A DNA stretch of 64,000 nucleotides, from contig NZ_AP012324.1 of assembly GCF_001025175.1 (NCBI RefSeq), positions 1,922,001 through 1,986,000 of the forward strand, read 5' to 3'. Position 1 is the stretch's first letter, and every line of letters begins with the position of its first letter. The DNA is from Bifidobacterium breve DSM 20213 = JCM 1192 (GTDB lineage Bacteria; Actinomycetota; Actinomycetes; Actinomycetales; Bifidobacteriaceae). Shown here in pieces: positions 1 to 64,000 of the stretch. The translations under genes were made by a program, and so were the position numbers. The notes under the pieces are model-generated. The model saw only the letters and a program-made list of their open reading frames with translations. It made no database searches and had not been told where the DNA came from.

Positions 1-37
1 TTGATGGGGTTCTCGTCGGTCATAGTGTTTAGCTTAG

Positions 38-679
38 TCATGCCAGAGGAACCGGAATGTTGACCATGTCGATTGGTTCCGGAGATACCGCAGCGTTGAA
101 CGCTTCTACGACCTGCAACTCGAATTGTTCGCAATGGTCGACGGGCACCACAGCCGTCAGCTCGACGTTCGCCGCATACGATTCGTCTTCCTGCCGCCCA
201 TCCAGTTGGCTGAGCAGCTGCTGGAATCGGGACAACTGCGGGTATTCAAGATGCACGCGATACCGGCGCGCAGTCATGATTCTTGCCACTTGCGCCGCTT
301 TCATGGCCAATGACGCCGCGGATGAATACGCCCGAACCAAACCACCCGACCCCAACAGGATTCCGCCGAAATATCGGGTGACGGCAATCACGCAATCGGT
401 AGTACCGGACTGCTTCAGCACATCGAGGATAGGCTTGCCTGCAGTGCCGGAAGGCTCACCGTCATCGCTCATGCGCTCGGACAAACGTCCGTCCGCGCCT
501 CCACACACCGCGGCATACGCGACATGTCGAGCTTTTGGATGCTGCTCGCGGATTGAGGTCACGAATGCAAGCGCCTCATCGAGCGTATCGACATGAGCGG
601 CATCACCGATGAACTCGGATTTCTTCTCCACGAGGGAATCGTGGGCCGGATTGTCGGATGTGTTGAGAATCGTCTGCAT
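38..679 (-). CDS. IMPACT/YigZ family protein (UPF0029)
   Basis: A 213-residue protein of the YigZ/IMPACT family. The N-terminal domain carries the family block around EFIGDAAHV, the run SDDGEPSGTAGKPIL near residues 71-85, and the segment VTRYFGGILLGSGGLVRAY near 100-120. A divergent UPF0029 C-terminal domain follows. Bacterial members bind nucleic acid or ribosomes in proposed translation-quality roles, but their exact biochemistry is not settled. The length is typical for bacteria and the gene appears intact. It ends about 24 bases before the dehydrogenase gene that lies upstream of it on the same strand, so the two may be co-transcribed. The functional label is only at family level. Confidence 0.88.
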   Translation of the reverse strand: MQTILNTSDNPAHDSLVEKKSEFIGDAAHVDTLDEALAFVTSIREQHPKARHVAYAAVCGGADGRLSERMSDDGEPSGTAGKPILDVLKQSGTTDCVIAVTRYFGGILLGSGGLVRAYSSAASLAMKAAQVARIMTARRYRVHLEYPQLSRFQQLLSQLDGRQEDESYAANVELTAVVPVDHCEQFELQVVEAFNAAVSPEPIDMVNIPVPLA

Positions 680-702
680 AGGCGGCGTTTCGACTAGACG
701 AA

Positions 703-1719
703 TCAGTGTTCGGAGACGACGACGTTATAGTCCTCGCCGGCAAAGTAGGCGTTCATGCAGGCGATCATCTGGCGGGTGAGCTCCTTGAATGCGCCATCGG
801 TACGCCAGCCGACATGCGGAGTCAGAACAATGCCCGGCACATGGCAGATGGGATCATCTACGGTGAGTGGCTCGTGGTCAAATACATCAAGCGCGGCGGG
901 AATGTCGCCTTCCTGCAGGCGGGCGAACAGCGCACCGGACTCGATGACTTCGGAGCGCGCGGTATTGATCAACATTGTGCCGGGCTGGAGATGAGCAAGG
1001 TTTTCAGCGGTGACAATGCCACGAGTGGCATCATTCAGCGGTAAATGGACGGAAATAACATCACTGGTTTCAATAAGCTCATTGAGATCGTCGACCGGAA
1101 CGGAACCGGACCGTTCAAAATGCTCGGCAGGCACATGTGAATTCCACGCGGCAACTTCCATGCCGAAGGCGCGGGCAATGCCGGCCACGGTAGTGCCAAT
1201 GCCGCCCAGCCCGATAATACCCATGCGGCGGCCGGCAAGCTGCAAACCGTCGCCCCCTGCCCATGCCCAGTTGCCCGCCTTGACATCCTTATCGAGTTGT
1301 CCGACCTTGCGAATGAGTTCGAACAGCAGCGCGAACGTATGCTCGGCCACGGCATGATCGCCGTAATGTTCGGCATTGCAGACACGAACCTTAAGCTCAC
1401 GTGCCAGCTCGAGATTGATATAGCTGGCGACTCCGGTACCACAGAACACGATGCACTTGACATGGCCTTGTTCGCTGATCGTGCGCAATAAGTCATCCGA
1501 GATATGGTAGCCGCCGACCAACAGGGCATCTGCGTTTTTCAGGCGTTCAGCCAGCACGGCTTCGTCCGAAGTGAATTCCTCGAACATACGCACGCGAGCC
1601 ACATCATGCAGCGCCGGGAACTGAGCCTTGATGGGTTCAATCATCGCGTCGAGCACGGCAGGCATCACGACAAGCGGCAAATCGGTACGTTCGCTCTGAG
1701 TTTCGTAAATCTCGGTCAT
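703..1719 (-). CDS. D-isomer-specific 2-hydroxyacid dehydrogenase
   Basis: An NAD-dependent 2-hydroxyacid dehydrogenase of about 338 residues that would interconvert 2-oxo acids and D-2-hydroxy acids. It has a split catalytic domain and a central Rossmann domain with the glycine motif GLGGIGTTVAG. The family triad is visible: Arg in NTARSE, Glu in DVFDHEP, and His in LTPHVGW. The substrate cannot be told from sequence; glycerate, phosphoglycerate-like and D-lactate-like acids are all possible. I chose the ATG at 1719. A GTG three codons upstream (1728) is an alternative, and neither has a strong ribosome-binding site. The gene lies just upstream of the IMPACT-family gene on the same strand. 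Confidence 0.85.
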   Translation of the reverse strand: MTEIYETQSERTDLPLVVMPAVLDAMIEPIKAQFPALHDVARVRMFEEFTSDEAVLAERLKNADALLVGGYHISDDLLRTISEQGHVKCIVFCGTGVASYINLELARELKVRVCNAEHYGDHAVAEHTFALLFELIRKVGQLDKDVKAGNWAWAGGDGLQLAGRRMGIIGLGGIGTTVAGIARAFGMEVAAWNSHVPAEHFERSGSVPVDDLNELIETSDVISVHLPLNDATRGIVTAENLAHLQPGTMLINTARSEVIESGALFARLQEGDIPAALDVFDHEPLTVDDPICHVPGIVLTPHVGWRTDGAFKELTRQMIACMNAYFAGEDYNVVVSEH

Positions 1720-1729
1720 GGGCACCACA

Positions 1730-2704
1730 TTAGAACTGCGGCGGGAAATTCACTGTGCGGTTTGCTGCGCCTGTTCTTGGGTAATGTTCCACTCCTTGAC
1801 AACATTCTGGTCGGCACCCATCGCATAAATCACATCCGATATGCGCTGGCGCACTTGAGCATCCTTGACCTCGGTCCAACAAGTGCCCATGGGATGGTCG
1901 CTGGATATCGCTGTCGTGATGCGGATCGCCTTGCTCGCGCAGGCGATCAATCTGCCAGTCATGGTCGGCGGTCATGCCATTGATGGACACCGTACCGGCC
2001 ACCAGACCGAGTTTGCCGCCGCCTGTGGGAGAATCAATGACCAACGGCTTAAGGGAATCCTCCTCGGTTTTGTATGAGCCAGTTTGGGCAATGCCGTCGG
2101 CCTCCAACGTGTCCCAAAGCCGGGCGATGCCATCGGAGCCTTGATCCCATGAATGGTTGGTGGCATGAGTGCAGGCGTTGTATCCCACGTTGCGGGCGGC
2201 ATCGGCCACTTCAGGCGGTATGTTGAAAATCGGGTAGGCACTGTAGGGGCCGCCTCGTTGGGCGACTGGAGTCTCGAAGTTGCATACGGCGATATCAGAG
2301 GCCTGAATGTACTGTTTCATCGGCTCAAACAGTGGATCAAAGTTGAAGGCAGTGCCATCCGTGGCACTGGTGTTGGCACCGCGGAAACCGTTCCACAGGC
2401 TCTCGTGGAACAGCAAGTCGCCATTCACCAGCATGGCGATGCAGTCGGTATCCGGGCAATCCGGCGAATTGCCGTGATGCTCCGCCACCGGCTGAGGAAC
2501 GGATCCGGATTTGTCCAGCGACGTATCGGCAACCGTGCTGGTTCCGGGACGAGACACATCGGTTGAGTCGTTATGCATGGCAGCGAACCATACTCCCAGC
2601 CCCAAAGCCACAGCCAAGACGGCAACGAGCACCGCAATCAGCGCAATGTGGCCGGTATTCGATGACCATGAACGATGCTGGCCTCGACCGCTGATATGGC
2701 TCAT
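1730..2704 (-). pseudogene. capA-like (poly-gamma-glutamate synthesis type) gene, decayed
   Basis: The N-terminal part starts with a membrane anchor (about residues 20-42). It continues with CapA/PgsA-type metallophosphoesterase-like sequence: a VNGDLLFHESLW block, then SDIAVCNFETPV, then HATNHSWDQGSDG. After about residue 240 the frame runs into composition unlike the family, while the real C-terminal end continues in another frame (about 1752-1900, containing TEVKDAQVRQRISDVIYAMG). The whole section that should carry the later His-rich catalytic motifs is missing. This looks like an internal deletion plus a frameshift, so the product is probably non-functional. The family is usually about 380-400 residues long. 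A sequencing error could explain the frameshift but not the missing block. Confidence 0.65.
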
Positions 2705-3073
2705 ATATTCCCCATCCCGCGACTCTCCATACTCACTACCAGAGTACCGTCCGCAGGAGGCAATACGTCAGTATTCGGTGCATTCCTCACCATATGCCGA
2801 GTTTTTTCACGACGCGCCGTCTCCATAATGCCGGTAGAATAGCCTCTGGAGGCGGACGGACAATGGCGTACCTCCGGCTCCGCTAATCTGGCAATGCGAC
2901 TATCGATAGAACAGTAACAATAAGTATTAGCGATGGATACGAACTTGCGAGCCGTGTACGCAACAAATGAGTTGCCATAAAACAAACAGACATCATGGAT
3001 TGCGGGACACAGTTCATATGAAAACCGTGCCCCACATTTTTTGCGGATAAGTTATCGCATTCTAATAACAGAA
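2705..3073. other. intergenic region, no gene recognised
   Basis: About 370 bases between the capA relic and the GH1 gene. Short open frames on both strands have no recognisable family. This stretch should hold the promoter of the capA-like gene and the end of the GH1 operon. I see no convincing terminator hairpin with a T-run. Confidence 0.5.
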
Positions 3074-4264
3074 CTACCGATACGGGTGAGTTACGACTCC
3101 GGTGCGAGAAATAGAACCAAGCCAGTTAAGCGATGCCTTGGGCTGGCGTTCAAAAGTGTCTTTATCCCAACCGATAAGACCGAATGTAGGCTTGAACGAC
3201 CCCCATTCATAGTTATCAAGCAAGGACCAATGCGTGTAGCCTCGCACATCAATACCGTCATCCATCGCGTCATGCAGTCCAGCAAGGGCATCGAACGTAT
3301 AGTCGATACGACGACGATCGTCAGCAGTGGCAATGCCGTTTTCAGTGACGAAAATCGGCGTATGTTTTGCGACATCCCAAGTATGACGCACAGCGATGCC
3401 GAGGGCTGGAGGATAGTATTCCCAGCCAGTTAGGGTGCGTTCCACATCATCGTCGACGGGCACAGGCCCGTCCTTGCCGATGAATGTGCGTAGGTAGGCT
3501 TGTACGCCGATAAAGTCATCACCCGCACCCGCTTCGGTGAAGTAGTCCTCGCGTGGGTACTGATATTCCTCCATCTCCTTCTCACAACCAGGCACAGCAT
3601 GGAAAGCCTGACAAGCGATGGTCCAGCCGACTTTTGCATCAGGCAGCTCAGACTTAATGACAGCGCGGGACATATGATGCGCATCGACTAGCGCCTTGGA
3701 AATCACCGGGTCAGGGGCAGGCAGGGAGGCAGCCACAAAGTCAGTGCCTTCCGTGCCGCCTTGGGTCAAAGCGACCATGTTCGGCTCATTAATCGTGCAG
3801 ATCCACGTTACATCGTTGAGAATAGGCAGCACATAACTCACGTAACGTTTGAACTTATCGAGTGCATCCGGTCGTTTCCATCCACCTTCTGCAGCAAACC
3901 ACAATGGCATGGTGAAATGGTAGATAGTCACCATAGGTTCAACCCCGAACTCGTGGCAAGCGTCAATCATGGCGCGATAGTGCAACAACTCGGCTTTGGA
4001 GAAGCAACCTTCTACGGGTTCGATGCGTGCCCACTCGATACCGAATCGATACATGGTCAGACCAGAGTCGGCGAGCAGCCTGACATCCTCGCGATAACGG
4101 TTGTAGCTGTTTGCGGCATCACCGGATGGTTCGCTCACGTCAGTACGAGGCGAGTGCTCGCGCGCCCACCAGTCGCTGGAGGTATTATTGCCCTCGATCT
4201 GGTGACCAGCAGTAGCGGCACCCCAAATAAAGTTTTCAGGAAATACGTAATTTAGAGAAGACAT
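3074..4264 (-). CDS. GH1 family beta-glucosidase (6-phospho form not excluded)
   Basis: A 396-residue glycoside hydrolase family 1 enzyme, a retaining TIM-barrel beta-glycosidase. The N-terminal signature FIWGAATAGHQIEG is at residues 12-25, the acid/base Glu160 lies in TINEPN, and the nucleophile Glu307 lies in VTENG. It is shorter than the usual 440-480 residues, but both catalytic motifs are present. There is no signal peptide, so it acts in the cytoplasm on sugars imported by the ABC system encoded just upstream (30-base gap). With an ABC importer rather than a PTS, an unphosphorylated beta-glucoside such as cellobiose or gentiobiose is the likely substrate; this is inference. It is the last gene of the LacI-controlled operon. 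Confidence 0.92.
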   Translation of the reverse strand: MSSLNYVFPENFIWGAATAGHQIEGNNTSSDWWAREHSPRTDVSEPSGDAANSYNRYREDVRLLADSGLTMYRFGIEWARIEPVEGCFSKAELLHYRAMIDACHEFGVEPMVTIYHFTMPLWFAAEGGWKRPDALDKFKRYVSYVLPILNDVTWICTINEPNMVALTQGGTEGTDFVAASLPAPDPVISKALVDAHHMSRAVIKSELPDAKVGWTIACQAFHAVPGCEKEMEEYQYPREDYFTEAGAGDDFIGVQAYLRTFIGKDGPVPVDDDVERTLTGWEYYPPALGIAVRHTWDVAKHTPIFVTENGIATADDRRRIDYTFDALAGLHDAMDDGIDVRGYTHWSLLDNYEWGSFKPTFGLIGWDKDTFERQPKASLNWLGSISRTGVVTHPYR

Positions 4265-4294
4265 CGAAGCTTATCTTTCTTGTTTAATTCCCGC

Positions 4295-5182
4295 TTATTT
4301 AATGCCCGTCATAGCCACGCCCTGAATGAAGTAGCGCTGCAGGAATACGAACAAGAGCAGGATGGGTGTGATGACTAGCACGGCGCCGGCGAGCAGCACA
4401 CTGTAGTTGGTGGCGTTCTGGCCCGTGGAGTAGAGGGACAGGGCTACTGGCAGCGTGTACATCTCCTCGCTTTGCGCGGAAACCAATGGCCATAGGAAGT
4501 TGTTCCAGCTAGACAGGAAGGTCAGGATGGACAGCGTGGCCAGCGCCGGGCCACATTGCGGCAGGATGATCTGGAAGAAGATGCGTAGTTCGCCAGCACC
4601 GTCCACACGAGCGGCTTCCATGAGCGCGTCCGGAATGCCACCGATGAACTGACGCATTAGGAACACACCGATAGGCTGGCACAGGAACGGCAGGATCAAC
4701 GCTGCGTATGTATTGGCCAGGTGCATGTTCGAGATGATGACGAACAAGGGCACGAACGTGGCGACACTAGGCACCATGAGGGTGACCATGACCGCGCCGA
4801 ACAAGATATTCTTGCCGGCGAACTTCATCTTGGCCAGTGCGTAGCCGACCATCGAGCAGAACACCATGTTGCCCAGAACAGTGATGACCGCGACGATGAG
4901 GCTGTTGGTGAAGTACGAACCAAAGTTCAGCTGGGTGAACCATTGCGAAAAGTTGGCTAGTGTCGCGTGCTCAGGCATGAGCTTGGGCGGCTTAGCGAGG
5001 ATTTCACGCTGGGTCTTAAGCGAGCCTAGAGCCATCCACAGGAACGGGAAAATCCAAACAATGCCAATGACCGCCAGCACGATGTACGAGATGCCACGAC
5101 CTTTGATGAATCGCTGCCACAACAGCAGCTTGTTGTCCTGTGCCGGTGCAGGGCATCCGGCGGATTGTATTGTTGCACTCAT
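4295..5182 (-). CDS. sugar ABC transporter permease, MalG type
   Basis: A 295-residue inner-membrane permease of the carbohydrate-uptake-1 (CUT1) family with six predicted membrane segments; the first is near residues 34-54 (VLAVIGIVWIFPFLWMALGS). The EAA loop that contacts the ATPase appears as EAARVDGAGELRIFFQIILP near residue 190. No ATPase is encoded in this locus, so the importer presumably uses a shared MsiK/MsmK-type ATPase encoded elsewhere, as is common in actinobacteria. It partners the permease encoded 12 bases upstream and the lipoprotein two genes upstream. Translation is probably coupled within the operon. Confidence 0.92.
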   Translation of the reverse strand: MSATIQSAGCPAPAQDNKLLLWQRFIKGRGISYIVLAVIGIVWIFPFLWMALGSLKTQREILAKPPKLMPEHATLANFSQWFTQLNFGSYFTNSLIVAVITVLGNMVFCSMVGYALAKMKFAGKNILFGAVMVTLMVPSVATFVPLFVIISNMHLANTYAALILPFLCQPIGVFLMRQFIGGIPDALMEAARVDGAGELRIFFQIILPQCGPALATLSILTFLSSWNNFLWPLVSAQSEEMYTLPVALSLYSTGQNATNYSVLLAGAVLVITPILLLFVFLQRYFIQGVAMTGIK

Positions 5183-5193
5183 ATCGATCCCCC

Positions 5194-6111
5194 TTAGTCT
5201 TCGGAACGCAGGATGCGGAACTGCAGCACGCTCACCAAGGCGATGATGATGAACAACACCCAGCTGGCGGCGGATGCGATGCCGTACTGGCCGAATCCGA
5301 ACTTCTGGTAGACGTAGTATGCGGCCGACAGGGTGGAATCAAGCGGACCACCTTGTGTCATAACAAACGATTCCTCAAAGAACTGCAGGTAGCCGACTGA
5401 CAGTAGCACCGCGCCGAGTAACAGTGTTGGCTTCATGAGCGGCAGGGTAATGGAGCGGAAGGTGCGCCATTTGCTCGCGCCGTCGATGGCGGCGGCTTCC
5501 TTGAGTTCTTCGGGGATGGCCTGCAATCCAGCGAGGAAGATAATCATCAGCGTGCCCATGTTACGCCAGACGGTCATGATCATCAGGGCAGGCAGAGCAT
5601 AACGAGTCTCGTGCAGCCAGTCCGATCCCTGTACGCCGACGAGGGAAAGCAGGGAGTTGAGCAGGCCGTCTCCCTGCAGGATGTAGCGCCATACAACGGA
5701 GACGGCAACGACGCTGGCCACGACCGGCGCGTAGAACAGCGCACGGAAGAAGGCGTTCAGGTGCTGGGAGCCCTTGTTGAGTGCTACGGCGAACGCCAGA
5801 GCAATGATCATGGTGATCGGCAGACCGATGAGTACGAAGATGCCAGTGACACCAAGCGAATGCAGGAAGCGCTTGTCACTGAACAGGGCGATGTACTGGT
5901 CGAGTCCGACGAAGTTCACGTTGAACGGGGTACGCAGGTCGCGGGATGTGATGTCGGTGAACGACATCGCCATGGAGGAGATGAGAGGGATCAGCATAAA
6001 TACGCAGAAGATGACCGCGAACGGCAGTGCAAATCCCCATGCAAGTAATGTCTGGCGGCGGCGAAGGGAGCTGCCGGCTCCCTTCTCCTGCGCCTTCGCG
6101 TGCTTGACCAT
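5194..6111 (-). CDS. sugar ABC transporter permease, MalF/UgpA type
   Basis: The MalF-side permease of the same importer, about 305 residues with six membrane segments and the EAA loop EAAAIDGASKWRTFRSITLP near residue 220. I prefer the ATG at 6111, which has an AGGA about ten bases upstream. A GTG at 6135 overlaps the stop of the lipoprotein gene and would add eight residues. Short spacing on both sides indicates one transcript with its neighbours. The family imports di- and oligosaccharides; the neighbouring GH1 enzyme suggests beta-glucosides. Confidence 0.92.
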   Translation of the reverse strand: MVKHAKAQEKGAGSSLRRRQTLLAWGFALPFAVIFCVFMLIPLISSMAMSFTDITSRDLRTPFNVNFVGLDQYIALFSDKRFLHSLGVTGIFVLIGLPITMIIALAFAVALNKGSQHLNAFFRALFYAPVVASVVAVSVVWRYILQGDGLLNSLLSLVGVQGSDWLHETRYALPALMIMTVWRNMGTLMIIFLAGLQAIPEELKEAAAIDGASKWRTFRSITLPLMKPTLLLGAVLLSVGYLQFFEESFVMTQGGPLDSTLSAAYYVYQKFGFGQYGIASAASWVLFIIIALVSVLQFRILRSED

Positions 6112-6131
6112 TGCTGTATGTCCTGATGGAC

Positions 6132-7427
6132 TCACTCGCCGATGCCGATGGAATCGGCTTCGGACTGCAGGCTCTTCAGACCATCGCCCACAGAAACCTG
6201 GCCCTTGGCAATCTGTTCGTAAATGCGGTCAGCTGCGGAGGAAACCTGTGCCCAAGTGGTAAAAGCAGGCACGCCCTGAGCATGTTCAAGCTGATCGCCA
6301 AATGCGGTTAATGTGGTGCTGGAGGTCAGTGCATCATTGTCCCAGGCGCTCTGAGCAGCCGGCAAATCGGAGGACAGGGTGTACCACTTAGCCTGCACGT
6401 CAGACCGGCTAGCCCACTGTATGAACTTCCATGCCGCCTGCTTATTCTTGGAATCCTTGAAGGTAACCAGACCGGAGCCACCGAGGTAGGAAGTACCCAT
6501 GTCGGAGGAGTCGTCCATTGCGGGAAGCGTCACCGTTGCGTACTTGTCCTTGATGTCGTCGCCACCGAGTTCCTCGATCTGGCTGACAGCAGTGGGCCCT
6601 TGAAGCATCATCGGCGTGGTGCCGGCTACGAAGTCAGCGATGTCGGCACCGGCGCTCACGTCAGCATTGGCATCAGCGATACCGTCCTTGTAGAAGCCGG
6701 TGACATAGTCAAGAGCCTCGGTCATCGCATCACTGTCGATGGTCCACTTGGTCTGGCCGTCATCGGAGAGTGCAGCGCCTGCGGAGTAGGCGTATGGCAG
6801 GATGCCAATGAAGCAGTCCGTGCCAGAAGCACCGATACGCATGCCGTAATCGACGCCATCCACTTTCTGCATGGCTTCAGCCATCGTCTTGAGTTCGTCC
6901 CAAGTCTTCGGCGTTTCAGTGACGCCGGCTTTCTCAGCGATGTCGGTGCGGTAGTACAGCACGCGGGTGTCAACATACCACGGCACGCCCAACTGCCGAT
7001 CTCCGACCTTGTAGTTGTCGGCCGGCCCTTCGAAAAATCCACTCATGTCAAAGTTGCCGGGGACCGTAGAGAAGGAATTGGAGAAATCGGCCATCCACGT
7101 GTTGCCCATCTGAGCAACGTCCGGGCCGTTACCCGCCGCGATGGCGGTCTGAATCTTGTCGTGTGCGGAAGACCACGGGATAGCGGTCACCTTCACAGTG
7201 ACATCCGTATTCTCCTTCTCGAAATCCTTAACGAAGTCGCCAAGCAAATCACCTTCGTTACCCATAGCCCAGATGGTTAGATCGCCGGTGGCCTTAGCCG
7301 AATCGATTGTGGTCACGTCATCTGCACTGTCAGACGTAGCGCTAGTGCGTCCGCAGGCTGCGACGCTGGTCAGCATAGCCGCACTGGCGATGATGGCAGT
7401 CGCCATCTTGAACATGCTTCGCTTCAT
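6132..7427 (-). CDS. sugar ABC transporter solute-binding lipoprotein
   Basis: A 431-residue extracellular solute-binding protein of family 1. The signal peptide ends in the lipobox SVAAC, so the protein should be lipid-anchored outside the membrane. The mature part has the usual fold markers, including LTIWAMGNEGD near the start and NGPDVAQMGNTWMADF near residue 100. It captures the sugar for the two permeases encoded downstream. It is the first gene of the operon, with a strong ribosome-binding site (AAGGAGG) seven bases before the ATG. A sigma-70-like promoter and a palindromic operator lie just upstream. Confidence 0.94.
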   Translation of the reverse strand: MKRSMFKMATAIIASAAMLTSVAACGRTSATSDSADDVTTIDSAKATGDLTIWAMGNEGDLLGDFVKDFEKENTDVTVKVTAIPWSSAHDKIQTAIAAGNGPDVAQMGNTWMADFSNSFSTVPGNFDMSGFFEGPADNYKVGDRQLGVPWYVDTRVLYYRTDIAEKAGVTETPKTWDELKTMAEAMQKVDGVDYGMRIGASGTDCFIGILPYAYSAGAALSDDGQTKWTIDSDAMTEALDYVTGFYKDGIADANADVSAGADIADFVAGTTPMMLQGPTAVSQIEELGGDDIKDKYATVTLPAMDDSSDMGTSYLGGSGLVTFKDSKNKQAAWKFIQWASRSDVQAKWYTLSSDLPAAQSAWDNDALTSSTTLTAFGDQLEHAQGVPAFTTWAQVSSAADRIYEQIAKGQVSVGDGLKSLQSEADSIGIGE

Positions 7428-7459
7428 TCCTCGTTCCTCCTTGAACTGTTACTTCTCAA

Positions 7460-7479
7460 CAATCTAACCGCGTAGATTG
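7460..7479. promoter_or_regulatory. palindromic operator for the adjacent LacI-type repressor
   Basis: A 7-6-7 inverted repeat, CAATCTA-N6-TAGATTG, with a CG-rich centre. It lies between the -10 element and the ribosome-binding site of the solute-binding protein gene, so bound repressor would block transcription. That the divergently placed regulator binds here is inference from position. Confidence 0.7.
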
Positions 7480-7486
7480 TGATTAA

Positions 7487-7516
7487 TATTTAAGCGCATA
7501 GTTTTTTGTTTGTCAA
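7487..7516 (-). promoter_or_regulatory. promoter of the beta-glucoside uptake operon
   Basis: On the minus strand a perfect -35 TTGACA (7511-7516) is followed after 17-18 bases by TTAAAT/TAAATA (7487-7493). The operator palindrome begins eight bases further downstream. Confidence 0.7.
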
Positions 7517-7609
7517 CTCGCGAACCGATTCGACACGACGAAACAGCATCAACAGTGACTCCCCTGCAGGAGGTCTCAAAAGCCTTATTTAGCCTTCTTC
7601 AAGAAATAA

Positions 7610-8737
7610 TCAACACCCACAGCTGCCCCGCACGATGAGCTTGACCGGCAAACGGAACCGTTCGGGCTTGCCCCACGGCTCCCCTGCCTGCTCATCCAAC
7701 AGTCGGGCCGCCAACTGCCCCAGCAGCTCCAAGGGCTGACGCACAGTGGTAAGCGTGGGAGTCAGCACCTGACCAGCGAGCACACCATCAAAACCAGTCA
7801 ATATGACATCCTGAGGAACCCGGACACCGGCATCTCGAAGTACGCTCATGACTTCGAACGCAGTTTGATCGGTAGCGCATAGCAATGCCTGCGGCAACCG
7901 TCCAGCGTCTATTACCTCGCACAGATCTACGAACCACTCATGCGTGCCAGACACACTGTCATCAAGCGGCAAGTCCGGAACCCGCAACCCTTTCATTTTC
8001 AGTTTTGCCCGCATCGCAGCAAATCGATGACGAGAATCGTAGTTGTCCAGACTGCCCACAAACTCCATGTCATGCACGCCGTGGACATCAACCAGATGGT
8101 CAATCAGCTGGTTCATGCCAGTTTCGTTGTCACAAGAGATGTAGGCCGCAGGCTCGTCACCATCACCCTCGCTCAGACGCACGATAGGTATGCTTCGGCA
8201 CAAAGCCTCCAATGGCATAGTGCTGGTGAATTCGTTTGGAAACACTGCTAAACCATCCACGCGACCAGCTACATCTGTGATACCCGCACCATCGTCATGC
8301 CGAATAGCAGTACCTAGCAGCACGGCACGATTGCGACGCCGGCATTCCAGCTCGAATCCACGCTGCACTTCATCCACATACAATGGGTACGACAACACAC
8401 TCGGGCAATCAAAGCTCTCACCTGCGCGATTGGAGAAAATTGGTTTCCCATTCTCAGACACGACATCGTTGCCGCCAGAGCATGAATCGAAATCATCCTC
8501 ATCGCCAAGCGGCCGCTCAATAAGCATGTCAAAGGAATACAGACCGAGCACGCCGGTGTTTCCGCGAGCCAAGCCACGAGCGTTGGCGCTGGGCACATAG
8601 TCAAGGTCTTTCGCCGCCCTGAGTACCTTCGCCCGGGTTGAAGGCTTGACCTTATCCGGGCGACGGAAAGTAAATGAAACCGTGGCGGTGGACACTCCCG
8701 CCTTCTTCGCCACGTCATACACCGTTGCCCTACGCAT
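7610..8737 (-). CDS. LacI family transcriptional regulator
   Basis: A 375-residue repressor. The N-terminal LacI helix-turn-helix reads TVYDVAKKAGVSTATVSF (residues 4-21), with the hinge helix near ANARGLARGN. A periplasmic-binding-protein-like effector domain follows, ending near LIVRGSCGC. An unusual stretch at about residues 75-110 (DEDDFDSCSGGND...) extends the first part of the effector domain. It is upstream of the importer operon and transcribed in the same direction, and it probably controls it through the palindrome at 7460-7479. The inducer is not predictable from sequence. About 180 bases separate it from the operon start. Confidence 0.93.
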   Translation of the reverse strand: MRRATVYDVAKKAGVSTATVSFTFRRPDKVKPSTRAKVLRAAKDLDYVPSANARGLARGNTGVLGLYSFDMLIERPLGDEDDFDSCSGGNDVVSENGKPIFSNRAGESFDCPSVLSYPLYVDEVQRGFELECRRRNRAVLLGTAIRHDDGAGITDVAGRVDGLAVFPNEFTSTMPLEALCRSIPIVRLSEGDGDEPAAYISCDNETGMNQLIDHLVDVHGVHDMEFVGSLDNYDSRHRFAAMRAKLKMKGLRVPDLPLDDSVSGTHEWFVDLCEVIDAGRLPQALLCATDQTAFEVMSVLRDAGVRVPQDVILTGFDGVLAGQVLTPTLTTVRQPLELLGQLAARLLDEQAGEPWGKPERFRLPVKLIVRGSCGC

Positions 8738-8786
8738 GATTCCTACTTTAATCGATTCCGGAGGTCAGCACACGTTCGACCTGAAT

Positions 8787-8801
8787 CTAAAAAAGTTTTA
8801 G
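8787..8801. promoter_or_regulatory. possible autoregulatory operator of the LacI gene
   Basis: An inverted repeat CTAAAA-N3-TTTTAG about 50 bases upstream of the regulator's start. It is preceded by AATCTA, the same half-site as in the operon operator. This is only suggestive. Confidence 0.3.
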
Positions 8802-8881
8802 TGGCTTTCCTGTCAATCTCGCATGCATACTTCAGGTTACGGGCGCAGCACCCAATAATGGGTACCGCGCCTTAATGACCG

Positions 8882-9037
8882 CTACACGAGCAGTCTCAGC
8901 AACTGGTAAAGCTGCCATAGGCTGCGCACGTTGAAATGCATGCCATCCACCGTGGCGCACGCCTCGCCATCGCCCACATGGACAATGACGGTGCGACCGT
9001 TCACGGTCAGACCACCGTGCATCGTGATATGATTCAT
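8882..9037 (-). CDS. small hypothetical protein, possible mobile-element relic
   Basis: A 51-residue frame starting at the ATG at 9037 and containing LTVNGRTVIVHVGDGEACAT and a C-terminal Leu/Tyr-rich helix. I do not recognise the family, but the composition is protein-like and an AAAGG precedes the start. The same frame stays open upstream to 9265, but that part spans a strong terminator-like hairpin, so I doubt the longer version. Its position next to a tRNA-Ser gene would fit a leftover from an integrated element; that is a guess. Confidence 0.35.
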   Translation of the reverse strand: MNHITMHGGLTVNGRTVIVHVGDGEACATVDGMHFNVRSLWQLYQLLRLLV

Positions 9038-9078
9038 TTCGTAACCTTTGGTTAGGGGCGTAAGCCGATAACCACAAC

Positions 9079-9110
9079 AAGGCCCGATGTTCGTAGCGTC
9101 GGGCCTTTTT
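9079..9110 (+). terminator. strong hairpin with T-run
   Basis: A nine-base stem AAGGCCCGA/TCGGGCCTT with an 11-base loop, followed by TTT on the plus strand. No plus-strand gene precedes it within 300 bases, so it may end an unrecognised short RNA or be a relic. Confidence 0.5.
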
Positions 9111-9301
9111 GCTACCAGCTTCCGCCGGTAACGGCCCGTCATATCAACGGGGATGCCGCATGTTACGACATCACTATCCAATGTACCAGTTGCACGAACG
9201 CAGCCTGAATGCCTAGAGAACAACAACTGTTCATTCACCTGAGCTATAAGAGCTGACACGTCCATAAGCCGGTATTTATGTTCCTAGTGCGGTGGAGCAG
9301 G

Positions 9302-9339
9302 AAAACAGAAAGGGCCTCCGAGAAATCCCGAAAGCCCTT
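9302..9339 (-). terminator. terminator of the tRNA-Ser gene
   Basis: On the minus strand an AAGGGC/GCCCTT stem (9310-9315 with 9334-9339) is followed by a T-rich run. It starts six bases after the tRNA 3' end. Confidence 0.6.
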
Positions 9340-9344
9340 GCTCG

Positions 9345-9431
9345 CGGAGTCAGAGGGATTCGAACCCTCGAGCCGTTTACACGACTAACACCTTAGCAGG
9401 GTGCCCCTATCGGCCACTCAGGCATGACTCC
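9345..9431 (-). tRNA. tRNA-Ser (GCU anticodon)
   Basis: An 87-base serine tRNA with a long variable arm. The acceptor stem GGAGTCA/TGACTCC is perfect, the anticodon loop contains GCT between CCT and AAGG, and the T loop is GGTTCGAATCC. CCA is not encoded. It reads AGC/AGU serine codons. Confidence 0.95.
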
Positions 9432-9542
9432 ACGTTACGCAATGAAGCGCAACAGCAAAACATCGTACCATGCCCTGCGGATACAACGTGCCGAATGCGT
9501 CCAAAAAAAAACGCAAGACGGCCTTGCCGGCCAGGCAGCCCG

Positions 9543-9975
9543 TCACTTGCCCTTGGCCAGGGACGCATCACCGGAAAAGGTGACGATCACGGCACAGATC
9601 ACCAATGCGACGCCAATAACCTCACCGGTGTCTGGAATCTCGCCAAACGCCAGTCCCACAGCCACGGCCATCGCGGGGTTGATTGACTGCATGACCGAGA
9701 ACGCTCCCGAGGTGGTGCGGCGCAACGTAATCTGTTCCACCGCATACGGGATGAAGGACGCCATCAGGGAAATCACAAACAGCAACGCCAACAGTTTCCA
9801 TGGCCCGCCAGGAGCAAGCGCCCATGTGGCATCGGATTTCGGATGAATCACATGGCTCACAGCCGGCACGCCAAGGAACAACGACTGCACCAGCCAGCCG
9901 ACGGCAACCGCGATGCACAGGTTGTCCAGCGAGTTGCCTCCGGACGCCACACGACGGCCTGTCACAATGTACACG
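9543..9975 (-). pseudogene. DMT (EamA/RhtA-like) transporter, C-terminal half, cut off by an IS607 element
   Basis: About 144 residues of the C-terminal half of a drug/metabolite transporter: YIVTGRRVASG, then membrane segments including LLALLFVISLMASFIPYAVE and a final VIGVALVICAVIVTF. The reading frame continues upstream to the element boundary at 9976, where the family sequence stops abruptly. The N-terminal half lies at 11952-12219 on the other side of the insertion. Joining position 11952 to 9975 restores one continuous frame across GSMWGVYIVTG. The gene is therefore interrupted and very likely non-functional. Confidence 0.8.
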
Positions 9976-9977
9976 CC

Positions 9978-10060
9978 GTTGTAGATGACTTTGTTTTAGC
10001 TTGTCGCTAGAGCGAAGTCATCTGCATGGCCTCGTTGCCGAGACCAGCTCCAAGTCTCAC
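9978..10060 (-). ncRNA. candidate omega-RNA 3' scaffold at the element right end
   Basis: TnpB proteins use a guide RNA transcribed from the 3' end of tnpB through the element's right end. Here an 8-base inverted repeat GATGACTT/AAGTCATC (9984-9991 with 10015-10022) spans the tnpB stop codon and would fold into a terminal hairpin. The guide would be the flanking host sequence on the minus strand, starting near 9975. The start of this RNA is not visible; the boundary given is arbitrary. Confidence 0.4.
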
Positions 10061-11311
10061 GCGACTCTCGCCGCCGCTTGGTTCGCGTTTCGCCGGATGC
10101 CGCATTGTCCCGCACTCAAGGCGGGTCTGTCTTCCGCTTCCTCCACGCGCGTTTAACGTCTCCGGGGCACTCCCGGCGACTTGGATGTTGATGGCCGCGT
10201 TCACATCACGGTCGATGACAAGCCCGCACTCCTCGCAATGGTAGACGCGCTCGGACAGGGGCAGCTTGGCTTTCACCGTCCCGCAGTTCGAGCAGGTCTT
10301 CGAGCTTGGATACCAGCGGTCGATGACGTGGAGCCTCGCGCCGGCGCGTGCGGTCTTGTAGGTCAGTAGGCGTCGGAACTCCGCGAACGCGGCGTCCTGA
10401 ATCGATCGGGCGAGCCCGTGGTTTCCCACCATGCCCGCCACGTTCAAGTCCTCGATGCTGATGTCCGCGTAGGTATGGGCGAGCATGGCGGTGGTCTTGT
10501 TGAGCGCGTCCGAACGCAGGTTCGCCACCCGTGCGTATAGTCGGGCGACCTGCGCTCTCGCCTTGCGGCGGCGGTTGGAGCCTTTCCGTTTGCGGCTCAG
10601 GCTCCGTTGGGCTTTCTTCAACCGTCTGAGGTTCGATTTGAGTGCGTGCGGGTTGTGTATCACGGTGCCGTCCGACAATGCGGCGAGCTCCTTCACGCCC
10701 AAGTCGATGCCGACGCTCCCGCCTTTCGGCGGCGATGGAATCGGCAGGTCGGCGCGTTCGACGGTCAGGCTGGCCTGCCAGCGTCCACCACGCTTGGATA
10801 CGCTCATGCGCAGCACCTTCGCGCCGTCCACTCGCCTGGACACGTCCTCCATGCAGTGCACGCGGCCTATCCTCGGGAGCCGCAGCGCATGAGGGTCACA
10901 GTCAATGAGACCAAACGAGCCCGTCGTGTACGCGAATCCGGGAACCGCCTTGTCCTTGGATTTGAAGCGCGGGAAGCCCATCCTGCGGCCTTTCCGTCGC
11001 CCCTTGCGGGACTTGGAGAAGTTCTTCAGGGCGTCGGCCAATGATTCGAGGCCGCTGTTGTATGACTCCTTGCTGTTCCTGGGCCACCATGGTTCTCCCG
11101 TGGTCTTGTCCATGGCGAGTGTGTTCTTGGCTTGGTTCCACCACCTGCGCAGCCCGTAGTACGACCATTCGGGTTTATCGCCGCGTTCGAGCATGTCCTT
11201 GACGTGCGCCAGCCCATTGTTGTAGGCGAATCGCGCCGCCCCGGCGTGCGATTCCAACAATCGTTCCTGCCGCGGAGTCGGGTCGAGCGCCACCTTGACC
11301 GCCTCAAGCAT
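10007..11311 (-). CDS. tnpB: TnpB, RNA-guided transposon-associated nuclease (OrfB)
   Basis: A 434-residue TnpB, the family from which Cas12 nucleases arose. It has an N-terminal helix-turn-helix/WED region and then a RuvC domain with all three acidic motifs: Asp203 in GIDLGVKEL, Glu287 in SIEDLNVAG, and the DRDVNAA block at 367-373. A zinc finger with Cys340, Cys343, Cys359 and Cys362 lies between the last two. In characterised members it cleaves DNA next to a short element-flanking motif and favours retention of the element. Nothing suggests inactivation. It overlaps the end of tnpA by eight bases, so the two are translationally coupled. Confidence 0.95.
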   Translation of the reverse strand: MLEAVKVALDPTPRQERLLESHAGAARFAYNNGLAHVKDMLERGDKPEWSYYGLRRWWNQAKNTLAMDKTTGEPWWPRNSKESYNSGLESLADALKNFSKSRKGRRKGRRMGFPRFKSKDKAVPGFAYTTGSFGLIDCDPHALRLPRIGRVHCMEDVSRRVDGAKVLRMSVSKRGGRWQASLTVERADLPIPSPPKGGSVGIDLGVKELAALSDGTVIHNPHALKSNLRRLKKAQRSLSRKRKGSNRRRKARAQVARLYARVANLRSDALNKTTAMLAHTYADISIEDLNVAGMVGNHGLARSIQDAAFAEFRRLLTYKTARAGARLHVIDRWYPSSKTCSNCGTVKAKLPLSERVYHCEECGLVIDRDVNAAINIQVAGSAPETLNARGGSGRQTRLECGTMRHPAKREPSGGESRVRLGAGLGNEAMQMTSL

Positions 11312-11891
11312 CGCGCGCCGCCTTCAACGCCGCGTCCGTCTTGCGCTTGGCCGCGCGACGCCCGTACAGCCGGGCGCAGAACGAGGTCAGCACCTCGGTC
11401 ATGTCGCGCACCAGATCGTCGTCCGGCTCCGTGTCGTCCACCACGATGATTCGGCGTCCCTGCGCCTTCAACGCGCTCTCCACCAGCCCCGCGTTCATGC
11501 GGGCGAGCCTGTCCCTGTGCTCCACGATCAGCGTGCCCACGGTCGGGTCGGCCAATAGACGGTTGAGCCTGCGCCGCCTGTCGTCCATGCCGGAACCCGT
11601 CTCCGTGACGATTTCCGGCTTCTCTACTCCCATGCCAAGGGCGAACGCCTTCAACCGGTCGGCTTGACGTTGCAGGTCGTTCTTTTGGTCGCCGCTGGAT
11701 ACTCGCGCATAGCAGACGGTGCGGGGTCCCATGCTTTTCGATTGCGGCATGGTCTCGTATTTCGGGTCGTGGATGAGCCACATGCCGGTCGGCGTCTGTT
11801 CCACAGGAACGGGCATGGTGCCCTGACGGCACCATTTCCACACGGTCTGCGGATGCAATCCTTCCAGTCTGGCCCATTCCTTTACCAACAT
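11304..11891 (-). CDS. tnpA: IS607 family serine recombinase/transposase
   Basis: A 195-residue protein with an N-terminal MerR-like helix-turn-helix (LVKEWARLEGLHPQTVWKW) followed by a small serine recombinase domain. The catalytic serine is Ser65 in YARVSSGDQ, with the supporting LQRQ and EHRDRLAR motifs. The MerR-first architecture is specific to IS607-type transposases, which move the element through a circular intermediate with a GG crossover. The length matches the family. A TATAAT-like sequence lies about 25 bases upstream, inside the element's left end. Confidence 0.95.
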   Translation of the reverse strand: MLVKEWARLEGLHPQTVWKWCRQGTMPVPVEQTPTGMWLIHDPKYETMPQSKSMGPRTVCYARVSSGDQKNDLQRQADRLKAFALGMGVEKPEIVTETGSGMDDRRRRLNRLLADPTVGTLIVEHRDRLARMNAGLVESALKAQGRRIIVVDDTEPDDDLVRDMTEVLTSFCARLYGRRAAKRKTDAALKAARDA

Positions 11892-11951
11892 GAGATTTAT
11901 TATAACATAGGATTACTTAAGAAAACAAAACAGTTCAGTAACAGGCAACAA

Positions 11952-12219
11952 CCCCACATCGAGCCGCCGATAAGGATGGCAATCAAACCAATGAGAAAAT
12001 TACCCTGTCCTGATGGGTTGGCCAGCAAAATCCCGGCCTGCGCCATAGCAACAGCATCACTGTCATAAACCCGACGCGATACCAGACCGAATACAACGGA
12101 TCAAGCTGGGTGAATGCCAGTTTGGCAATGGCCATAGCCGTATAGATGACCAACGCCTCACCGATCACGATGCACACCACAGGAACGCGATCGAGGATAC
12201 CGACCGCTGCCTTCTTCAT
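11952..12219 (-). pseudogene. DMT transporter, N-terminal half, cut off by the IS607 element and internally deleted
   Basis: The start is the ATG at 12219 and the first two membrane segments (PVVCIVIGEALVIYTAMAIA and SVWYRVGFMTVMLLL) are clear. After LLLWRRP near 12045 the frame breaks. The continuing family-like sequence (GILLANPSGQG, then LIGLIAILIGGSMWG) is in another frame and corresponds to a point about 65-70 residues further along a normal protein. So this copy has a deletion with frameshift in addition to the insertion. It runs up to the GG at the element's left end. Confidence 0.7.
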
Positions 12220-12325
12220 AAGATTCACGCTACTCGCAGAGCCGGGACAGTACATAGTCGGAAGAGTTCGGCTCGGACAACGACATAATGTGGACGCCCC
12301 TATGAGACTGCTTACAATGGTGAGC

Positions 12326-13600
12326 ATGAGCACCGCACCGAGACTTGAGGCCGCCAAGCGCGATTGGGGTCATGACGAGACCGGCTGCACCGTGCTGCAT
12401 ATCGATATGGATGCTTTCTACGCCTCGCTGGAAGTGGCCCGCAATCCCGGGCTGAAAGGCAAGCCAGTCATCATCGGCACCGGGCCGCGTTCGGTGGTAT
12501 CCGCAGCGAGCTACGAAGCGAGACGCTACGGCATCAATTCGGCCATGCCGGCCGCCCGCGCCCATCAACTCTGCCCGGATGGCGTGTTCCTGCCGGTGGA
12601 TATGGCGTACTACCGCATGATGTCGCACCGCATCATGCACGAGGTCTTTCTGACCATCACCGACCAGTTCGAACAGGTTTCGGTGGACGAGGGATATATG
12701 GATGTGTCCGGCGCGCTGCTGGAATGGGACAAACCGAGCGCAATCGGGGCATGGATACGGCAGCAGGTGGCCGAACGATTCAACGTGACTTGCTCGGTGG
12801 GCATCGCCTGCAACAAATTGGTGGCCAAAATGGCTTCGACCAACGCCAAGCCAAACGGCATGCTGCTCATTCCGGCGGCACGGTCGGCACAGTTCGTGCA
12901 GATGATGCCATTGCGCGGCATTCCCGGCATTGGACCGTCGCTGGAGAAACGGCTCAACGCCTGGGGTGTGCATTCCGTGGCCGAATTGGCACAAATGGAT
13001 GAAGCCGCTCTCATACAGGCCACTGGATCGCCCGCCGCGGCGCGCGGACTGTGGGCGGCCTCGCATGGTCTGGATTCACGTGAGATCGCAACAACCCGCG
13101 AAGAGAAGTCCATCGGTTCAGAACGCACCTTGACCGAAGATACCCGTGACATGCACATCGTATGCCGGCTGCTGCGTTCAGCATGCGATGAAGTCGCCCG
13201 TACCTTGCGCCGCAAAGGATTGGTGGCTCGCACGCTGACAGTGAAATTGCGGTTCGCCGACCTGAGTTATCAGACCAGATCCTTCACCATGGAGCAGCCG
13301 ACCGATACGGCAAGCACGCTGTATCCCGAATGCGTGCGGCAGTTGAAAATTATGCTTGGTATACCGGCGAACGCCGAACCGACCACTCCCCTGCCAAAAC
13401 TCATCAGGCTGGCAGGCATGAGCACATCATCGCTCAGTGAGGCACATGCTACCGCAGTGCAGCCGTCATTAGACGATCTGCTCGAAGAGGCCGATGACGC
13501 ACACGGGCAGACCACACAGGCGCGAATGCATGACGCCGAAGCCGCACTGGATGCCGTGCGCCGCAAATTCGGCAACACGGCGGCACAGTTCGGGGCGTAG
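12326..13600 (+). CDS. dinB: DNA polymerase IV (Y family)
   Basis: A 424-residue error-prone polymerase. The palm motif VLHIDMDAFYASLE lies near residues 22-35 and the second acidic motif SVDEGYMDVSG follows. A helix-hairpin-helix (GIPGIGPSLEKRL) and the little-finger domain come after. It copies past damaged bases at low fidelity. I chose the ATG at 12326, which puts about 20 residues before the first motif; in-frame ATGs at 12302 and 12317 are possible. The long C-terminal tail past about residue 350 is low-complexity and poorly conserved. It lacks an obvious C-terminal clamp-binding motif, which I could not identify with confidence. The gene ends one base before the convergent dapC. Confidence 0.93.
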   Translation: MSTAPRLEAAKRDWGHDETGCTVLHIDMDAFYASLEVARNPGLKGKPVIIGTGPRSVVSAASYEARRYGINSAMPAARAHQLCPDGVFLPVDMAYYRMMSHRIMHEVFLTITDQFEQVSVDEGYMDVSGALLEWDKPSAIGAWIRQQVAERFNVTCSVGIACNKLVAKMASTNAKPNGMLLIPAARSAQFVQMMPLRGIPGIGPSLEKRLNAWGVHSVAELAQMDEAALIQATGSPAAARGLWAASHGLDSREIATTREEKSIGSERTLTEDTRDMHIVCRLLRSACDEVARTLRRKGLVARTLTVKLRFADLSYQTRSFTMEQPTDTASTLYPECVRQLKIMLGIPANAEPTTPLPKLIRLAGMSTSSLSEAHATAVQPSLDDLLEEADDAHGQTTQARMHDAEAALDAVRRKFGNTAAQFGA

Positions 13601-14788
13601 TTAGGCCATCAGACGCTGGCATGCAGCGTCAATGGCATCATCGGTGGCGGTGGCGGAGAAACGCAGATACTCGGGGGCACCATAGAACTCGCCGGGGCTG
13701 GGAATGATGCCCAACTGGGCAAGCTCGGCCATATCCGACCAGCAATCACCAGACTTGGCCTTGACCCACACATACAGTGCACCTGACGGCATCTGAGCCT
13801 GATAACCATAGGCATTGAGCGCGTCGACCAATGCGACCAATCGACCCCGATAACGGTTCCACTGCGCATATACGGAGCCGGCGTCGTTCAGTCCTGCGGC
13901 CATGGCGGCCTGCACCGGCCCCGGAATGATCTGGCCAATCTGTTTACGATATTCGCCCATTTCGGCGACCAGCCGGTAATCGCCGGCAATCAGTGCGGTG
14001 CGATAGCCGGCCATGTTGGACTGCTTGGACAGCGAATACAGCACCAGGATGCCATCGGCCGAGCCTTCGCATACCTGCTGGTTGAGCGCACACGGCGTGG
14101 CGAACAGGCTGAACGCGGCATCAGAGGCGGGCTCGTTGGATGCCGCCGCAGGCCTGGAAGTCGTATTGCGCGCCGAACGCCAGTCCATAAGCGCGTAACA
14201 TTCGTCGGAGAGCACTACTGCGCCAATGCGTCGGGCTGCAGCAACGATGTCGGCTAGCCAATCGGCGGAAATGACTTCGCCGGTCGGATTGCACGGCGAG
14301 TTAATCCAGATGGCTTTGACATTGGGAATGTTGACCCAGGAATCGACATCGGTCACGTCATCGACCTTGGCCACGGTAGCGCCGGCAAGCTGGGTGCCGA
14401 TTTCATAAGTCGGGTAGGAAACCTTCGGCTGCACCACCACATCGCCCTCGCCAAGATGCAGCAAGCTGGCCATTAATGCCACTGCCTCTTTGGAGCCAAC
14501 GGTGGGAATCACCGCCGCGTTCACGGCTTTCAAATCCACACCGCGCATATTGCGGAACCACGAATCTATAGCGGATTTCAAATCGACAGTGCCCGCCGTG
14601 ACCGGGTATCCGTGGGCATTCGACGCATCCGCTGTAGAGGCCAACGCCTGCTGCACGGCGTCAGGAACCGAATCCACAGGCGAGCCGACGGACAGGTTGA
14701 TCATGCCGCCCGGCACTGCCTTGGCCGCGGCCTTGAAACCGGCGATGCGTGACCAATCGTACGGCGACGAATATGCATGAAAGCCCAT
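13601..14788 (-). CDS. dapC: succinyldiaminopimelate aminotransferase, class I PLP enzyme
   Basis: A 395-residue fold-type I aminotransferase. The PLP-binding lysine is in LYSLSKQSNMAGYR, the Asn/Pro/Gly motif is NSPCNPTGEV, and SDECYALMDW carries the Asp/Tyr that contact the cofactor. DapC transfers an amino group from glutamate in the succinylase branch of diaminopimelate/lysine synthesis for the cell wall. The assignment rests on the actinobacterial pairing of this enzyme with the 7Fe ferredoxin gene just upstream, together with its length. A generic aspartate aminotransferase activity cannot be excluded. It is convergent with dinB. Confidence 0.85.
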   Translation of the reverse strand: MGFHAYSSPYDWSRIAGFKAAAKAVPGGMINLSVGSPVDSVPDAVQQALASTADASNAHGYPVTAGTVDLKSAIDSWFRNMRGVDLKAVNAAVIPTVGSKEAVALMASLLHLGEGDVVVQPKVSYPTYEIGTQLAGATVAKVDDVTDVDSWVNIPNVKAIWINSPCNPTGEVISADWLADIVAAARRIGAVVLSDECYALMDWRSARNTTSRPAAASNEPASDAAFSLFATPCALNQQVCEGSADGILVLYSLSKQSNMAGYRTALIAGDYRLVAEMGEYRKQIGQIIPGPVQAAMAAGLNDAGSVYAQWNRYRGRLVALVDALNAYGYQAQMPSGALYVWVKAKSGDCWSDMAELAQLGIIPSPGEFYGAPEYLRFSATATDDAIDAACQRLMA

Positions 14789-14828
14789 GGGAACCCTTTC
14801 TTGGACGATATGTTCCTAAGATACGACG

Positions 14829-14854
14829 AGCCCTCGGCCTATTGACCGAGGGCT
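14829..14854 (-). terminator. hairpin between fdxA and dapC
   Basis: A perfect nine-base stem AGCCCTCGG/CCGAGGGCT with an eight-base loop. There is no T-run, so it may be a partial terminator or processing signal lowering dapC relative to fdxA. Confidence 0.5.
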
Positions 14855-14880
14855 TGCATTACATGATTGAGCGAATCAGC

Positions 14881-15201
14881 TCACTGATTCTGCGGCGGCA
14901 GCGCGGCCACCTGCTCGGGATCCTTGCCAATCGGACCATTGGCGGAAGCACCACCAAGATCGCCTACTTCGGCAAAGAAGCTGACGGCTGCGTCCTTGTA
15001 CCAGGCCCACTCATCCGGCAGATCATCCTCATAGAAGATGGCCTCAGTGGGGCACACCGGCTCGCAGGCGCCACAGTCGACGCACTCGTTCGGATTGATG
15101 TACAGCGAACGAGAACCCTCATAAATGCAATCGACGGGGCACTCGTCCACGCAAGCCTTGTCCTTGACATCCACGCAAGGCTGAGCAATTACGTATGGCA
15201 T
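14881..15201 (-). CDS. fdxA: 7Fe (3Fe-4S/4Fe-4S) ferredoxin
   Basis: A 106-residue bacterial ferredoxin of the FdxA type. It starts MPYVIAQPCVDVKDKACVDECPVDC, with the spaced cysteines of the 3Fe-4S site, and the second cluster motif is CVDCGACEPVCP. It is a soluble low-potential electron carrier. A short acidic C-terminal tail is typical of actinobacterial members. A good ribosome-binding site (GGAG) precedes the ATG. It lies upstream of dapC, the usual actinobacterial arrangement. Confidence 0.95.
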   Translation of the reverse strand: MPYVIAQPCVDVKDKACVDECPVDCIYEGSRSLYINPNECVDCGACEPVCPTEAIFYEDDLPDEWAWYKDAAVSFFAEVGDLGGASANGPIGKDPEQVAALPPQNQ

Positions 15202-15265
15202 GGAATTCTCCTTACGAACAACTTTCTACAAAAATACGCGCGCGTTAGGACGCGCCCCCGACACC

Positions 15266-16792
15266 TCAGCCGTTAACGGCCCGATCAGTCTCGTCAGATA
15301 GCGTTTCGCTCAAATCTCCCTTACCGAGACGAGCGTGCCAGTAACCATAGCTGAAGTAGATGGCGAAACCGATCACCAGCCACACTAGGAAACGAATCCA
15401 GGTGAGCACAGACAGGTTCAACATCAGCCAGAAGTTGGCCAAGGCAATCAGAATCGGAACCCACGGGTTGCCGGGCATTCTGAAGGCACGCGGCAATTCG
15501 GGGCGTTTCTTGCGCATAATCGGAATGGAGATGGCCACCAAGGTGAATGCGGACAGCGTACCGATGTTCACCATGTCAGAAAGCACGCCGATGTCGAACA
15601 GGGCAGCGACCAGGGCCACCACTACGCCCACAACAATCTGCAGAACGGCCGGGGTGCCATGCTTGCCGGTCTTGGACAGGCCACGCGGCAGCAGACCATC
15701 GCGGCTCATAGCAAAGACGATGCGGGTCAAGCCCAGCAGCAGCACCATAATCACGGTGGCCAAACCCAGCACAATACCAAAGCTGATAATCTTGGCGGCC
15801 CAGTCAGCCCCGACCAATTCGAATGCCGTGGCCAGAGACGGGCTATCTTGCTTGGCAAGATCCTTATAGGAGACCATGCCGGTGGTCACAATGGCCACGA
15901 GCATGTACATGACGATAATGAGCAGCATGCCGACACCGATGCCCAGCGGCACGTTCTTGTGCGGGTTCTTGGTCTCTTCGGAGGCGGTGGCCACCACGTC
16001 GAATCCCAGGAACGCGAAGAACACAAGCGCCGCACCAGACAGGATGCCAGGCACGCCGTAAATGGACGGGGTCATGCCAGTGGCCCATTGCCATAGCGGC
16101 TGCGCCATCTGAGCGCTGACGGCACCGTCGCCGGTAGTGGCTGCGGCCGGCTGGCTCGGTGGAATGAACGGGGTGAAGTTGGAGGCCTTGACGTAGAAGA
16201 AGCCGACAATCACCACAAACACCACGATGGCGATCTTGAGCACGGTCATCGCGCCATCCACACGAGCGCCAATCTTGGTGCCGAACACCAGCAACACGGT
16301 GAAGAACGCGACGATGATAATTGGCGCGAGGTCGAAGTTGAAGGAGCCTAGCGCCAGATCGGTATTCACGTTCCAACCCATCAGACGTATGAAATCGTTG
16401 AGATACACGCCCCAGTATTTGGCAATCACCGAACCGGCGAACAGCATTTCCAGAATCAGATCCCAGCCAATGATCCATGCCATGAGCTCACCCACTGTGG
16501 TATAGGTGAAGGTATAGGCGGAACCGGCCACTGGAATCATCGAGGCAAACTCGGCGTAACACATCACGGCCGCGCCGCAGACGATGCCGGCAATCAGGAA
16601 GCTGATGATCACGGCCGGGCCGGCGTGGAAAGCCGCCGCCTGCGCACCTACTGAGAAGATGCCAGCGCCCACGGCCACAGCCACACCCATGATGGACAGA
16701 TCCCACCACGTTAGGCTGCGCTTGAGCTTGCGACCCTCTTCACCTGTTTCGGCAATGGTCTGTTCGACGGATTTCGTACGGAACAGTTGCAT
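15266..16792 (-). CDS. APC family amino acid permease
   Basis: A 508-residue membrane protein of the amino acid-polyamine-organocation superfamily, cationic amino acid transporter-like. The first membrane segment carries the substrate-binding glycine motif (GVAVAVGAGIFSVGAQAA, about residues 36-53). Roughly twelve segments follow, ending near IRFLVWLVIGFAIYF. It takes up amino acids by proton symport or exchange; the specific substrate cannot be read off. An extended hydrophilic loop near residues 210-230 is rich in Pro/Ala/Thr. It stands alone with its own upstream region of about 160 bases. Confidence 0.9.
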   Translation of the reverse strand: MQLFRTKSVEQTIAETGEEGRKLKRSLTWWDLSIMGVAVAVGAGIFSVGAQAAAFHAGPAVIISFLIAGIVCGAAVMCYAEFASMIPVAGSAYTFTYTTVGELMAWIIGWDLILEMLFAGSVIAKYWGVYLNDFIRLMGWNVNTDLALGSFNFDLAPIIIVAFFTVLLVFGTKIGARVDGAMTVLKIAIVVFVVIVGFFYVKASNFTPFIPPSQPAAATTGDGAVSAQMAQPLWQWATGMTPSIYGVPGILSGAALVFFAFLGFDVVATASEETKNPHKNVPLGIGVGMLLIIVMYMLVAIVTTGMVSYKDLAKQDSPSLATAFELVGADWAAKIISFGIVLGLATVIMVLLLGLTRIVFAMSRDGLLPRGLSKTGKHGTPAVLQIVVGVVVALVAALFDIGVLSDMVNIGTLSAFTLVAISIPIMRKKRPELPRAFRMPGNPWVPILIALANFWLMLNLSVLTWIRFLVWLVIGFAIYFSYGYWHARLGKGDLSETLSDETDRAVNG

Positions 16793-16953
16793 GATATTGC
16801 TCTCTTCTCCCCTGCCTACACGCCGGACGCGCGCAGCACTGAAAATGAGTATAAATGGGGGTGATTACGTTGTCCATCAATCCGTTATCCAGTGGAATCA
16901 CTGGTTTGCCGGCCAAACGGCCAGGCGATCATCGCCAAGTTTTCTGCGGGGAA

Positions 16954-18177
16954 TCACAGCACGCCGATACAGACCGGCTCCGGAACCAAGGTGACGCCGA
17001 ATGCTTCCCGAACTGCCTGCTGCACGGCCCTTGCCAGGGCTTCGATGTCAGCGGCGCTCGCTCCCCCACGATTGGTCAGGGCCAACGTATGTTGCGTAGA
17101 CAGACCTGCAGGGGTGTCCTGGCTGATCTTGTATCCCTTATGGCAGCCGGCATGATCGATAAGCCATGCGGCCGAGGTCTTAACACCCGGCGTTCCATCA
17201 GGCATGGTCACATCAAAACGAGGAGCATCCTCAGGCAATGCGGCAGCCTGCTGTGCGGAGAGTATCGGGTTCATGAAGAACGAACCACAGCTGTGGCGAT
17301 TGTAATCAGGAGCGGGCAGCCCATCGCTGCCAGCCGGGATGCCGGCCTGATTGTTCAGGGCGGCGAGACGATCCAAATCAGCCAGAATATTGGCCTCACG
17401 CTTGGCGGTGGCCATATCGGGCAGTGCATAACGGGTGGGATCTTCGAGCATGCCCTTGGCGGCACGAACCGCAAGTACGGCCTTACGAATATCGGTGGTG
17501 GCCATGCGATCGCCCACCTCGACGCCGAGCGCCTTGGCTAATTGCCCATAGCCGACCGTGCCTTCAGCCGAATGGGTAAGGGCAAAGGTAACGGATAGCA
17601 CCACATAACGCGGGGTCGGGAAGAACCGGTTGGCAGGCTTGCCGGGCCCGGCATACATGCTGGCCTTGAGTGCGGAGTAACGGTATCCGAACTGGAGATC
17701 GGCAGGAGTCAAATCGCGCGTGGTTTTGGTTTCGCGGTCCCAGACCTCCACCGATTCCACCGAAGTGGCAACCTCCTGGCCATAGGCACCGATATTTTGC
17801 ACCACAGAGGCACCGACGGTGCCGGGAATGCCGGATAGTCCCTCAACGCCTTCAAGCCCGAGTTCCACGGTGAACGCCACAAAATCATCCCAGTTGGCGC
17901 CGGCCTCGGCATTGACATGAACCGTGCGATCGCCGCCTTCGACCGGTGCGGCCTCGTCCGGCACGGTGATCAGGCAGCGCGCATCTCGCACCACCACGCC
18001 GTTGAAGGGGTCATCGGAAACGAGCATATTGGAGCCTCCGCCGATAACAACCAAAGGAAGTCCTTTGGAATCGGCGTCTTCCACGGCCTCGATCAGTCCG
18101 ACGCGCGTGGTCGGCTCGACGAAGTGGGCGATATGTCCGCCCACACCCATGGTGGTGATGTCTGCAAAGCTTGTCAT
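16954..18177 (-). CDS. murB: UDP-N-acetylenolpyruvoylglucosamine reductase
   Basis: A 407-residue FAD enzyme that reduces UDP-GlcNAc-enolpyruvate to UDP-MurNAc in the cytoplasm, the second committed step of peptidoglycan synthesis. FAD-binding segments are GGGSNMLVSDDPF (about 47-59) and SGIPGTVGASVVQNIGAYGQEV (about 120-141). The active-site serine region is SCGSFFMNPILS, and the C-terminal Glu lies in PEPVCIGVL. It is longer than E. coli MurB (about 340) because of inserts near 180 and 270. It starts 74 bases after the rpmG terminator and probably has its own promoter. Confidence 0.95.
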   Translation of the reverse strand: MTSFADITTMGVGGHIAHFVEPTTRVGLIEAVEDADSKGLPLVVIGGGSNMLVSDDPFNGVVVRDARCLITVPDEAAPVEGGDRTVHVNAEAGANWDDFVAFTVELGLEGVEGLSGIPGTVGASVVQNIGAYGQEVATSVESVEVWDRETKTTRDLTPADLQFGYRYSALKASMYAGPGKPANRFFPTPRYVVLSVTFALTHSAEGTVGYGQLAKALGVEVGDRMATTDIRKAVLAVRAAKGMLEDPTRYALPDMATAKREANILADLDRLAALNNQAGIPAGSDGLPAPDYNRHSCGSFFMNPILSAQQAAALPEDAPRFDVTMPDGTPGVKTSAAWLIDHAGCHKGYKISQDTPAGLSTQHTLALTNRGGASAADIEALARAVQQAVREAFGVTLVPEPVCIGVL

Positions 18178-18250
18178 GGCTTCCTATCTTAGTGTCGCAC
18201 GAGCGATATCGAGGCAATCGTCGTCTGAGACAGCAGCAAGTCCCATACGC

Positions 18251-18276
18251 AAAAACCCGACCGCATGGGCCGGGTT
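18251..18276 (-). terminator. rpmG terminator
   Basis: On the minus strand a stem AACCCG/CGGGTT with a GC-rich loop is followed by TTTTTGC, 25 bases after the rpmG stop. Confidence 0.8.
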
Positions 18277-18301
18277 CGAAACATAATGCTGTGCGCAGCA
18301 A

Positions 18302-18469
18302 TCAACGAGTCTCGCGGTGCACAGTCTGCTTGCCGCAGCGCGGGCAGAACTTCTTCAGCTCGAGACGGTCGGGAGTGTTACGACGGTTCTTCGTCGTAAT
18401 GTAGTTGCGCTCCTTGCACTCGGTGCAGGCCAGCGTGATGCCCGGACGGATGTCGGCGCTCTTAGCCAT
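18302..18469 (-). CDS. rpmG: 50S ribosomal protein L33
   Basis: A 55-residue protein reading [19 protein letters not shown] at the start and ending KQTVHRETR. Two CxxC pairs (CTEC and CPRC) make this the zinc-binding form of L33. It belongs to the large ribosomal subunit near the E site. An AGGTG lies before the ATG. It follows three tRNA genes on the same strand, the usual actinobacterial tRNA-rpmG cluster, and a terminator closes the unit. Too short to be noticed by length-based gene finders. Confidence 0.97.
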
Positions 18470-18533
18470 TGTCATTCACCTCTGTGTTCTTATAAGGTTT
18501 AGTGCGCGCCCACCGGTTAGCGGGCGCGATTTG

Positions 18534-18607
18534 TAGCGAGGAAGAGGCTCGAACTCTTGACCTTACGATTATGAGTCGTACGCTCTAGCCAGCTGAGCTA
18601 CCCCGCC
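18534..18607 (-). tRNA. tRNA-Met (CAU anticodon)
   Basis: A 74-base elongator-type methionine tRNA. The anticodon stem-loop reads ACGACTCATAATCGT with CAT in the loop, the T loop is AGTTCGAGCCT, and the acceptor stem is GGCGGGG/CCTCGCT with two G-U pairs. Confidence 0.93.
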
Positions 18608-18611
18608 AGAG

Positions 18612-18683
<72 letters not shown>

Positions 18684-18684
18684 G

Positions 18685-18766
18685 TGGCGGATAGTGGATT
18701 CGAACCACTGAAGCACGAAGCGGCTGATTTACAGTCAGCTCCCTTTGACCGCTTGGGAAATCCGCC
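18685..18766 (-). tRNA. tRNA-Tyr (GUA anticodon)
   Basis: An 82-base tRNA with a long variable arm, acceptor stem GGCGGAT/ATCCGCC, and GTA between ACT and AATC in the anticodon loop. It is the first gene of the Tyr-Thr-Met-rpmG cluster. Confidence 0.95.
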
Positions 18767-19126
18767 AGTCTGTTTCCCGCCGCGGTGTTTGACCTCAACA
18801 GGCAACTTGGCTATATAACCACAAAACCCAGACAAACGCAAATCGGTGCGACACTCCGCGAATTCCCGCGTTTTTCTCGGATCCACATAGGCCAGTCGGA
18901 GAAATCAGGAAGCGACCAAGACGACGCACTCTTCTTGGAGTCATCAGCACCGGCTTTCTTGCTGCCGGCATCGTTGGCGTTATCCGTAGAATCGGACTGT
19001 GCGGAGGCATCGTCGGATTGACCGTCAACGGCTGAGCTTTTTGGGGAGAATATGCATTCCCTCGGCCCCCTCAGTCGTCTACGGCGACAGTTCCCCTCAA
19101 AGAGGGGAGCCAAGACACACAAGACG
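18767..19126. other. intergenic region with possible gene remnant and half of a palindromic repeat
   Basis: A minus-strand stretch at about 18880-19040 encodes a Ser/Asp/Ala/Lys-rich segment (GQSDDASAQSDSTDNANDAG...) followed by SLPDFSDWPMWIREK. It looks protein-like but has no good start, and it ends in unrelated sequence near the tRNA promoter, so it may be a decayed tail of a gene. At 19065-19111 lies CAGTCG...CGACAG followed by TTCCCCTC/GAGGGGAG, which resembles one half of the longer palindromic repeat at 23220-23319. Confidence 0.4.
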
Positions 19127-19163
19127 CAAAAACCCCGACTGTCCGCAAGGAACAGTCGGGGTT
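19127..19163 (-). terminator. groES terminator
   Basis: A 12-base stem AACCCCGACTGT/ACAGTCGGGGTT followed on the minus strand by TTTTTGC, 24 bases after the groES stop. Confidence 0.9.
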
Positions 19164-19186
19164 GGTGAAGTTCTCTATACGATTAA

Positions 19187-19480
19187 TCAGCCGAGAATGG
19201 CAAGAATGTCGCGGGAGGAGACGATGAGGTAGTCCTCACCCTCGTAGTGAACTTCGGTGCCGCCGTACTTGGAGTACAGCACCTTGTCGCCGACCTTGAC
19301 ATCCACCGGGATGCGCTCGCCCTTGTCGTCACGACGGCCCGGGCCAACAGCCAGGACTTCACCCTGCTGCGGCTTCTCCTTGGCGTTGTCCGGAATGTAC
19401 AGACCGGATGCGGTCTGAGTCTCGGCCTCGGCCTGCTTGACGATGATCTTGTCTTCCAACGGTGTGAGCTTAATCGACAC
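19187..19480 (-). CDS. groES: co-chaperonin GroES
   Basis: A 97-residue 10-kDa chaperonin that caps the GroEL cage during protein folding. It begins [16 protein letters not shown]. The mobile loop is [12 protein letters not shown] (about 20-31), and the C-terminal strand is [13 protein letters not shown]. groEL is not next to it, as expected for bifidobacteria, where the two genes are separate. A CIRCE element lies 111 bases upstream of the start, so HrcA repression and heat induction are expected. A clear terminator follows. Confidence 0.97.
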
Positions 19481-19591
19481 TGTGGGTCACCTCGTATCTA
19501 CTCGTAGTTCTAATGCCGCGCCAGAACACCTCAAGAGGCTGACGATCACTTGCGTTGTCCCTTTGCGCTAGGACACATCGTAGCGCGATTG

Positions 19592-19618
19592 TTAGCACTC
19601 TGCCAACTCGAGTGCTAA
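19592..19618. promoter_or_regulatory. CIRCE element (HrcA operator) for groES
   Basis: A perfect TTAGCACTC-N9-GAGTGCTAA inverted repeat, the canonical HrcA binding site, lying between groES and the divergent side of the next gene. Confidence 0.95.
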
Positions 19619-19636
19619 CGCTGTGAGAGAAATCCC

Positions 19637-20836
19637 TTAGTTGCCGCGGCGGGCAAGAATGGAATCGAGCCCCACGCTCAACGATTCAGACGTGGCGACC
19701 GGGGCCTGCACCTCAGCACGCTCCTCATGCTCATGGAAGGATTCCGGCTGCGCAGCACTGTGATCCGCTTGAGCCTTGGCTGCCGAGGCGTCGTCGGAAG
19801 CCTTGACGGCCTTGGCCTCATCAATCAGCTTGTTCACCATCTCAGGCTCGGCGGGAGTGGCTTTGGACACCTGACGCGTCGACTTGATTTCCAAGCTTTC
19901 CGGAGCGTTATCTTCAGCATGGTCCGCCCCCAGAGAGAAGGAGATGAGATCCTGGGAGGTGGCCATATCGAACACATCCAGCGCACGGGCCGGCTGAACG
20001 GAAGCGAGCTCCGACGTGGCATCGTCCGCAACGGAGTCATGCGCATCGCGCTCATCGCGTACCGTCAGGGAAGGTGTCTCCGCTTCGGAATGGTCGGCAG
20101 CCTGCGGCGCAGCAGCCTCCCGATCGGCCTTGGCTTGTGCTTCACGCAACGCCTTGGCCTTGGCCTGCTCGACTTCAGCGTCATGCAGCACGCGGCGAAT
20201 CTGACGCTGTTCCATCACTTCGGTGGCAGCATCATCTGCACGACTCGTCTGAACGGCCGGAGCGGCGGACTCGGCAGCATGGTTCTTAGCCGGAGAATCA
20301 ATCTGCCCCTGCCGAGTAGGAGTTGCAGACGTCTTCTTCTGCTCATAGCGGGACACCCTGCGTTCCCACTGACGGGCCTGACGTGCGGCATTCGCACCCA
20401 TTGCCAGCACCGCTGCGGTCAGGGCCAAAGGAATCAAAGCGAACAACGGGCTGTAATGCACGATGAACGCCAACGCAAATACCACTATGGCCACGGCGAG
20501 AAGGCTGGCCACCAGAATCTGGCGACGACGGATGGATTCACGGCGCAATTCGCGTATATGCGCGATATGCTCGGTCGTCAGCCGGGCTGACTGTGTCGAT
20601 GCTGGCATTGCTGCCCCTTTCGCCTGATACGGCTCGATATCGCCGAATCGTCTACCGTCTTCCGCTTCCACAATACGCAGGGACGGCGAATAACGATCTT
20701 GCCGATGCTCAGCCGCGCGCTTCATGCCGTTAGCCGTACGCGCGGGCAACCATACAGCGATGGCAATTATCACAATCACCAAGACGACAACCGTGCTCAG
20801 TGACTCGTAACCCATACCGTCAAGAATAGGAGACAT
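19637..20836 (-). CDS. actinobacterial membrane protein of unknown function
   Basis: A 399-residue protein I do not recognise by name. One membrane segment lies at about residues 14-31 (STVVVLVIVIIAIAVWLP). A pair of adjacent segments follows at about 104-150 (LVASLLAVAIVVFALAFIV and LFALIPLALTAAVLAMGA). The remaining 240 residues are hydrophilic, Ala/Glu/Asp-rich and probably disordered. The C-terminal motif ESLSVGLDSILARRGN looks conserved and could be a binding peptide. It ends 19 bases from the CIRCE element and has an independent ATG at 20836. The role is unknown; a cell-envelope or division-associated membrane protein is one possibility. Confidence 0.75.
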   Translation of the reverse strand: MSPILDGMGYESLSTVVVLVIVIIAIAVWLPARTANGMKRAAEHRQDRYSPSLRIVEAEDGRRFGDIEPYQAKGAAMPASTQSARLTTEHIAHIRELRRESIRRRQILVASLLAVAIVVFALAFIVHYSPLFALIPLALTAAVLAMGANAARQARQWERRVSRYEQKKTSATPTRQGQIDSPAKNHAAESAAPAVQTSRADDAATEVMEQRQIRRVLHDAEVEQAKAKALREAQAKADREAAAPQAADHSEAETPSLTVRDERDAHDSVADDATSELASVQPARALDVFDMATSQDLISFSLGADHAEDNAPESLEIKSTRQVSKATPAEPEMVNKLIDEAKAVKASDDASAAKAQADHSAAQPESFHEHEERAEVQAPVATSESLSVGLDSILARRGN

Positions 20837-20887
20837 ATTGACCGAACCAGCACTTCCCGCTCGGGCGTGTCGGGAGTATTAGGAGAT

Positions 20888-21553
20888 TTATTGGAGGTTT
20901 TGCGAGGCCAATCGATTGGCGAACCCTTGCCCGGCATCCTCGGCCAACAGCGCAAAGGTCACGTGGTCTCGCCACTGACCATTGACGTACATATAGCGCT
21001 CGCGCAGTCCTTCATGATGGGCCCCGACCTTGCGCACCACCGCTAAAGAGCGCGCATTGTCCGGCAAAATGGCGATTTCCAGCCGGTGCAGAACCGGGCC
21101 AAAGGGATCCGTCAGTGCCCAGTCGGCGAGCAAAGCCACGGCCATGGGGGCAAAACCATGACCAGCGTAACACTGGTCAACCCAATAGCCAACCACACCG
21201 GTGCGCATGGATCCGTAGGAAATCGCCCCCAACGATATCTGGCCCACAATGCGCATCTGGTATTCGATGGCGAACAACGCCCCCACCCCATGCTGCTCGT
21301 TACGGCGCTGGCGCTGAATCCACTGATTGAAGGTGATGAATCCGCCATGCACCGGATCTCCTGATTCCCACGGGGCAAGCCAATCATTATTGCGCCACCG
21401 CACCTCATTCCACTCTTCCTCGTCGTCCAAGGTCAGCGGCCTAAGCGTTATGGGAAAAGCAGGATGGGAAAGACGAGGCATACGAATCTGATGATCCGGC
21501 TTGAACGCCTCTTTGATGGATTGGAAAACTGACACGGCCTTTATTGTAGCCAT
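20888..21553 (-). CDS. GNAT family acetyltransferase, RimJ/RimL-like
   Basis: A 221-residue N-acetyltransferase. After an N-terminal extension comes ITLRPLTLDDEEEWNEVRWRNNDWLAPWE, the usual RimJ-type opening. The acetyl-CoA region is seen as GYWVDQCYAGHGFAPMAVALLADWA (about 140-165), then LHRLEIAILPDNARSLAVVRKVG. Relatives acetylate the N-termini of ribosomal proteins or other amines; the target here is not known. Its start lies 15 bases from the divergent cyclo-ligase gene, so the two promoters overlap. Confidence 0.88.
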   Translation of the reverse strand: MATIKAVSVFQSIKEAFKPDHQIRMPRLSHPAFPITLRPLTLDDEEEWNEVRWRNNDWLAPWESGDPVHGGFITFNQWIQRQRRNEQHGVGALFAIEYQMRIVGQISLGAISYGSMRTGVVGYWVDQCYAGHGFAPMAVALLADWALTDPFGPVLHRLEIAILPDNARSLAVVRKVGAHHEGLRERYMYVNGQWRDHVTFALLAEDAGQGFANRLASQNLQ

Positions 21554-21568
21554 GCTAGGTTGTGCGGT

Positions 21569-22261
21569 ATGGATAAGGCAACGCTACGGCACAGATTGCT
21601 GGCTCAACGAGCTTTGATTACGCCTGAGGCCCGGCTTGCAGCAGGAGAAAAACTGGTTCATCAGTTTCCCGCATACGTGTTGGATCGTCCCTGTATTCAC
21701 TACGGCTCCGCTCCACTGACGGTGGCGGCATATGTGTCGATGGGATCCGAGGTTGAGACTCGTCCGCTGTTGGCTTGGCTGCTAGCGTCAAGAATCCGCG
21801 TGTTGGTTCCGTTGTTGGGATCCGGCCTGGATATCGGGTGGAGTGCACTGGATTCGATGGAATCACTGCATCCAGTGGCGGGTTCTGGACACCGGCGGCC
21901 TGACGAGCCGCAGGGAACTCCATTGCCGCCTGAAGCGTTGCACGATGCCAACCTGATTATCGCTCCCGCATTGGCTGTCGACCGGCATGGCAATCGGCTG
22001 GGACGCGGGGCCGGCTGGTATGACCGCGCATTAGTGAATCGTCGGCCCGGCTGCCCGATCATCGCAGTGTGCTGGCCTTGGGAGGTGGTGGACGACGATG
22101 AGTGGATCGCGGACCCCCACGATGTGCCAGCGGATGGCGTGCTGACGCCGGAAGGATACCGGCAGCTGCAGGATTACCGGCGAATACCGAACATAAGACG
22201 GCTTTTATCTCGCCTGCGTATGCCTGCAGGGCAAAGTGTCAGGGCGGCGACTAGGATATGA
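21569..22261 (+). CDS. 5-formyltetrahydrofolate cyclo-ligase
   Basis: A 230-residue member of the 5-FTHF cyclo-ligase family, which converts 5-formyl-THF to 5,10-methenyl-THF using ATP and returns folinic acid to the one-carbon pool. The start DKATLRHRLLAQRALITPEAR, the motif VAAYVSMGSEVETRPLLAWLL, and the substrate/Mg site GRGAGWYDRAL near residue 145 are clear. I prefer the ATG at 21569; a TTG at 21560 is in frame. It begins a short plus-strand run with the zinc-ribbon and SAF-domain genes, an arrangement I know from other actinobacteria. Confidence 0.92.
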   Translation: MDKATLRHRLLAQRALITPEARLAAGEKLVHQFPAYVLDRPCIHYGSAPLTVAAYVSMGSEVETRPLLAWLLASRIRVLVPLLGSGLDIGWSALDSMESLHPVAGSGHRRPDEPQGTPLPPEALHDANLIIAPALAVDRHGNRLGRGAGWYDRALVNRRPGCPIIAVCWPWEVVDDDEWIADPHDVPADGVLTPEGYRQLQDYRRIPNIRRLLSRLRMPAGQSVRAATRI

Positions 22262-22320
22262 ACGGTTGTCCAGCATGACGACAATGCCTATGCGTGAGAA
22301 TTGACTTGTGGAGGAATCCG

Positions 22321-22506
22321 TTGCCTACTTATCACTACCGCTGCAAGAACTGCGGCTATGACTTCACTGAACAGCAGTCGTTCAACGACGACCCGATCAC
22401 CGTATGCCCGAAGTGTGCTCAGGAGCAGGTGCGCAAGGTGTATTCGGCCGTACCGATCGAGTTCAAAGGCCACGGTTTCTACCGCACGGATAAGTCCGGC
22501 AAGTAG
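22321..22506 (+). CDS. FmdB family zinc-ribbon protein
   Basis: A 61-residue small protein starting at TTG 22321. It reads MPTYHYRCKNCGYDF, the standard FmdB beginning. The four cysteines CKNC and CPKC form a zinc ribbon, followed by VRKVYSAVPIEFKGHGFYRTD. The ribosome-binding site GGAGGA lies seven bases before the TTG, and the family's conserved start decides for TTG over an upstream ATG at 22294. FmdB-type proteins are putative regulators without an established role. It sits between the cyclo-ligase and the SAF-domain gene. Confidence 0.93.
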   Translation: MPTYHYRCKNCGYDFTEQQSFNDDPITVCPKCAQEQVRKVYSAVPIEFKGHGFYRTDKSGK

Positions 22507-22577
22507 AAAAACCGACCTGACAAGCTGGAACCACAATGGTCGTTTCAGCTTGCACCGAGAGATAAGCGCAAGTCACC

Positions 22578-23210
22578 ATGATGTTCATGGTGACTTTTTC
22601 TATATTCACGCCACCCACGCATGGCTTACTACGGCGCCGTCGTATGCTGCATGCCGCGCGCAGGTGCATTGCCGCGTTCTGCGCCGGTTTGGCCGTGCTG
22701 TTTGGATTGGGAACAGTACTGGCTCAGGTGCAGACCGCTCCAGTGGTGATTGCCGACCGGCCTATTGCGCGCGGCGAGATAATCTCCAGCGCCGATATCA
22801 GAGTGGAGCTACTGCCGGTCAGTACGGTTGGATCGTCTTATGCCACAGATGCCGATGAGATCACTGGACTGATTGCGCAGATTGATATTGCGGTCAATGA
22901 TCCCATCTCTACGCATATGGCACGAGATGCACCACTGCCGCCCACCGGCACCACGGTGATTGAAGTGCGGTTGGCCAGCAATCCAGATGATCTCTTGCCC
23001 GGAGACAACGTGCAGCTGGTGTCCGCCGTGGGATGCGCCGGGGAGGATTGCGTGCTCGCTGAGGAGGCGCTGGTGATGGCCATTGGCGAGGCTGAAGCAT
23101 CGTCACTTGGGAGCAATGAACGACAGGTCTCATTTGCTATGAAGCCTCATGCCGCGGCTGCAGTAATGGAGTTGCAGCAAGCCGGCGCGATAGTCGCCGT
23201 GATGCGGTGA
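22578..23210 (+). CDS. SAF-domain (CpaB/RcpC-like) secreted or membrane protein
   Basis: A 210-residue protein with an Arg-rich N-terminus and one hydrophobic segment (IAAFCAGLAVLFGLGTVLA, about 31-49), either signal or anchor. An SAF domain follows (VVIADRPIARGEIISSADIRVELLPV, about 54-78). The remaining region resembles the outer part of CpaB/RcpC proteins that assist Flp-pilus assembly. The FmdB gene lies just upstream, as in other actinobacteria. No pilus genes are in the window, so the role is inferred from the fold only. A 100-base palindromic repeat follows the stop within ten bases. Confidence 0.85.
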   Translation: MMFMVTFSIFTPPTHGLLRRRRMLHAARRCIAAFCAGLAVLFGLGTVLAQVQTAPVVIADRPIARGEIISSADIRVELLPVSTVGSSYATDADEITGLIAQIDIAVNDPISTHMARDAPLPPTGTTVIEVRLASNPDDLLPGDNVQLVSAVGCAGEDCVLAEEALVMAIGEAEASSLGSNERQVSFAMKPHAAAAVMELQQAGAIVAVMR

Positions 23211-23219
23211 CTGTCTCTT

Positions 23220-23319
23220 GCTCCCGCCGGCGGGAGCTGGCTCGCGAAGCGAGACTGAAGGTGGACTGTTCTCCCAACCACCCCAGTCGGCTTTATCGAC
23301 AGCTCCCGCCAGAGAGGGC
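23220..23319. repeat. palindromic intergenic repeat, copy A
   Basis: About 100 bases: a CTCCCGCCGGCGGGAG palindrome, then CTGGCTCGCGAAGCGAGACTG, a GGTGG...CCACC core, then CAGTCGGC..., and an AGCTCCCGCC end. It is the reverse-complement counterpart of the element at 42205-42314, with which it shares a 22-base identical block (23236-23257). Confidence 0.8.
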
Positions 23320-23325
23320 GACTAG

Positions 23326-23481
23326 CGCTTGTCGTTGAACACAGCCCAGTGAGCTGAGCCGTATAGCAGACAGCCCGGTGGGCTGTCTGTAGGCGAAGTG
23401 AGCGGCTGCACTACAAGCAGCCGCGAAGGCCGCCTCATTGGGCTGACGTTCAACGCTTGTCGTTGAACACAGCCCAGTGAG
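23326..23481. repeat. 28-base direct repeat flanking two hairpins
   Basis: CGCTTGTCGTTGAACACAGC and the following eight bases occur identically at 23326-23353 and 23454-23481. Between the copies lie two perfect small hairpins: AGACAGCCC/GGGCTGTCT (23368-23388) and GCGGCTGC/GCAGCCGC (23402-23424). The second copy is the 3' end of the small gene at 23450-23650, so the first looks like a duplicated gene tail. Confidence 0.85.
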
Positions 23482-23486
23482 GCGGC
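23429..23486 (-). terminator. giant hairpin over the 3' end of the small gene
   Basis: A near-perfect 25-26-base stem (23429-23454 with 23462-23486) and a seven-base loop. It contains the stop codon of the 66-residue gene. No T-run follows; it could terminate, stabilise or slow ribosomes on the FHA/helicase-like operon mRNA. Confidence 0.75.
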
Positions 23487-23650
23487 AACTCGCCGAGAAT
23501 GCGCTTGTCATCGTCGGCTCGACGCTGCTGGTCGGTTTGCATGTCACCAGGCTCGAGCTTGACACCGTCTGCATCGAAGCTTTCAGTGCCCTTCATCACC
23601 ACTCGTTTATGTTTGCGTGGGGTGCGCCTTGTAGCCGAATATTCCGCCAT
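23450..23650 (-). CDS. small basic hypothetical protein, third gene of the FHA/helicase-like operon
   Basis: A 66-residue protein of no known family. It starts MAEYSATRRTPRKHKRVVMKG, so the N-terminus is very basic, and then becomes acidic (ESFDADGVKLEPGD, QQRRADDDKRI). The C-terminal GELPPHWAVFNDK looks conserved and specific. It starts two bases after the stop of the 1210-residue gene, so it is almost certainly translated from the same mRNA. No membrane segment or cysteine is present. The basic tail could bind nucleic acid; this is a guess. The last ten codons lie inside a giant hairpin. Confidence 0.75.
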   Translation of the reverse strand: MAEYSATRRTPRKHKRVVMKGTESFDADGVKLEPGDMQTDQQRRADDDKRILGELPPHWAVFNDKR

Positions 23651-23652
23651 GT

Positions 23653-26600
23653 CTACTCGACTTCGCGATAGATCTCGCCGATACGGGCCACGATGCGATC
23701 GACTTCCTTATCCGGGTTCACGAATGCCGCAACGCTCCATACACTCATGACATTCCAACCTAGGGAAATCAAATCCTGTGCCGATAGGCGATGACGCTTG
23801 CGCGTGGACTGCACGGACATGAAGCTGGCATCATCGGTCTGCACCGCCAACGCGAACGGGCGACCCTTAAGACCGACGACCAAGGGGATCCTTGAGCCCC
23901 TATCGAAACCGTAATTCACAGCCGCTTCAAGACCGCGCGCCCGCAGACGCTCGGCGATATCTTCGAACAGTACGTTCTGACCGGCATCATCACGCGTCGG
24001 CAATATCGGACGATCGTTGAATTGCTCAGCCCAGGCCAGCATGGTCTTCAGGAATCGTGGGCCCTGCTGGTGGAGACGCTCATCCTCCATATCCTGAGAG
24101 CCAAACGCCGAGACGATATCCAAGTTGCGGTCGGCAAGCGCCAATGCGTCGAGCAGCATGCCACGTCCGCCCTCGTGCTCCACCACACCGAACTGCTGCA
24201 GCAAGCGACCATGCACCGTCTTGGCATAGCACAGGGACAGAATCACGTCGGTGGCCTGGCAACCCGCCACGTCACGCAGCGGAACCAGCCGCACATGCCG
24301 CAGGAATCGGCCCATCGGCTTGTTCTTGGAGGCCAACGACTTCAATTCCGCGCCCAGACGAGTGCGGAATACATCAGTCAGCGTCACCACGGTCAGCACA
24401 TAGCTGGAAGGCACCACAGTAAAGCTGGCAGCCCGCTGAGTGATAAGGTGCACCACCTTATCAATCTCCTGTTGGCTGGATTCCACAAGACCAGACAGCA
24501 TGACCGGTACGCCGTTGGCGTCCTCGACCGAATGGAAACGCACCTTGCCTGATGCCGGCTCAGTCGCCACATCATACCGAACCGAACCATAGCCCTCAGA
24601 TTCAAGGAATGCAGCGAGACGCGGGTCGCGGCGGGTCGGAGCGGACTCCACTTCAACATGAGGAAGCAAATCAATCAGTTGCTTCATGGATTCACTGGTC
24701 ACCGTAGCGCAATGGGCAATCACCACTACCTGACGCACACGGCCAAGAATCGAAAGCAATTCAATGGATGGAATATGCGCGCAGGCATCCACAATGGCCA
24801 CATCCGCAATAACCGCGGGGTCGGTGAGTGCGGCCAAAGTGCCCGGCGTCGCCACGAGTATCGGCTTGGCAGCAGCCAAAATCTCCGGATAGTCACGGCG
24901 AATACGACTAAGCGACACATGGGCACGACCGGCTAACACCGTATGCAACTGGTTGGCCTCCTGTGTATGGGAGAACAACATATCGCACAAACGCCGCATC
25001 GATTCCTGAGATACCATCGGCCCCACGGAACGCACATGCTCCACATCGACCTGGGCGAACCGGTCGGATGCGGTTTGCAATGCGGAACCGTCCTGGTTGG
25101 AAATGATGGCGGACGAACGCACGATATCCTCAAACACCGTGGTCCACCATGCCAGTTGCACTTCGCCACGAATCTGCGGCACACTCACCTGACGAGTATG
25201 CAGATCCTCGACCAATTCGTTCAGTCCGACACCGGCGAATTCATGTTCCAAGCGGCATCGTTCCGGCAAGGTATCAAGAGCCTTACGGTCATCAAGCAAG
25301 GCCTTCAGACGCACCTCGACAGTATTGAAATCGGTGGATCCCAAATTGCCGCCCGCTGGAGTCGTGGCGAGCACGGTGTCGAGCGCAGTCATGTTGCTGA
25401 CCATCGCGTCCAATGTGGTGATGATGTCATCCAGCTTGGTGGGGAGCACCGGCCATCCGCCGTGTGGCACGAACTGCCTCCACTGCTCCGACTGCCGAGC
25501 CACTACTTTGAGCGCTTCATGCAGGTCTTCCACCTGGGCACCCACGCGCAGCAGACCCTTGGCCTCCTTGATATGACGACGCCGCTCCCAGAAGCCCATC
25601 GCGCTTCCTTCAGCCTTGCGCTGAGCCTTGGGCTTGGTCGCTTCAATCATCGAATCGATGTCGCGCTCGAAAATCTCCGGCTGGAACACGTCGAGCACGC
25701 GGCGCAGGTTCTTGAGCACGGTGACCTGGCGCTCCCATTCGCGGATGGTCGAGGGAACGGGGAATCCGCACGTCTGTACGGTACGAGCCACCTGCTCACG
25801 GGTTGCGGGAAGGAACCGACGCAGCAAATCATCCACGCGCTGGTAGGCTGTCACTGCCTCCTCCTCGGTGTTCAGGGAGGCCTTGTACCAGGCGGTATCA
25901 TCCGGCCCGATGGAGAATTCGCCGAGTTCACCGGCCCGCTCCAACTTGCCGACCCATGCTTCCATATCGCCGGCAACGGCAATCGCGCTCTGTTCAGTCA
26001 GGCGGATATGCGTGGCGGGATGCGTGGGCAGCACGGAGATGCGAGCCAGATTCTGAATCGTCTCGTAAGCAGATACGTTCCACTTATCGTTCACCCCGTG
26101 CAGGTCGCCCAGGTACCGGGTCAGACGAGAACGCACGCCAACAAGTTCATCAGCAAGCTGGTCGAAACGCTGTGTGGCTACACCCTGCTGGAATCCCACA
26201 GCGGAAATCAACTGCTTGTCAATGGCGGCGTTGGCCTGCGCATCAGCCACATCCAACATCTGAGCCTTCAGCTCATTGGCGGACACGGCTTGCATAAACA
26301 GTCGCTTCTGTTCGGCGACACCCGGCACATACAGCACCGACCGACCACTCATCAGGCAGCGCGAAGCGACGGCTACCGCCTGCTCTGCCGTGCCTTTGGG
26401 GAACTCTCCGTCAATGACGATGCTATGGCCCGCGGCTGCAAGCGATGCGGCATATCGCACGGTGTTGTCGACATCGCCTACCTCAAATTCCGCATGCGGA
26501 TCTGCATCGAACGGGCTGTACTGCGCAAGATCGGCATCTTTGAGGGACGACTGCGCATGTTCGTTACCAGCGAGTGCATCAAGCAGCACATTGTCACTTT

Positions 26601-27285
26601 CGCCGTTCTCCAGCTGGTCGATGAAGCGCTGGCTTTCGGCAATCATCAACGATGAGGGATCCACAAAGCAGCCCAGCACGATTTGGCGCTCGATATTGAA
26701 GTCAGGAATGCGTTCCACGGCTTCCGCCGTGATTCTGGCGAACATAGCCGAGGTTTCAGGCTCGCCACTGTCATAGCTGGAACCGTCAAACAGAGAATCC
26801 TCGTCAACATATACCCGCTGCTCTCGCAGCACATTGACGAATGCCGTATTCAACTTCACACGGCCGGTGAACTGCACAGTGGCGGCGGATTCTTCCTTGG
26901 GCACCGTGACGTTGACCGGATACAGCAGCACGGGCAGTGCATTGCCCTTCCACGTGGCCACACCGACCACCAACGAAAGCTCGGCCACTCCGGACACACG
27001 TCGCTTGGCGGTCTGGTCATCCATGACCCGAGACAAGTGCCGTTCCGCCGCCTTCAACACCCCGGCATCACGGAACAGCGAGTCCAAGCGAACATGTCCC
27101 GAAGCGAACAATTGTGCAATGCCGGACGGATGGGCATGCGTCATATCAAGTTTGGCCACCAGCTGGTTCGCGTCCTCCAACGGAGAGGGGGCCAACATGC
27201 CGCGATACTGGTCACGCCAGTGACGGATGCGGTTCAGACCGTTTTCAGCATTCTGATCCTGCGTCTGGGTCATCTCTTGGCTCAC
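23653..27285 (-). CDS. giant SF1-helicase-like protein with degenerate ATPase and nuclease motifs
   Basis: A 1210-residue protein laid out like the DUF4011-type SF1 helicases with a C-terminal restriction-endonuclease-fold domain. The first P-loop reads GEFPKGTAEQ (residues 293-302) where active relatives have GPPGTGKS. The Walker B block reads VDACAH (about residue 833) instead of DEAS. The following GDxxQ motif has become AHCATV, and the last helicase motif has lost its arginine (LLDALALAD, about 1041). The C-terminal nuclease-like domain (about 1115-1205) keeps the fold, for example SLGWNVMSVWSVAAFVNPDKEV, but its acidic residues look changed (RIPLVV; VQTDDASFM). It overlaps the FHA gene by four bases and is coupled to the small gene downstream. 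The intact reading frame suggests a retained non-catalytic role. Function unknown. Confidence 0.8.
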   Translation of the reverse strand: MSQEMTQTQDQNAENGLNRIRHWRDQYRGMLAPSPLEDANQLVAKLDMTHAHPSGIAQLFASGHVRLDSLFRDAGVLKAAERHLSRVMDDQTAKRRVSGVAELSLVVGVATWKGNALPVLLYPVNVTVPKEESAATVQFTGRVKLNTAFVNVLREQRVYVDEDSLFDGSSYDSGEPETSAMFARITAEAVERIPDFNIERQIVLGCFVDPSSLMIAESQRFIDQLENGESDNVLLDALAGNEHAQSSLKDADLAQYSPFDADPHAEFEVGDVDNTVRYAASLAAAGHSIVIDGEFPKGTAEQAVAVASRCLMSGRSVLYVPGVAEQKRLFMQAVSANELKAQMLDVADAQANAAIDKQLISAVGFQQGVATQRFDQLADELVGVRSRLTRYLGDLHGVNDKWNVSAYETIQNLARISVLPTHPATHIRLTEQSAIAVAGDMEAWVGKLERAGELGEFSIGPDDTAWYKASLNTEEEAVTAYQRVDDLLRRFLPATREQVARTVQTCGFPVPSTIREWERQVTVLKNLRRVLDVFQPEIFERDIDSMIEATKPKAQRKAEGSAMGFWERRRHIKEAKGLLRVGAQVEDLHEALKVVARQSEQWRQFVPHGGWPVLPTKLDDIITTLDAMVSNMTALDTVLATTPAGGNLGSTDFNTVEVRLKALLDDRKALDTLPERCRLEHEFAGVGLNELVEDLHTRQVSVPQIRGEVQLAWWTTVFEDIVRSSAIISNQDGSALQTASDRFAQVDVEHVRSVGPMVSQESMRRLCDMLFSHTQEANQLHTVLAGRAHVSLSRIRRDYPEILAAAKPILVATPGTLAALTDPAVIADVAIVDACAHIPSIELLSILGRVRQVVVIAHCATVTSESMKQLIDLLPHVEVESAPTRRDPRLAAFLESEGYGSVRYDVATEPASGKVRFHSVEDANGVPVMLSGLVESSQQEIDKVVHLITQRAASFTVVPSSYVLTVVTLTDVFRTRLGAELKSLASKNKPMGRFLRHVRLVPLRDVAGCQATDVILSLCYAKTVHGRLLQQFGVVEHEGGRGMLLDALALADRNLDIVSAFGSQDMEDERLHQQGPRFLKTMLAWAEQFNDRPILPTRDDAGQNVLFEDIAERLRARGLEAAVNYGFDRGSRIPLVVGLKGRPFALAVQTDDASFMSVQSTRKRHRLSAQDLISLGWNVMSVWSVAAFVNPDKEVDRIVARIGEIYREVE

Positions 27286-28592
27286 TTTCCAACCGCTTCG
27301 CGGTATTCCTGATATCCCTTGTTATGGGATAGAGCTTCGTCGATGTCGGCTTCGCCTCTGGCGGCGAGCCAAGCATACATATCGTCATACAGGTATGGGT
27401 TCATTGCCAGAAATGCCAGCAACTCAGGGTGACGAGCAATCTCGAACTGCGTGGAGAAATCCTGCGTGGTTTTAGCATCGTCCGAGGTCAGGCCATCAAC
27501 TTCCACCACCGGCTCCTGGGCCTTCAGTTCTCCCTTGCTCACACGGTCGAACACGGAGCCCGGCTCAAAAGCTGGTGTATAGACACCAGTGGTGTCAGCC
27601 TCGCCCAAATCGGCAACGCTTACTTGAACGGGCTGGTCCGACTGATCGGACTGATCGGGTTGGACGAATTGGCCGGGCTGCTCAAATACCGGCGACTGCT
27701 CAGGCTGTGCCTGCACATCCGGCTGCTGGTCCGGGATGGATACCGCCTCAGCGGATGGTGCAGTCTCAGATTCCGTCTCGGTTGCTGTTTCAGATGCGGT
27801 CCCAGATACAGTCTCGGGCACCTTGGCAACAGGATGAGCGATCGCATCCACCGGCACCACGGCAGGTGCAGAAGACTCCGCCGGTTCGACGGGTTCAGCT
27901 TGCGGGCTTGTCTGCGGCACGAAATCAGCGGCAGGCTGGGTCTGCTGCGCCTCACCGTCCGGCACGGTATCTTCGGACTGCTCGGCCATCGCATCGGCGA
28001 ACAAATCACGCGGAGTGGCCGGCTCTTCCGCCTTGACCACGGATTGGGCAATGTTCAGACTGCTGAAGTCGAGTTCGTCAACCTTATGACGAACGCTGGC
28101 GGCGCTGAACGCAGCGGTCGGCTCACCGGCCCGCAAATCCAAAATGTCGTCAACGGACATATCAGCGGCATCCGGCTCCTGCGGTGCTTCATTCACCGCG
28201 TAGCCGAACAAATCAGGCACCGGAAGCTGCTGATCATGCTCGACGTCATCGATACGGATGAAGTCCGCCGGAACATCACCGAACTGCATGCGCATCGGCG
28301 AGGACGGCAGCATAAACTCGGCGTCAACGGGCAGACGCAGTAAATCGCCATTGTCACGAACCACATAAGAGCCATTGGTCGAGCCTAAATCGCGCACGGC
28401 TGCAGAACCATTCTGCTTCACCTCGAACACGGCGTGCCTTTTGGACATCGACTTGGTCTGATCCACCACATCAAGACGCTGCATGCCGTCATCGGCTAGA
28501 GGACGCAATGGCTTACGGCCAATCTCCACGCAGTCGCCCGATTTGACGTTGACTCGATCAACCCCATTGATCCGCACCGTCCATTCACTCAC
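27282..28592 (-). CDS. FHA-domain protein
   Basis: About 436 residues. An N-terminal forkhead-associated domain holds the phosphothreonine-binding motifs GRKPLRPL, SMSKRHAVF and DLGSTNGSYV (about residues 25-95). A long acidic, Gln/Pro/Ala/Glu-rich linker (about 150-345) is probably disordered. A C-terminal helical module (about 360-436) includes FEIARHPELLAFLAMNPYLYDDMYAWLAARGE. I chose the GTG at 28592, eight bases after GGAGG; longer starts lack a binding site. FHA domains read Ser/Thr-kinase phosphorylation, so the operon may be under kinase control. Its end overlaps the start of the helicase-like gene by four bases. Confidence 0.88.
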   Translation of the reverse strand: MSEWTVRINGVDRVNVKSGDCVEIGRKPLRPLADDGMQRLDVVDQTKSMSKRHAVFEVKQNGSAAVRDLGSTNGSYVVRDNGDLLRLPVDAEFMLPSSPMRMQFGDVPADFIRIDDVEHDQQLPVPDLFGYAVNEAPQEPDAADMSVDDILDLRAGEPTAAFSAASVRHKVDELDFSSLNIAQSVVKAEEPATPRDLFADAMAEQSEDTVPDGEAQQTQPAADFVPQTSPQAEPVEPAESSAPAVVPVDAIAHPVAKVPETVSGTASETATETESETAPSAEAVSIPDQQPDVQAQPEQSPVFEQPGQFVQPDQSDQSDQPVQVSVADLGEADTTGVYTPAFEPGSVFDRVSKGELKAQEPVVEVDGLTSDDAKTTQDFSTQFEIARHPELLAFLAMNPYLYDDMYAWLAARGEADIDEALSHNKGYQEYREAVGK

Positions 28593-28777
28593 CGTGACCG
28601 CCTCCCTATACACACTATGAACCACACTATGTGCCATTGTGTCATCTTTTACTCGGTTTCGCCGGATTATCCCGGTCAAGAATTGCAACTTTTGCGCATT
28701 AGCAGCTTCCATGCCGCCAGCAACGGGTGAAATCGCTCCCCCTATTCAGTACAGGGTCTGCCCAAGGGCACAATGCA

Positions 28778-28813
28778 GGAAACCCCGCAATCCATAACGG
28801 ATACGGGGTTTCC
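28778..28813 (-). terminator. rplJL terminator
   Basis: A ten-base perfect stem GGAAACCCCG/CGGGGTTTCC, 38 bases after the rplL stop. Confidence 0.85.
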
Positions 28814-28850
28814 GGCAACAATCTGGTGATTGCGGCTTAAGCCGCACAAA

Positions 28851-29231
28851 TCACTTGAGCTCGACGGTGGCGCCAGCCTCTTCCAGCTGAGCCTTAGCCT
28901 TCTCGGCGTCTTCCTTCTTAGCCTTCTCGAGGACGGCCTTCGGAGCGCCGTCGACGAGGCCCTTGGCCTCAGCCAGGCCGAGGTTGGTGATGGCGCGGAC
29001 GGCCTTGATGACCTGGATCTTCTTGTCGCCGACGGCGGAGAGGATGACGTCGAACTCGTCCTTCTCCTCAGCAGCCGGGGCAGCAGCGCCCGGAGCAGCA
29101 ACGGCGACAGCAGCCGGAGCGGCAGCCTCGACGTCGAACTTCTCCTCGAAGGCCTTCACGAACTCGGAGAGCTCGACCAGGGTCATCTCGCCGAAGGCTT
29201 CCAGCAGCTCATCGTTGGTGTACTTAGCCAT
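28851..29231 (-). CDS. rplL: 50S ribosomal protein L7/L12
   Basis: A 126-residue stalk protein that recruits translation factors to the ribosome. The N-terminal dimerisation domain begins [32 protein letters not shown] flexible Ala/Gly hinge follows (about 37-52), and the C-terminal factor-binding domain contains [32 protein letters not shown]. Length and layout are standard. It follows rplJ by 109 bases on the same strand and is closed by a strong terminator. Confidence 0.98.
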
Positions 29232-29340
29232 TATGGCTTCCTTTCAATCTTGGCGGCGGACGAAGTAGGTAATCCGCAGCCGAATAAACCTTGTTTGTTT
29301 AAATTATCGAAGCGACTGATTCATGCCGTGAGGGCGTAAA

Positions 29341-29862
29341 TCAGGCAGCCTTCTCCTGCTTGTCGCGCAGGGCGTCGATCGTACGCACGGCCTTGGTCGG
29401 CAGAGCGTTGAACAGGTACGCGGCCTTGGCCATCGATGCCTTGACGTCGCCGGCGAACTCGGCGAGCAGCTGCGGGCGAGACTTGAGGTCTGCCAGCTTC
29501 TTGGCGCCCTCAGCATCATAGACAGTGCCGTCAGCGGCGGCACCCTTGATGACAAGAGCCTTGTTGTCCTTGGCGAAGTCACGGATGACCTTCGCAGCCT
29601 CAATGAAGTCGCCCTTCACGAAGGTGATGGCGGTCGGGCCAGCAAGAATCTCGTCGAGACCCTCGATGCCCGCTTCCTTGGCGGCGATGCGTGCCAGCGT
29701 GTTCTTTGCCACGGTGTAGGAAGTATCGCGGCCTAGCTTTTCACGCAGATCGGAAATCTGCGGAACGGTAAGCCCGCGGTACTCGGTCAGGTAGACGGCG
29801 TCAGCGTTACGGAATTCTTCCGTAAGCTGAGCGACTACCGCTTCCTTTTCGGGCCTCTTCAT
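29341..29862 (-). CDS. rplJ: 50S ribosomal protein L10
   Basis: A 173-residue protein that forms the base of the ribosomal stalk and binds L7/L12 dimers. It begins MKRPEKEAVVAQLTEEFRNADAVYLTEYRGLTVPQISDLR. The C-terminal helix near ALPTKAVRTIDALRDKQ binds L12. The start at 29862 is set by the family's N-terminus and by AGGAA upstream. It is autoregulated in bacteria through a leader, which is present here with an attenuator-like hairpin. Confidence 0.97.
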   Translation of the reverse strand: MKRPEKEAVVAQLTEEFRNADAVYLTEYRGLTVPQISDLREKLGRDTSYTVAKNTLARIAAKEAGIEGLDEILAGPTAITFVKGDFIEAAKVIRDFAKDNKALVIKGAAADGTVYDAEGAKKLADLKSRPQLLAEFAGDVKASMAKAAYLFNALPTKAVRTIDALRDKQEKAA

Positions 29863-30080
29863 GGCGTTCCTTCCTAAGTCGGCCGTTGACTTGGAGTTCG
29901 GAACTTTCGGCTGGGCAACAAAAAAGCCCTGCGCACAGGCAGAGCAATATAATCTCGCGAAGCGACCTTCGCCGGCCCTTGACGGGCTTATATCTCTCAA
30001 CCTGCGCTGGCTTGGCGAACCAAACTTCGAAAGTGCACTTGCGCACACTTCAACCAACGGTCTGTGGTTTACGAATGATT
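29863..30080 (-). promoter_or_regulatory. L10 leader with attenuator hairpin (29920-29945)
   Basis: The roughly 220-base upstream region contains on the minus strand a stem GCTCTGC/GCAGGGC followed by TTTTTTG, a textbook intrinsic terminator placed 60 bases before the rplJ start. Further upstream, GGTTGAGAG-type sequence fits the L10 binding region of ribosomal-protein leaders. Autoregulation by L10/L12 is known for this leader class; its operation here is inferred. Confidence 0.65.
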
Positions 30081-30207
30081 AGGTTACGGGCGGTCGGCGA
30101 CATTGTGGAATTCGGGCGTGTCGCGCAGGCAGCACCCCAGGAGAGTGGCACAACAAAGTCCTCCCGGCCCAGCATTGGCGCAACATTCCCGGAGAAGTGG
30201 TGCAGGA

Positions 30208-30999
30208 TTACAACGTGGCGGCATATTGAGCCACGGATGCCGTGACTTCCTTTAGGTAATCGAGAGAACGACGCCAATGGCCGGGCACCTCAATCGAATG
30301 GTTGGCGTCTGGATATTCATGCACATGCGGGGTCAATGCGTTGGCGCGGGCGCGATCATAGAACGGGTCGGCGGTTCCGGCACAAATCAGCGGTGCCGGT
30401 CCAGCATATCGGGAGCTGGCGGCGTGTGACTGCCCGGCAAGTTCGGCACGGATTATCGCCTTCGCCTCGGCCACGGATGGTGCTTCGGATTCGGCTACGA
30501 TGTCATCGCCCACAGCGGGCACCGGAATCACGCGGGCAGATGGGTCGAAATCGGCGTGGTGCAACACCGGGGTCAACAGCACGAATGGCAACCCATAATG
30601 TGCGGCCACGTGCGGGTAAGTCATCGTGGTCAGCGATTTGCCGATGAGCAGCAGACGCGGGCCGGATTGATTGGTGGAATCCGACGAATCAGCAGCGTCC
30701 CTACCGACATTATCGTTGGAGTATTCGCCGGACTGATTTCCGCGCACTGGCTCCACCCACCCGTCAATCGCCTGATTGAGCACCGGAATCACTGTGGACA
30801 AATCATCGGAAGCATTGCGTACGTTCATGCGATCGACACGCCACCCGGCCTCGACCAAGGCTTGTGCAGACCAGTACAGCAGCGGACGGTCGCAGTTGTA
30901 GCCAGTGCCTGGCATGAGCAGTACGCGGCCGTATTCCTGACCGAACTTGACGACGTTCTTTTTCCATGAGGTGATGCTGACTTCGACGGCCGGTTTCAC
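30208..30999 (-). CDS. alpha/beta hydrolase
   Basis: A 263-residue protein with alpha/beta-hydrolase features. RVLLMPGTGYNCD is near the start. The nucleophile elbow is GKSLTT near residue 130, the acidic residue lies in GTADPFYDRA, and the catalytic His lies in YPDANHSIE (about 235). A Ser/Asn-rich insert occurs at about 95-118. It has no signal peptide, so it acts in the cytoplasm; the substrate is unknown. It lies between rplJ and the divergent purine permease, and has no evident operon partner. Confidence 0.8.
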   Translation of the reverse strand: MKPAVEVSITSWKKNVVKFGQEYGRVLLMPGTGYNCDRPLLYWSAQALVEAGWRVDRMNVRNASDDLSTVIPVLNQAIDGWVEPVRGNQSGEYSNDNVGRDAADSSDSTNQSGPRLLLIGKSLTTMTYPHVAAHYGLPFVLLTPVLHHADFDPSARVIPVPAVGDDIVAESEAPSVAEAKAIIRAELAGQSHAASSRYAGPAPLICAGTADPFYDRARANALTPHVHEYPDANHSIEVPGHWRRSLDYLKEVTASVAQYAATL

Positions 31000-31093
31000 T
31001 GCGCGACTTCCTTCCGCGGCACTCTCTGCGCGTTCCTGTATATGTATTGCCGCAGTCAGTCTACCCCGGCCTGTTCACGTTACCTCCACAAGC

Positions 31094-31099
31094 TATAAT
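31094..31099 (+). promoter_or_regulatory. -10 element of the NCS2 permease gene
   Basis: A perfect TATAAT with a weak TTCACG about 14 bases upstream. It would give a leader of about 135 bases. Confidence 0.45.
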
Positions 31100-31112
31100 C
31101 GGCCACGGTTCT

Positions 31113-31212
31113 GATTGGATGCGTAGCGCCTGACGTGCGTTGGGCAGGTCAATCAGGGCGAGTCGCAATTCTCGCCGGGGCCAACCGGGTCACCCACAGG
31201 TGGCATATGGCC
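31113..31212 (+). promoter_or_regulatory. structured 5' leader of the purine permease gene
   Basis: Three stems can be drawn. The outer helix GATTG/CAATC (31113-31117 with 31150-31154) closes a three-way junction with inner arms GCG/CGC and CTG/CAG. A perfect hairpin GGCGAG/CTCGCC follows (31157-31176). A helix GGCCA/TGGCC (31179-31183 with 31208-31212) encloses CACC/GGTG. The last stem ends 28 bases before the start codon. It could be a riboswitch or a protein-binding leader. It does not carry the conserved purine-riboswitch core sequences. Confidence 0.45.
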
Positions 31213-31240
31213 TCGCACAACCCAAGGAAGTAGAGAGTAT

Positions 31241-32635
31241 ATGGAGAAGTTCTTCCATTTGAAGGAAAACGGCACGACCGTCTCGACTGAGATTCTGGCC
31301 GGTCTGACCACGTTCTTCGCAATGGCCTACATCATCGTCGTCAACCCGCAGATTCTGTCGCAGACCGGTATGCCATGGGGCGGCGTGTTCCTGGCCACTA
31401 TCATCGCGGCCATCATCGGCACCCTGGTCATGGGCCTGTTCGCCAATGTGCCGTACGCGCAGGCCGCCGGCATGGGCCTCAACGCATTCTTCACCTACAC
31501 CGTGTGCTTCGGCCTCGGCTTCAGCTGGCAGCAGACCATGTGCATGGTATTCCTGTGCGGCTTGATCAACATCATCATCACCGTCACCAAGATCCGCAAG
31601 ATGATCATCATGGCCATCCCGGAGTCCCTGCAGCACGCCATCGGCGGCGGCATCGGTCTGTTCGTGGCCTACGTAGGCATGCTGAATGTCGGCTTAATCA
31701 AGTTCACTCCCGGCGATCCTAAGGCCGCCGCTAAGGGCGGTGCCGTGGCCGCAACCCCGGGCCTGGCCAACTTCAATGACAAGGTACTGTGGGTATTCCT
31801 CATCGGCCTCGTGCTGGCCATCGTATTCACCGTGATGAAGGTCAAGGGCGGCATGCTGCTGGCCATCGCCGTCACCACCGTGATCGGCATCCCGTTCGGC
31901 GTGACCACCTGGTCCGACTCCCAGTCTCTCGGTCAGACCTTCTCCGAACTGCCGCAGACCTTCGGGGCGATCTTCTCCGCCGAAGGCTTCCCGGCCTTGT
32001 TCTCCGACCCGGCCAAGCTGCCGCTGGTCATCGTGACCATCTTCGCCTTCTCCATGTCCGACACCTTCGACACCCTGGGCACTTTCATCGGCACCGGCCG
32101 TCGTACCGGCATCTTCTCCGCTGAGGACGAGAAGGCCCTCGAGAACGGCCACGGCTTCTCCTCCAAGATGGATAAGGCCCTGTTCGCCGACTCCATCGCC
32201 ACCTCCATCGGCGCCATCTGCGGTACTTCAAACACCACTACTTACGTGGAGTCCTCCGCCGGTATCGCCGCTGGTGGTCGTACCGGCCTGACTTCCGTGG
32301 TCGTGGCGATCTGCTTCGCCCTATCCGTGTTCTTCGCCCCGGTGATTTCCGCCGTGCCGTCCGCCGCGACTGCTGGCGTGCTGGTCATCGTCGGCTGCAT
32401 GATGGCCGCCTCCCTGAAGGAAGTCAAGTGGAACGATATCGCCGAGGCCATCCCGGCATTCTTCGCCGCCGTGTTCATGGCCTTCTCCTACTCCATCTCC
32501 TACGGCATCGCCGGTGGCTTCATCATGTACTGCATCGTGAAGACCTGCAAGGGCAAGGCCAAGGAAGTGCACCCGATCATCTGGATCGTATCCGCACTGT
32601 TCATCCTGGACTTCGTGTGCATGGCGATTCTGTGA
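31241..32635 (+). CDS. NCS2 family purine (adenine/guanine/hypoxanthine) permease
   Basis: A 464-residue membrane transporter of the AzgA-like branch of the NCS2 family. It begins FHLKENGTTVSTEILAGLTTFFAMAYI, a family hallmark, with the binding segment AGMGLNAFFTYTVCFGLG near residue 77. A second conserved stretch near 265-300 reads FSMSDTFDTLGTFIGTGRRTG, and GTSNTTTYVESSAGIAAGGRTG lies near residue 325. It takes up purine bases by proton symport. The codon use is strongly biased, suggesting high expression. AAGGAAG precedes the ATG, and a terminator follows. Confidence 0.96.
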   Translation: MEKFFHLKENGTTVSTEILAGLTTFFAMAYIIVVNPQILSQTGMPWGGVFLATIIAAIIGTLVMGLFANVPYAQAAGMGLNAFFTYTVCFGLGFSWQQTMCMVFLCGLINIIITVTKIRKMIIMAIPESLQHAIGGGIGLFVAYVGMLNVGLIKFTPGDPKAAAKGGAVAATPGLANFNDKVLWVFLIGLVLAIVFTVMKVKGGMLLAIAVTTVIGIPFGVTTWSDSQSLGQTFSELPQTFGAIFSAEGFPALFSDPAKLPLVIVTIFAFSMSDTFDTLGTFIGTGRRTGIFSAEDEKALENGHGFSSKMDKALFADSIATSIGAICGTSNTTTYVESSAGIAAGGRTGLTSVVVAICFALSVFFAPVISAVPSAATAGVLVIVGCMMAASLKEVKWNDIAEAIPAFFAAVFMAFSYSISYGIAGGFIMYCIVKTCKGKAKEVHPIIWIVSALFILDFVCMAIL

Positions 32636-32704
32636 TGTTGGTTTGATGACGGCGGTGAATCACGTCGTTCTAGGCTGATTTGCCGTAAGCCGTAACTTAT
32701 CTAG

Positions 32705-32735
32705 GGCCGGGCTCGAAATGAGTCCGGCCTTTGTT
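32705..32735 (+). terminator. NCS2 permease terminator
   Basis: A ten-base stem GGCCGGGCTC/GAGTCCGGCC with one G-T pair, followed by TTTGTT. Confidence 0.85.
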
Positions 32736-32736
32736 A

Positions 32737-33002
32737 TTGCAGATATTTAGGTACTAGTTAGCAGCGTTGCAGGTATAAAGGAACTTCTTAGAGCCGTATT
32801 TGCCTCCTTCATAGGCCCGAAATACCTGCAATCTACTTAATGTCGTCTTTATACCTGCAAATTCGCGTCATAAATCGACCTGAGATACCTACAAATCTTA
32901 TGGATTATGGCGGATGGCCGATATTCGCCCTGCAAATAGACCCAAAATGCCTGCAACCTATTTATGATTAGGCAACCCGAAAATCCATTGCAGGTATTTT
33001 GG
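32737..33002. repeat. cluster of about eight copies of a 15-base motif in both orientations
   Basis: The core TTGCAGGTATTTTGG, or its complement CCnAAATACCTGCAA, recurs with small changes at 32737, 32767 and 32988 (one orientation) and ending near 32831, 32860, 32894, 32935 and 32956 (the other). Spacing is irregular. The whole stretch is A+T-rich and has no gene. The two flanking copies face inward as inverted repeats. It could be a set of protein-binding sites or a decayed repeat element. Confidence 0.7.
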
Positions 33003-33120
33003 CACTATTTGGCACTATTTAGGATAGTATGCAGGAAATCTCGATACGAAAAGTCCCGGTAAGCAGCTTGCCTACTGAGACTTTCGACAAATAACGGGGC
33101 TCTCTGGCCCAACAACAAAC
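33003..33120. other. intergenic, no gene recognised
   Basis: Continuation of the A+T-rich stretch between the motif cluster and the pst terminator. The unit GGCACTATTT is repeated in tandem at its start (33001-33020). I see nothing else. Confidence 0.4.
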
Positions 33121-33159
33121 AAAAAAGACCCACCTTACGACGGGTCTTACTGTTTTTTC
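33121..33159 (-). terminator. pst operon terminator (bidirectional)
   Basis: Stem GACCC/GGGTC extended by A/T pairs, flanked by AAAAAAG on the left and TTTTTT on the right, so it can stop transcription in both directions. It lies about 115 bases past the pstB stop. Confidence 0.8.
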
Positions 33160-33272
33160 TACGCACAAACCACTACGCTGCGCGCAAGGAACAAATCTTC
33201 TCCGGTCCAGCAATTTCGAACCGGCCGGAGGCCGGACTCAAACCTTCGCTCAGCTATCGCTTCGCTCACGGA

Positions 33273-34052
33273 TCAGCCAAAACGACCGGAGATGTAGCGC
33301 TCGGCTTCTTCGTTCTGCGGGTTGTTGAACATCGTGGTGGTGTCCGCGAAGTACTCGAGGTGGCCGGGCTGGCCCACAGCCTTCAGGTTGAAGAAGGCGG
33401 TGTAGTCGGCGATACGGGCGGCCTGCTGCATGTTGTGGGTCACGATCACGATGGTGTAGTCGCTCTTAAGCTCGTTGATCAGATCCTCGACAGCCAGGGT
33501 CGAAATCGGGTCAAGGGCGGAGCAGGGCTCGTCCATGAGCAGCACCTGCGGGTGGACGGCCACGGCGCGAGCGATGCACAGACGCTGCTGCTGGCCACCG
33601 GACAGACCGATGCCGGGGTTGTCAAGACGATCCTTGACCTCTTCCCAGAGGTTGGCACCGCGCAGAGCCCACTCGACCAGATCATCGGCGTCGGACTTGG
33701 CCAGGTGGTGGTTGTTCAGGCGCACACCAGCCAGCACATTCTCGCGGATGGACATGGTCGGGAACGGATTCGGGCGCTGGAAGACCATGCCGACGTCGCG
33801 GCGCACGGCCACCGGATCCACATCCTTGTCGTACAGGTTCTTGCCCTCGAGCAGCACCTCGCCCTCGACATGTGCGCCGGGGATGATCTCGTGCATACGG
33901 TCCAAGGTGCGCAGCACGGTGGACTTGCCGCAGCCGGACGGGCCGATGAAGGCGGTGACCTTGTTCGGCTCGATGTTGATATTCACATCCTCCACGGCCA
34001 GGAAGTCGCCGTAGTAGATGTTCTCGTGGTTGACGTCAATACGTTGTCCCAT
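33273..34052 (-). CDS. pstB: phosphate ABC transporter ATP-binding protein
   Basis: A 259-residue ATPase that powers high-affinity phosphate import by PstSCA. Walker A is GPSGCGKST, the signature is LSGGQQQR, Walker B is [12 protein letters not shown], and the His switch is VTHNMQQA. Length and motifs are standard. It is the last gene of the pst operon, 45 bases after pstA. No phoU follows. Confidence 0.98.
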
Positions 34053-34097
34053 GATGTTTCCTTATATTTCCTTGTATCTTTAAGTCTAACGGCTCGC

Positions 34098-35099
34098 TCA
34101 GCGATCGGTCTTCACGGCGAAGACCTTCGCCACGATTCGACCAATGAGGTTCAGCAGCAGCACGACAATGATCAGCACTAGAGCGGCGGCCCACGCACGT
34201 TCCATAGGAATCGTGGTCACGCAGGTGGAGGCAGCGTTAGGCGGGCAGTTGGCGCTCAGCTTCGAGTACTCCTGATAGACGAACACCGGAAGGGTGGTCA
34301 TCTGGCCGGAGAACAGGTTCACATTGGTGTTGACAATGTAACCGGCGGTCATGAGCAGAGGGGCGGTCTCACCAATCACGCGGGCGATGGCCAGAATGGC
34401 ACCGGAAACGATGCCCGGCAAAGCGGTACGCAGCACGATTTTGGTGATGGTGCGCTGCTTGGTGACGCCCAAGGCCAGGGATGCCTCACGCAGGTCATTC
34501 GGCACGATCTTGAGCATTTCCTCGCTGGACTTAACCACGGTAGGCAGCATCAGCAGGGAGAGGGCCACCGAGCCTTCAAAACCGTTGATAGTACCGGGAC
34601 CGAGCAAAATCGTAAACATCGAGAAGGCGAACAGGCCGGCCACAATGGACGGGATGCCGCTCATCACGTCGACGAGCAGGGAAATCGTGGTGGCAAGCTT
34701 GCTGCGGTTCGCGTACTCGACCAGGTACACGGCGCACATCAGGCCAATCGGGATGGAGATGACCATGGCACCCGCGGTGATTTCCAGCGTACCGATAATG
34801 GCGTGCAGCACACCGCCGTAACCACCGGATGGAGTCTGGCTGCCACCAACCACACCGGTCATGTTGTAGGTCAGGAAGTTGAGGTTCAGACGCTTGATGC
34901 CGTTGACGATAGTGGTCCACAACAGGGAAACCAGCGGCACACAGGCGATAATGAACGCCAGCGCGATAAGCACCCACATGAAGATATCCATGCTCTTGCG
35001 GCGCTGCACGGAGGAACGGGTGGGGCGGAAACGATCGAAATCGATCTTGGGAGCACCGTCCATCGGAGTCTTTTCAGTATTCTCAGCAGCAGTCATCAC
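34098..35099 (-). CDS. pstA: phosphate ABC transporter permease
   Basis: A 333-residue inner-membrane permease of the phosphate importer with six membrane segments. The coupling loop region is visible around LREASLALGVTKQRTITKIVLRTALPGI. The N-terminal 40 residues are hydrophilic. It overlaps pstC by four bases (ATGA type), so translation is coupled. It forms the channel with PstC. Confidence 0.97.
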   Translation of the reverse strand: MMTAAENTEKTPMDGAPKIDFDRFRPTRSSVQRRKSMDIFMWVLIALAFIIACVPLVSLLWTTIVNGIKRLNLNFLTYNMTGVVGGSQTPSGGYGGVLHAIIGTLEITAGAMVISIPIGLMCAVYLVEYANRSKLATTISLLVDVMSGIPSIVAGLFAFSMFTILLGPGTINGFEGSVALSLLMLPTVVKSSEEMLKIVPNDLREASLALGVTKQRTITKIVLRTALPGIVSGAILAIARVIGETAPLLMTAGYIVNTNVNLFSGQMTTLPVFVYQEYSKLSANCPPNAASTCVTTIPMERAWAAALVLIIVVLLLNLIGRIVAKVFAVKTDR

Positions 35100-36049
35100 G
35101 CAGTCGCTTTCTCGGTGATCTTGCGGGCAATGAAGTTGACCACAAAGGTGATGAGGAACAGAATCAGACCGGTTCCAATCAGCGTGGAGACGCCCAGCTC
35201 GTTGGCTTCAGGATACTGTGCGGCAATGTTCGCAGCGATGGTCTGATTCTGCGAGGCCTGCAGCAGTTTGATGGAGTAATTGAGTCCCGGGGACAGAATC
35301 ATCAACACGGCCATGGTCTCGCCAAGCGCACGGCCAAGGGCCAGCATGGAGGCGGACACAATGCCGGACTTGCCGAACGGCAGCACAGCCAGGCGAATCA
35401 TCTCCCACTTGGTGGCGCCAAGCGCCAGAGCGGCTTCCTCATGCAGACGCGGAGTCTGCATGAAAATGTCGCGGGACATGGAAGTAATAATCGGCAGAAT
35501 CATCACGGCGAGCACCACGGCCACCGTGGCCACGGTACGCGACGGGTTCGCAGCAGGGCCGGCGAACAGCGGGATGAAGCCCAGATGATTGGCGACCCAA
35601 TTCCAGAACGGGTAGATGGCCGGCACCAAAATCAGGCCACCCCACAGACCGTAGATAACAGAAGGAATGGCGGCAAGCAAATCGACCACATAGCTCAGTG
35701 CGGTGGCGAGCTTCTTAGGCGCATAGTGCGAGATGAACAGCGCGATGCCGATGGAGACGAAGAAGGCAATAATCAGAGCCAGCACAGAGACCAGCACCGT
35801 GCCGAACAGCAACGGCAGCACATAGCCCCAAAAATTGTTGGCCTTACCGCCGGTGAAGCTGGACACGGTCTTGCTGTTGGCAACCTGATCGCCGCCAATC
35901 AACGGCCAGGCACGGAAGAACAGGAACAGGAACACAGCGGCAAGAACAACCAGAATCAGGATGCCGCAGGCGTATGCCACACCGCGGAACACCTTATCGG
36001 CGGTTTTGCCGCCGACTGGCTGCACAGCCGTTTTGTCTTGCGAACTCAC
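35096..36049 (-). CDS. pstC: phosphate ABC transporter permease
   Basis: A 317-residue permease partner of PstA. The first membrane segment is at about 25-50. The coupling loop region contains LHEEAALALGATKWEMIRLAVLPFGKSGI, and a conserved IPSVIYGLWGG segment lies near residue 140. It overlaps pstA by four bases and lies about 200 bases downstream of pstS, with an intervening hairpin. Confidence 0.97.
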   Translation of the reverse strand: MSSQDKTAVQPVGGKTADKVFRGVAYACGILILVVLAAVFLFLFFRAWPLIGGDQVANSKTVSSFTGGKANNFWGYVLPLLFGTVLVSVLALIIAFFVSIGIALFISHYAPKKLATALSYVVDLLAAIPSVIYGLWGGLILVPAIYPFWNWVANHLGFIPLFAGPAANPSRTVATVAVVLAVMILPIITSMSRDIFMQTPRLHEEAALALGATKWEMIRLAVLPFGKSGIVSASMLALGRALGETMAVLMILSPGLNYSIKLLQASQNQTIAANIAAQYPEANELGVSTLIGTGLILFLITFVVNFIARKITEKATA

Positions 36050-36128
36050 GGATTCTCCTTATATAGGATGGTTATCAAGTATTCAAGTGGCACGGTTTTC
36101 GTCGTCAAACCGTTCGGCCCCTGACCCG

Positions 36129-36170
36129 CTTTAAGCCGCAGCCGTATGTGTTTACGACTGCGGCTTAAAG
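36129..36170 (-). terminator. hairpin between pstS and pstC
   Basis: A perfect 13-base stem CTTTAAGCCGCAG/CTGCGGCTTAAAG with a 16-base loop. In this position it probably protects or partially terminates the pstS message, so that the binding protein is made in excess over the membrane parts. Confidence 0.75.
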
Positions 36171-36255
36171 ATTTCGGGCTATTACAATTTCAATAGTCTT
36201 GTATTCAATTATCGTTTCAGGTCAGTGGTTCAGCAACCCTTTGCGGGTCGGCCGC

Positions 36256-37386
36256 TCACTTGGTCTTGATGGCCTTGATGGACTTGGTGATCTCGGACTT
36301 CAGGGAGGAGGGCAGCGGAGCGGTGCCGGCGGCATCCTGAGCGGCCTTCTGGCCTTCGTCGGAGGTCACGTAGGTCAGCCAAGCCTTGGCGAACTCAGCC
36401 TGCTTGGTGTCCTTGTATGCCGGGCAGACGATGTCGTAGGATACCAGGACGATCGGGTAAGCGCCCTTGGCTTCGGTGGCGTGGTTGATCTTGATGACGA
36501 TGCGGTTGTCGCCCTTCACAGTGTCGTCCTGCTTGGAGTCCTCGATGACCTTGGAGCCGGCCTCAGCGGAGATCTCGTTGTAGGAGTCGCCGACCTTGAC
36601 GGCCACGGTGCCCAGGTCGCCGACCTGGGAGAAGTCGGCGTAACCGATGGTGCCATCGGCCTGCTTGACGGTGGAGACCACACCAGAGGTGCCCTTGGCG
36701 CCCTGGCCAACCTCGTTCGGCCAGTTCTCGGACAGGTCGTAGGTCCAGGAGTCAGGAGCCTGATCCTTGAAGTAGGAGACGAAGTTCTGGGTGGTGCCAG
36801 ACTTGTCGGAACGGTGAACCACGGTGATCGCGGTGTCAGGCAGGGTCAGGTCCTTGTTCTGATCGGCGATGGCCGGATCGTTCCACTTGGTGATCTTGCC
36901 GTCGAAAATCTTGGCGATGGTGTCAGCATCCATGTTGATGTGCTTGCCAGCGTCGGAGACACCCTTGAGGTTGAAGATCACGGCGATCGGGGAGACGTAG
37001 ACCGGCACGTCGAAAGCAGTGCCATCGGCGCACACGGACTTGGACTGCTCGACCTCGTCATCGGCGAGGGCCTTGTCGGAACCGGCCCATGCGGTGGCAC
37101 CGGTCAGGAAGGTCTGCACGCCAGCGCCAGAACCGGACGGGTTGTAGGCGATCTTGGCGTCCGGGTTGGCGCCCTGGAAGCCGGCAATCCAAGCTTCGAC
37201 GGCGGACTGCTGGGAGGAAGCGCCAGCGCCCTGGAAGTTACCGGAAATCGGAGCGGTCTTGGAAGCGGAATCAGTGGAGGAGCTGTCGGTCGTGGAAGCG
37301 GTGTTATCGCCGCAGGCGGCCACGGAAGCAAGCATCACAATGCCGGACAGGGCGGCAATGGAGCGAATGAGGATGTTCTTCTGCAT
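36256..37386 (-). CDS. pstS: phosphate-binding lipoprotein
   Basis: A 376-residue periplasmic-type phosphate-binding protein. The signal peptide ends in the lipobox SVAAC, so it is anchored outside the membrane. Phosphate-site segments are GAGASSQQSAVEAW, YNPSGSGAGVQTFL and HRSDKSGTTQNF. A Ser/Thr-rich spacer follows the lipid anchor. It is the first gene of the importer operon. A PHO-box-like direct repeat lies about 110 bases upstream, consistent with control by the two-component system encoded just before it. Confidence 0.97.
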   Translation of the reverse strand: MQKNILIRSIAALSGIVMLASVAACGDNTASTTDSSSTDSASKTAPISGNFQGAGASSQQSAVEAWIAGFQGANPDAKIAYNPSGSGAGVQTFLTGATAWAGSDKALADDEVEQSKSVCADGTAFDVPVYVSPIAVIFNLKGVSDAGKHINMDADTIAKIFDGKITKWNDPAIADQNKDLTLPDTAITVVHRSDKSGTTQNFVSYFKDQAPDSWTYDLSENWPNEVGQGAKGTSGVVSTVKQADGTIGYADFSQVGDLGTVAVKVGDSYNEISAEAGSKVIEDSKQDDTVKGDNRIVIKINHATEAKGAYPIVLVSYDIVCPAYKDTKQAEFAKAWLTYVTSDEGQKAAQDAAGTAPLPSSLKSEITKSIKAIKTK

Positions 37387-37494
37387 GATTATTTCTTAAT
37401 CCCTCTATCAACTATTCGCGGGCGGCTCTTGCTGCCCGGTCAACTCATGACAACTACAAGATTATTGGTGGTTTTGGGGTCTCGAAACCGAAAT

Positions 37495-37515
37495 CAGTAA
37501 ACAGAAGATGAACAG
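37495..37515 (-). promoter_or_regulatory. candidate PHO box (RegX3/PhoP site) upstream of pstS
   Basis: On the minus strand, CTGTTCATCTT is followed directly by CTGTTTACTGA, a pair of imperfect 11-base direct repeats resembling the GTTCAC-type PHO boxes of actinobacteria. It sits between the regulator's terminator and pstS. Confidence 0.45.
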
Positions 37516-37593
37516 TTGGATGTTTGTGGGTCACCTAACCGCTACGTAGTTTTTATCACCCTGACCCTTCGCGGGAAAGAGGCCATCATACGA

Positions 37594-37619
37594 AAAGGCG
37601 ACCTCGAAAGGTCGCCTTT
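37594..37619 (-). terminator. terminator of the response regulator gene
   Basis: A perfect ten-base stem AAAGGCGACC/GGTCGCCTTT followed on the minus strand by a T-containing run. It is 20 bases past the stop codon and separates the two-component genes from pstS. Confidence 0.85.
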
Positions 37620-37639
37620 CATCATCCGGCAAACGCCCT

Positions 37640-38344
37640 TTACTCCACCGGGGCGTCGATCTTGTAGCCAAGCCCGCGCACGGTGGTCAAATACTTGGGG
37701 TGTGCCGGGTCTTCCTCGATTTTGGAGCGCACGCGCTTGACGTGCACATCGAGCGTCTTGGTATCGCCCACATAATCCGATCCCCAAATGCGGTCAATCA
37801 GCTGATGCCGGGTCATCACACGGCCCTTGTTCTGCATCAGGTATTCGAGCAGCTCGAATTCCTTCAGCGGGAAGAACACGGTTTCGCCGCGCACCGTGAC
37901 CTGGTGCTGGCCGACCTGCATGGCAATGTCGCCGCACACCAGCGGAATATCGTCGTCCACCGTGCCGGAAGCCTGCGCCGTGGCCTGATTGCGGCGCATC
38001 ACCGCACGGATACGAGCCAGCAGCTCGCGGAACGAATACGGCTTGGTCACATAATCATCGGCGCCAATCTCCAGGCCTACGACCTTATCAATCTCCGCAC
38101 TTTTGGCGGTGAGCATGATAATCGGCACGCGGCTTTGCTCGCGGATACGGCGGCACAGTGCGGTGCCGTCGATGCCCGGCAGCATCAGATCAAGCAGCAC
38201 CAAGTCAATGCCTCCCTTGGTGAACAGCTCCAGACCTTCCTCACCGGTGGCAGCAGCGGACACGTCATACCCCTCGCGTGTGAGCTGGTACACCAGCGGC
38301 TCGCGGTAGGATTCCTCGTCTTCGACGATGAGAATGCGCGTCAT
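37640..38344 (-). CDS. response regulator, OmpR/PhoB family (RegX3-like)
   Basis: A 234-residue regulator. The receiver domain begins MTRILIVEDEESYREP, with the phospho-acceptor Asp in LVLLDLMLPG and the conserved Lys in VTKPYSF. A winged-helix DNA-binding domain with MTRHQLIDRIWGSDYVGDTKTLDVHVKRVR follows. The start at 38344 is fixed by the receiver domain. Position between a sensor kinase and pstS marks it as the phosphate-starvation regulator, RegX3/PhoP-like. It probably binds the box at 37495-37515. Confidence 0.95.
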   Translation of the reverse strand: MTRILIVEDEESYREPLVYQLTREGYDVSAAATGEEGLELFTKGGIDLVLLDLMLPGIDGTALCRRIREQSRVPIIMLTAKSAEIDKVVGLEIGADDYVTKPYSFRELLARIRAVMRRNQATAQASGTVDDDIPLVCGDIAMQVGQHQVTVRGETVFFPLKEFELLEYLMQNKGRVMTRHQLIDRIWGSDYVGDTKTLDVHVKRVRSKIEEDPAHPKYLTTVRGLGYKIDAPVE

Positions 38345-38462
38345 AGTGGCCTTTCTTGGATATGTTCCCGTACGCATCGGTGCAAAAGTATCAGACACTA
38401 TCGTAACCATGAGTTCTCCATTACCCTGTTGTTTCCTGGAAGTACGTAATTGCGGATACGCG

Positions 38463-39758
38463 CTACGCGCCCTGCACGGCGGTAGGTTCCTCATCTGCAG
38501 GAGCGGCCGGCAGCTCGATGGTGAACGTGGAGCCCTCGCCCTTGCGTGACCACACCGAGATCCGGCCACCATTCTCCTGCACGCAATGTTTGGTAATGGC
38601 CAGGCCCAAGCCCGAGCCACCGGTTTCTCGCGAGCGGGCTGGGTCAACGCGGTAGAACCGTTCAAAAACGCGATCCAATGACTTCTCGGGAATGCCAATA
38701 CCCTGATCGACCACGCGAATGGTCACTTTGCCATCGCGCTCCCCCACACCGACCGCCACAGTCGTGTGCTCAGGCGAGTAGTGAATGGCATTCTCGACCA
38801 GATTCTTGACAGCGGTTTGCATGGCATCCGCATCAGCCATAATCATCAGCTCTGTTTCGCTCGGCTCATCATCGCCTTCGCCAGCCGAAATCGGCACGGG
38901 TTTGCCGTTGACATTAAGACGAATATCAATATAGCGGGCATCGGCCTGCACCTGATTGTCATTGATGGCCGCGCGGGCTACAGCAAGCGCGGAAATGCGC
39001 TTGACATCAATCACGCTACCTTCGGAAGATTGCGCCTTCTGCAAATCGATGAGGCGACGCACCAATTCGGTCAAACGCGCGGATTCCTTGGAAATACGAC
39101 CGGAGAAATAGCGCACGGCGTCCGGATCGTCGGCGGCATCGGTCACAGTCTCGGCAAGCAGCGAGATCGCGCCGGCCGGAGTTTTCAGCTCGTGGGACAC
39201 GTTGGTAACAAAGTCGCGCCGAACCGCCTCGAACCGACGCTGTTCGGACATGTCATTGATAAAGATGGCGTACAGGTCATCGCCAATATCGCCAATGCGC
39301 ACGCGCAAATACAGCATGTTGGATGGCATCGACTGCCCCGCTTCAAGCCCCCGGCCGTTTGAGGAGGGGAAGACGCTACGATTGACCGGCATCTGCACTT
39401 CGCGCTCTCGCACACCGCCGTCGGTGGCGGCTTGGGTCAGAATATCTTCCACTTCGCGAGAGTTGAGCCGGTTGCCGGAAACCAAGCCAAACGGCACCGA
39501 ACCGGGGCTGGCATATTGCACTCGACCATTACGGTCGGTGACAATTAACGCTTCGGGCAGCACTTCAACCAATCGACGCTCCGTAGGACGTACGGGAACA
39601 TCGTCGCCAAACAGACACAGTGCGGTCTCGTCAGATGCTGCAGCTTGTTCGGCGGACACACGCCCGGAAACACGGCCCTTGTTATAAGCGATAATGGCCA
39701 CCCACGCCACTACCAGCGCGGCAAGCACCACAAACACGATGATCTGCCAGATATCCAT
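38463..39758 (-). CDS. sensor histidine kinase (SenX3/PhoR-like)
   Basis: A membrane kinase of about 431 residues. A single N-terminal membrane segment (WQIIVFVVLAALVVAWVAIIA) is followed by a PAS-like domain (about 60-160). The H-box is FVTNVSHELKTPAGAISLL with the phospho-accepting His, and the ATP-binding motifs are VKNLVENAIHY, DQGIGIP and GSGLGLAITKH. The lack of an external sensing domain is typical of PhoR/SenX3, which read phosphate through the Pst complex. I chose the ATG at 39758; an in-frame TTG at 39800 would add 14 residues. Confidence 0.94.
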   Translation of the reverse strand: MDIWQIIVFVVLAALVVAWVAIIAYNKGRVSGRVSAEQAAASDETALCLFGDDVPVRPTERRLVEVLPEALIVTDRNGRVQYASPGSVPFGLVSGNRLNSREVEDILTQAATDGGVREREVQMPVNRSVFPSSNGRGLEAGQSMPSNMLYLRVRIGDIGDDLYAIFINDMSEQRRFEAVRRDFVTNVSHELKTPAGAISLLAETVTDAADDPDAVRYFSGRISKESARLTELVRRLIDLQKAQSSEGSVIDVKRISALAVARAAINDNQVQADARYIDIRLNVNGKPVPISAGEGDDEPSETELMIMADADAMQTAVKNLVENAIHYSPEHTTVAVGVGERDGKVTIRVVDQGIGIPEKSLDRVFERFYRVDPARSRETGGSGLGLAITKHCVQENGGRISVWSRKGEGSTFTIELPAAPADEEPTAVQGA

Positions 39759-39850
39759 GGTTTCCAGAGTAAAACGTGCAAGACGTAGCTTAGTGCCCAA
39801 ACTACGTAAGTTCGCCTATTGTTCATTTTTGGCAGGGCGAATATAGCAAA

Positions 39851-39878
39851 GCTCCCGCTGACGGGAGCCAGCGGGAGC
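39851..39878. repeat. short palindromic GC-rich repeat
   Basis: GCTCCCGCTGACGGGAGC followed by CAGCGGGAGC, similar to the ends of the 100-base repeats elsewhere in the window. It lies 17 bases past the end of the MHS transporter gene and could act as its terminator. Confidence 0.6.
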
Positions 39879-39895
39879 ACAACATCGGGAGCAAT

Positions 39896-41203
39896 TTACA
39901 GCTCGTAGTCCTTGTCCTTGCCTTCCTTGATCAGGAACAGAGCAAGCAGGGCGAGAGCCGCCATGATGGCCATGTACCAACCCACACCGGCAACGCCGAA
40001 CTTGGAGTTGACCAGCGCCTGGGCGATGGTCGGGGCGAACGCGCCACCGAAGATGGCGGCGAGGTTGTAGCTCAGGCCAGCGCCGGAGTAACGCACGTGG
40101 ACCGGGAACAGCTCAGGCAGGTAAGCACCGCAAGGTCCGAACAGACCGCCCATGAGCACGAAGCCGATGCAGAGGAACACGAGAATATGTGCGGCGGAGT
40201 GCACCAGCAGGAACGGGGTGAAGAAGCTGAACACCAGCGTGGCGGCAGTCACGGCAAGAAGCACCTTCTTGCGGCCCACCTTGTCGGCGTACACGCAGGA
40301 AACCACGATGAAGATGGCGAAGAACACCACGGAGACCATTTGCAGCAGCAGGTATTCGCTCTGCTGGAAGCCCAAACCCTTAACGCCGTAAGACAGCGAC
40401 CAAGTACCAAGCACGTAGAACAGCGTGTAGGTGATGCCCATGGCCACAGTGCCAAGCACGACTTCCTTCCAGTACGGCAGCAGGTCGCGCAGCGGGTGCT
40501 TGGAGGTGCGCTTTTCTTCGGAAGCCTTCTGGAACACCGGAGTCTCAGACATACGAGCACGCACGTAGAGGCCGATGATGACCAGCACAACGGAAGCAAG
40601 GAACGGAATACGCCAGCCCCAGGCGCCCATCTGCTCCTGACCAAGATGAGTGGTGAGCAGCAGGTTCAGGCCGTACGCGCAGAAGAAGCCGATCGGGGCG
40701 CCGAGGTTCGGGAAGGAACCGTAAAGGGCGCGCTTGGAAGCCGGAGCGTTCTCGGTGGCCACCAGAGCGGCGCCGGACCATTCGCCGGCGAGGCCCACAC
40801 CCTGGCATGCACGGCACACACACAGGATGACAACAGACACGCCGCCGACCTGCTCATAACCGGGCAGGCAGCCCACCAGGAAGGTGGCGATACCCATGGT
40901 CAGCAAAGCAATCACCAGCGTCTTCTTGCGGCCCATCTTGTCACCGAAGTGACCGAACAGCATGGAGCCGAACGGACGAGCCAGGAAGGAGACAGCGAAT
41001 GTGGTGAACGCCATAATCTGAGCCAGTGCCGGATTGGTGACGTTGGCGAAGAAGATCGCGCCGAAGTAGCTGGCGGCTGCGATGGAGTAACAGTAGTTGT
41101 CATAGAACTCGATGGCAGTACCCACCATCGAAGCGGCGATGATCTCAGGAACCGAATCCTTCTTCACGGGTTCCGTCACGGCCGCAGTTGTACTTGCAGG
41201 CAT
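39896..41203 (-). CDS. MFS transporter, metabolite:proton symporter (MHS) family
   Basis: A 435-residue transporter with twelve membrane segments. Family marks are VGTAIEFYDNYCYSIAA near the start, ARPFGSMLFGHFGDKMGRKKTL (the loop 2-3 motif), and CRACQGVGLAGEWSGAAL (about 140). MHS members take up organic acids, proline/betaine or shikimate; the substrate is not predictable here. The start at 41203 is set by GAGGAGAG upstream and by the family N-terminus. It stands alone. Confidence 0.9.
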   Translation of the reverse strand: MPASTTAAVTEPVKKDSVPEIIAASMVGTAIEFYDNYCYSIAAASYFGAIFFANVTNPALAQIMAFTTFAVSFLARPFGSMLFGHFGDKMGRKKTLVIALLTMGIATFLVGCLPGYEQVGGVSVVILCVCRACQGVGLAGEWSGAALVATENAPASKRALYGSFPNLGAPIGFFCAYGLNLLLTTHLGQEQMGAWGWRIPFLASVVLVIIGLYVRARMSETPVFQKASEEKRTSKHPLRDLLPYWKEVVLGTVAMGITYTLFYVLGTWSLSYGVKGLGFQQSEYLLLQMVSVVFFAIFIVVSCVYADKVGRKKVLLAVTAATLVFSFFTPFLLVHSAAHILVFLCIGFVLMGGLFGPCGAYLPELFPVHVRYSGAGLSYNLAAIFGGAFAPTIAQALVNSKFGVAGVGWYMAIMAALALLALFLIKEGKDKDYEL

Positions 41204-41470
41204 AATCCTTTTTCTCTCCTCACGCTGCGCATAAACCTCAACGCAGCACATGCATTGCATGTTCAACGCTTCGCGACAGTGTTGCCATCGCTCAAAGAAT
41301 TGAGCACAGCGACCGGCATGCGGGAGAAAGACTGGTTATGACTTGTGGCCCCAGCGATGAACCCCCACACATCGCTGTGCCGCACACTGAGTATGGCTCA
41401 GCTGATGAGCCGAGGGCTTGAGAGCGTTCACATAGTGAACGCGTCTTATGGGTCGGACTGCCTAACGCCC

Positions 41471-42184
41471 CTACAGACGCTTGACGATATCGACGGCGAG
41501 ACGGGCGGCGGTATCGGCATATTCGGAGATGTCGAATTCCTTGAACACCTCATAGTCGGTGTCGGCATTGTCAGAAAGCGCGCGAACCACCAGAGCAGGC
41601 ACGTCATTGCGGGCGGCCACCTGGGCCACTGCGGCACCTTCCATTTCCACGGCATCAGCACCGGTAAGACGGACGACTTCCTCGACCTTTTCAGGCGTGT
41701 CCACAAAGTAATTGCCGGAGGCGATGATACCCACGATGTGGGTGATGCCGGCCTCGGCAAGCGCCGCGTCAGCAACCTCCAGCAGGTGGTCGTCGGAGTG
41801 GAATTCCTCAACCGGGGCATCGGCAGTGCCGGGCTTCCACTGGCCCACGAGTCGCATGTCGGTGTCGAGGTAGCGCAAGGTGCCGCCGAGCACCACGTCA
41901 TTGATATGCAGATGGGTGTTGAGGTTGCCGGCAATGCCGGTGAAAATCACGGCATCCGGAGCGAACTCGTCAATCAGCAGCTGCGTGGTGGCGGCTGCAT
42001 TGACCAGCCCCATACCGCCTACCGTTGCGGCGACCTTAATCACGTCGGATCCAAAAGAATCCACGGTGCCGGAGACGATGTCAAGGCTGCCCTTGGCGGT
42101 GTGGGTCACGTGCGTGAGCGATTTGGCAATCAGCGCCACTTCCTCGTCCAGCGCGCCGATAATAGCCACGGTCTTCATACCCAT
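41471..42184 (-). CDS. mtn: 5'-methylthioadenosine/S-adenosylhomocysteine nucleosidase
   Basis: A 237-residue nucleosidase that cleaves adenine from MTA and SAH, part of methionine salvage and of AI-2 supply. It begins MKTVAIIGALDEEVALIAKSL, with the base-binding Glu in that segment. VEMEGAAVAQVAARNDVPALVVRALSDNAD carries the catalytic Glu/Asp pair. The start may be at 42184 or two codons later at 42178. It lies downstream of the DAHP synthase genes, with a palindromic repeat between. Confidence 0.94.
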   Translation of the reverse strand: MGMKTVAIIGALDEEVALIAKSLTHVTHTAKGSLDIVSGTVDSFGSDVIKVAATVGGMGLVNAAATTQLLIDEFAPDAVIFTGIAGNLNTHLHINDVVLGGTLRYLDTDMRLVGQWKPGTADAPVEEFHSDDHLLEVADAALAEAGITHIVGIIASGNYFVDTPEKVEEVVRLTGADAVEMEGAAVAQVAARNDVPALVVRALSDNADTDYEVFKEFDISEYADTAARLAVDIVKRL

Positions 42185-42204
42185 ACGTAAGTTCCTTTCA
42201 TACA

Positions 42205-42314
42205 GGCTCCCGCTGGCGGGGGCTGTCGACGTAGTCGACTGGGGTGGTCGTTAAGGTGTCTCGCTCAAACCACCCCCAGTCTCGCTTCGCGAGCCAGCCC
42301 CCGCTAGCGGGGGC
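42205..42314. repeat. palindromic intergenic repeat, copy B
   Basis: About 110 bases, the reverse complement of the copy at 23220-23319. It shares the block CAGTCTCGCTTCGCGAGCCAGC (42277-42298, identical), the GGGTGG/CCACCC core, and GCTCCCGC.../...GCGGGGGC ends. The whole unit can fold into several hairpins. Confidence 0.8.
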
Positions 42315-42323
42315 ATAAATGGC

Positions 42324-43556
42324 TCAGTGCCACCGCCGCGTCGCCACGGCTTCGGCAAGTTCGCGCAGTAGCGCCTCGGTGTCCGGCCAGCTAATGCATT
42401 TGTCGGTAATCGACTTGCCGTACACCAGCTGGTCCAGTGGCGCGGCCTTCTGATTGCCGCCCTCAATGAAGCTTTCCATCATGATACCGGTGATGCCTTG
42501 TTCCCCAGCCGCAATTCGACCGGCGATATTGCGCACTACTTCGGCCTGTCGATGCTCATCCTTGCCGGAATTGCCATGCGAGCAATCGATGATAAGGCCA
42601 TGGGACGCAGCCGATTCGGCGGGCATTTCGGCACGCACGTCACCCATGGCCTTAGCCACGGATTCGGCATCGTAGTTCGGGCCGTACGCGGAACCACGCA
42701 ACACCACATGGCAATCCGGGTTGCCGAGTGTCTCGACTGCACAGGCACGGCCCAAGTGGTCAATGCCGAAGAACGTGTGCTGTTGGGCAGCGGCGAAGCA
42801 ACCGTTCACGGCGGCCTTGACCGAGCCATCAGTGGCGTTCTTGAAGCCCACCGGCATGGACAGGCCGCTGGCTAGCTGTCGGTGAATCTGGCTTTCCGTG
42901 TTGCGCGCGCCGATGGCACCCCAGCTCACCGCGTCCGAGATGAACTGCGGGCTAGTAGGCTCCAGAAATTCCGTGGCAGCGGCCAAGCCCTCATCCAATA
43001 CGCCGAGCAAAGTCTTGCGCGCCAGCAACAGGCCCTTCTTGATGTTGTGGCTGCCGTCGATATCCGGATCGTTGATCAGGCCCTTCCACCCGACGGTGGT
43101 ACGTGGCTTTTCAAAGTACACGCGCATGACGATAAGCAGCTGCTCGCCGAGCTCATCCTTCAGCGCAGCCAATCGATGAGCATAGTCAAGCGCCGCCTGC
43201 GGGTCATGAACCGAGCAAGGGCCAACGATGACCAGCAGCCGGTCATCTTGACCGTACAGACATGCACGAATTTCGTCGCGCGAATAGGCGACAATCTCCT
43301 GAGCCTTATCGGTCAGAGGAAGTTCGGCAAGTACCTGAGCCGGCGTGGGCAGCGGCTCAAGCTCCAGCACCCTGCGGTTGATGATGCGGCTGACACCTAC
43401 CTGGTCCTCCCAGCGCGGCACGTCCGTGGCGATGAGCGGGTTCTTGCCCTCTCCCATGGCCTGACGAATCGCGCGAAGCTCCTCCGGCGTATTCAACGGC
43501 TGCGGGCCGACCTGCAACGGGTGCGTGGCCGTGGCGCTGCCATCCTGCTGCTGCAT
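42324..43556 (-). CDS. aroG: 3-deoxy-7-phosphoheptulonate (DAHP) synthase, class I
   Basis: A 410-residue AroFGH-type enzyme that condenses phosphoenolpyruvate and erythrose 4-phosphate, the first step of the shikimate pathway. Motifs are VIVGPCSVHDPQAA, YFEKPRTTVGWKG, GARNTESQIHRQLASGLSMPVGFKN and IDCSHGNSGKD, holding metal and substrate ligands. Its N-terminal extension is about 30 residues longer than its tandem partner's. It follows that partner by 64 bases. Two copies probably answer to different amino acid inhibitors; which ones cannot be told. Confidence 0.96.
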   Translation of the reverse strand: MQQQDGSATATHPLQVGPQPLNTPEELRAIRQAMGEGKNPLIATDVPRWEDQVGVSRIINRRVLELEPLPTPAQVLAELPLTDKAQEIVAYSRDEIRACLYGQDDRLLVIVGPCSVHDPQAALDYAHRLAALKDELGEQLLIVMRVYFEKPRTTVGWKGLINDPDIDGSHNIKKGLLLARKTLLGVLDEGLAAATEFLEPTSPQFISDAVSWGAIGARNTESQIHRQLASGLSMPVGFKNATDGSVKAAVNGCFAAAQQHTFFGIDHLGRACAVETLGNPDCHVVLRGSAYGPNYDAESVAKAMGDVRAEMPAESAASHGLIIDCSHGNSGKDEHRQAEVVRNIAGRIAAGEQGITGIMMESFIEGGNQKAAPLDQLVYGKSITDKCISWPDTEALLRELAEAVATRRWH

Positions 43557-43620
43557 AACATCTCTCCTTGGATTATTATCTTTCCCAAGGATAGGGTGTC
43601 ACGGGAACAAACCCAGATTG

Positions 43621-44757
43621 TCAGCGATGGAGCGCGCGGCGAGTCGTGACGGCGTCGGCCAGCGTGCGCAAAAGCTCGTTGGTGCGATCCCACGGCACGC
43701 AGGAATCGGTGACGGACTGACCGTACACCAGTTGATCGAGCGGGGCCGGCTTCTGATGGCCTCCCACCAGGAAGCTTTCCATCATCACACCGGTGATGCC
43801 CTGTTCGCCGGCCGCCAAACGTTCGGCAATCTCTTCGATGACCCCGGCTTCACGATTCTCATCCTTGCCGCAGTTGCCATGGGCGGCATCAATGACGAGG
43901 CCATGCTGGCTGGGGCCGGACGCCTTGGATGCCTTCAGATCCTCGAGCGCCTGACGCACGGATGCGGCATCATAGTTCGGACCATGGCTGGAGCCGCGCA
44001 GCACCAGATGGCAGTCCGGGTTACCTTTGGTCTCGGCGGAAATCACACGGCCATCAAGATTGATGGATAGGAAGTGGTGCTCAAATCCTGCGGCATAGCA
44101 AGAATCAGCGGCGGCCTTGATGGAGCCGTCGGTGGAGTTCTTGAAGCCCACCGGCATGGATAGGCCAGAAGCGAGTTCGCGGTGAACCTGGCTTTCGGTA
44201 TTGCGCGCGCCGATGGCACCCCAGCTGATCGCGTCGCAGATGTACTGCGGAGTGATGGGATCGAGCCATTCAGTGGCCGTGGGCAGACCGAGGCTCAGCA
44301 CGTCGGTGAGCACCTTGCGGGCCAACCACATGCCTTTGCGAATATTGAAGCGGCCATCCAGATCAGGATCGTTGATCAAGCCCTTCCAACCGATGGTGGT
44401 ACGCGGCTTCTCGAAGTACACGCGCATCACGATGACGAGACGGTCTTCGAGCTCACGCTTGACGGCGGCAAGCTTTTCGGCGTATTCGTGCGCGGCCTTG
44501 GGATCATGAATAGAGCAGGGGCCCACAATGACCAGCAAGCGGTCGTCGCGACCATTGAGCACGTCACGAATCTCCTGACGGGAGTGAAGCACGAGCTCGC
44601 TCATCTCATCGGTGAGCGGCTGCTCCTTGAGGAAGGCGCGAGGTGCGGGAATGGGGTCGAGCTGGCGAATATTGACATCCACTGTCTCGGGAAAGACCGC
44701 TTGCTCCCCCAAACGACGTTCGTCCTCTGAACTATCAGGGCCACGCAGTGCTGCCAT
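43621..44757 (-). CDS. aroG: DAHP synthase, class I, upstream paralog
   Basis: A 378-residue paralog of the next gene with the same motifs: VIVGPCSIHDPKAA, YFEKPRTTIGWKG, GARNTESQVHRELASGLSMPVGFKN and IDAAHGNCGKD. It is the first gene of the pair. The ribosome-binding site GGAG precedes the ATG. An unusual imperfect palindrome overlaps the presumed promoter (44784-44829). The two copies are clearly related but diverged, so the duplication is old. Confidence 0.96.
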   Translation of the reverse strand: MAALRGPDSSEDERRLGEQAVFPETVDVNIRQLDPIPAPRAFLKEQPLTDEMSELVLHSRQEIRDVLNGRDDRLLVIVGPCSIHDPKAAHEYAEKLAAVKRELEDRLVIVMRVYFEKPRTTIGWKGLINDPDLDGRFNIRKGMWLARKVLTDVLSLGLPTATEWLDPITPQYICDAISWGAIGARNTESQVHRELASGLSMPVGFKNSTDGSIKAAADSCYAAGFEHHFLSINLDGRVISAETKGNPDCHLVLRGSSHGPNYDAASVRQALEDLKASKASGPSQHGLVIDAAHGNCGKDENREAGVIEEIAERLAAGEQGITGVMMESFLVGGHQKPAPLDQLVYGQSVTDSCVPWDRTNELLRTLADAVTTRRALHR

Positions 44758-44783
44758 TGCTCGACTCCTTTCTTCTTCTACGA

Positions 44784-44829
44784 CTATAAGTTAGGCCTCC
44801 GTGCGTGTTGCACGAAGGCCTAACTATAG
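44784..44829. promoter_or_regulatory. palindrome over the aroG promoter
   Basis: A stem AGTTAGGCCTCCGTGC/GCACGAAGGCCTAACT with one mismatch and a five-base loop (44789-44825). It is extended by CTATA/TATAG, and the latter supplies a likely -10 (TATAGT on the minus strand). It could be an operator or a 5' hairpin of the message. Confidence 0.5.
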
Positions 44830-44896
44830 CAGTTTGTTTATGCTCGCGCTCTCCGAGCCCCACAATTACGGACTCGCCTTTCAGCTCCGTCCTGCT

Positions 44897-44959
44897 GGCC
44901 GAGAAGCCGGGAAAACAGTCCACTGGACAGTTTTCTATTTCCGGCTTCTCACATTGGCC
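44897..44959. repeat. long interrupted palindrome after pepC
   Basis: GGCCGAGAAGCCGG pairs with CCGGCTTCTC...GGCC (44897-44910 with 44941-44959), and an inner AAAAC/GTTTT plus TCC/GGA extends it. It is probably the pepC terminator or a small mobile palindrome. Confidence 0.55.
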
Positions 44960-44976
44960 GCCGCCCGCTTCGCGTG

Positions 44977-46323
44977 CTACTTGGCCAATGCGCCCATCGG
45001 ATCCCAAGCCGGAAGCATGGTGGCGGGCTCTTCTAAAGCCTTCTGGTATTCGGCTGGGAGCATGCTCTTCGGGACGGCGACCTCGTAGACGTACTCAGTG
45101 AACCAGTCGTCGGACATGGTGAAGTAGCCCTTGTCGGCGATCTTGGCGCCCCAGGAGTTCTCCACGCGCCAGCGGCGGGTGGTGCCATCGTCGGCAACGT
45201 CCACGCCGGCGAATGCCATGGCGTGGTTCATGGCGGAATCGCCGAAGCGTACGCGGGCTTCCTTATCGAGGTCGAAGTCTACGTCGTATACCTTGCCGTA
45301 CTCGAACAGATCGGTGGCCCAAGCGCCGGATTCACGATCCATGAACGGGTGGCAGTCGGCACCGAACCACACCGGAATGCCCTGCTCGACCAGAATCTGC
45401 TTGACGCAGTCCTTCATGAACTGGTTCGGCACGTTGAGGTACTCGGTGGCGTCGCCGCCGGCCACGTTGCCGAGGTGCTCAATACCGATCTTCTTGCCCT
45501 TGGCGTGCTCGGCGCGCGGGTCATCCACCAGGCACACGTAGTCCTCAAGACCGGCAGGCCCCACGTACTTCTTCCAGAACTCGACCGGCGTAATCTCGCC
45601 GTCGCGGTGGAATTCGCCGTCCGCGTCAGTCCACTCCCAGTCGAAGGAGACCGGCGGCTCGCCCAGGTGGATGGTCAGGATACGGTGGCCAGCAGCAGTG
45701 GTCTCGGCAATGATCTGCTCGACCTTGGCGGTGTCGCCTTCGGCAGCGTACATGTGCGCCACGGCGGTGTGCAGCAGGTGACGAAGCTGGGTGTTCATCT
45801 CGCCGGTGTTCTTGGAGGATTCGGTCTCCGGGAACAGATCCTTGGGCACGGCACCGTACTTCTTGTACACGTTCATGGCCATGGTCCACTGGCCGCCGTC
45901 GCCCATCACGTCGGCGAGCAGGTGCTGGATCAGGCGGGAGTCAGCAGGATCGCCGGCCTCCACCAGAGCTGCCACATCCTTGAGGAAGTAGTTGACGCGC
46001 TCCAGCTTGTCGTAGTACATCGCGTAGTTCTGGGAGAACTCGAACTCCTTCAAGTTCATGTTCTTCTTGGCGATGAAGCGGGCCACGTTCAGGGAACTGA
46101 ACAACCAGCAGCGGCCGGAACGATCCTGATGGGTGGCCTCGCCGTTATCCACAGTGGTGGAGAAGCGACGCTGCAGCAGACGGGCGCGATCATAGTTGCG
46201 GGCCACCTTGTCGATTCCAGCGGCGGTCACCGCGTTCATGGCCAGGCGGCTGGTGCCGTCGGCGTCAAATTCGCTGCGCAGAGTGTTCAGCGCTTCGCCA
46301 GTCAAAGGCGTCAATTCACTCAT
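44977..46323 (-). CDS. pepC: aminopeptidase C (bleomycin hydrolase family, C1B)
   Basis: A 448-residue cytoplasmic cysteine aminopeptidase. The catalytic Cys72 lies in DRSGRCWLFSSLN, His in NHAMAFAGVDV, and Asn in RWRVENSWGAK. The family forms a hexamer and trims peptides from the amino end. The C-terminus ends PAWDPMGALAK. The start at 46323 is preceded by AAGGAAT. It is the enzyme that processes peptides in many gut and milk bacteria. Confidence 0.95.
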   Translation of the reverse strand: MSELTPLTGEALNTLRSEFDADGTSRLAMNAVTAAGIDKVARNYDRARLLQRRFSTTVDNGEATHQDRSGRCWLFSSLNVARFIAKKNMNLKEFEFSQNYAMYYDKLERVNYFLKDVAALVEAGDPADSRLIQHLLADVMGDGGQWTMAMNVYKKYGAVPKDLFPETESSKNTGEMNTQLRHLLHTAVAHMYAAEGDTAKVEQIIAETTAAGHRILTIHLGEPPVSFDWEWTDADGEFHRDGEITPVEFWKKYVGPAGLEDYVCLVDDPRAEHAKGKKIGIEHLGNVAGGDATEYLNVPNQFMKDCVKQILVEQGIPVWFGADCHPFMDRESGAWATDLFEYGKVYDVDFDLDKEARVRFGDSAMNHAMAFAGVDVADDGTTRRWRVENSWGAKIADKGYFTMSDDWFTEYVYEVAVPKSMLPAEYQKALEEPATMLPAWDPMGALAK

Positions 46324-46376
46324 GTCTATTCCTTCTTTGGGTTCGGTACGCTTGTGGCGCAATGTTCACAACGATT

Positions 46377-46406
46377 ACGGCACCTGGCGCAGAGCACAGG
46401 TGCCGT
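46377..46406 (-). terminator. terminator-like hairpin before the pepC promoter, after the DivIVA-like gene
   Basis: A perfect ten-base stem ACGGCACCTG/CAGGTGCCGT with a ten-base loop, 35 bases past the stop of the coiled-coil gene. Confidence 0.75.
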
Positions 46407-46440
46407 ATATCTTGCCGTTAGTAGTCTAATCGATGGCTTG

Positions 46441-47880
46441 TCATTCAGTCTCGGGCTCAGACGGTTCCGACTGGCCGGCCTCGTCGCCCTGTTCGGCGCT
46501 TTGTCCATCGGTTTCGGCGCCATCAGGCTGCGCCTGTTCGTCATCCGATTCCTGCTGCTGTTCCGGAACCGGGTTGACCACCGGCAGCGAGGCAGCGGCA
46601 TCGCCAGAATTATCGGCGCTGAGACCGAAGCCGGAGAATGCCTGGGCGAACATCGCACGCAGTTCGGAAACGCGCTGGGTAATAGTGGCCTCACGCGACT
46701 GCAATTCGGCAATGCGCTTGGCCAGCCCGTCAAGCTCGCTTTGAGCCGCGTTACGACGCTCCTGAATCTGATTGTCGGCGTCCTCACCTGCCTTGCGCAC
46801 GATCTCAGCCGCCTGTTCGTCGGCCTCCTTACGCTTATCGGCCGCATAGGAGTCGGCCTCTTCACGGGTGTTCTTCGCCTGGCCAACCAGTTCATCGGCC
46901 TCCTGCTTGGCGGCAGTACGGCGCTCCTCGAGGTTGGCGAGCAACTCGTTGACTTTCTTGGTGGCCTCATCCTGCTGAGCGGCAATGTCGGCACGAATCT
47001 GTTCGACCTCGGCAGTGACCTGGCTCATCGTGTTGGTGCGGTTGACCTCGGCCTCGTCGGTGATCTCCTGAGCCTTGGCCTTGGCAGTATCGGTGATCTC
47101 GCCGGCCTTGCGCTGGGCCTCGGTCATCATCTTGGACACCTGCTCGCGTACATCGGCCAGCTTCTTGTTGGCATCGGCGAGCGCCGCTTCGATCTGGTCA
47201 TTGGAATCGGACTTGAGCTTGGCGATTTCCTCGTTGGCGTTCTTGCGCAGCTCGGCGGTCTGCCTGGCCGCTTCGGCCCTCATCTCGGCGATTTCGCGCT
47301 CTTGCGTAGAGCGTTCGGAGGCAAGCTTCTTATCGTGTTCCTCACGGGTGTTGCTGAGCTCAAGTTCAACGGTCTGACGCTGCTCGGTGACGTTCTTGGC
47401 GGTCTCAGCGCGCAGCTGGGCGGCATCCTCGTTGGCGGCAGTGGTGATTGATTCAGCCTGATTGTTGGCATCCTGCAGGATGGAAGCAGCCTTGGCATTG
47501 GCATCATCCACAATGTGCTGCGCGTCCAACTTAGCGTTGTTAATCAACGTCTCGGCTTGAGCTTGCGCGGTCATGCGCGTGGAGGAGGCGTCCTGCTTGG
47601 CGCGTTCGAGCAGCTCGGAACTGGTCTGCTCGGCGGAAGCAAGCATCTGCTGAGCGTTGGCGCCGAGCGACGCGAACGTGTTGCCCTGCGACTTCTTATT
47701 GCGCTCCTCCTGCAATTGGGCCTGCAATTGCAGAATGCGATCATCATCCGCGGCAATCTGCTCTCGCATGTTGGCCAGCGTGCGATGGGCCTCGTTCACG
47801 CTATCTTGGGCAACCTCGAATGCCGCGTCCACCTTCTCTTTATCGTATCCTCGCAGCACCACCGGGAAACGGTCCACCAT
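46441..47880 (-). CDS. DivIVA-like / Scy-type coiled-coil protein
   Basis: A 479-residue almost wholly coiled-coil protein. The N-terminal DivIVA-like block is VDRFPVVLRGYDKEKVDAAFEVAQ. About 380 residues of Ala/Glu/Gln/Asp/Lys heptads follow, then an acidic Glu/Gln/Ser tail (about 435-479). Relatives in actinobacteria (DivIVA/Wag31, Scy, FilP) mark cell poles and organise polar wall growth. The start at 47880 is preceded by GGACGGA, and earlier in-frame starts lack the family block. It is monocistronic between Pcp and PepC genes. Confidence 0.85.
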   Translation of the reverse strand: MVDRFPVVLRGYDKEKVDAAFEVAQDSVNEAHRTLANMREQIAADDDRILQLQAQLQEERNKKSQGNTFASLGANAQQMLASAEQTSSELLERAKQDASSTRMTAQAQAETLINNAKLDAQHIVDDANAKAASILQDANNQAESITTAANEDAAQLRAETAKNVTEQRQTVELELSNTREEHDKKLASERSTQEREIAEMRAEAARQTAELRKNANEEIAKLKSDSNDQIEAALADANKKLADVREQVSKMMTEAQRKAGEITDTAKAKAQEITDEAEVNRTNTMSQVTAEVEQIRADIAAQQDEATKKVNELLANLEERRTAAKQEADELVGQAKNTREEADSYAADKRKEADEQAAEIVRKAGEDADNQIQERRNAAQSELDGLAKRIAELQSREATITQRVSELRAMFAQAFSGFGLSADNSGDAAASLPVVNPVPEQQQESDDEQAQPDGAETDGQSAEQGDEAGQSEPSEPETE

Positions 47881-48018
47881 GTCTGTCCGTCCTTTCACAT
47901 ACGCAACTTGGCTCGTCCTCAAGCACTGTAGCGCATGGAAGCATGCCGAAGCTGGGGACGGCGAACATCGTTACAATGCGTGCGAAACGTGTTCGGTTTT
48001 GGTGCGTCGGGGTGAGAC

Positions 48019-48696
48019 TCAGGCAATGAGGATATCGGAGCTGGAGGGCTTGAGATAGTAGCGCACAGCCTCGCGCACCACGTCTCGCCCAGCGGCAATC
48101 TGCTGTTCCAGCGGCAATCCGTTCTGGCTGGAATGCGCCGGCCCTACCAATGGGAAGCTCACGAATCCTCCCAGCACACGTTCCTGAGTGGCGGTCCAAT
48201 TGAGCAAATTGTAGAACAGCGAGTTGCATACGAATGTGCCGGCATCAGAGCTTAAGGTGGCCGGAATCGAATCGTCGGCAAAGTCATTCAAAATCGAGCG
48301 CAATGGCAGACGCGTCCAGTAAGCGGCCGGGCCGTCGGGATCGATGGGCTCGCGACGCGGAGTCACATTGTCGGCGTCAGGTTTGGCCGTATCCATCAAA
48401 TTGGTGGCGCAGCGTTCCAGCATCACACCACGGGCCGAATGCTTGAGCCCAGTGGCGATGACAATGTCAGGCCTCGTGGCCTCGATGGTCTCTTTGAGTG
48501 TGGGCCAGGCTTTGGCGAAACTCACCGGAATGCTGACCACATGAATGGTCACCTCAACCTGATCCAACGGGTCGTCCGGACTGGAGGCAGGCCCCAAACC
48601 CTGCTCGGCAATGGCCTTGGGCACCTCGATAGCCGGATTAACGTCCACACCGTCATAGTGGTCGAATCCGGAAATCACAACATTGAGTTCACGCAT
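48019..48696 (-). CDS. pcp: pyrrolidone-carboxylate peptidase family protein, His-less variant
   Basis: A 225-residue member of peptidase family C15, which removes N-terminal pyroglutamate. It keeps FDHYDGVDVNPA near the start, Glu94 in GVMLERCATN and the nucleophile Cys157 in AGTFVCNSLFY. The catalytic His of the family lies in GFIHxP; here the segment is GFVSFP, so position 180 is Ser. The nearest His is at 188. It may be catalytically altered or use a shifted His. The protein is intact and co-linear with the family. Confidence 0.9.
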   Translation of the reverse strand: MRELNVVISGFDHYDGVDVNPAIEVPKAIAEQGLGPASSPDDPLDQVEVTIHVVSIPVSFAKAWPTLKETIEATRPDIVIATGLKHSARGVMLERCATNLMDTAKPDADNVTPRREPIDPDGPAAYWTRLPLRSILNDFADDSIPATLSSDAGTFVCNSLFYNLLNWTATQERVLGGFVSFPLVGPAHSSQNGLPLEQQIAAGRDVVREAVRYYLKPSSSDILIA

Positions 48697-48734
48697 ATTG
48701 GTAAGTCTAATATCTCTTCACGGGTTTGGGGAGG

Positions 48735-49580
48735 TCAGCGCATCTGACCTGCGGCTTGGGCGAGGAGCGCATGCATGCGGGCGCGCGCCTCTTCCTTGGG
48801 ATCGCGTCCCTGAATTTCCTCGGCGATATGTTCGGCGGTGGGCACATCTTCCAGCGTGGTGATTTTGAGATTCGTCTCGCTGCCGGACACGATGGCAACC
48901 GGCTCGTCAGGCAGATAGTCGACCACTACCCGAGTGTCATCGGTGGGGTGGAAATCCGGGTCGGATGCGGCCAGTTCGTATGCACGGCGAATCGTGGCGA
49001 ATCGGAACGACTGCGGTGTCTGCGCACGGAACGTGTTCGGGCGGTCCGGCACCGATTTGACCACTTTCACATCGCCGAGATCCTCGGTCAGCAGCACTGT
49101 ATCAGTGGAAGCATATGCCACTGTTGCGGCGGTGAACTGGTCGAGCGCGTCAATCGACCCCTCGATGGAGGACTGCTCCACAAACGGTCGGACGGCATCA
49201 TGAATCAGGATCTTGGCATCATCGGGAATACCGGCGGCCGCCAACGTGTCAAGCGCGGCGGCGGTGCTGTCCACACGTTCGGCGCCACCGTCGATAATCA
49301 CGCGCACTTTGGTGTATCCCATATCGTCAATCAGTGATTCGACCGCCGAACGTACCTTGGGATTGACCACCACCACGATGTCACTGACACGCCCGCAATG
49401 CTCGAACGCCTCGATGCTCCAGCACACGATGGGCTTGCCGCCCACAGAGACAAGCTGCTTGGGGTTGTCGGGGTCAAAGCGGGTACCGAAGCCGGCCGCC
49501 AGCACCACGGCCACCACCGGCGCGGTCTGTGCGGGTCGGGCGGCTGCGGTTTCAGGAATATCGGAGTCTCTCTCAGTCAT
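48735..49580 (-). CDS. ispD: 2-C-methyl-D-erythritol 4-phosphate cytidylyltransferase
   Basis: A protein of about 281 residues of the non-mevalonate isoprenoid pathway; it makes CDP-ME from MEP and CTP. The nucleotide-binding loop is VVLAAGFGTRFDPDNPKQL, the central KILIHDAVRPFVEQ is the family signature, and NTFRAQTPQSFRF follows. The N-terminus has about 20 extra residues. The start is ATG 49580 or 49589. Its presence indicates isopentenyl diphosphate made by the MEP route. Confidence 0.95.
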   Translation of the reverse strand: MTERDSDIPETAAARPAQTAPVVAVVLAAGFGTRFDPDNPKQLVSVGGKPIVCWSIEAFEHCGRVSDIVVVVNPKVRSAVESLIDDMGYTKVRVIIDGGAERVDSTAAALDTLAAAGIPDDAKILIHDAVRPFVEQSSIEGSIDALDQFTAATVAYASTDTVLLTEDLGDVKVVKSVPDRPNTFRAQTPQSFRFATIRRAYELAASDPDFHPTDDTRVVVDYLPDEPVAIVSGSETNLKITTLEDVPTAEHIAEEIQGRDPKEEARARMHALLAQAAGQMR

Positions 49581-49650
49581 AGCCACCACCGTAAGGGGAG
49601 GTCCGGCCGTTCGTGACCTGCCTCACAGCTTTCTCCACGGAATGTGCCCG

Positions 49651-50715
49651 CTATTGCCGCACGATGAGAGCCAGCAAGCGGCCTTCATGGGCTTTGTTGG
49701 CAAGCGAGGCACGGCGGTGGGAGTACCATAGCGGATTCTCGAGCGTGCACATACTGTGGTTGATGTTGCCGATGCGCTCCGCAAGCTCGGCCGGCCCCTC
49801 ACCGTCGGTGCGGCACAGTTCAGCAAGTTCAGGATCCGCCTCGAGGTATTCGGTCGCAGCATGGACGCGCGGCATGGAATCAACCACCTGATGGACACCG
49901 GCAAAGGCGAGGTCAATCATTGCGGCTTCGGCGATATCAATGCCGGCACCGCCGAAGCGTGTCTGCGTTTTGGTCAACGGGAAACGCTTGACGAACTGGT
50001 CGGCGACCTCATCGCCCACCTCGTAGCAATCACCGCAGATACGCGGGCCGAGTGTAGCAATGATGTTCGTCGGATCGGCCCCCTTGAGCTTCATCAGTTC
50101 CACGGTGGATTCGATGATGCCGCGTTCAAGGCCACGCCGTCCGCAATGAGCCGCGCCGATGACGCCGGTGACCGGGTCAGCGAGGAGCACCGGCAGGCAG
50201 TCAGCCGCGAACATACCCAGGGCGATGCCGGATTGTGAGGTGACTTGCCCGTCTGCCTCGATGACCTGCGACACATTCTCAGCTGACCCAGTGGGTTCGG
50301 TCGGCTCGTGCTTACGACCATCGGCATCGGTCTCCATGCCACGACCCGTCTGATATTCCTCCACACTCCGGTGGGTGCCGGATACATCGAAACCAAATGG
50401 GGTGTTGACAACGAAGGAATCATCCACATCCACAGCCACGCCGGAATGCACCTGCGAGACCAGCGACAGGCGTGCATGCACTGCTTCAGACAAGGCAATG
50501 CGGTTCGACATCACGGCCTGTGGATTGTCGCCGGATTTGCCACCGAGGTTCAGATTGCCGTAATCACCGGCGCTCAGCCCTCCCAGCCGCGTGGTGTAAA
50601 CCACCGTGATACCGGGAGCTAGCGCAATCGGAATAGTCACCGGAATCGGGCGACCCTCCTTATCAGTGGAGCTGATCTGGTTGGAGTCGAGAATTTCGTC
50701 ACTATATTCAGGCAT
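49651..50715 (-). CDS. YfiH/LACC1-type purine nucleoside phosphorylase
   Basis: A 354-residue YfiH family protein, formerly called polyphenol oxidase. Family members act on purine nucleosides, splitting adenosine and relatives. Metal-site segments are VSQVHSGVAV, FAADCLPVLLADP and GAAHCGRRGLERGII, and GPRICGDCYEVGDEV follows. An insert at about 135-165 is Gly/Asp/Glu-rich. The start at 50715 (GAACG upstream) is set by the family. It is ten bases downstream of the peptidase U32 gene and probably co-transcribed. Confidence 0.9.
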   Translation of the reverse strand: MPEYSDEILDSNQISSTDKEGRPIPVTIPIALAPGITVVYTTRLGGLSAGDYGNLNLGGKSGDNPQAVMSNRIALSEAVHARLSLVSQVHSGVAVDVDDSFVVNTPFGFDVSGTHRSVEEYQTGRGMETDADGRKHEPTEPTGSAENVSQVIEADGQVTSQSGIALGMFAADCLPVLLADPVTGVIGAAHCGRRGLERGIIESTVELMKLKGADPTNIIATLGPRICGDCYEVGDEVADQFVKRFPLTKTQTRFGGAGIDIAEAAMIDLAFAGVHQVVDSMPRVHAATEYLEADPELAELCRTDGEGPAELAERIGNINHSMCTLENPLWYSHRRASLANKAHEGRLLALIVRQ

Positions 50716-50725
50716 GTTCGTTCCT

Positions 50726-52276
50726 TTATTCGGCTTTGAGGGTGGGCTTCTTGGTACGCGAACGGATGGCGGCGTTGATGGGCACCTGATGCGGGCAAGG
50801 CATCGAAAACACATGCGCCGGATTATTGATGGCGGGCACCGGTGTGCCGTCTGCATCACGCAGACCGTCTTCCGGCACAATGTATGCCAGCGGACGCTCA
50901 CCGGGCAGGAGGAATTCGACTTGCTGGCCGGGTTCGATTTTGTTGCGGCTCATCAGTGTGACGCGGCCGCCTTCGTCTGCACTCCAGCTGAGCACTTCTC
51001 CGACTACCAGCCAGGAACGGAAATAGGCGGAGCGGTCAGTGTTCTGCGTGACTTTGTGCTCGGGGTAGTAGAAGCCGGTGGAGTAGTCGCGGTGCGCCAC
51101 TTTGTCGGTTTCTTCGAGCAGCCATTCGGGCAGTTCGACGTGCGGGGCCGGGCGGACGGCGGCATGCTTCCAGTCGGTCTCAATCTGTTCGATTGCGGTG
51201 TTGGATTTGCGCCGCGTGGAACGGGCATGCGAACTCATGCCGTCGGGCTCCGGCGCATCGGTCGTGTTGTATCCCTCATCGGCCACACCGGCGAATGCGG
51301 CGTCGGCATTGCGCATTACCTGATCTTCGGTTCCCTGGCCGTAATCAGGGTCGGACGGGCGGATCACGCGGTCGTGGAACGGCAGCAAGATATTGCCGTC
51401 AGCATCTTCAAAACCGCGCTGAATCATGTATTCGTTGACGGCGGTCTTGTAGGCGTTGGTCATCGCGGCGATGTAGTAGGCGCTTTTCGCACGGCCTTCG
51501 ATTTTGAGGCTGGTGGCGCCGGAATCGATCAGATCGTCGAGGTGGCCCAACATGTTCATGTCCTGTGAGTTGAACAGGTAGGCGCCGTTTTCTGTCTGCT
51601 CGATCGGGAAGTACTGTCCGGGGCGTTTCTCCTCCACAATCGAGTACTTCCAGCGGCAGGGCTGGGCGCATTCGCCGTGGTTGCCGTCACGGCCGGTCAG
51701 GTAGTTGGAGAACAGGCACCGACCGGAGAACGCCATGCACATGGCGCCGTGCACGAAGCATTCAATGTCAAGGTCATCGGGAATGTTGGCGCGGATATCG
51801 CGCACAGCCTGCAAGTCCATCTCGCGGGCCAGCACCACACGGCGAGCACCGAGCTCATAGAACGCGTTGGCGGCCTGGTAGTTGGTCACACCCGCTTGGG
51901 TGGAAACATGCAGTTCGAGGTTCGGAGCCACTTGGCGGGCCATCATCATTACGCCGATATCGGAGACGATGAGCGCATCCACGCCGGTGTCTTTGAGCTG
52001 GCCGATGTATCCGCGCATGGCTTCGATCTCGTTGTTACGTGGCAGCACATTGCACGTCACATACACGCGGGCGCCGCGCTCATGGGCGTAGCGCGAGCCC
52101 TCCTCGAAGTCCTCAAGACTCAGGTTTTTGGGGGCCGAGCGCATGCCGAACGCTTTGCCGCCGCAGTAGACGGCGTCGGCACCATAATCGACCGCAGTTT
52201 TCAGGCCGCGCAAGTTGCCGGCCGGAGACAGCACTTCGGGCTTCTTGCGTGTGGGGATTCTCATCGTCGTATTCAT
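50726..52276 (-). CDS. peptidase U32 family protein (RlhA/TrhP type)
   Basis: A 516-residue U32 family protein. The opening KPEVLSPAGNLRGLKTAVDYGADAVYCGG, the YVTCNVLPRNNEIEAM block and the four-Cys stretch CMAFSGRCLFSNYLTGRDGNHGECAQPC (an iron-sulphur site in relatives) are typical. E. coli homologues TrhP and RlhA hydroxylate tRNA uridine-34 and a 23S cytidine, so an RNA-modifying role is more likely than proteolysis. A U32-specific extra region lies at about 335-385. Start is ATG 52276 or 52264. It is divergent from trmD, 61 bases away. Confidence 0.92.
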   Translation of the reverse strand: MNTTMRIPTRKKPEVLSPAGNLRGLKTAVDYGADAVYCGGKAFGMRSAPKNLSLEDFEEGSRYAHERGARVYVTCNVLPRNNEIEAMRGYIGQLKDTGVDALIVSDIGVMMMARQVAPNLELHVSTQAGVTNYQAANAFYELGARRVVLAREMDLQAVRDIRANIPDDLDIECFVHGAMCMAFSGRCLFSNYLTGRDGNHGECAQPCRWKYSIVEEKRPGQYFPIEQTENGAYLFNSQDMNMLGHLDDLIDSGATSLKIEGRAKSAYYIAAMTNAYKTAVNEYMIQRGFEDADGNILLPFHDRVIRPSDPDYGQGTEDQVMRNADAAFAGVADEGYNTTDAPEPDGMSSHARSTRRKSNTAIEQIETDWKHAAVRPAPHVELPEWLLEETDKVAHRDYSTGFYYPEHKVTQNTDRSAYFRSWLVVGEVLSWSADEGGRVTLMSRNKIEPGQQVEFLLPGERPLAYIVPEDGLRDADGTPVPAINNPAHVFSMPCPHQVPINAAIRSRTKKPTLKAE

Positions 52277-52337
52277 CACCGCAATAGTGTAGTGGTGGCC
52301 GTGTAATGCGGGCGGGGCTACCGTTAGGCTGGGGAAC

Positions 52338-53288
52338 ATGAAAATCGATATCGTGAGCGTGTTTCCCGAGTATTTTGAGGTGATGAACCTGAGCCTGATG
52401 GGCAAGGCCCAGGCCAAGGGGCTGTTGGAGATCAAGGCGCACAATCTGCGCGACTGGACCCACGACGTGCATCATTCGGTGGACGATACGCCGGTGGGCG
52501 GCGGCGCCGGCATGGTGATGAAGCCCGAAGTGTGGGGCGAATGTCTGGATGAGCTGCTGGGACTTTCGCAGCAGTCTGACTCGGTCCCAGCTCCAGGTAT
52601 TGCAGCTGACTCTGACGCCGATACGAACCAATCCGACGATCCGGTCTCCGCTGCCAACACGCAATCGGCATCCGTCAACGTTCCCGTTTCTTCTGACGGC
52701 TCTCCTGCCGAAAGTGACATGTCCGCCCAGCTAAGCGCACCAGTGCTCATCTTCCCGAACCCGTCGGCCCCGCTGTTCACTCAGCGCGACGCCACGGAAC
52801 TCAGTCATGCCAAGCATCTGCTGTTCGGCTGCGGCCGGTACGAGGGGTACGATGCGCGCATTCCCGACTACTACCGTTCGCAGGGCATCGATGTGCGCGA
52901 GTATTCCATTGGCGATTATGTGCTCAACGGCGGCGAAGTAGCGGTTTCGGTGATGCTGGAGGCCATTACCCGCCTTATGCCGGGCTTCATGGGCAACCCG
53001 GATTCCATTGTCGAAGAGTCCTACACCGGCGAGGGTGCGCTGTTGGAACACCATCAGTACACCAAGCCGGCCGTATGGCGCGATATCGCCGTACCGAATG
53101 TGCTGCTTTCCGGAGATCATGGCAAGGTGAATCGCTACCGCCGCGATGAGGCGCTGGCCCGCACCGCCGAGATTCGCCCGGATTTGATTGCGGCGCTGGA
53201 TTGCAAGGCGTTGGATAAGGCCGACCGCAAGACCCTGATGGCTTTGGGTTGGGAGGTCTCCGCCGCCCACCCGCGCAAGTTGGAGTAG
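52338..53288 (+). CDS. trmD: tRNA (guanine-N1)-methyltransferase
   Basis: A 316-residue SPOUT enzyme that methylates G37 of tRNAs reading CNN codons, which protects the reading frame. MKIDIVSVFPEYFEVM opens it, DTPVGGGAGMVMKPE lies near residue 52, and the knot region CGRYEGYDARIPDYYRSQGIDVREYSIGDYVLNGGEVA binds SAM. Between about residues 76 and 136 there is an insert of some 50-60 residues rich in Ser, Asp, Ala and Pro that normal TrmD (about 240-270) lacks. The gene ends one base before the convergent rsmD. Confidence 0.95.
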   Translation: MKIDIVSVFPEYFEVMNLSLMGKAQAKGLLEIKAHNLRDWTHDVHHSVDDTPVGGGAGMVMKPEVWGECLDELLGLSQQSDSVPAPGIAADSDADTNQSDDPVSAANTQSASVNVPVSSDGSPAESDMSAQLSAPVLIFPNPSAPLFTQRDATELSHAKHLLFGCGRYEGYDARIPDYYRSQGIDVREYSIGDYVLNGGEVAVSVMLEAITRLMPGFMGNPDSIVEESYTGEGALLEHHQYTKPAVWRDIAVPNVLLSGDHGKVNRYRRDEALARTAEIRPDLIAALDCKALDKADRKTLMALGWEVSAAHPRKLE

Positions 53289-53289
53289 G

Positions 53290-53871
53290 CTACGCCTCCG
53301 GCTCAATCGCCTCAATATAGAACACAGCGGTTTCGCCGTAGTTGCGACTTTCGGTGATTTTCCAACCCTCAGGGGCCTGCGGATCCTCCGATCGCACCGA
53401 ACGTTCGAGCATAATCACCGTGTTGGTGTTAGTGGCGCTGCCCGCCGCCAAGTCGGCCAGAAGCTGGTTGCATTCGTCGGTTCCGTAAGCGTAGGGCGGG
53501 TCGATAAAAATCACATCGAACGGCTCGCCAAAACCGCCAGTCACCTGCTCGGCCTTTTTAGTGAGCACACGGGCTTTCAGCGAGGCGTCCCAAGAACGGT
53601 TTTTCTGCAGTTGCGCGAACGTCTTGGCGATAAGCGCCGCCGCAGGTCGGGAACTTTCCACGGCCACCAGTTCACGTGCGCCGCGGCTCAATGCCTCGAT
53701 GCCCAGTGCGCCCGTACCGGCGAACAAATCCAGCACACGGGCGTCGCCCAGCACACCCCATGAATCAAGATGGGAGAAAATCGCCTCTTTGGTGCGATCC
53801 GTGGTGGGCCGGGTGCCGGTTTTCGGGGTGGCGAGTGCCGCACCCTTGAATCGTCCAGAAATAACGCGCAT
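53290..53871 (-). CDS. rsmD: 16S rRNA (guanine-966-N2)-methyltransferase
   Basis: A 193-residue SAM-dependent methyltransferase. MRVISGRFKGAALATPKTGTRPTTDRTKEAIF opens it, the SAM motif is VLDLFAGTGALGIEALSRGA, and the catalytic motif is FIDPPYAYG. It methylates G966 in the 30S decoding region. It is convergent with trmD and follows a repeat-rich gap after recG. Confidence 0.96.
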   Translation of the reverse strand: MRVISGRFKGAALATPKTGTRPTTDRTKEAIFSHLDSWGVLGDARVLDLFAGTGALGIEALSRGARELVAVESSRPAAALIAKTFAQLQKNRSWDASLKARVLTKKAEQVTGGFGEPFDVIFIDPPYAYGTDECNQLLADLAAGSATNTNTVIMLERSVRSEDPQAPEGWKITESRNYGETAVFYIEAIEPEA

Positions 53872-54206
53872 GTCTACCAGCCTAGCGGCTGCTCGGAACC
53901 ATCGAACTCGTTAATACGGCCTTTGCAATATTCTGACTGACGGCCGGCTTCCCCGCGGATCTCTCATAATTGAGGCAATCAAGGCACAACAATCGTCAAT
54001 CTGGCCTTCGAGGGGCTGATTGGGGCATTTCAGGAGGTCTATCTCCGTTTCAAGGGGCTCCTCAAGCACGAAACATCGAGTATAAACGGTCTAACGATAA
54101 CGTCATTCCGCCGTTTTGTGTCCATGTCTACTCAGCCACCAGCCCCTTGAAACGGAGATAGACTTCCGGGCAACCGGTGTATCTGCCCCTCGAAACCGAG
54201 AAGGCC
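53872..54206. repeat. intergenic region with two nested inverted repeats
   Basis: A 23-base perfect inverted repeat, starting GTCTATCTCCGTTTC and ending CAAGGGGCT, lies at 54037-54059 and 54141-54163. It is enclosed by a second one, TTCGAGGGGC/GCCCCTCGAA (54007-54016 with 54185-54194). The enclosed segment of about 80 bases is A+T-richer and has no gene. It has the look of a small hairpin element, perhaps a miniature transposable element. Confidence 0.7.
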
Positions 54207-56813
54207 TCAGCTGGAAGTCAAAAACGTCTCGTTGCCTCGGGTAAAGTCGAGGACCGCTCCGGCAAGCTGGACTTCGCCGGCCAGTTCGGGGTCGGCTTCG
54301 AGCAGCTGCTCAGCACGGGTACGAGCGTCGGCGATCATGTCGGCGTCCTTGACCACGCGCAACAGCTTCAGACTGGACTTGCCACCGGATTGGGCATCTC
54401 CCAACACGTCGCCGGCACCGCGGAATTCCAAGTCGGCCTGTGCGATTTCGACCCCATCAAGCGAATTGTGGATGACCTCAAGGCGCTGCTCGGCGGGCGA
54501 GCCCGGCTCGGCACGGGAGATGAGGAATGCCCACGAATTGGTGCCACCGCGCCCCACACGACCACGCAGTTGGTGCAACTGGGACAGGCCATACCGGTCA
54601 GCATCGAAAATGACTATGCAGCTGGCCTGCTTGACGTCCACGCCAACTTCAATCACCGTGGTCGAGACCAGAATCGGAGTCTCGCCGCTGGCGAAGTCAG
54701 CCATGACTTGGGTTTTGACATCATCCTTGTCTCGACCGGTCAATGTGGCGAAACGGATGCCGGCAAACTGCGGGAGCTTCTGCAATCGATCTGCGATTTC
54801 GGCTACCGAGTGCAACGGCGGGCGGACTACCGTCTCACCATTGTCGTCGAAAGTCTCATACGGATCATCAATGCCAATGTCATCGGCCGATGCGCGGGAT
54901 GTCCGCGAAGAAGCCGCCCGACTGGATCGCCCGCTTGAACCCGCTGAAAGCCCTCGCGAACGCCGCGCGGAATCCGCTGCCGACACGCCGCCGTCATCTT
55001 CATCATCCGTATCGATGCGCGGGCAGATGATATAGGCCCGCTCCCCTGCATCTACACGCGCACGGATATGCGCGAACATACGCCCCATCGTGCCCGCGTC
55101 AGCTTCGTTAACCACCACCGTGCGAATCGGTTTGCGGCCACCAGGCAGCTCAGTGAGCCAGGAAATATCAAGATCGCCGAACCAAGTCATGGCGGCGGTG
55201 CGCGGAATAGGCGTTGCGGTCATCACCAGCAGATGCGGCGTGGTGCCGTCATCGGTTTTGGCATTGAGACTTTCGCGCTGTTCCACACCGAATCGGTGCT
55301 GCTCATCAATGACCACCAAAGCCAGATGTGGTGCTTGGAACGTCTTGGAGAACGCCGCATGCGTAGCCACGATAATGCCCGGCTCGCCACTGGCCGCAGC
55401 AGCAAGAGCCTTACGCCGGGCTGCGAGTTTCATGCCGCCCGTTAGCAACGTGACAGGAACATTGAGGTCAGCGACCATCTTGCCAATAGTCTCAAAATGC
55501 TGTTCGGCGAGCACCTGAGTAGGAGCCACAAGCACCGCCTGATACCCCGCGCCGACCACTTGCAGCATGGCGGCGAGCGCCACCACGGTTTTGCCGGATC
55601 CGACTTCACCCTGCAACAGGCGTTGCATAGGCCAGTCACGAGCCAAGTCAGCGGCAATATCTTCAACTACCTGATGCTGACCAGCAGTCAGTTCAAATGG
55701 CAAGGATGCGATGAACCGATCACGCAAATTAGTTACGTCCATCGTGCTGGCTGCGCCGGTTTCATTATCGCCGTTCAACAGGCACGGATGAGCAGACGAC
55801 TTATGAGCATGTTGGCGGGCCTTCAGTAGCGAGGCCTGAGAGACGAACGCCTCCTCGTAGCGCAACGTCTCAATGGCCTCTTTGAATCGCACGGTGGAGT
55901 CCGGGTCATGAATGGCCAAGAACGCCTCCGCCCTGTGAAGCAGGCCCTTGGCCGCGCGTATGGATTTAGGCAGAATATCCGGGATGGACTGGGCGAGTGT
56001 GGCAACCTTGGACTCGGATTCCTCGCCGTCCTGCACCGCGATGTTGTCGATGGAGGGCGCGACGAGCTCGGCGGGCATGCTTTGGCTTTCAGGCACAGAT
56101 GATGTGCGCGCACCCATCATCCACAGCAGTCCCAGAATCGTCTCGTGAATATGTTCGGACGAGATGCGTGAGCTGGCGTGGTAGATCGGCCGGGGACGGC
56201 AGACGCGAGTCAGGGCATCGGGCACGGTATCGGCATCGTATTTGAGCGTCGGAGCGGACTGAGATGAAGCGCCAGCGTATGGGGCGCCACCACCTGCCCG
56301 TGCAGTCGATGCGGTTGGGGGATCTCCTCTCCCGGTCACTGCCACTGTGCCGGATGCAGCAGGTGCAACGGTGAGCAAGTCCGGATGGGTGAACTGCAGC
56401 TGCCCCATATATTCGCTGGGCATACCGGAGACCACCACGGTCGTGCCAGCACGCAATCGCGTGCTCACCCAATCGACGTACGATTTGCGATAGGAGAAGA
56501 ATGTGAGCCGGGCAAGACCGCCAGCCATATTGCGCGACCGGGCGAAGGCAGCATCATCGACCGTGGCCTCAAGACGATAACCCCGGCGAGCGTTCATTGG
56601 TATTACGCGCATATCCCGTATGGTGGCAGCGAATGCCATAGTCTGGCCGGGAACAGCCTCGCGAATCGTGCGCAGCGGCACAGGCTCAGTGACGCGGAAA
56701 GGATAATAGGTGAGCGCTTCACCCACAGTGGTGACGCCCAGCGATTTGAGCGCGGACACGCGGCGCTTGTTAGGAACCAACGAAGCGAGTGCGGTGTCCA
56801 TGGTGATACTCAT
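54207..56813 (-). CDS. recG: ATP-dependent DNA helicase RecG
   Basis: An 868-residue branch-migration helicase that remodels stalled replication forks and Holliday junctions. It has an N-terminal wedge domain (about 60-200 region). Walker A is LLQGEVGSGKTVVALAAM, DEQH is in LVVIDEQHRFGVEQR, motif III is VMTATPIPRT, and the C-terminal helicase motifs include DRYGLSQLHQLRGRVGRG. It is longer than the usual 680-700. It has Ser/Gly-rich loops in the wedge region and an Arg/Ser-rich insert before DIGIDDPYETF (about residue 640). The start at 56813 is set by GGAG upstream and MSITMDTALASLV. Confidence 0.95.
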   Translation of the reverse strand: MSITMDTALASLVPNKRRVSALKSLGVTTVGEALTYYPFRVTEPVPLRTIREAVPGQTMAFAATIRDMRVIPMNARRGYRLEATVDDAAFARSRNMAGGLARLTFFSYRKSYVDWVSTRLRAGTTVVVSGMPSEYMGQLQFTHPDLLTVAPAASGTVAVTGRGDPPTASTARAGGGAPYAGASSQSAPTLKYDADTVPDALTRVCRPRPIYHASSRISSEHIHETILGLLWMMGARTSSVPESQSMPAELVAPSIDNIAVQDGEESESKVATLAQSIPDILPKSIRAAKGLLHRAEAFLAIHDPDSTVRFKEAIETLRYEEAFVSQASLLKARQHAHKSSAHPCLLNGDNETGAASTMDVTNLRDRFIASLPFELTAGQHQVVEDIAADLARDWPMQRLLQGEVGSGKTVVALAAMLQVVGAGYQAVLVAPTQVLAEQHFETIGKMVADLNVPVTLLTGGMKLAARRKALAAAASGEPGIIVATHAAFSKTFQAPHLALVVIDEQHRFGVEQRESLNAKTDDGTTPHLLVMTATPIPRTAAMTWFGDLDISWLTELPGGRKPIRTVVVNEADAGTMGRMFAHIRARVDAGERAYIICPRIDTDDEDDGGVSAADSARRSRGLSAGSSGRSSRAASSRTSRASADDIGIDDPYETFDDNGETVVRPPLHSVAEIADRLQKLPQFAGIRFATLTGRDKDDVKTQVMADFASGETPILVSTTVIEVGVDVKQASCIVIFDADRYGLSQLHQLRGRVGRGGTNSWAFLISRAEPGSPAEQRLEVIHNSLDGVEIAQADLEFRGAGDVLGDAQSGGKSSLKLLRVVKDADMIADARTRAEQLLEADPELAGEVQLAGAVLDFTRGNETFLTSS

Positions 56814-56859
56814 AGCGCTCCATTCTATCCGTAAGCCCTCGAACGGCATCACCTACAAC

Positions 56860-56893
56860 AAAAACCCGCCGAGCCGAAGCTCAAGCGGGTTTT
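56860..56893 (-). terminator. rpmB terminator
   Basis: Stem AAAACCCGC/GCGGGTTTT with an inner GAGC/GCTC, followed on the minus strand by TTTTTG. It is 28 bases past the rpmB stop. Confidence 0.85.
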
Positions 56894-56920
56894 GCAGACG
56901 TTAGTACGTTAGTACGCGAT

Positions 56921-57115
56921 TCACGCGGCCACGCGCTGAACCTTGCCGGCCTTGAGGCATTTGCCGCACACGCGCAGGCGAGTGTTCTCGCCGTCGATCG
57001 TGGTGCGCACGGACTGCAGGTTCGGGCGGAAGCTACGCTTGGTACGACGGTGCGAATGGGAAACGGTGAAACCGGTCTGCGGTCCCTTGCCGCACACTGC
57101 GCAACGAGCTGCCAT
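56921..57115 (-). CDS. rpmB: 50S ribosomal protein L28
   Basis: A 64-residue ribosomal protein. [29 protein letters not shown] opens it and [14 protein letters not shown] ends it. Two CxxC pairs make it the zinc-binding form. It belongs to the large subunit near the peptidyl-transferase region. AGGGAG precedes the ATG. A terminator follows. Confidence 0.97.
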
Positions 57116-57518
57116 GATGGACTCCCTTAAACCTTGATGTGTCAAGTCTTTCACGTATCCGGTCGCTGGTTTTACCCGGCAGGCCGAACACACAACTTCA
57201 CAAATATATAGCTCAATACCGACAACCGCAACTCTTGCGTGTATCATAGCCCGACTCATCATCGCGGCAAGCTCTGTATCAGGCTCGTATGAAGCCTCTA
57301 TTCGCCGCCATCCCGCGCGCTACGCCGTCCGCGAATCGCCGGCAGAACAGTCATATTATCCAATACAACACGCCACCTTGTCTATTCCCCATCCAGCAAA
57401 CTCCCATATAATTTCGGTATAAGAGATGGCACGGGAACGAAGGGGGTTCCCCGTATTCGCGGCATACGCATTGCCATTGCTACGACTACGACCGCAACTC
57501 ACAACGAAGGAGGTTGTC
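57116..57518. promoter_or_regulatory. intergenic region with promoters of rpmB (-) and pfkB (+)
   Basis: About 400 bases. A TATAAT (57407-57412) on the plus strand lies about 107 bases before the pfkB start with only a weak -35. Open frames here do not resemble proteins. I see no repeat or hairpin of note. Confidence 0.4.
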
Positions 57519-58535
57519 ATGTTGAATCTCAGGCGAGGCATCGGCACTCATGAGCCAAGCGTGATCTCGTTGGGCCAAGTGTGGGTAGACATCATGCTGG
57601 ATGTGGACGAGATACCGGAACAGGGCGGATTCGCTGTGGCCGACCATCCGAAGCCCACCATCGGAGGCAGCTACCGAGTGCTGCAAGCGGCCAGCCGCAT
57701 GGGTGTGCCGACCGAGCATGCCGGCATTTTGGGCAACGGCCTGTGGGCGCACTTCATTCGTCAGTCGTTCCAAGACAACGGCATCACGCATATCGGTCAG
57801 GATCGACTTGATGAGGATTCCGGCTTCCGTGTGGTGCTGACCTCCGGTTCCCCGAAGAAGACCTTCATCGCCTCCTATGGCGCCGAAGCGCACGGTGACG
57901 CCGATACGTTCAGCACACTCGAGCCGCAGGCTAAGGACGTGGTACATATCAGCGGCAACACGCTGATGGACCACACAGCCACCGGCGTGGACGGATTCCT
58001 GCTGAAGGCCGGCACCGATCCCGCCAAGCGCGATTACACGCTGGTCATCAACCCCACCAATACGCTGCGCCTGGTCAATGACCACATGCTCGAAGATCTG
58101 GTGCTTGCGCGCCCAGTCTGGTCCTGCAACCGTCAGGAAGCCATGACGTTGGCCGAGCGCTTGGGCGCTCCGATCGACGACAGCAAGGTGACCATCGGCG
58201 GCGGTCTTGACGATTTCATGCATCAGTTGTGCGATGGTCTGGGCGCCACGTTGCGCGCGCCATTGGTGGTGCGCGTCGGCGCTCGCGGCGCCTGGATACG
58301 CGAGCCGGGCGGCGAGACGACACACATTGAAGGCTACCCCACCAAGGCCATTCATACTCGATCGGCCGGCGGCTGCCATACCGGTGTGATGTGTGCGATG
58401 TTGGCGGAGGGCCATAGCTTGGCCGAATCGGTCAAAATCGCGAACGCAGCGGCTTCAATTGCCATTCAGCACAGCGTCAACGGTGTGCCGCAGTGCCCTG
58501 ATTATGATGAGGCCATTGCACTGATTGGAGAATAG
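57519..58535 (+). CDS. PfkB family carbohydrate kinase
   Basis: A 338-residue kinase of the ribokinase/PfkB family. The N-terminal SLGQVWVDIMLDVDEIPEQGGF, the GG motif (TIGGSYRVLQAASRMG, about 50-65) and the C-terminal anion-hole region SAGGCHTGVMCAMLAEG (about 285-300) are present. In place of the usual GAGD, that last motif reads GGCHTG, so the catalytic Asp position appears to be His; this is an odd feature. The start at 57519 is eight bases after AAGGAGG. It is followed by a strong terminator. The substrate may be a sugar or nucleoside and is not known. Confidence 0.9.
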   Translation: MLNLRRGIGTHEPSVISLGQVWVDIMLDVDEIPEQGGFAVADHPKPTIGGSYRVLQAASRMGVPTEHAGILGNGLWAHFIRQSFQDNGITHIGQDRLDEDSGFRVVLTSGSPKKTFIASYGAEAHGDADTFSTLEPQAKDVVHISGNTLMDHTATGVDGFLLKAGTDPAKRDYTLVINPTNTLRLVNDHMLEDLVLARPVWSCNRQEAMTLAERLGAPIDDSKVTIGGGLDDFMHQLCDGLGATLRAPLVVRVGARGAWIREPGGETTHIEGYPTKAIHTRSAGGCHTGVMCAMLAEGHSLAESVKIANAAASIAIQHSVNGVPQCPDYDEAIALIGE

Positions 58536-58546
58536 TGTTTCTCTGG

Positions 58547-58581
58547 CTCCCCTCAGTCACCTGCGGCTGAGGGGAGTTTTT
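58547..58581 (+). terminator. pfkB terminator
   Basis: A perfect ten-base stem CTCCCCTCAG/CTGAGGGGAG followed by TTTTT. Confidence 0.92.
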
Positions 58582-58688
58582 CGTACGGGCCTTGCCCAGC
58601 ATTATTCACGTACCGTTCAGCTGAATGGGCCCTCTACCGCTTTGAGCACTCCTACGATAGATTGAGTTGAATACTGCCGAGGAGTGAC

Positions 58689-59990
58689 ATGACCAATTCC
58701 ACGAATATCCACGAGCCCACCGGGGCCGAGAGCCAATCCACCGTGCCGCCAAACGGCAAGTTGACCGCCCGCGAGAAGAAGTGGATCGTCTACGATGTCG
58801 GCAACTCGGCATTCGTGCTGCTCTCCACTGCAGTCATCCCCATCTACGCCAAATCACTCATGCCGGCGGACGGCAACATCGTGTCCGCCTGGGGTTATGC
58901 GCAAACCATCGCATCGCTGGTCATCGCGCTGCTTATGCCGCTGCTCGGTTCCATCGCCGACGTGCAAGGCATGAAAATCAAGTTCTTCCTCGGTTTCTTC
59001 GGCACCGGAGTGGTTACCTGCTGCGCGATGGCCCTACCGCTGACCTGGCTGCCGTTCCTCATCGTCTACATTCTGGCGACCATCGGCCTGAACGGCTCGC
59101 TCACGTTCTATGATTCGATGCTTATCGACACCACCTCGAACGAGCGCATGGACAAGGTCTCCTCGCACGGCTACGGCTGGGGCTACATCGGCTCCACCGT
59201 GCCGTTCATCTTCTGCATCGCGCTGATCTTCGGCGGCCCGTCGCTCTTCGGCTGGTCCACGGTGGCTTGCACGCGCGCCTCGTTCATCATCACCGCCATC
59301 TGGTGGGTGGCATTCACCATCCCGCTGCTTACCAGCTACCGCCAAGTGCACTATCGCGCCACCCGTGACCAGCTGGGCTCGGCCGTGCGCGGCACGTTCA
59401 GCGAGCTGGCGGGCACATTCGGCAAGATCGTGAAGAACAAGCCGTTGTGGATGTTCATGATCGCGTTCTTCTTCTACATCGACGCCGTGAACACGGTGAT
59501 TTCGATGAGTACCTCCTACGGTGCCGAGCTTGGCATCGACTCCACCCAGCTGGTGGTGGCGCTGCTGGTCACGCAGTTCGTGGCCTTCCCCTGCGCGATT
59601 CTGTACGGCCGACTGTCCGGCCGGTTCGGCAGCAAGACGATGATCACGGCCGCAGTCGTGGCATACATGTGCATCGTGTTCTTTGCCGCGTTCTTTCTGA
59701 AGTCGGCCGCGGAGTTCTGGATTCTGGCGATTCTGGTCGGCATGTTCCAGGGCGGCATCCAAGCGCTCTCCCGCTCGTACTACGGCAAGATCATTCCCAA
59801 GGATCACGCCAACGAGTACTACGGCTTCTACGATATCTTCGGCAAGACCGCGAGCATCCTGGGCACGTTCCTCGTGGCCACCACCACGTCGATCACCGGC
59901 AACGCCTCCCTCGGCGTGCTTTCCATCGCCATCCTGCTGGTGTTGGCGTTCGTGTTCCTCCTCCTGCAGAAGGACCCAACGCAAGCGTAA
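58689..59990 (+). CDS. MFS transporter, UMF1/Atg22-like
   Basis: A 433-residue membrane transporter of the UMF1 (Atg22-like) branch of the major facilitator superfamily. EKKWIVYDVGNSAFVLLSTAVIPIY opens it, with the conserved Asp-Asn of the branch, and ALSRSYYGKIIPKDHANEYYGFYDIFGKTASILG lies near the end. Twelve membrane segments are predicted. Such transporters export amino acids or take up sugars in different bacteria; the role here is unknown. GAGGAG precedes the ATG. A relic of a second copy lies at 62097-62243. Confidence 0.92.
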   Translation: MTNSTNIHEPTGAESQSTVPPNGKLTAREKKWIVYDVGNSAFVLLSTAVIPIYAKSLMPADGNIVSAWGYAQTIASLVIALLMPLLGSIADVQGMKIKFFLGFFGTGVVTCCAMALPLTWLPFLIVYILATIGLNGSLTFYDSMLIDTTSNERMDKVSSHGYGWGYIGSTVPFIFCIALIFGGPSLFGWSTVACTRASFIITAIWWVAFTIPLLTSYRQVHYRATRDQLGSAVRGTFSELAGTFGKIVKNKPLWMFMIAFFFYIDAVNTVISMSTSYGAELGIDSTQLVVALLVTQFVAFPCAILYGRLSGRFGSKTMITAAVVAYMCIVFFAAFFLKSAAEFWILAILVGMFQGGIQALSRSYYGKIIPKDHANEYYGFYDIFGKTASILGTFLVATTTSITGNASLGVLSIAILLVLAFVFLLLQKDPTQA

Positions 59991-60106
59991 TGTCACCCAT
60001 CAATCAGCAACAGGAACGCCGAAGCAGCAATAAAACGGCAGATCCTACCGCCCGAGCCGCGACCTGAAACAATTTAGCCCTGCACAACGCACATATTTTG
60101 ACAGGG

Positions 60107-60139
60107 CGGTAGTTGTTGCAAATTCTGCGACAACTACCG
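60107..60139. terminator. hairpin between convergent genes
   Basis: A stem CGGTAGTTGT/ACAACTACCG extended by GCA/TGC, with a short loop. It lies 31 bases past the stop of the minus-strand MerR gene and about 115 past the MFS stop, and could terminate both. Confidence 0.7.
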
Positions 60140-60170
60140 TTGGTGAATCGAACGCTATAATCAGAAACTT

Positions 60171-60914
60171 TCAGATGCTGAGTTCCATGCAGTGCCCCCT
60201 GTGACCGCAATGCGGGCAGGTAAGCTTGCGTGTCTTGGGCGTGTGTGCGGCGAATACGAACTCTCGCATACCCGGCTGGAAGGTCTCATGGCAAGCCGGA
60301 CATAGGTACTGCACGCGGGAGCGATAGTACTTCGTCGCCGCAACGGCGAGCGCAATCGCCAGCAGAACGGCGACCGGCAGCGGCCACCATACGTCTGTCA
60401 TCACACCGATGACGAGGCATGCAATTTGCAACAAAGTCGCGGGCAATGCGATTGCCAGCATGACCAAATATGTGGTGCGCAGGGAATGAGTGGTTGTGGT
60501 GTTCATAACGGTTGCCATGTCGGTTAATGTTGACGATACGAAGTCAGACGCCGAGACCGTCAGTGCTTTGCGCAGCTGCAAGCAGTCATCAAGACGTTGC
60601 TTCTGCTCGGCGATACCCGACTGCAAGGATGCCGTCTGCTGATCCAGCAAATCAACCAGCACCCGTTCCGGCCGCTCGTCCGACAGAATCGAGCGAATCC
60701 GCTCCAGCTTGAAGCCGAGTCCTTTGAGAAAAAGGATGACCCGCATCCGCTCGACCTCTGCAGCCCCATACAGCCTTCGGCCGCCGTCGCTGATCTCATT
60801 GGGAATCAACAGACCTTTGGCGTCGTAGTACTGCACGGTTCGCACACTCACACCAGTGAGTTTGGCGATGTCCCCTGTGGTGTATCGGCTGTCCGTTTCA
60901 TCGTCCATCGACAT
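60171..60914 (-). CDS. MerR-type regulator with membrane domain and zinc ribbon
   Basis: A 247-residue protein. The N-terminal MerR helix-turn-helix reads YTTGDIAKLTGVSVRTVQYYDAKGLL (about 10-36), followed by the coiled dimerisation helix. Two membrane segments follow (about 146-170, LVMLAIALPATLLQIACLVIGVM, and 173-190). A C-terminal zinc ribbon is formed by CPACHETF and CPHCGHRGHC. A MerR regulator anchored in the membrane is rare. It may sense membrane or metal state. The neighbouring MFS gene is convergent, so a regulatory link is uncertain. Confidence 0.88.
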   Translation of the reverse strand: MSMDDETDSRYTTGDIAKLTGVSVRTVQYYDAKGLLIPNEISDGGRRLYGAAEVERMRVILFLKGLGFKLERIRSILSDERPERVLVDLLDQQTASLQSGIAEQKQRLDDCLQLRKALTVSASDFVSSTLTDMATVMNTTTTHSLRTTYLVMLAIALPATLLQIACLVIGVMTDVWWPLPVAVLLAIALAVAATKYYRSRVQYLCPACHETFQPGMREFVFAAHTPKTRKLTCPHCGHRGHCMELSI

Positions 60915-61092
60915 GGCCTAACCTCCTTTCACCAAGCAATATGCCGCATTACGCAACGTCACAAGCAACATATGACGCAACGTCGACCACAAAACCTTCA
61001 CATATAAGCAGACTGTAGAAAGACATCCGACCATCGCAATTGCGCACTGGTTCACAGTGAGCACCCCGAACCAGTTAGACGGCAGAACAGCA
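60915..61092. other. intergenic, no gene recognised
   Basis: Promoter region of the MerR-type gene and the 3' flank of the toxin-antitoxin operon. I see no open frame of note and no strong hairpin. Confidence 0.4.
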
Positions 61093-61482
61093 TTACAGCC
61101 ACACCTGTTCTTCAGGCTTTACCTCGCCGACCGCATTGGCCACACGTATGGCATCATTCCGACTCAATCTACCGGTGAATCCCTGTAGATCCGACCGGAG
61201 GAACCGCACTAGCTGCGCGCAGCGAGCGGTCGTCAGATGGATAAGCCCGGCATGCTCATACTCGGGCAGTTGCACATCGCCCGCCCTATGCCAGGTTGGA
61301 TTGCTGGTCAGTTTCACAGCCACTCCACCGTCGTCGTCGGCTTGTATGACGATGGCGGCCACATAATGGTTGCGTGATTTCGTCGGATCATCATCGAACC
61401 GCACCTGCATGCGATACACGTCGAAGACATGCAATTGCTCCGGAACCGGCATCAATTCCGGAATATCATGATTATTCGCCAT
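61093..61482 (-). CDS. PemK/MazF-like toxin of a type II toxin-antitoxin system
   Basis: A 129-residue PemK/MazF-fold protein, the RNase class of toxin. It contains FDVYRMQVRFDDDPTKSRNHYVAAIVIQADDDGGVAVKLTSNP, with the R-x-x-V strand, and EYEHAGLIHLTTARCAQLVRFLRSDLQGFTGRLSRNDAIRV, the usual PemK ending. The start at 61482 overlaps the antitoxin gene by 11 bases, typical of co-translated pairs. The catalytic residues are not certain. The fold is diverged from typical MazF. Confidence 0.75.
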   Translation of the reverse strand: MANNHDIPELMPVPEQLHVFDVYRMQVRFDDDPTKSRNHYVAAIVIQADDDGGVAVKLTSNPTWHRAGDVQLPEYEHAGLIHLTTARCAQLVRFLRSDLQGFTGRLSRNDAIRVANAVGEVKPEEQVWL

Positions 61483-61795
61483 CGCGCCACGCCTTGGGCA
61501 GTACGGCAACACCATCGGCGCCCCGGCTTGGATTCAACACCATGGCGTTCGGCACTTCGACCACCGGATATCCCCGTTCGTCGACCCCACGGTACGTAAC
61601 TCCATTGGCGGCAACATGTCCCGCGCGAGGCAGCACGGGTTCAGGCGCCTTCACCTCGAACGGAATACGACGCTGCGACACCAACTGCACGCTGGCCATA
61701 TTCACGAACGTATTGAAATTCAATCCCATGGAATCAAGAATGGCGTTCACTTCAGCTTTGAGATCATCATCCATGCGAACAGTGGTAGTGCTCAT
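61472..61795 (-). CDS. RelB/DinJ family antitoxin
   Basis: A 107-residue antitoxin with a ribbon-helix-helix opening TTTVRMDDDLKAEVNAILDSMGLNFNTFVNMASVQLV, the RelB/DinJ pattern. A toxin-binding tail follows that contains MVLNPSRGADGVAVLPKAW. It is encoded first and its end overlaps the toxin start, as is usual. It probably represses its own promoter just upstream (AAGGAT before ATG). The pairing of a RelB-type antitoxin with a PemK-like toxin is less common than RelE or YafQ. Confidence 0.85.
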   Translation of the reverse strand: MSTTTVRMDDDLKAEVNAILDSMGLNFNTFVNMASVQLVSQRRIPFEVKAPEPVLPRAGHVAANGVTYRGVDERGYPVVEVPNAMVLNPSRGADGVAVLPKAWRDGE

Positions 61796-62096
61796 AATGA
61801 ATCCTTTCCAAAGCCAATTGTATTACTAATGACTTCTTTTCTCAATATAATCCGTAGGATGCTTAACGCTTTTGCATCATGACCTTGACATCGGGACAAT
61901 CCCGCGTGAAACCAATCTCTGCCTTTGCGCTCATCAGCTGGGGAGCTCACGGTCACACTCATGCGTCGCAGACCACGAGCCTCACGCGCCTCCTCATTCC
62001 ACATCTGTGTTAACAACATGTGTTAATCGCATGCATCGCCACCATGATTCCCCAATGATTTCGAGGGTTCCCCGGTCTCACTATTGTTTCTTCCCT
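61796..62096. other. intergenic region upstream of the toxin-antitoxin operon
   Basis: About 300 bases. It should carry the promoter of the operon. A TTAACA-N5-TGTTAA palindrome lies at 62010-62026, perhaps an operator. No supported gene; a short open frame on the plus strand reads into the MFS relic. Confidence 0.4.
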
Positions 62097-62243
62097 AAGA
62101 CCGCCTCAATCATCGGCACCTTCCTGGTAGCCACCACCACGTCCCTGACCGGCAACGCCTCGTTCGGCGTGCTCTCCATCGCCGTCCTGCTCGTCGCGGC
62201 GCTGGTCTTCCTGCTGCTGCAGAAAGACCCGACGCGAAACTAA
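62097..62243 (+). pseudogene. C-terminal relic of an MFS transporter gene
   Basis: The last 48 residues of a UMF1-type transporter, beginning KTASIIGTFLVATTTSLTGNASF, closely match the end of the gene at 58689-59990 (KTASILGTFLVATTTSITGNASL). The rest is missing and there is no start codon with a binding site in the frame. It shows a former second copy lost except for its 3' end. Confidence 0.85.
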
Positions 62244-62261
62244 CTAATTTGCGACGCGCAA

Positions 62262-63332
62262 TCAGCGCTCGCGATAATCCTTGAACAGTTGGATGGCGGT
62301 GGCCGCGATTCCGCACAGCACGCCGCCGATAGGCCATGCGACCCAGAACATGCTTGTAACGCCGGTCGACCAATCACCGCGCAGAGCAGCTGGGCTCAGG
62401 AACAGCAAGCACAGGCCAATCAGCGTGGCTATCATCATGATGATGCCGCATACCGCGCCGGTCAGTTTGGCGTAGAAATCCTGCTCGCCCGCATGCTCCT
62501 TGCGGTCGTCCTCGGCCGCTTTGTTGTATGCGTTGATATTGAGCAGACTGTATCTCATGCCGCAGTAGACAAACCCGAAAACACCGGGCGCACAGAGCAG
62601 CAGAAAAATTGCGTTGGGCCAGCCATCGGAGACGCCGAGCATGTCATCGGCATACACCGTCACCGCAATGCCAATCAGAATAGCCGAGATGCCACCGACG
62701 ATGCCGATTACCAGCAGCCGCAATTCTCGGCTGCGGTCCTCCCCGGTGTAGAAATCTTCTACGTATGGGTGACGCCGTTTGAAGTCAGTACGCGACAGAC
62801 CTCCTGGAATCAGCATCGCCAGCCCCGCAATCACACCCACACAGACGCACAGAAACGTCAGAAAATCGTTGAGCGGCGTCGCTCCGAGAATGGAATTGCT
62901 GGAATCGAACAGGTTGCCGATGCCAACCCCGGCGATAATCGCCGCGACACCGCCGGCAATCAGCAGCGCGAATCGGCGGCGATGTTCATCATAGCCAGTG
63001 ATATCCTGCGCAAGCTCCGCGATAGGAGCGATTATGCCCGCCGTTTTGGAAGAAGCGGCTAAAGGCGATGCCGCCTCAGCCGAGGAGTCAACATTCGACG
63101 AACCGGCCGCAGAAGCCGACGCGGCAGGCCGACTCACATCGCCAAGTACCAGATCATCAAGCGTGCAGCCGAACAGGTCGCAGATCATAAGCAGCTTGTC
63201 CATCTCGGGATAGGCCTTTTCGGATTCCCATTTCGAAATGGCCTGACGCGAGACGCCAAGCAACATGGCCAATCGTTCCTGGGTCAGGTTGCGTTGCGCA
63301 CGTAGGTACTGCAGGTTAGCGCGAAAACTCAT
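62262..63332 (-). CDS. Xre-type regulator with a membrane domain
   Basis: A 356-residue protein. An N-terminal Xre/Cro helix-turn-helix (LRAQRNLTQERLAMLLGVSRQAISKWESEKAYPEMDKLL, residues 10-48) is followed by a Ser/Ala-rich linker. Six or so membrane segments follow, starting near residue 120 (RFALLIAGGVAAIIAGVGIG). It may sense membrane or envelope stress; other bacteria have similar one-component membrane regulators. The gene is divergent from sequence at 63333 and ends 18 bases past the MFS relic. Confidence 0.9.
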   Translation of the reverse strand: MSFRANLQYLRAQRNLTQERLAMLLGVSRQAISKWESEKAYPEMDKLLMICDLFGCTLDDLVLGDVSRPAASASAAGSSNVDSSAEAASPLAASSKTAGIIAPIAELAQDITGYDEHRRRFALLIAGGVAAIIAGVGIGNLFDSSNSILGATPLNDFLTFLCVCVGVIAGLAMLIPGGLSRTDFKRRHPYVEDFYTGEDRSRELRLLVIGIVGGISAILIGIAVTVYADDMLGVSDGWPNAIFLLLCAPGVFGFVYCGMRYSLLNINAYNKAAEDDRKEHAGEQDFYAKLTGAVCGIIMMIATLIGLCLLFLSPAALRGDWSTGVTSMFWVAWPIGGVLCGIAATAIQLFKDYRER

Positions 63333-63710
63333 TGGAATGTCCCTTCATACGTAATCTTTATCATGTCATGTTCGGCCGATGGGCTCACTATGGCATGCCG
63401 TCCATGTCACCCGCCACCATCTTTGGGTTGCAATCGCCGGTTATTCGAGCGCAACCACAAGTTGCATCGGCGGAATTCCGCCATTCCGTTGACCTGAGCA
63501 GCTTTAACATCGCGCTCCACGAGACCGAAGCTTTTCCAGCCATGCGAGGGCAGCTTGTCTCACCTGCCACCACGAATCCGCTTCGACCCACGTACACATC
63601 TGTGTACAGCAGCGCTCGCAATCGGTTACCTACGACCCATATGATTTGCTGAGCGACCGCAAAACACGCAATAGCCGAGACAACACCGTCAGCGTTAAAG
63701 CTTAAGGCGA
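63333..63710. other. intergenic, no gene recognised
   Basis: About 380 bases between the Xre gene start and the end of the partial gene. Open frames on both strands are not convincing; I see no hairpin of note. Confidence 0.45.
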
Positions 63711-64000
63711 CTACTTGCCCAATAGTCCGGAAATCTGGCCGATGATGCCAGCGGGCAGTCCTGCTTGTTCGGCAATGGATCCGAGGTCCAGATTGGCACC
63801 CTGCTCCTGAATTGCGCCAGCGACCTGACTGATCTGGTCGGCGGAGATGTTTTCCTCCGCCAGCGCCTGCAGCTCGTCAAGTCGGTCGGCGTTCAAATGG
63901 TCGCCAACGACCTGTTGATTTCACCCAACTGATCGGCATTGAAATGCTCACCGATTACCGCCGGCAAATCACCAATCGAACCGAGATTGAAATCCCCGCC
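63711..64000 (-). pseudogene. 3' end of a repeat-containing protein gene, frameshifted, runs off the window
   Basis: From the window edge one frame reads NLGSIGDLPAVIGEHFNADQLGEI. The family-like sequence then continues one frame over as HLNADRLDELQALAEENISA and ends with AGLPAGIIGQISGLLGK. The break lies at about 63911-63922 and looks like a one-base loss. HFNADQLGE and HLNADRLDE are two repeat units. The rest of the gene is outside the window. Either a decayed gene or a sequencing error. Confidence 0.55.

Follow-up and report, generated by a model that had tools for sequence, protein, structure and literature searches.

The bifidobacterial operon described here encodes a giant pseudo-enzyme, a helicase- and nuclease-like protein of 1210 residues that has lost both its ATPase and its nuclease sites and is nevertheless kept by selection. 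Its ancestor combined an SF1B helicase of the DUF4011 type with a Vsr-like nuclease and belonged to the broad ProA/Hhe-type group; the gene of the present-day protein is a chromosomal core gene of an actinobacterial order under strong purifying selection. Since the gene is near-universal and strongly selected despite the loss of both enzyme sites, the protein probably has a new, non-enzymatic job. At a probability of about 0.45, I favour a RecC-like, ATP-independent nucleic-acid-binding scaffold that would be tied to Ser/Thr-kinase signalling in the family to which the window belongs (the window being the whole stretch of 64,000 nucleotides analysed), the mechanism being one that I infer by analogy.

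A dead helicase-nuclease in a three-gene operon

The operon lies on the minus strand, as do all the features given below. Its first gene (27282..28592, GTG start) encodes a 436-residue protein with an N-terminal FHA domain, a long acidic linker and a C-terminal LRV_2 domain. It overlaps the gene of the large protein (23653..27285, GTG start, TAG stop; assigned from homologues and fold) by four bases, GTGA, and two bases separate the TAG stop codon of the latter from the ATG of the third gene (23450..23650), which encodes 66 residues including the C-terminal motif DDDKRILGELPPHW. The coordinates and junctions of the preliminary description, which had taken the three genes as coupled, are thus exact. 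Among 64 loci of the family, the four-base overlap is present at the start nearest the FHA stop in 31, and the junction between the large and third genes is -4 or +2 in 40.

Alignment with intact homologues accounts for each of the altered helicase motifs quoted in that description. The former Walker A (residues 293-302, 26380..26409) reads GEFPKGTAEQ in place of GPPGTGKSQT, GEFPKGTA standing opposite GPPGTGKS; the former Walker B (24775..24792) reads VDACAH in place of FDEASQ (DACAH for DEASQ); AHCAT replaces GDERQ; and the former motif VI (24124..24156) reads LLDALALADRN in place of RLNVAITRARx (LDALALAD for NVAITRAR), so that the motif III Q and the motif VI arginine are both missing. A scan of the whole 1210-residue sequence found no G....GK[ST] and no GK[ST] of any kind, hence no P-loop elsewhere in the protein, and G....GK[ST] occurs nowhere in 68 aligned rows of the family. 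The Walker A lysine, the Walker B glutamate and the REase catalytic aspartate are missing from all 68 of these rows, and the fraction of family rows that keep the motif VI arginine is 0.0 (to one decimal). Catalytic-column states were compiled over 139 aligned rows. In all three dead groups, the kept fraction of the Walker A lysine and of the Walker B glutamate of intact enzymes is likewise 0.0 (to one decimal), the Walker A of family code f12 (L326) and the REase sites of f10 and f16 falling outside the fetched frames. This residue-level reading applies to a subset of loci, and a locus matched at the profile level alone may be dead or intact.

The nuclease site has fared no better, as had also been proposed. 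The REase_MTES_1575 (Vsr-like) domain (PF18741; residues 1103-1206, 23668..23979) is recognized in the window protein with an E-value of 1e-11 and 45.2 bits, above the cut-off of 38.2, and its site reads IP..VQTDD..RHR where intact homologues have ID..VESDG..RDR. D is changed to P, E to Q and G to D, while the D of E-x-D-G and three arginines are kept.

Fold, descent and conservation

An AlphaFold model of the large protein (pLDDT 85.7, pTM 0.73, built from 58 rows) bears out the proposed likeness to SF1 helicases, with Z-scores of about 17. Residues 1-1082 match Upf1 (2xzo_A; Z 17.1, 444 aligned, 5.0 A) and Dna2 (5eax_A; Z 16.8, 511 aligned); the core fold is shared with Upf1, Dna2, Ighmbp2 and Sen1 (SF1B) at Z 15-17, and its two RecA-like domains adopt the Upf1/Dna2 arrangement. 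Unlike these helicases, the window protein lacks the residues for ATP binding and hydrolysis and carries a large helical insert (residues 356-800, 24886..26220). A model of residues 1090-1210 matches the Vsr-like structures 3hrl (Z 9.3) and 3r3p (Z 8.7).

The DUF4011-type layout that had been suggested for the protein holds through its intact orthologues and not through the protein itself. DUF4011 (PF13195) gives no Pfam match to the window protein at E <= 1, whereas it scores above the Pfam cut-off in the intact orthologues L113, L133 and L142; the homology of the window protein therefore runs by a chain of relatives. A profile that includes the intact rows (profile A2) matches Smubp-2, Nam7 and Dna2 at E-values of 1e-9 to 1e-7. 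Among the 20 family codes read, an intact DUF4011-AAA-REase enzyme is found only in f4, which is a single genome, and in most of f17. These enzymes, which carry DUF4011, AAA_11, AAA_12 and MTES_1575, share with the window protein their domain order, full-length homology and a gene tree; unlike it, they keep GPPGTGKS, DEASQ, GDERQLPP, NVAITRAR and the REase ID/E-x-D-G site.

The ATPase motifs were lost first and the nuclease site later. The trees, inferred by quick LG+G4 searches in which uneven residue composition was flagged, show a single main loss of the ATPase followed by nuclease loss, plus repeat losses. The first tree, with the catalytic columns in, and the second, with those columns dropped, agree on one large dead clade, and in each of them two state changes are forced by starred branches; in the second tree the f17 rows are not monophyletic, and the states require four changes.

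A homologue of the large protein is present in 128 of 130 good genomes of the window's family and in 231 of 233 good genomes of its order, which includes Actinomyces, Georgenia and Cellulomonas. Profile A2 matches were counted in 243 of 248 genomes, out of 247 with raw matches, four (G215, G270, G302 and G322) having been left out for weak E-values only. The dN/dS ratio is 0.018-0.058 for the whole gene, 0.018-0.050 for residues 356-800 (14 close pairs) and 0-0.066 for the REase-like part; short stretches in the closest pairs run higher, up to 0.24 in motifs II-III and 0.31 at the former P-loop, though few changes underlie these values. No internal stop occurs in the listed family matches. Low dN/dS and intact frames rule out gene decay, and the claim that the protein is being kept stands, with intact operon copies and dN/dS of 0.02-0.06.

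No other large part of the helicase region is as well retained as the helical insert: counted over residues 326-790, the insert keeps 69% (25 crown rows) or 55% (family rows) of the invariant residues of intact enzymes, and R428, W466, A549, R556, W602, P612 and G687 are retained at 0.9-1.0. In the REase domain, R1162, R1164 and R1166 stand at 1.0 in both crown and family rows. Such retention, in the REase arginines as in the helicase region, is what would be expected if contact with nucleic acid had outlived the chemistry. Retention is lowest in the former P-loop and around motifs II-III (26-27% in family rows), so the old nucleic-acid path may also be altered there, which counts against a scaffold built on that path.

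The FHA and PPHW proteins

The FHA domain of the first protein (residues 23-83, 28344..28526) and its LRV_2 helical domain (residues 377-423, 27324..27464) both score over the curated Pfam cut-offs, with E-values of 2.4e-08 and 3.7e-10, respectively; LRV_2 occurs at one further place in the genome. The GR, S, H and N residues of FHA domains form the phosphothreonine-binding signature. This signature is intact in the window (GR, SKRH, STNG) and in all aligned family rows having the residue (G 56/56, R 56/56, S 60/60, H 61/61, N 63/63). An FHA partner stands beside the large gene at 35 of 38 loci of the window's family and at none of 120 loci of other families, as judged by a profile trained on the window's family only (one of these loci, L126, is a 100-base placeholder). 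A Pfam search of 15 genomes from other families likewise placed no FHA domain near the large gene (the contig of G196 ends 0.9 kb upstream), the nearest on the same contig lying about 46 kb away, in G291. The preliminary description was therefore right about a coupled FHA partner with intact binding residues, although the partnership is family-specific. FHA as an ancient partner is ruled out, and it cannot define the ancestral job of the large protein.

The third protein had been described as small, basic and of no recognizable kind. It is small, and only slightly basic (14 K+R versus 12 D+E, its N-terminal half being basic and its C-terminal half acidic), and it belongs to a class-wide family of small proteins with a PPHW end. 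A Pfam match to a thiamine synthase-like protein (E 0.21) is noise. A separate PPHW homologue lies downstream of the large gene at 34 of 37 family loci and at 103 of 127 other loci of the order, compared with a chance rate of 35 in 11278 ORFs; outside the order, a PPHW ORF was found within 420 bases at 1 of 21 loci. At 14 further loci, from six family codes, the large protein itself carries the PPHW tail as an in-frame fusion; as a control, 7 of 356 other frames of at least 700 residues end in PPH, some true PPHW frames among them. Some genomes enter the downstream and fusion counts twice, under a G-handle and a named record. The fusion is found in intact (L113, L130) as well as dead proteins, and other intact enzymes (L119, L133, L136) have a separate downstream PPHW gene. 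To judge from these fusions, the large and PPHW proteins may well act together. Of 148 genomes sampled across the class, 101 have a PPHW gene (E <= 0.01), mostly without the large gene, which excludes the PPHW gene as an exclusive partner of the latter and indicates that it has a separate job too.

A proposed scaffold and its alternatives

RecC and AddB are the best-known dead helicase-like proteins, each part of a complex that also contains a live twin, and RecC belongs to the UvrD-like branch of SF1. The large protein combines instead an Upf1-like SF1 core with a Vsr-like nuclease domain; no RecB or RecD gene was seen beside it, and RecC was not among the matches listed in its fold and profile searches. 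The likeness is one of analogy only: RecC and the helicase-like domain of AddB are described as helicase-like and as retaining a dead nuclease domain for a part in DNA handling other than catalysis (PMC1185551, PMC4824097). By this analogy, the helicase and nuclease fold would have been kept to clamp or channel DNA, single-stranded or at junctions, or else RNA, independently of ATP, and another, active protein would dock on the large protein. The PPHW protein would take part as a small subunit expressed together with it or, in certain families, as its C-terminal tail, perhaps serving as the docking peptide. In the window's family, the coupled FHA protein would add a phosphothreonine reader, through which a Ser/Thr kinase could recruit or release the complex.

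A broader history can be put forward tentatively, at somewhat below even odds: the order would have converted a helicase-nuclease of anti-phage type into a housekeeping scaffold that is inherited vertically, free of ATP and nuclease chemistry and equipped with a PPHW subunit or tail, with intact, ATPase-dead but nuclease-intact, and doubly dead stages coexisting and kinase control added via FHA in one family. A giant dead helicase-like protein is a near-universal core gene across the order, and intact, half-dead and fully dead orthologues, found side by side, offer a test of the job kept after ATPase and nuclease loss and of the route by which an enzyme of the defence type is converted to housekeeping. 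Ser/Thr-kinase signalling in the window's family becomes approachable through the FHA link, and the PPHW tail supplies a defined peptide for binding tests. Literature on DUF4011, MTES_1575, pseudo-helicases and the bifidobacterial FHA proteins and phosphoproteome yielded no description of the large protein. A DUF4011 gene is treated in PMC10250203, the MTES_1575 Vsr-like REase received its name in PMC3710099 as part of another, larger protein, and the main text of a B. breve essential-gene paper (PMC5514069) mentions neither FHA nor helicase.

The best Foldseek/VIA matches are mostly RNA helicases (Aquarius, Upf1, Ighmbp2, Sen1), HelD bound to RNA polymerase is among the fold matches (6yxu, Z 13.1), and the REase-like model matches mitoribosomal proteins of T. 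gondii and Tetrahymena (9i05_Xr, Z 8.0; 9g6k_Li, Z 6.9; 6z1p_AS, Z 4.9). RNA is for these reasons as open as DNA for the ligand, and the Upf1/Sen1-like core and dead REase-like domain might bind to RNA or to RNA polymerase instead of to DNA, making the protein an RNA-, ribosome- or transcription-associated pseudo-helicase. The operon also follows rplJ-rplL in the window's family. I nevertheless regard this as unlikely: Dna2, which acts on DNA, scores equally, HelD retains its ATPase, and the intact relatives look like anti-phage helicase-nucleases. The rplL neighbourhood, moreover, was not seen in the 39 stretches compared from other families, 16 of which have FTHF cyclo-ligase nearby. A separate clustering of neighbours in high-GC loci was blurred by shadow frames and enters none of these conclusions.

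The tight coupling of an FHA gene with intact phosphothreonine-binding residues could also fit a pure protein scaffold of phospho-signalling, making no contact with nucleic acid. Confinement of this coupling to one family, when the large protein is order-wide, and the invariance of the REase arginines render such a scaffold improbable. A phage-defence sensor without chemistry of its own, triggering another effector via the FHA protein, is if anything slightly more improbable. The intact relatives are indeed ProA/Hhe-like (ProA 773-815 bits and Hhe 497-550 bits for three intact orthologues of the order), and the PADLOC candidate PDC-S37 aligns chiefly with the C-terminal part of the window protein (E 1.2e-51, 174 bits over the C-terminal third). 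The same third aligns with the NCBIfam models of ProA (NF058533) and Hhe (NF042953) at 163 and 55 bits, far below the curated cut-offs of 1500 and 2000, respectively, and the window protein, without catalytic residues, has 1210 residues where the ProA, Hhe and PDC-S37 profiles have about 1550-1900 positions. Near-universal presence, apparently vertical inheritance, strong purifying selection and housekeeping neighbours are unlike those of patchy, mobile defence genes. That the gene is a dying helicase relic heading to loss, as the missing key catalytic residues, the 22-23% identity of copies L051-L053 and its absence from two good family genomes might suggest, has a negligible chance of being correct in view of its low dN/dS, its uninterrupted frames and its retention by the other 128 of the 130.

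Fold and catalytic sites of the large protein

The 1210-residue protein combines a helicase fold, as modelled, with the loss of its catalytic residues, strong selection, order-wide presence, a partnership with a small PPHW protein marked by gene fusion and, in the window's family, a coupled FHA gene. The preliminary description, which had read the locus as a coupled operon containing a dead SF1-helicase-like protein, is upheld, and the finding outgrows it: the pseudo-helicase-nuclease is order-wide, has living intact relatives and has a conserved small partner. The three genes are closely packed on the minus strand. The FHA gene (28592-27282, 436 aa) overlaps the large gene (27285-23653, 1210 aa) at GTGA, and the third gene (23650-23450, 66 aa) starts 2 bases past the TAG of the large gene. 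Pfam finds an FHA domain and a C-terminal LRV_2 domain, each over cut-off, in the FHA protein, and a single match in the large protein, REase_MTES_1575 (residues 1108-1202). NCBIfam/PADLOC matches of the latter are to the anti-phage proteins ProA, Hhe and PDC-S37, strongest in the C-terminal third, with ProA and Hhe scores (NCBIfam) far under the curated cut-offs.

By its predicted structure the large protein is a helicase. The model (residues 11-1210, with 57 named relatives in its alignment; pLDDT 85.7, pTM 0.73) has as top solved match in VIA-align Upf1 (2xzo_A, Z 17.1, 444 aligned, 5.0 Å), with Dna2 (5eax_A, Z 16.8, 511 aligned, 4.7 Å) and Ighmbp2 (4b3g_B, Z 16.8, 501 aligned) next and Sen1 and Aquarius just below, while Foldseek's own ranking puts Aquarius first. 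These matches, which cover model residues ~1-1083, bear out the SF1-helicase-like layout proposed earlier. As sole query, the window protein matched no solved chain by sequence at E ≤ 1; a profile built from relatives, intact ones among them, matches Smubp-2, Nam7 and Dna2 (E 1e-9 to 1e-7). The C-terminal 121 residues, modelled separately (pLDDT 80.7), resemble Vsr-like 3hrl (Z 9.3) and 3r3p (Z 8.7), and plain Foldseek returned nothing for this model at E ≤ 0.001. The same REase-like model (residues 1090-1210) also resembles Toxoplasma/Tetrahymena mitoribosomal proteins (9i05_Xr, Z 8.0; 6z1p_AS, Z 4.9), which I take to be possibly RAP-type domains.

Judged from its residues, the protein is catalytically dead as both ATPase and nuclease, as had been proposed. 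GK[ST] occurs nowhere in the window protein, which leaves no P-loop elsewhere; G....GK[ST] is absent from all 68 aligned family rows, and the Walker A lysine from all 57 named rows in the model's alignment. In the family rows the Walker B glutamate is substituted, the REase ID has become IP or another residue followed by P, and the E-x-D-G glycine is D, N or E, the E itself being retained by a minority. Retention was scored column by column against intact orthologues, to one decimal, in three dead groups: 14 'mid' rows, 25 'crown' rows and the family rows. The Walker A lysine, Walker B glutamate and motif III glutamine score 0.0 in all three. The motif VI arginine scores 1.0 in the mid rows, whose ATPase is dead, and 0.0 in the crown and family rows, a single family row (L053) having arginine at the aligned position. 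For mid, crown and family rows respectively, the REase aspartate scores 0.6, 0.0 and 0.0, and the REase glutamate 0.9, 0.0 and 0.1.

Descent from intact relatives and conservation

The dead protein derives from a live enzyme. Residue-level reading of loci from 20 family codes of the order found both Walker motifs intact in just two of them: f4, of which one genome was read, and f17, in 7 of the 10 genomes read. The three intact members of the order tested have DUF4011, AAA_11, AAA_12 and MTES_1575 above Pfam cut-offs, and three intact members score 773-815 bits for ProA and 497-550 bits for Hhe, below those models' cut-offs. Two trees of 80 rows were built, the second without the catalytic columns, and in each the dead proteins form one large clade (SH-aLRT 100), of 62 rows from 12 family codes in the first and 61 rows from 18 in the second. 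Several of its early branches (f5, f6, f15, f14) keep the nuclease site D, E, D, G in rows with a dead ATPase, so the ATPase was lost before the nuclease. Additional losses occurred within f17 (L176; L329 and L330), and lysine-to-arginine losses outside the order (f38 and L155); the minimum number of changes is 3 in the first tree and 4 in the second, starred branches forcing two in each.

In f38, from another order of the same class (L156-L170, L319, L320, L321), the related large protein has the Walker A lysine replaced by arginine (GTGRT), and each of the three loci read has a PPHW gene 0.1-2 kb downstream. Outgroups and many dead order members (e.g. L172, L212, L125) have, after the REase-like domain, a conserved tail of ~60 aa (..YSxDxLxxLVxWxxSDG..RTxxxL..LGxxRR..R..) that is present in 0/38 window-family loci; it matched no Pfam family in four proteins searched and may be a DUF3320-type winged helix.

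The gene is kept by strong selection and belongs to the core of the order. A homologue is present in 143/151 family genomes (128/130 good ones, the match being absent from G007 and G056 through an assembly gap or true loss), and no listed family match has internal stops. With the family profile a homologue, dead or intact, was found in 243/248 genomes of the order (231/233 good ones); a broader profile reaches 247/248, the four weak ones being left out of the count. Named carriers include Georgenia, Actinomyces, Cellulomonas, Oerskovia, Cellulosimicrobium, Sanguibacter, Ruania and Promicromonospora. Among the 14 closest pairs of the genus, whole-gene dN/dS is 0.018-0.058 and that of the dead nuclease region 0-0.066; a few short stretches run higher, in pairs that show few changes. 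The copies L051, L052 and L053, from the genera g4 and g9 of the window's family, share just 22-23% identity with the window protein.

A putative nucleic-acid-binding role

The large protein may be an ATP-independent nucleic-acid-binding scaffold resembling RecC. The dead nuclease domain of RecC guides single-stranded DNA (PMC1185551), and in AddB the Chi recognition locus lies within a helicase-like region (PMC4824097); in both a dead nuclease or helicase-like part is reused in DNA handling, to which the present case is an analogy. The arginines retained in the REase-like domain and a strongly kept helical insert agree with, but do not prove, a retained contact to nucleic acid or a partner. 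That the ligand is RNA rather than DNA is a live alternative, given the matches to RNA helicases and mitoribosomal proteins.

The PPHW and FHA partners

The 66-aa product of the third gene is a member of a small, class-wide actinobacterial family marked by PPHW at the C-terminus. Downstream of the large gene, a PPH-ending ORF stands as a gene of its own in 34/37 family loci, 103/127 other loci of the order and 1/21 loci outside it, against a background of 35/11278 ORFs elsewhere in the same loci, some genomes being entered twice in these counts. In 14 further loci (five in f13, two each in f5, f9, f17 and the window-family genus g4, one in f15) the large protein itself ends in this tail through an in-frame fusion, so that, separate or fused, the tail is found in 36/37 family and 115/127 other order loci. 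Since some families encode the tail as a coupled gene and others within the large protein, the two probably act together; both intact (L113, L130) and dead proteins carry the fusion, and there is good evidence for cooperation both before and after catalytic loss. PPHW also has a job of its own, since much of the class has it in genomes that lack the large gene (101/148 genomes at E ≤ 0.01 have PPHW), beside an mscL-like gene in 15 of 20 loci (L304-L323) and a SAF-like gene in 11. Two family members matched no Pfam family. A second copy of the third gene's 28-base tail lies 128 bases downstream of the first (minus strand, window 23481 and 23353), as if the 3' end of that gene had been duplicated.

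The proposed FHA coupling holds in the window's family, where the FHA gene lies upstream of the large gene in 35/38 loci and has intact signature residues, but not beyond it: no FHA domain was found near the large gene in 15 genomes of other families. Within the family, the fetched stretches of L051, L052 and L053 yielded no FHA gene. An FTHF cyclo-ligase gene lies near the locus in 16/39 stretches of other families and likewise in the window, which supports common descent of the locus position. Elsewhere in genome G000 (contig 1, 79659-80423), two FHA domains lie <0.8 kb apart, possibly a kinase-signalling cluster.
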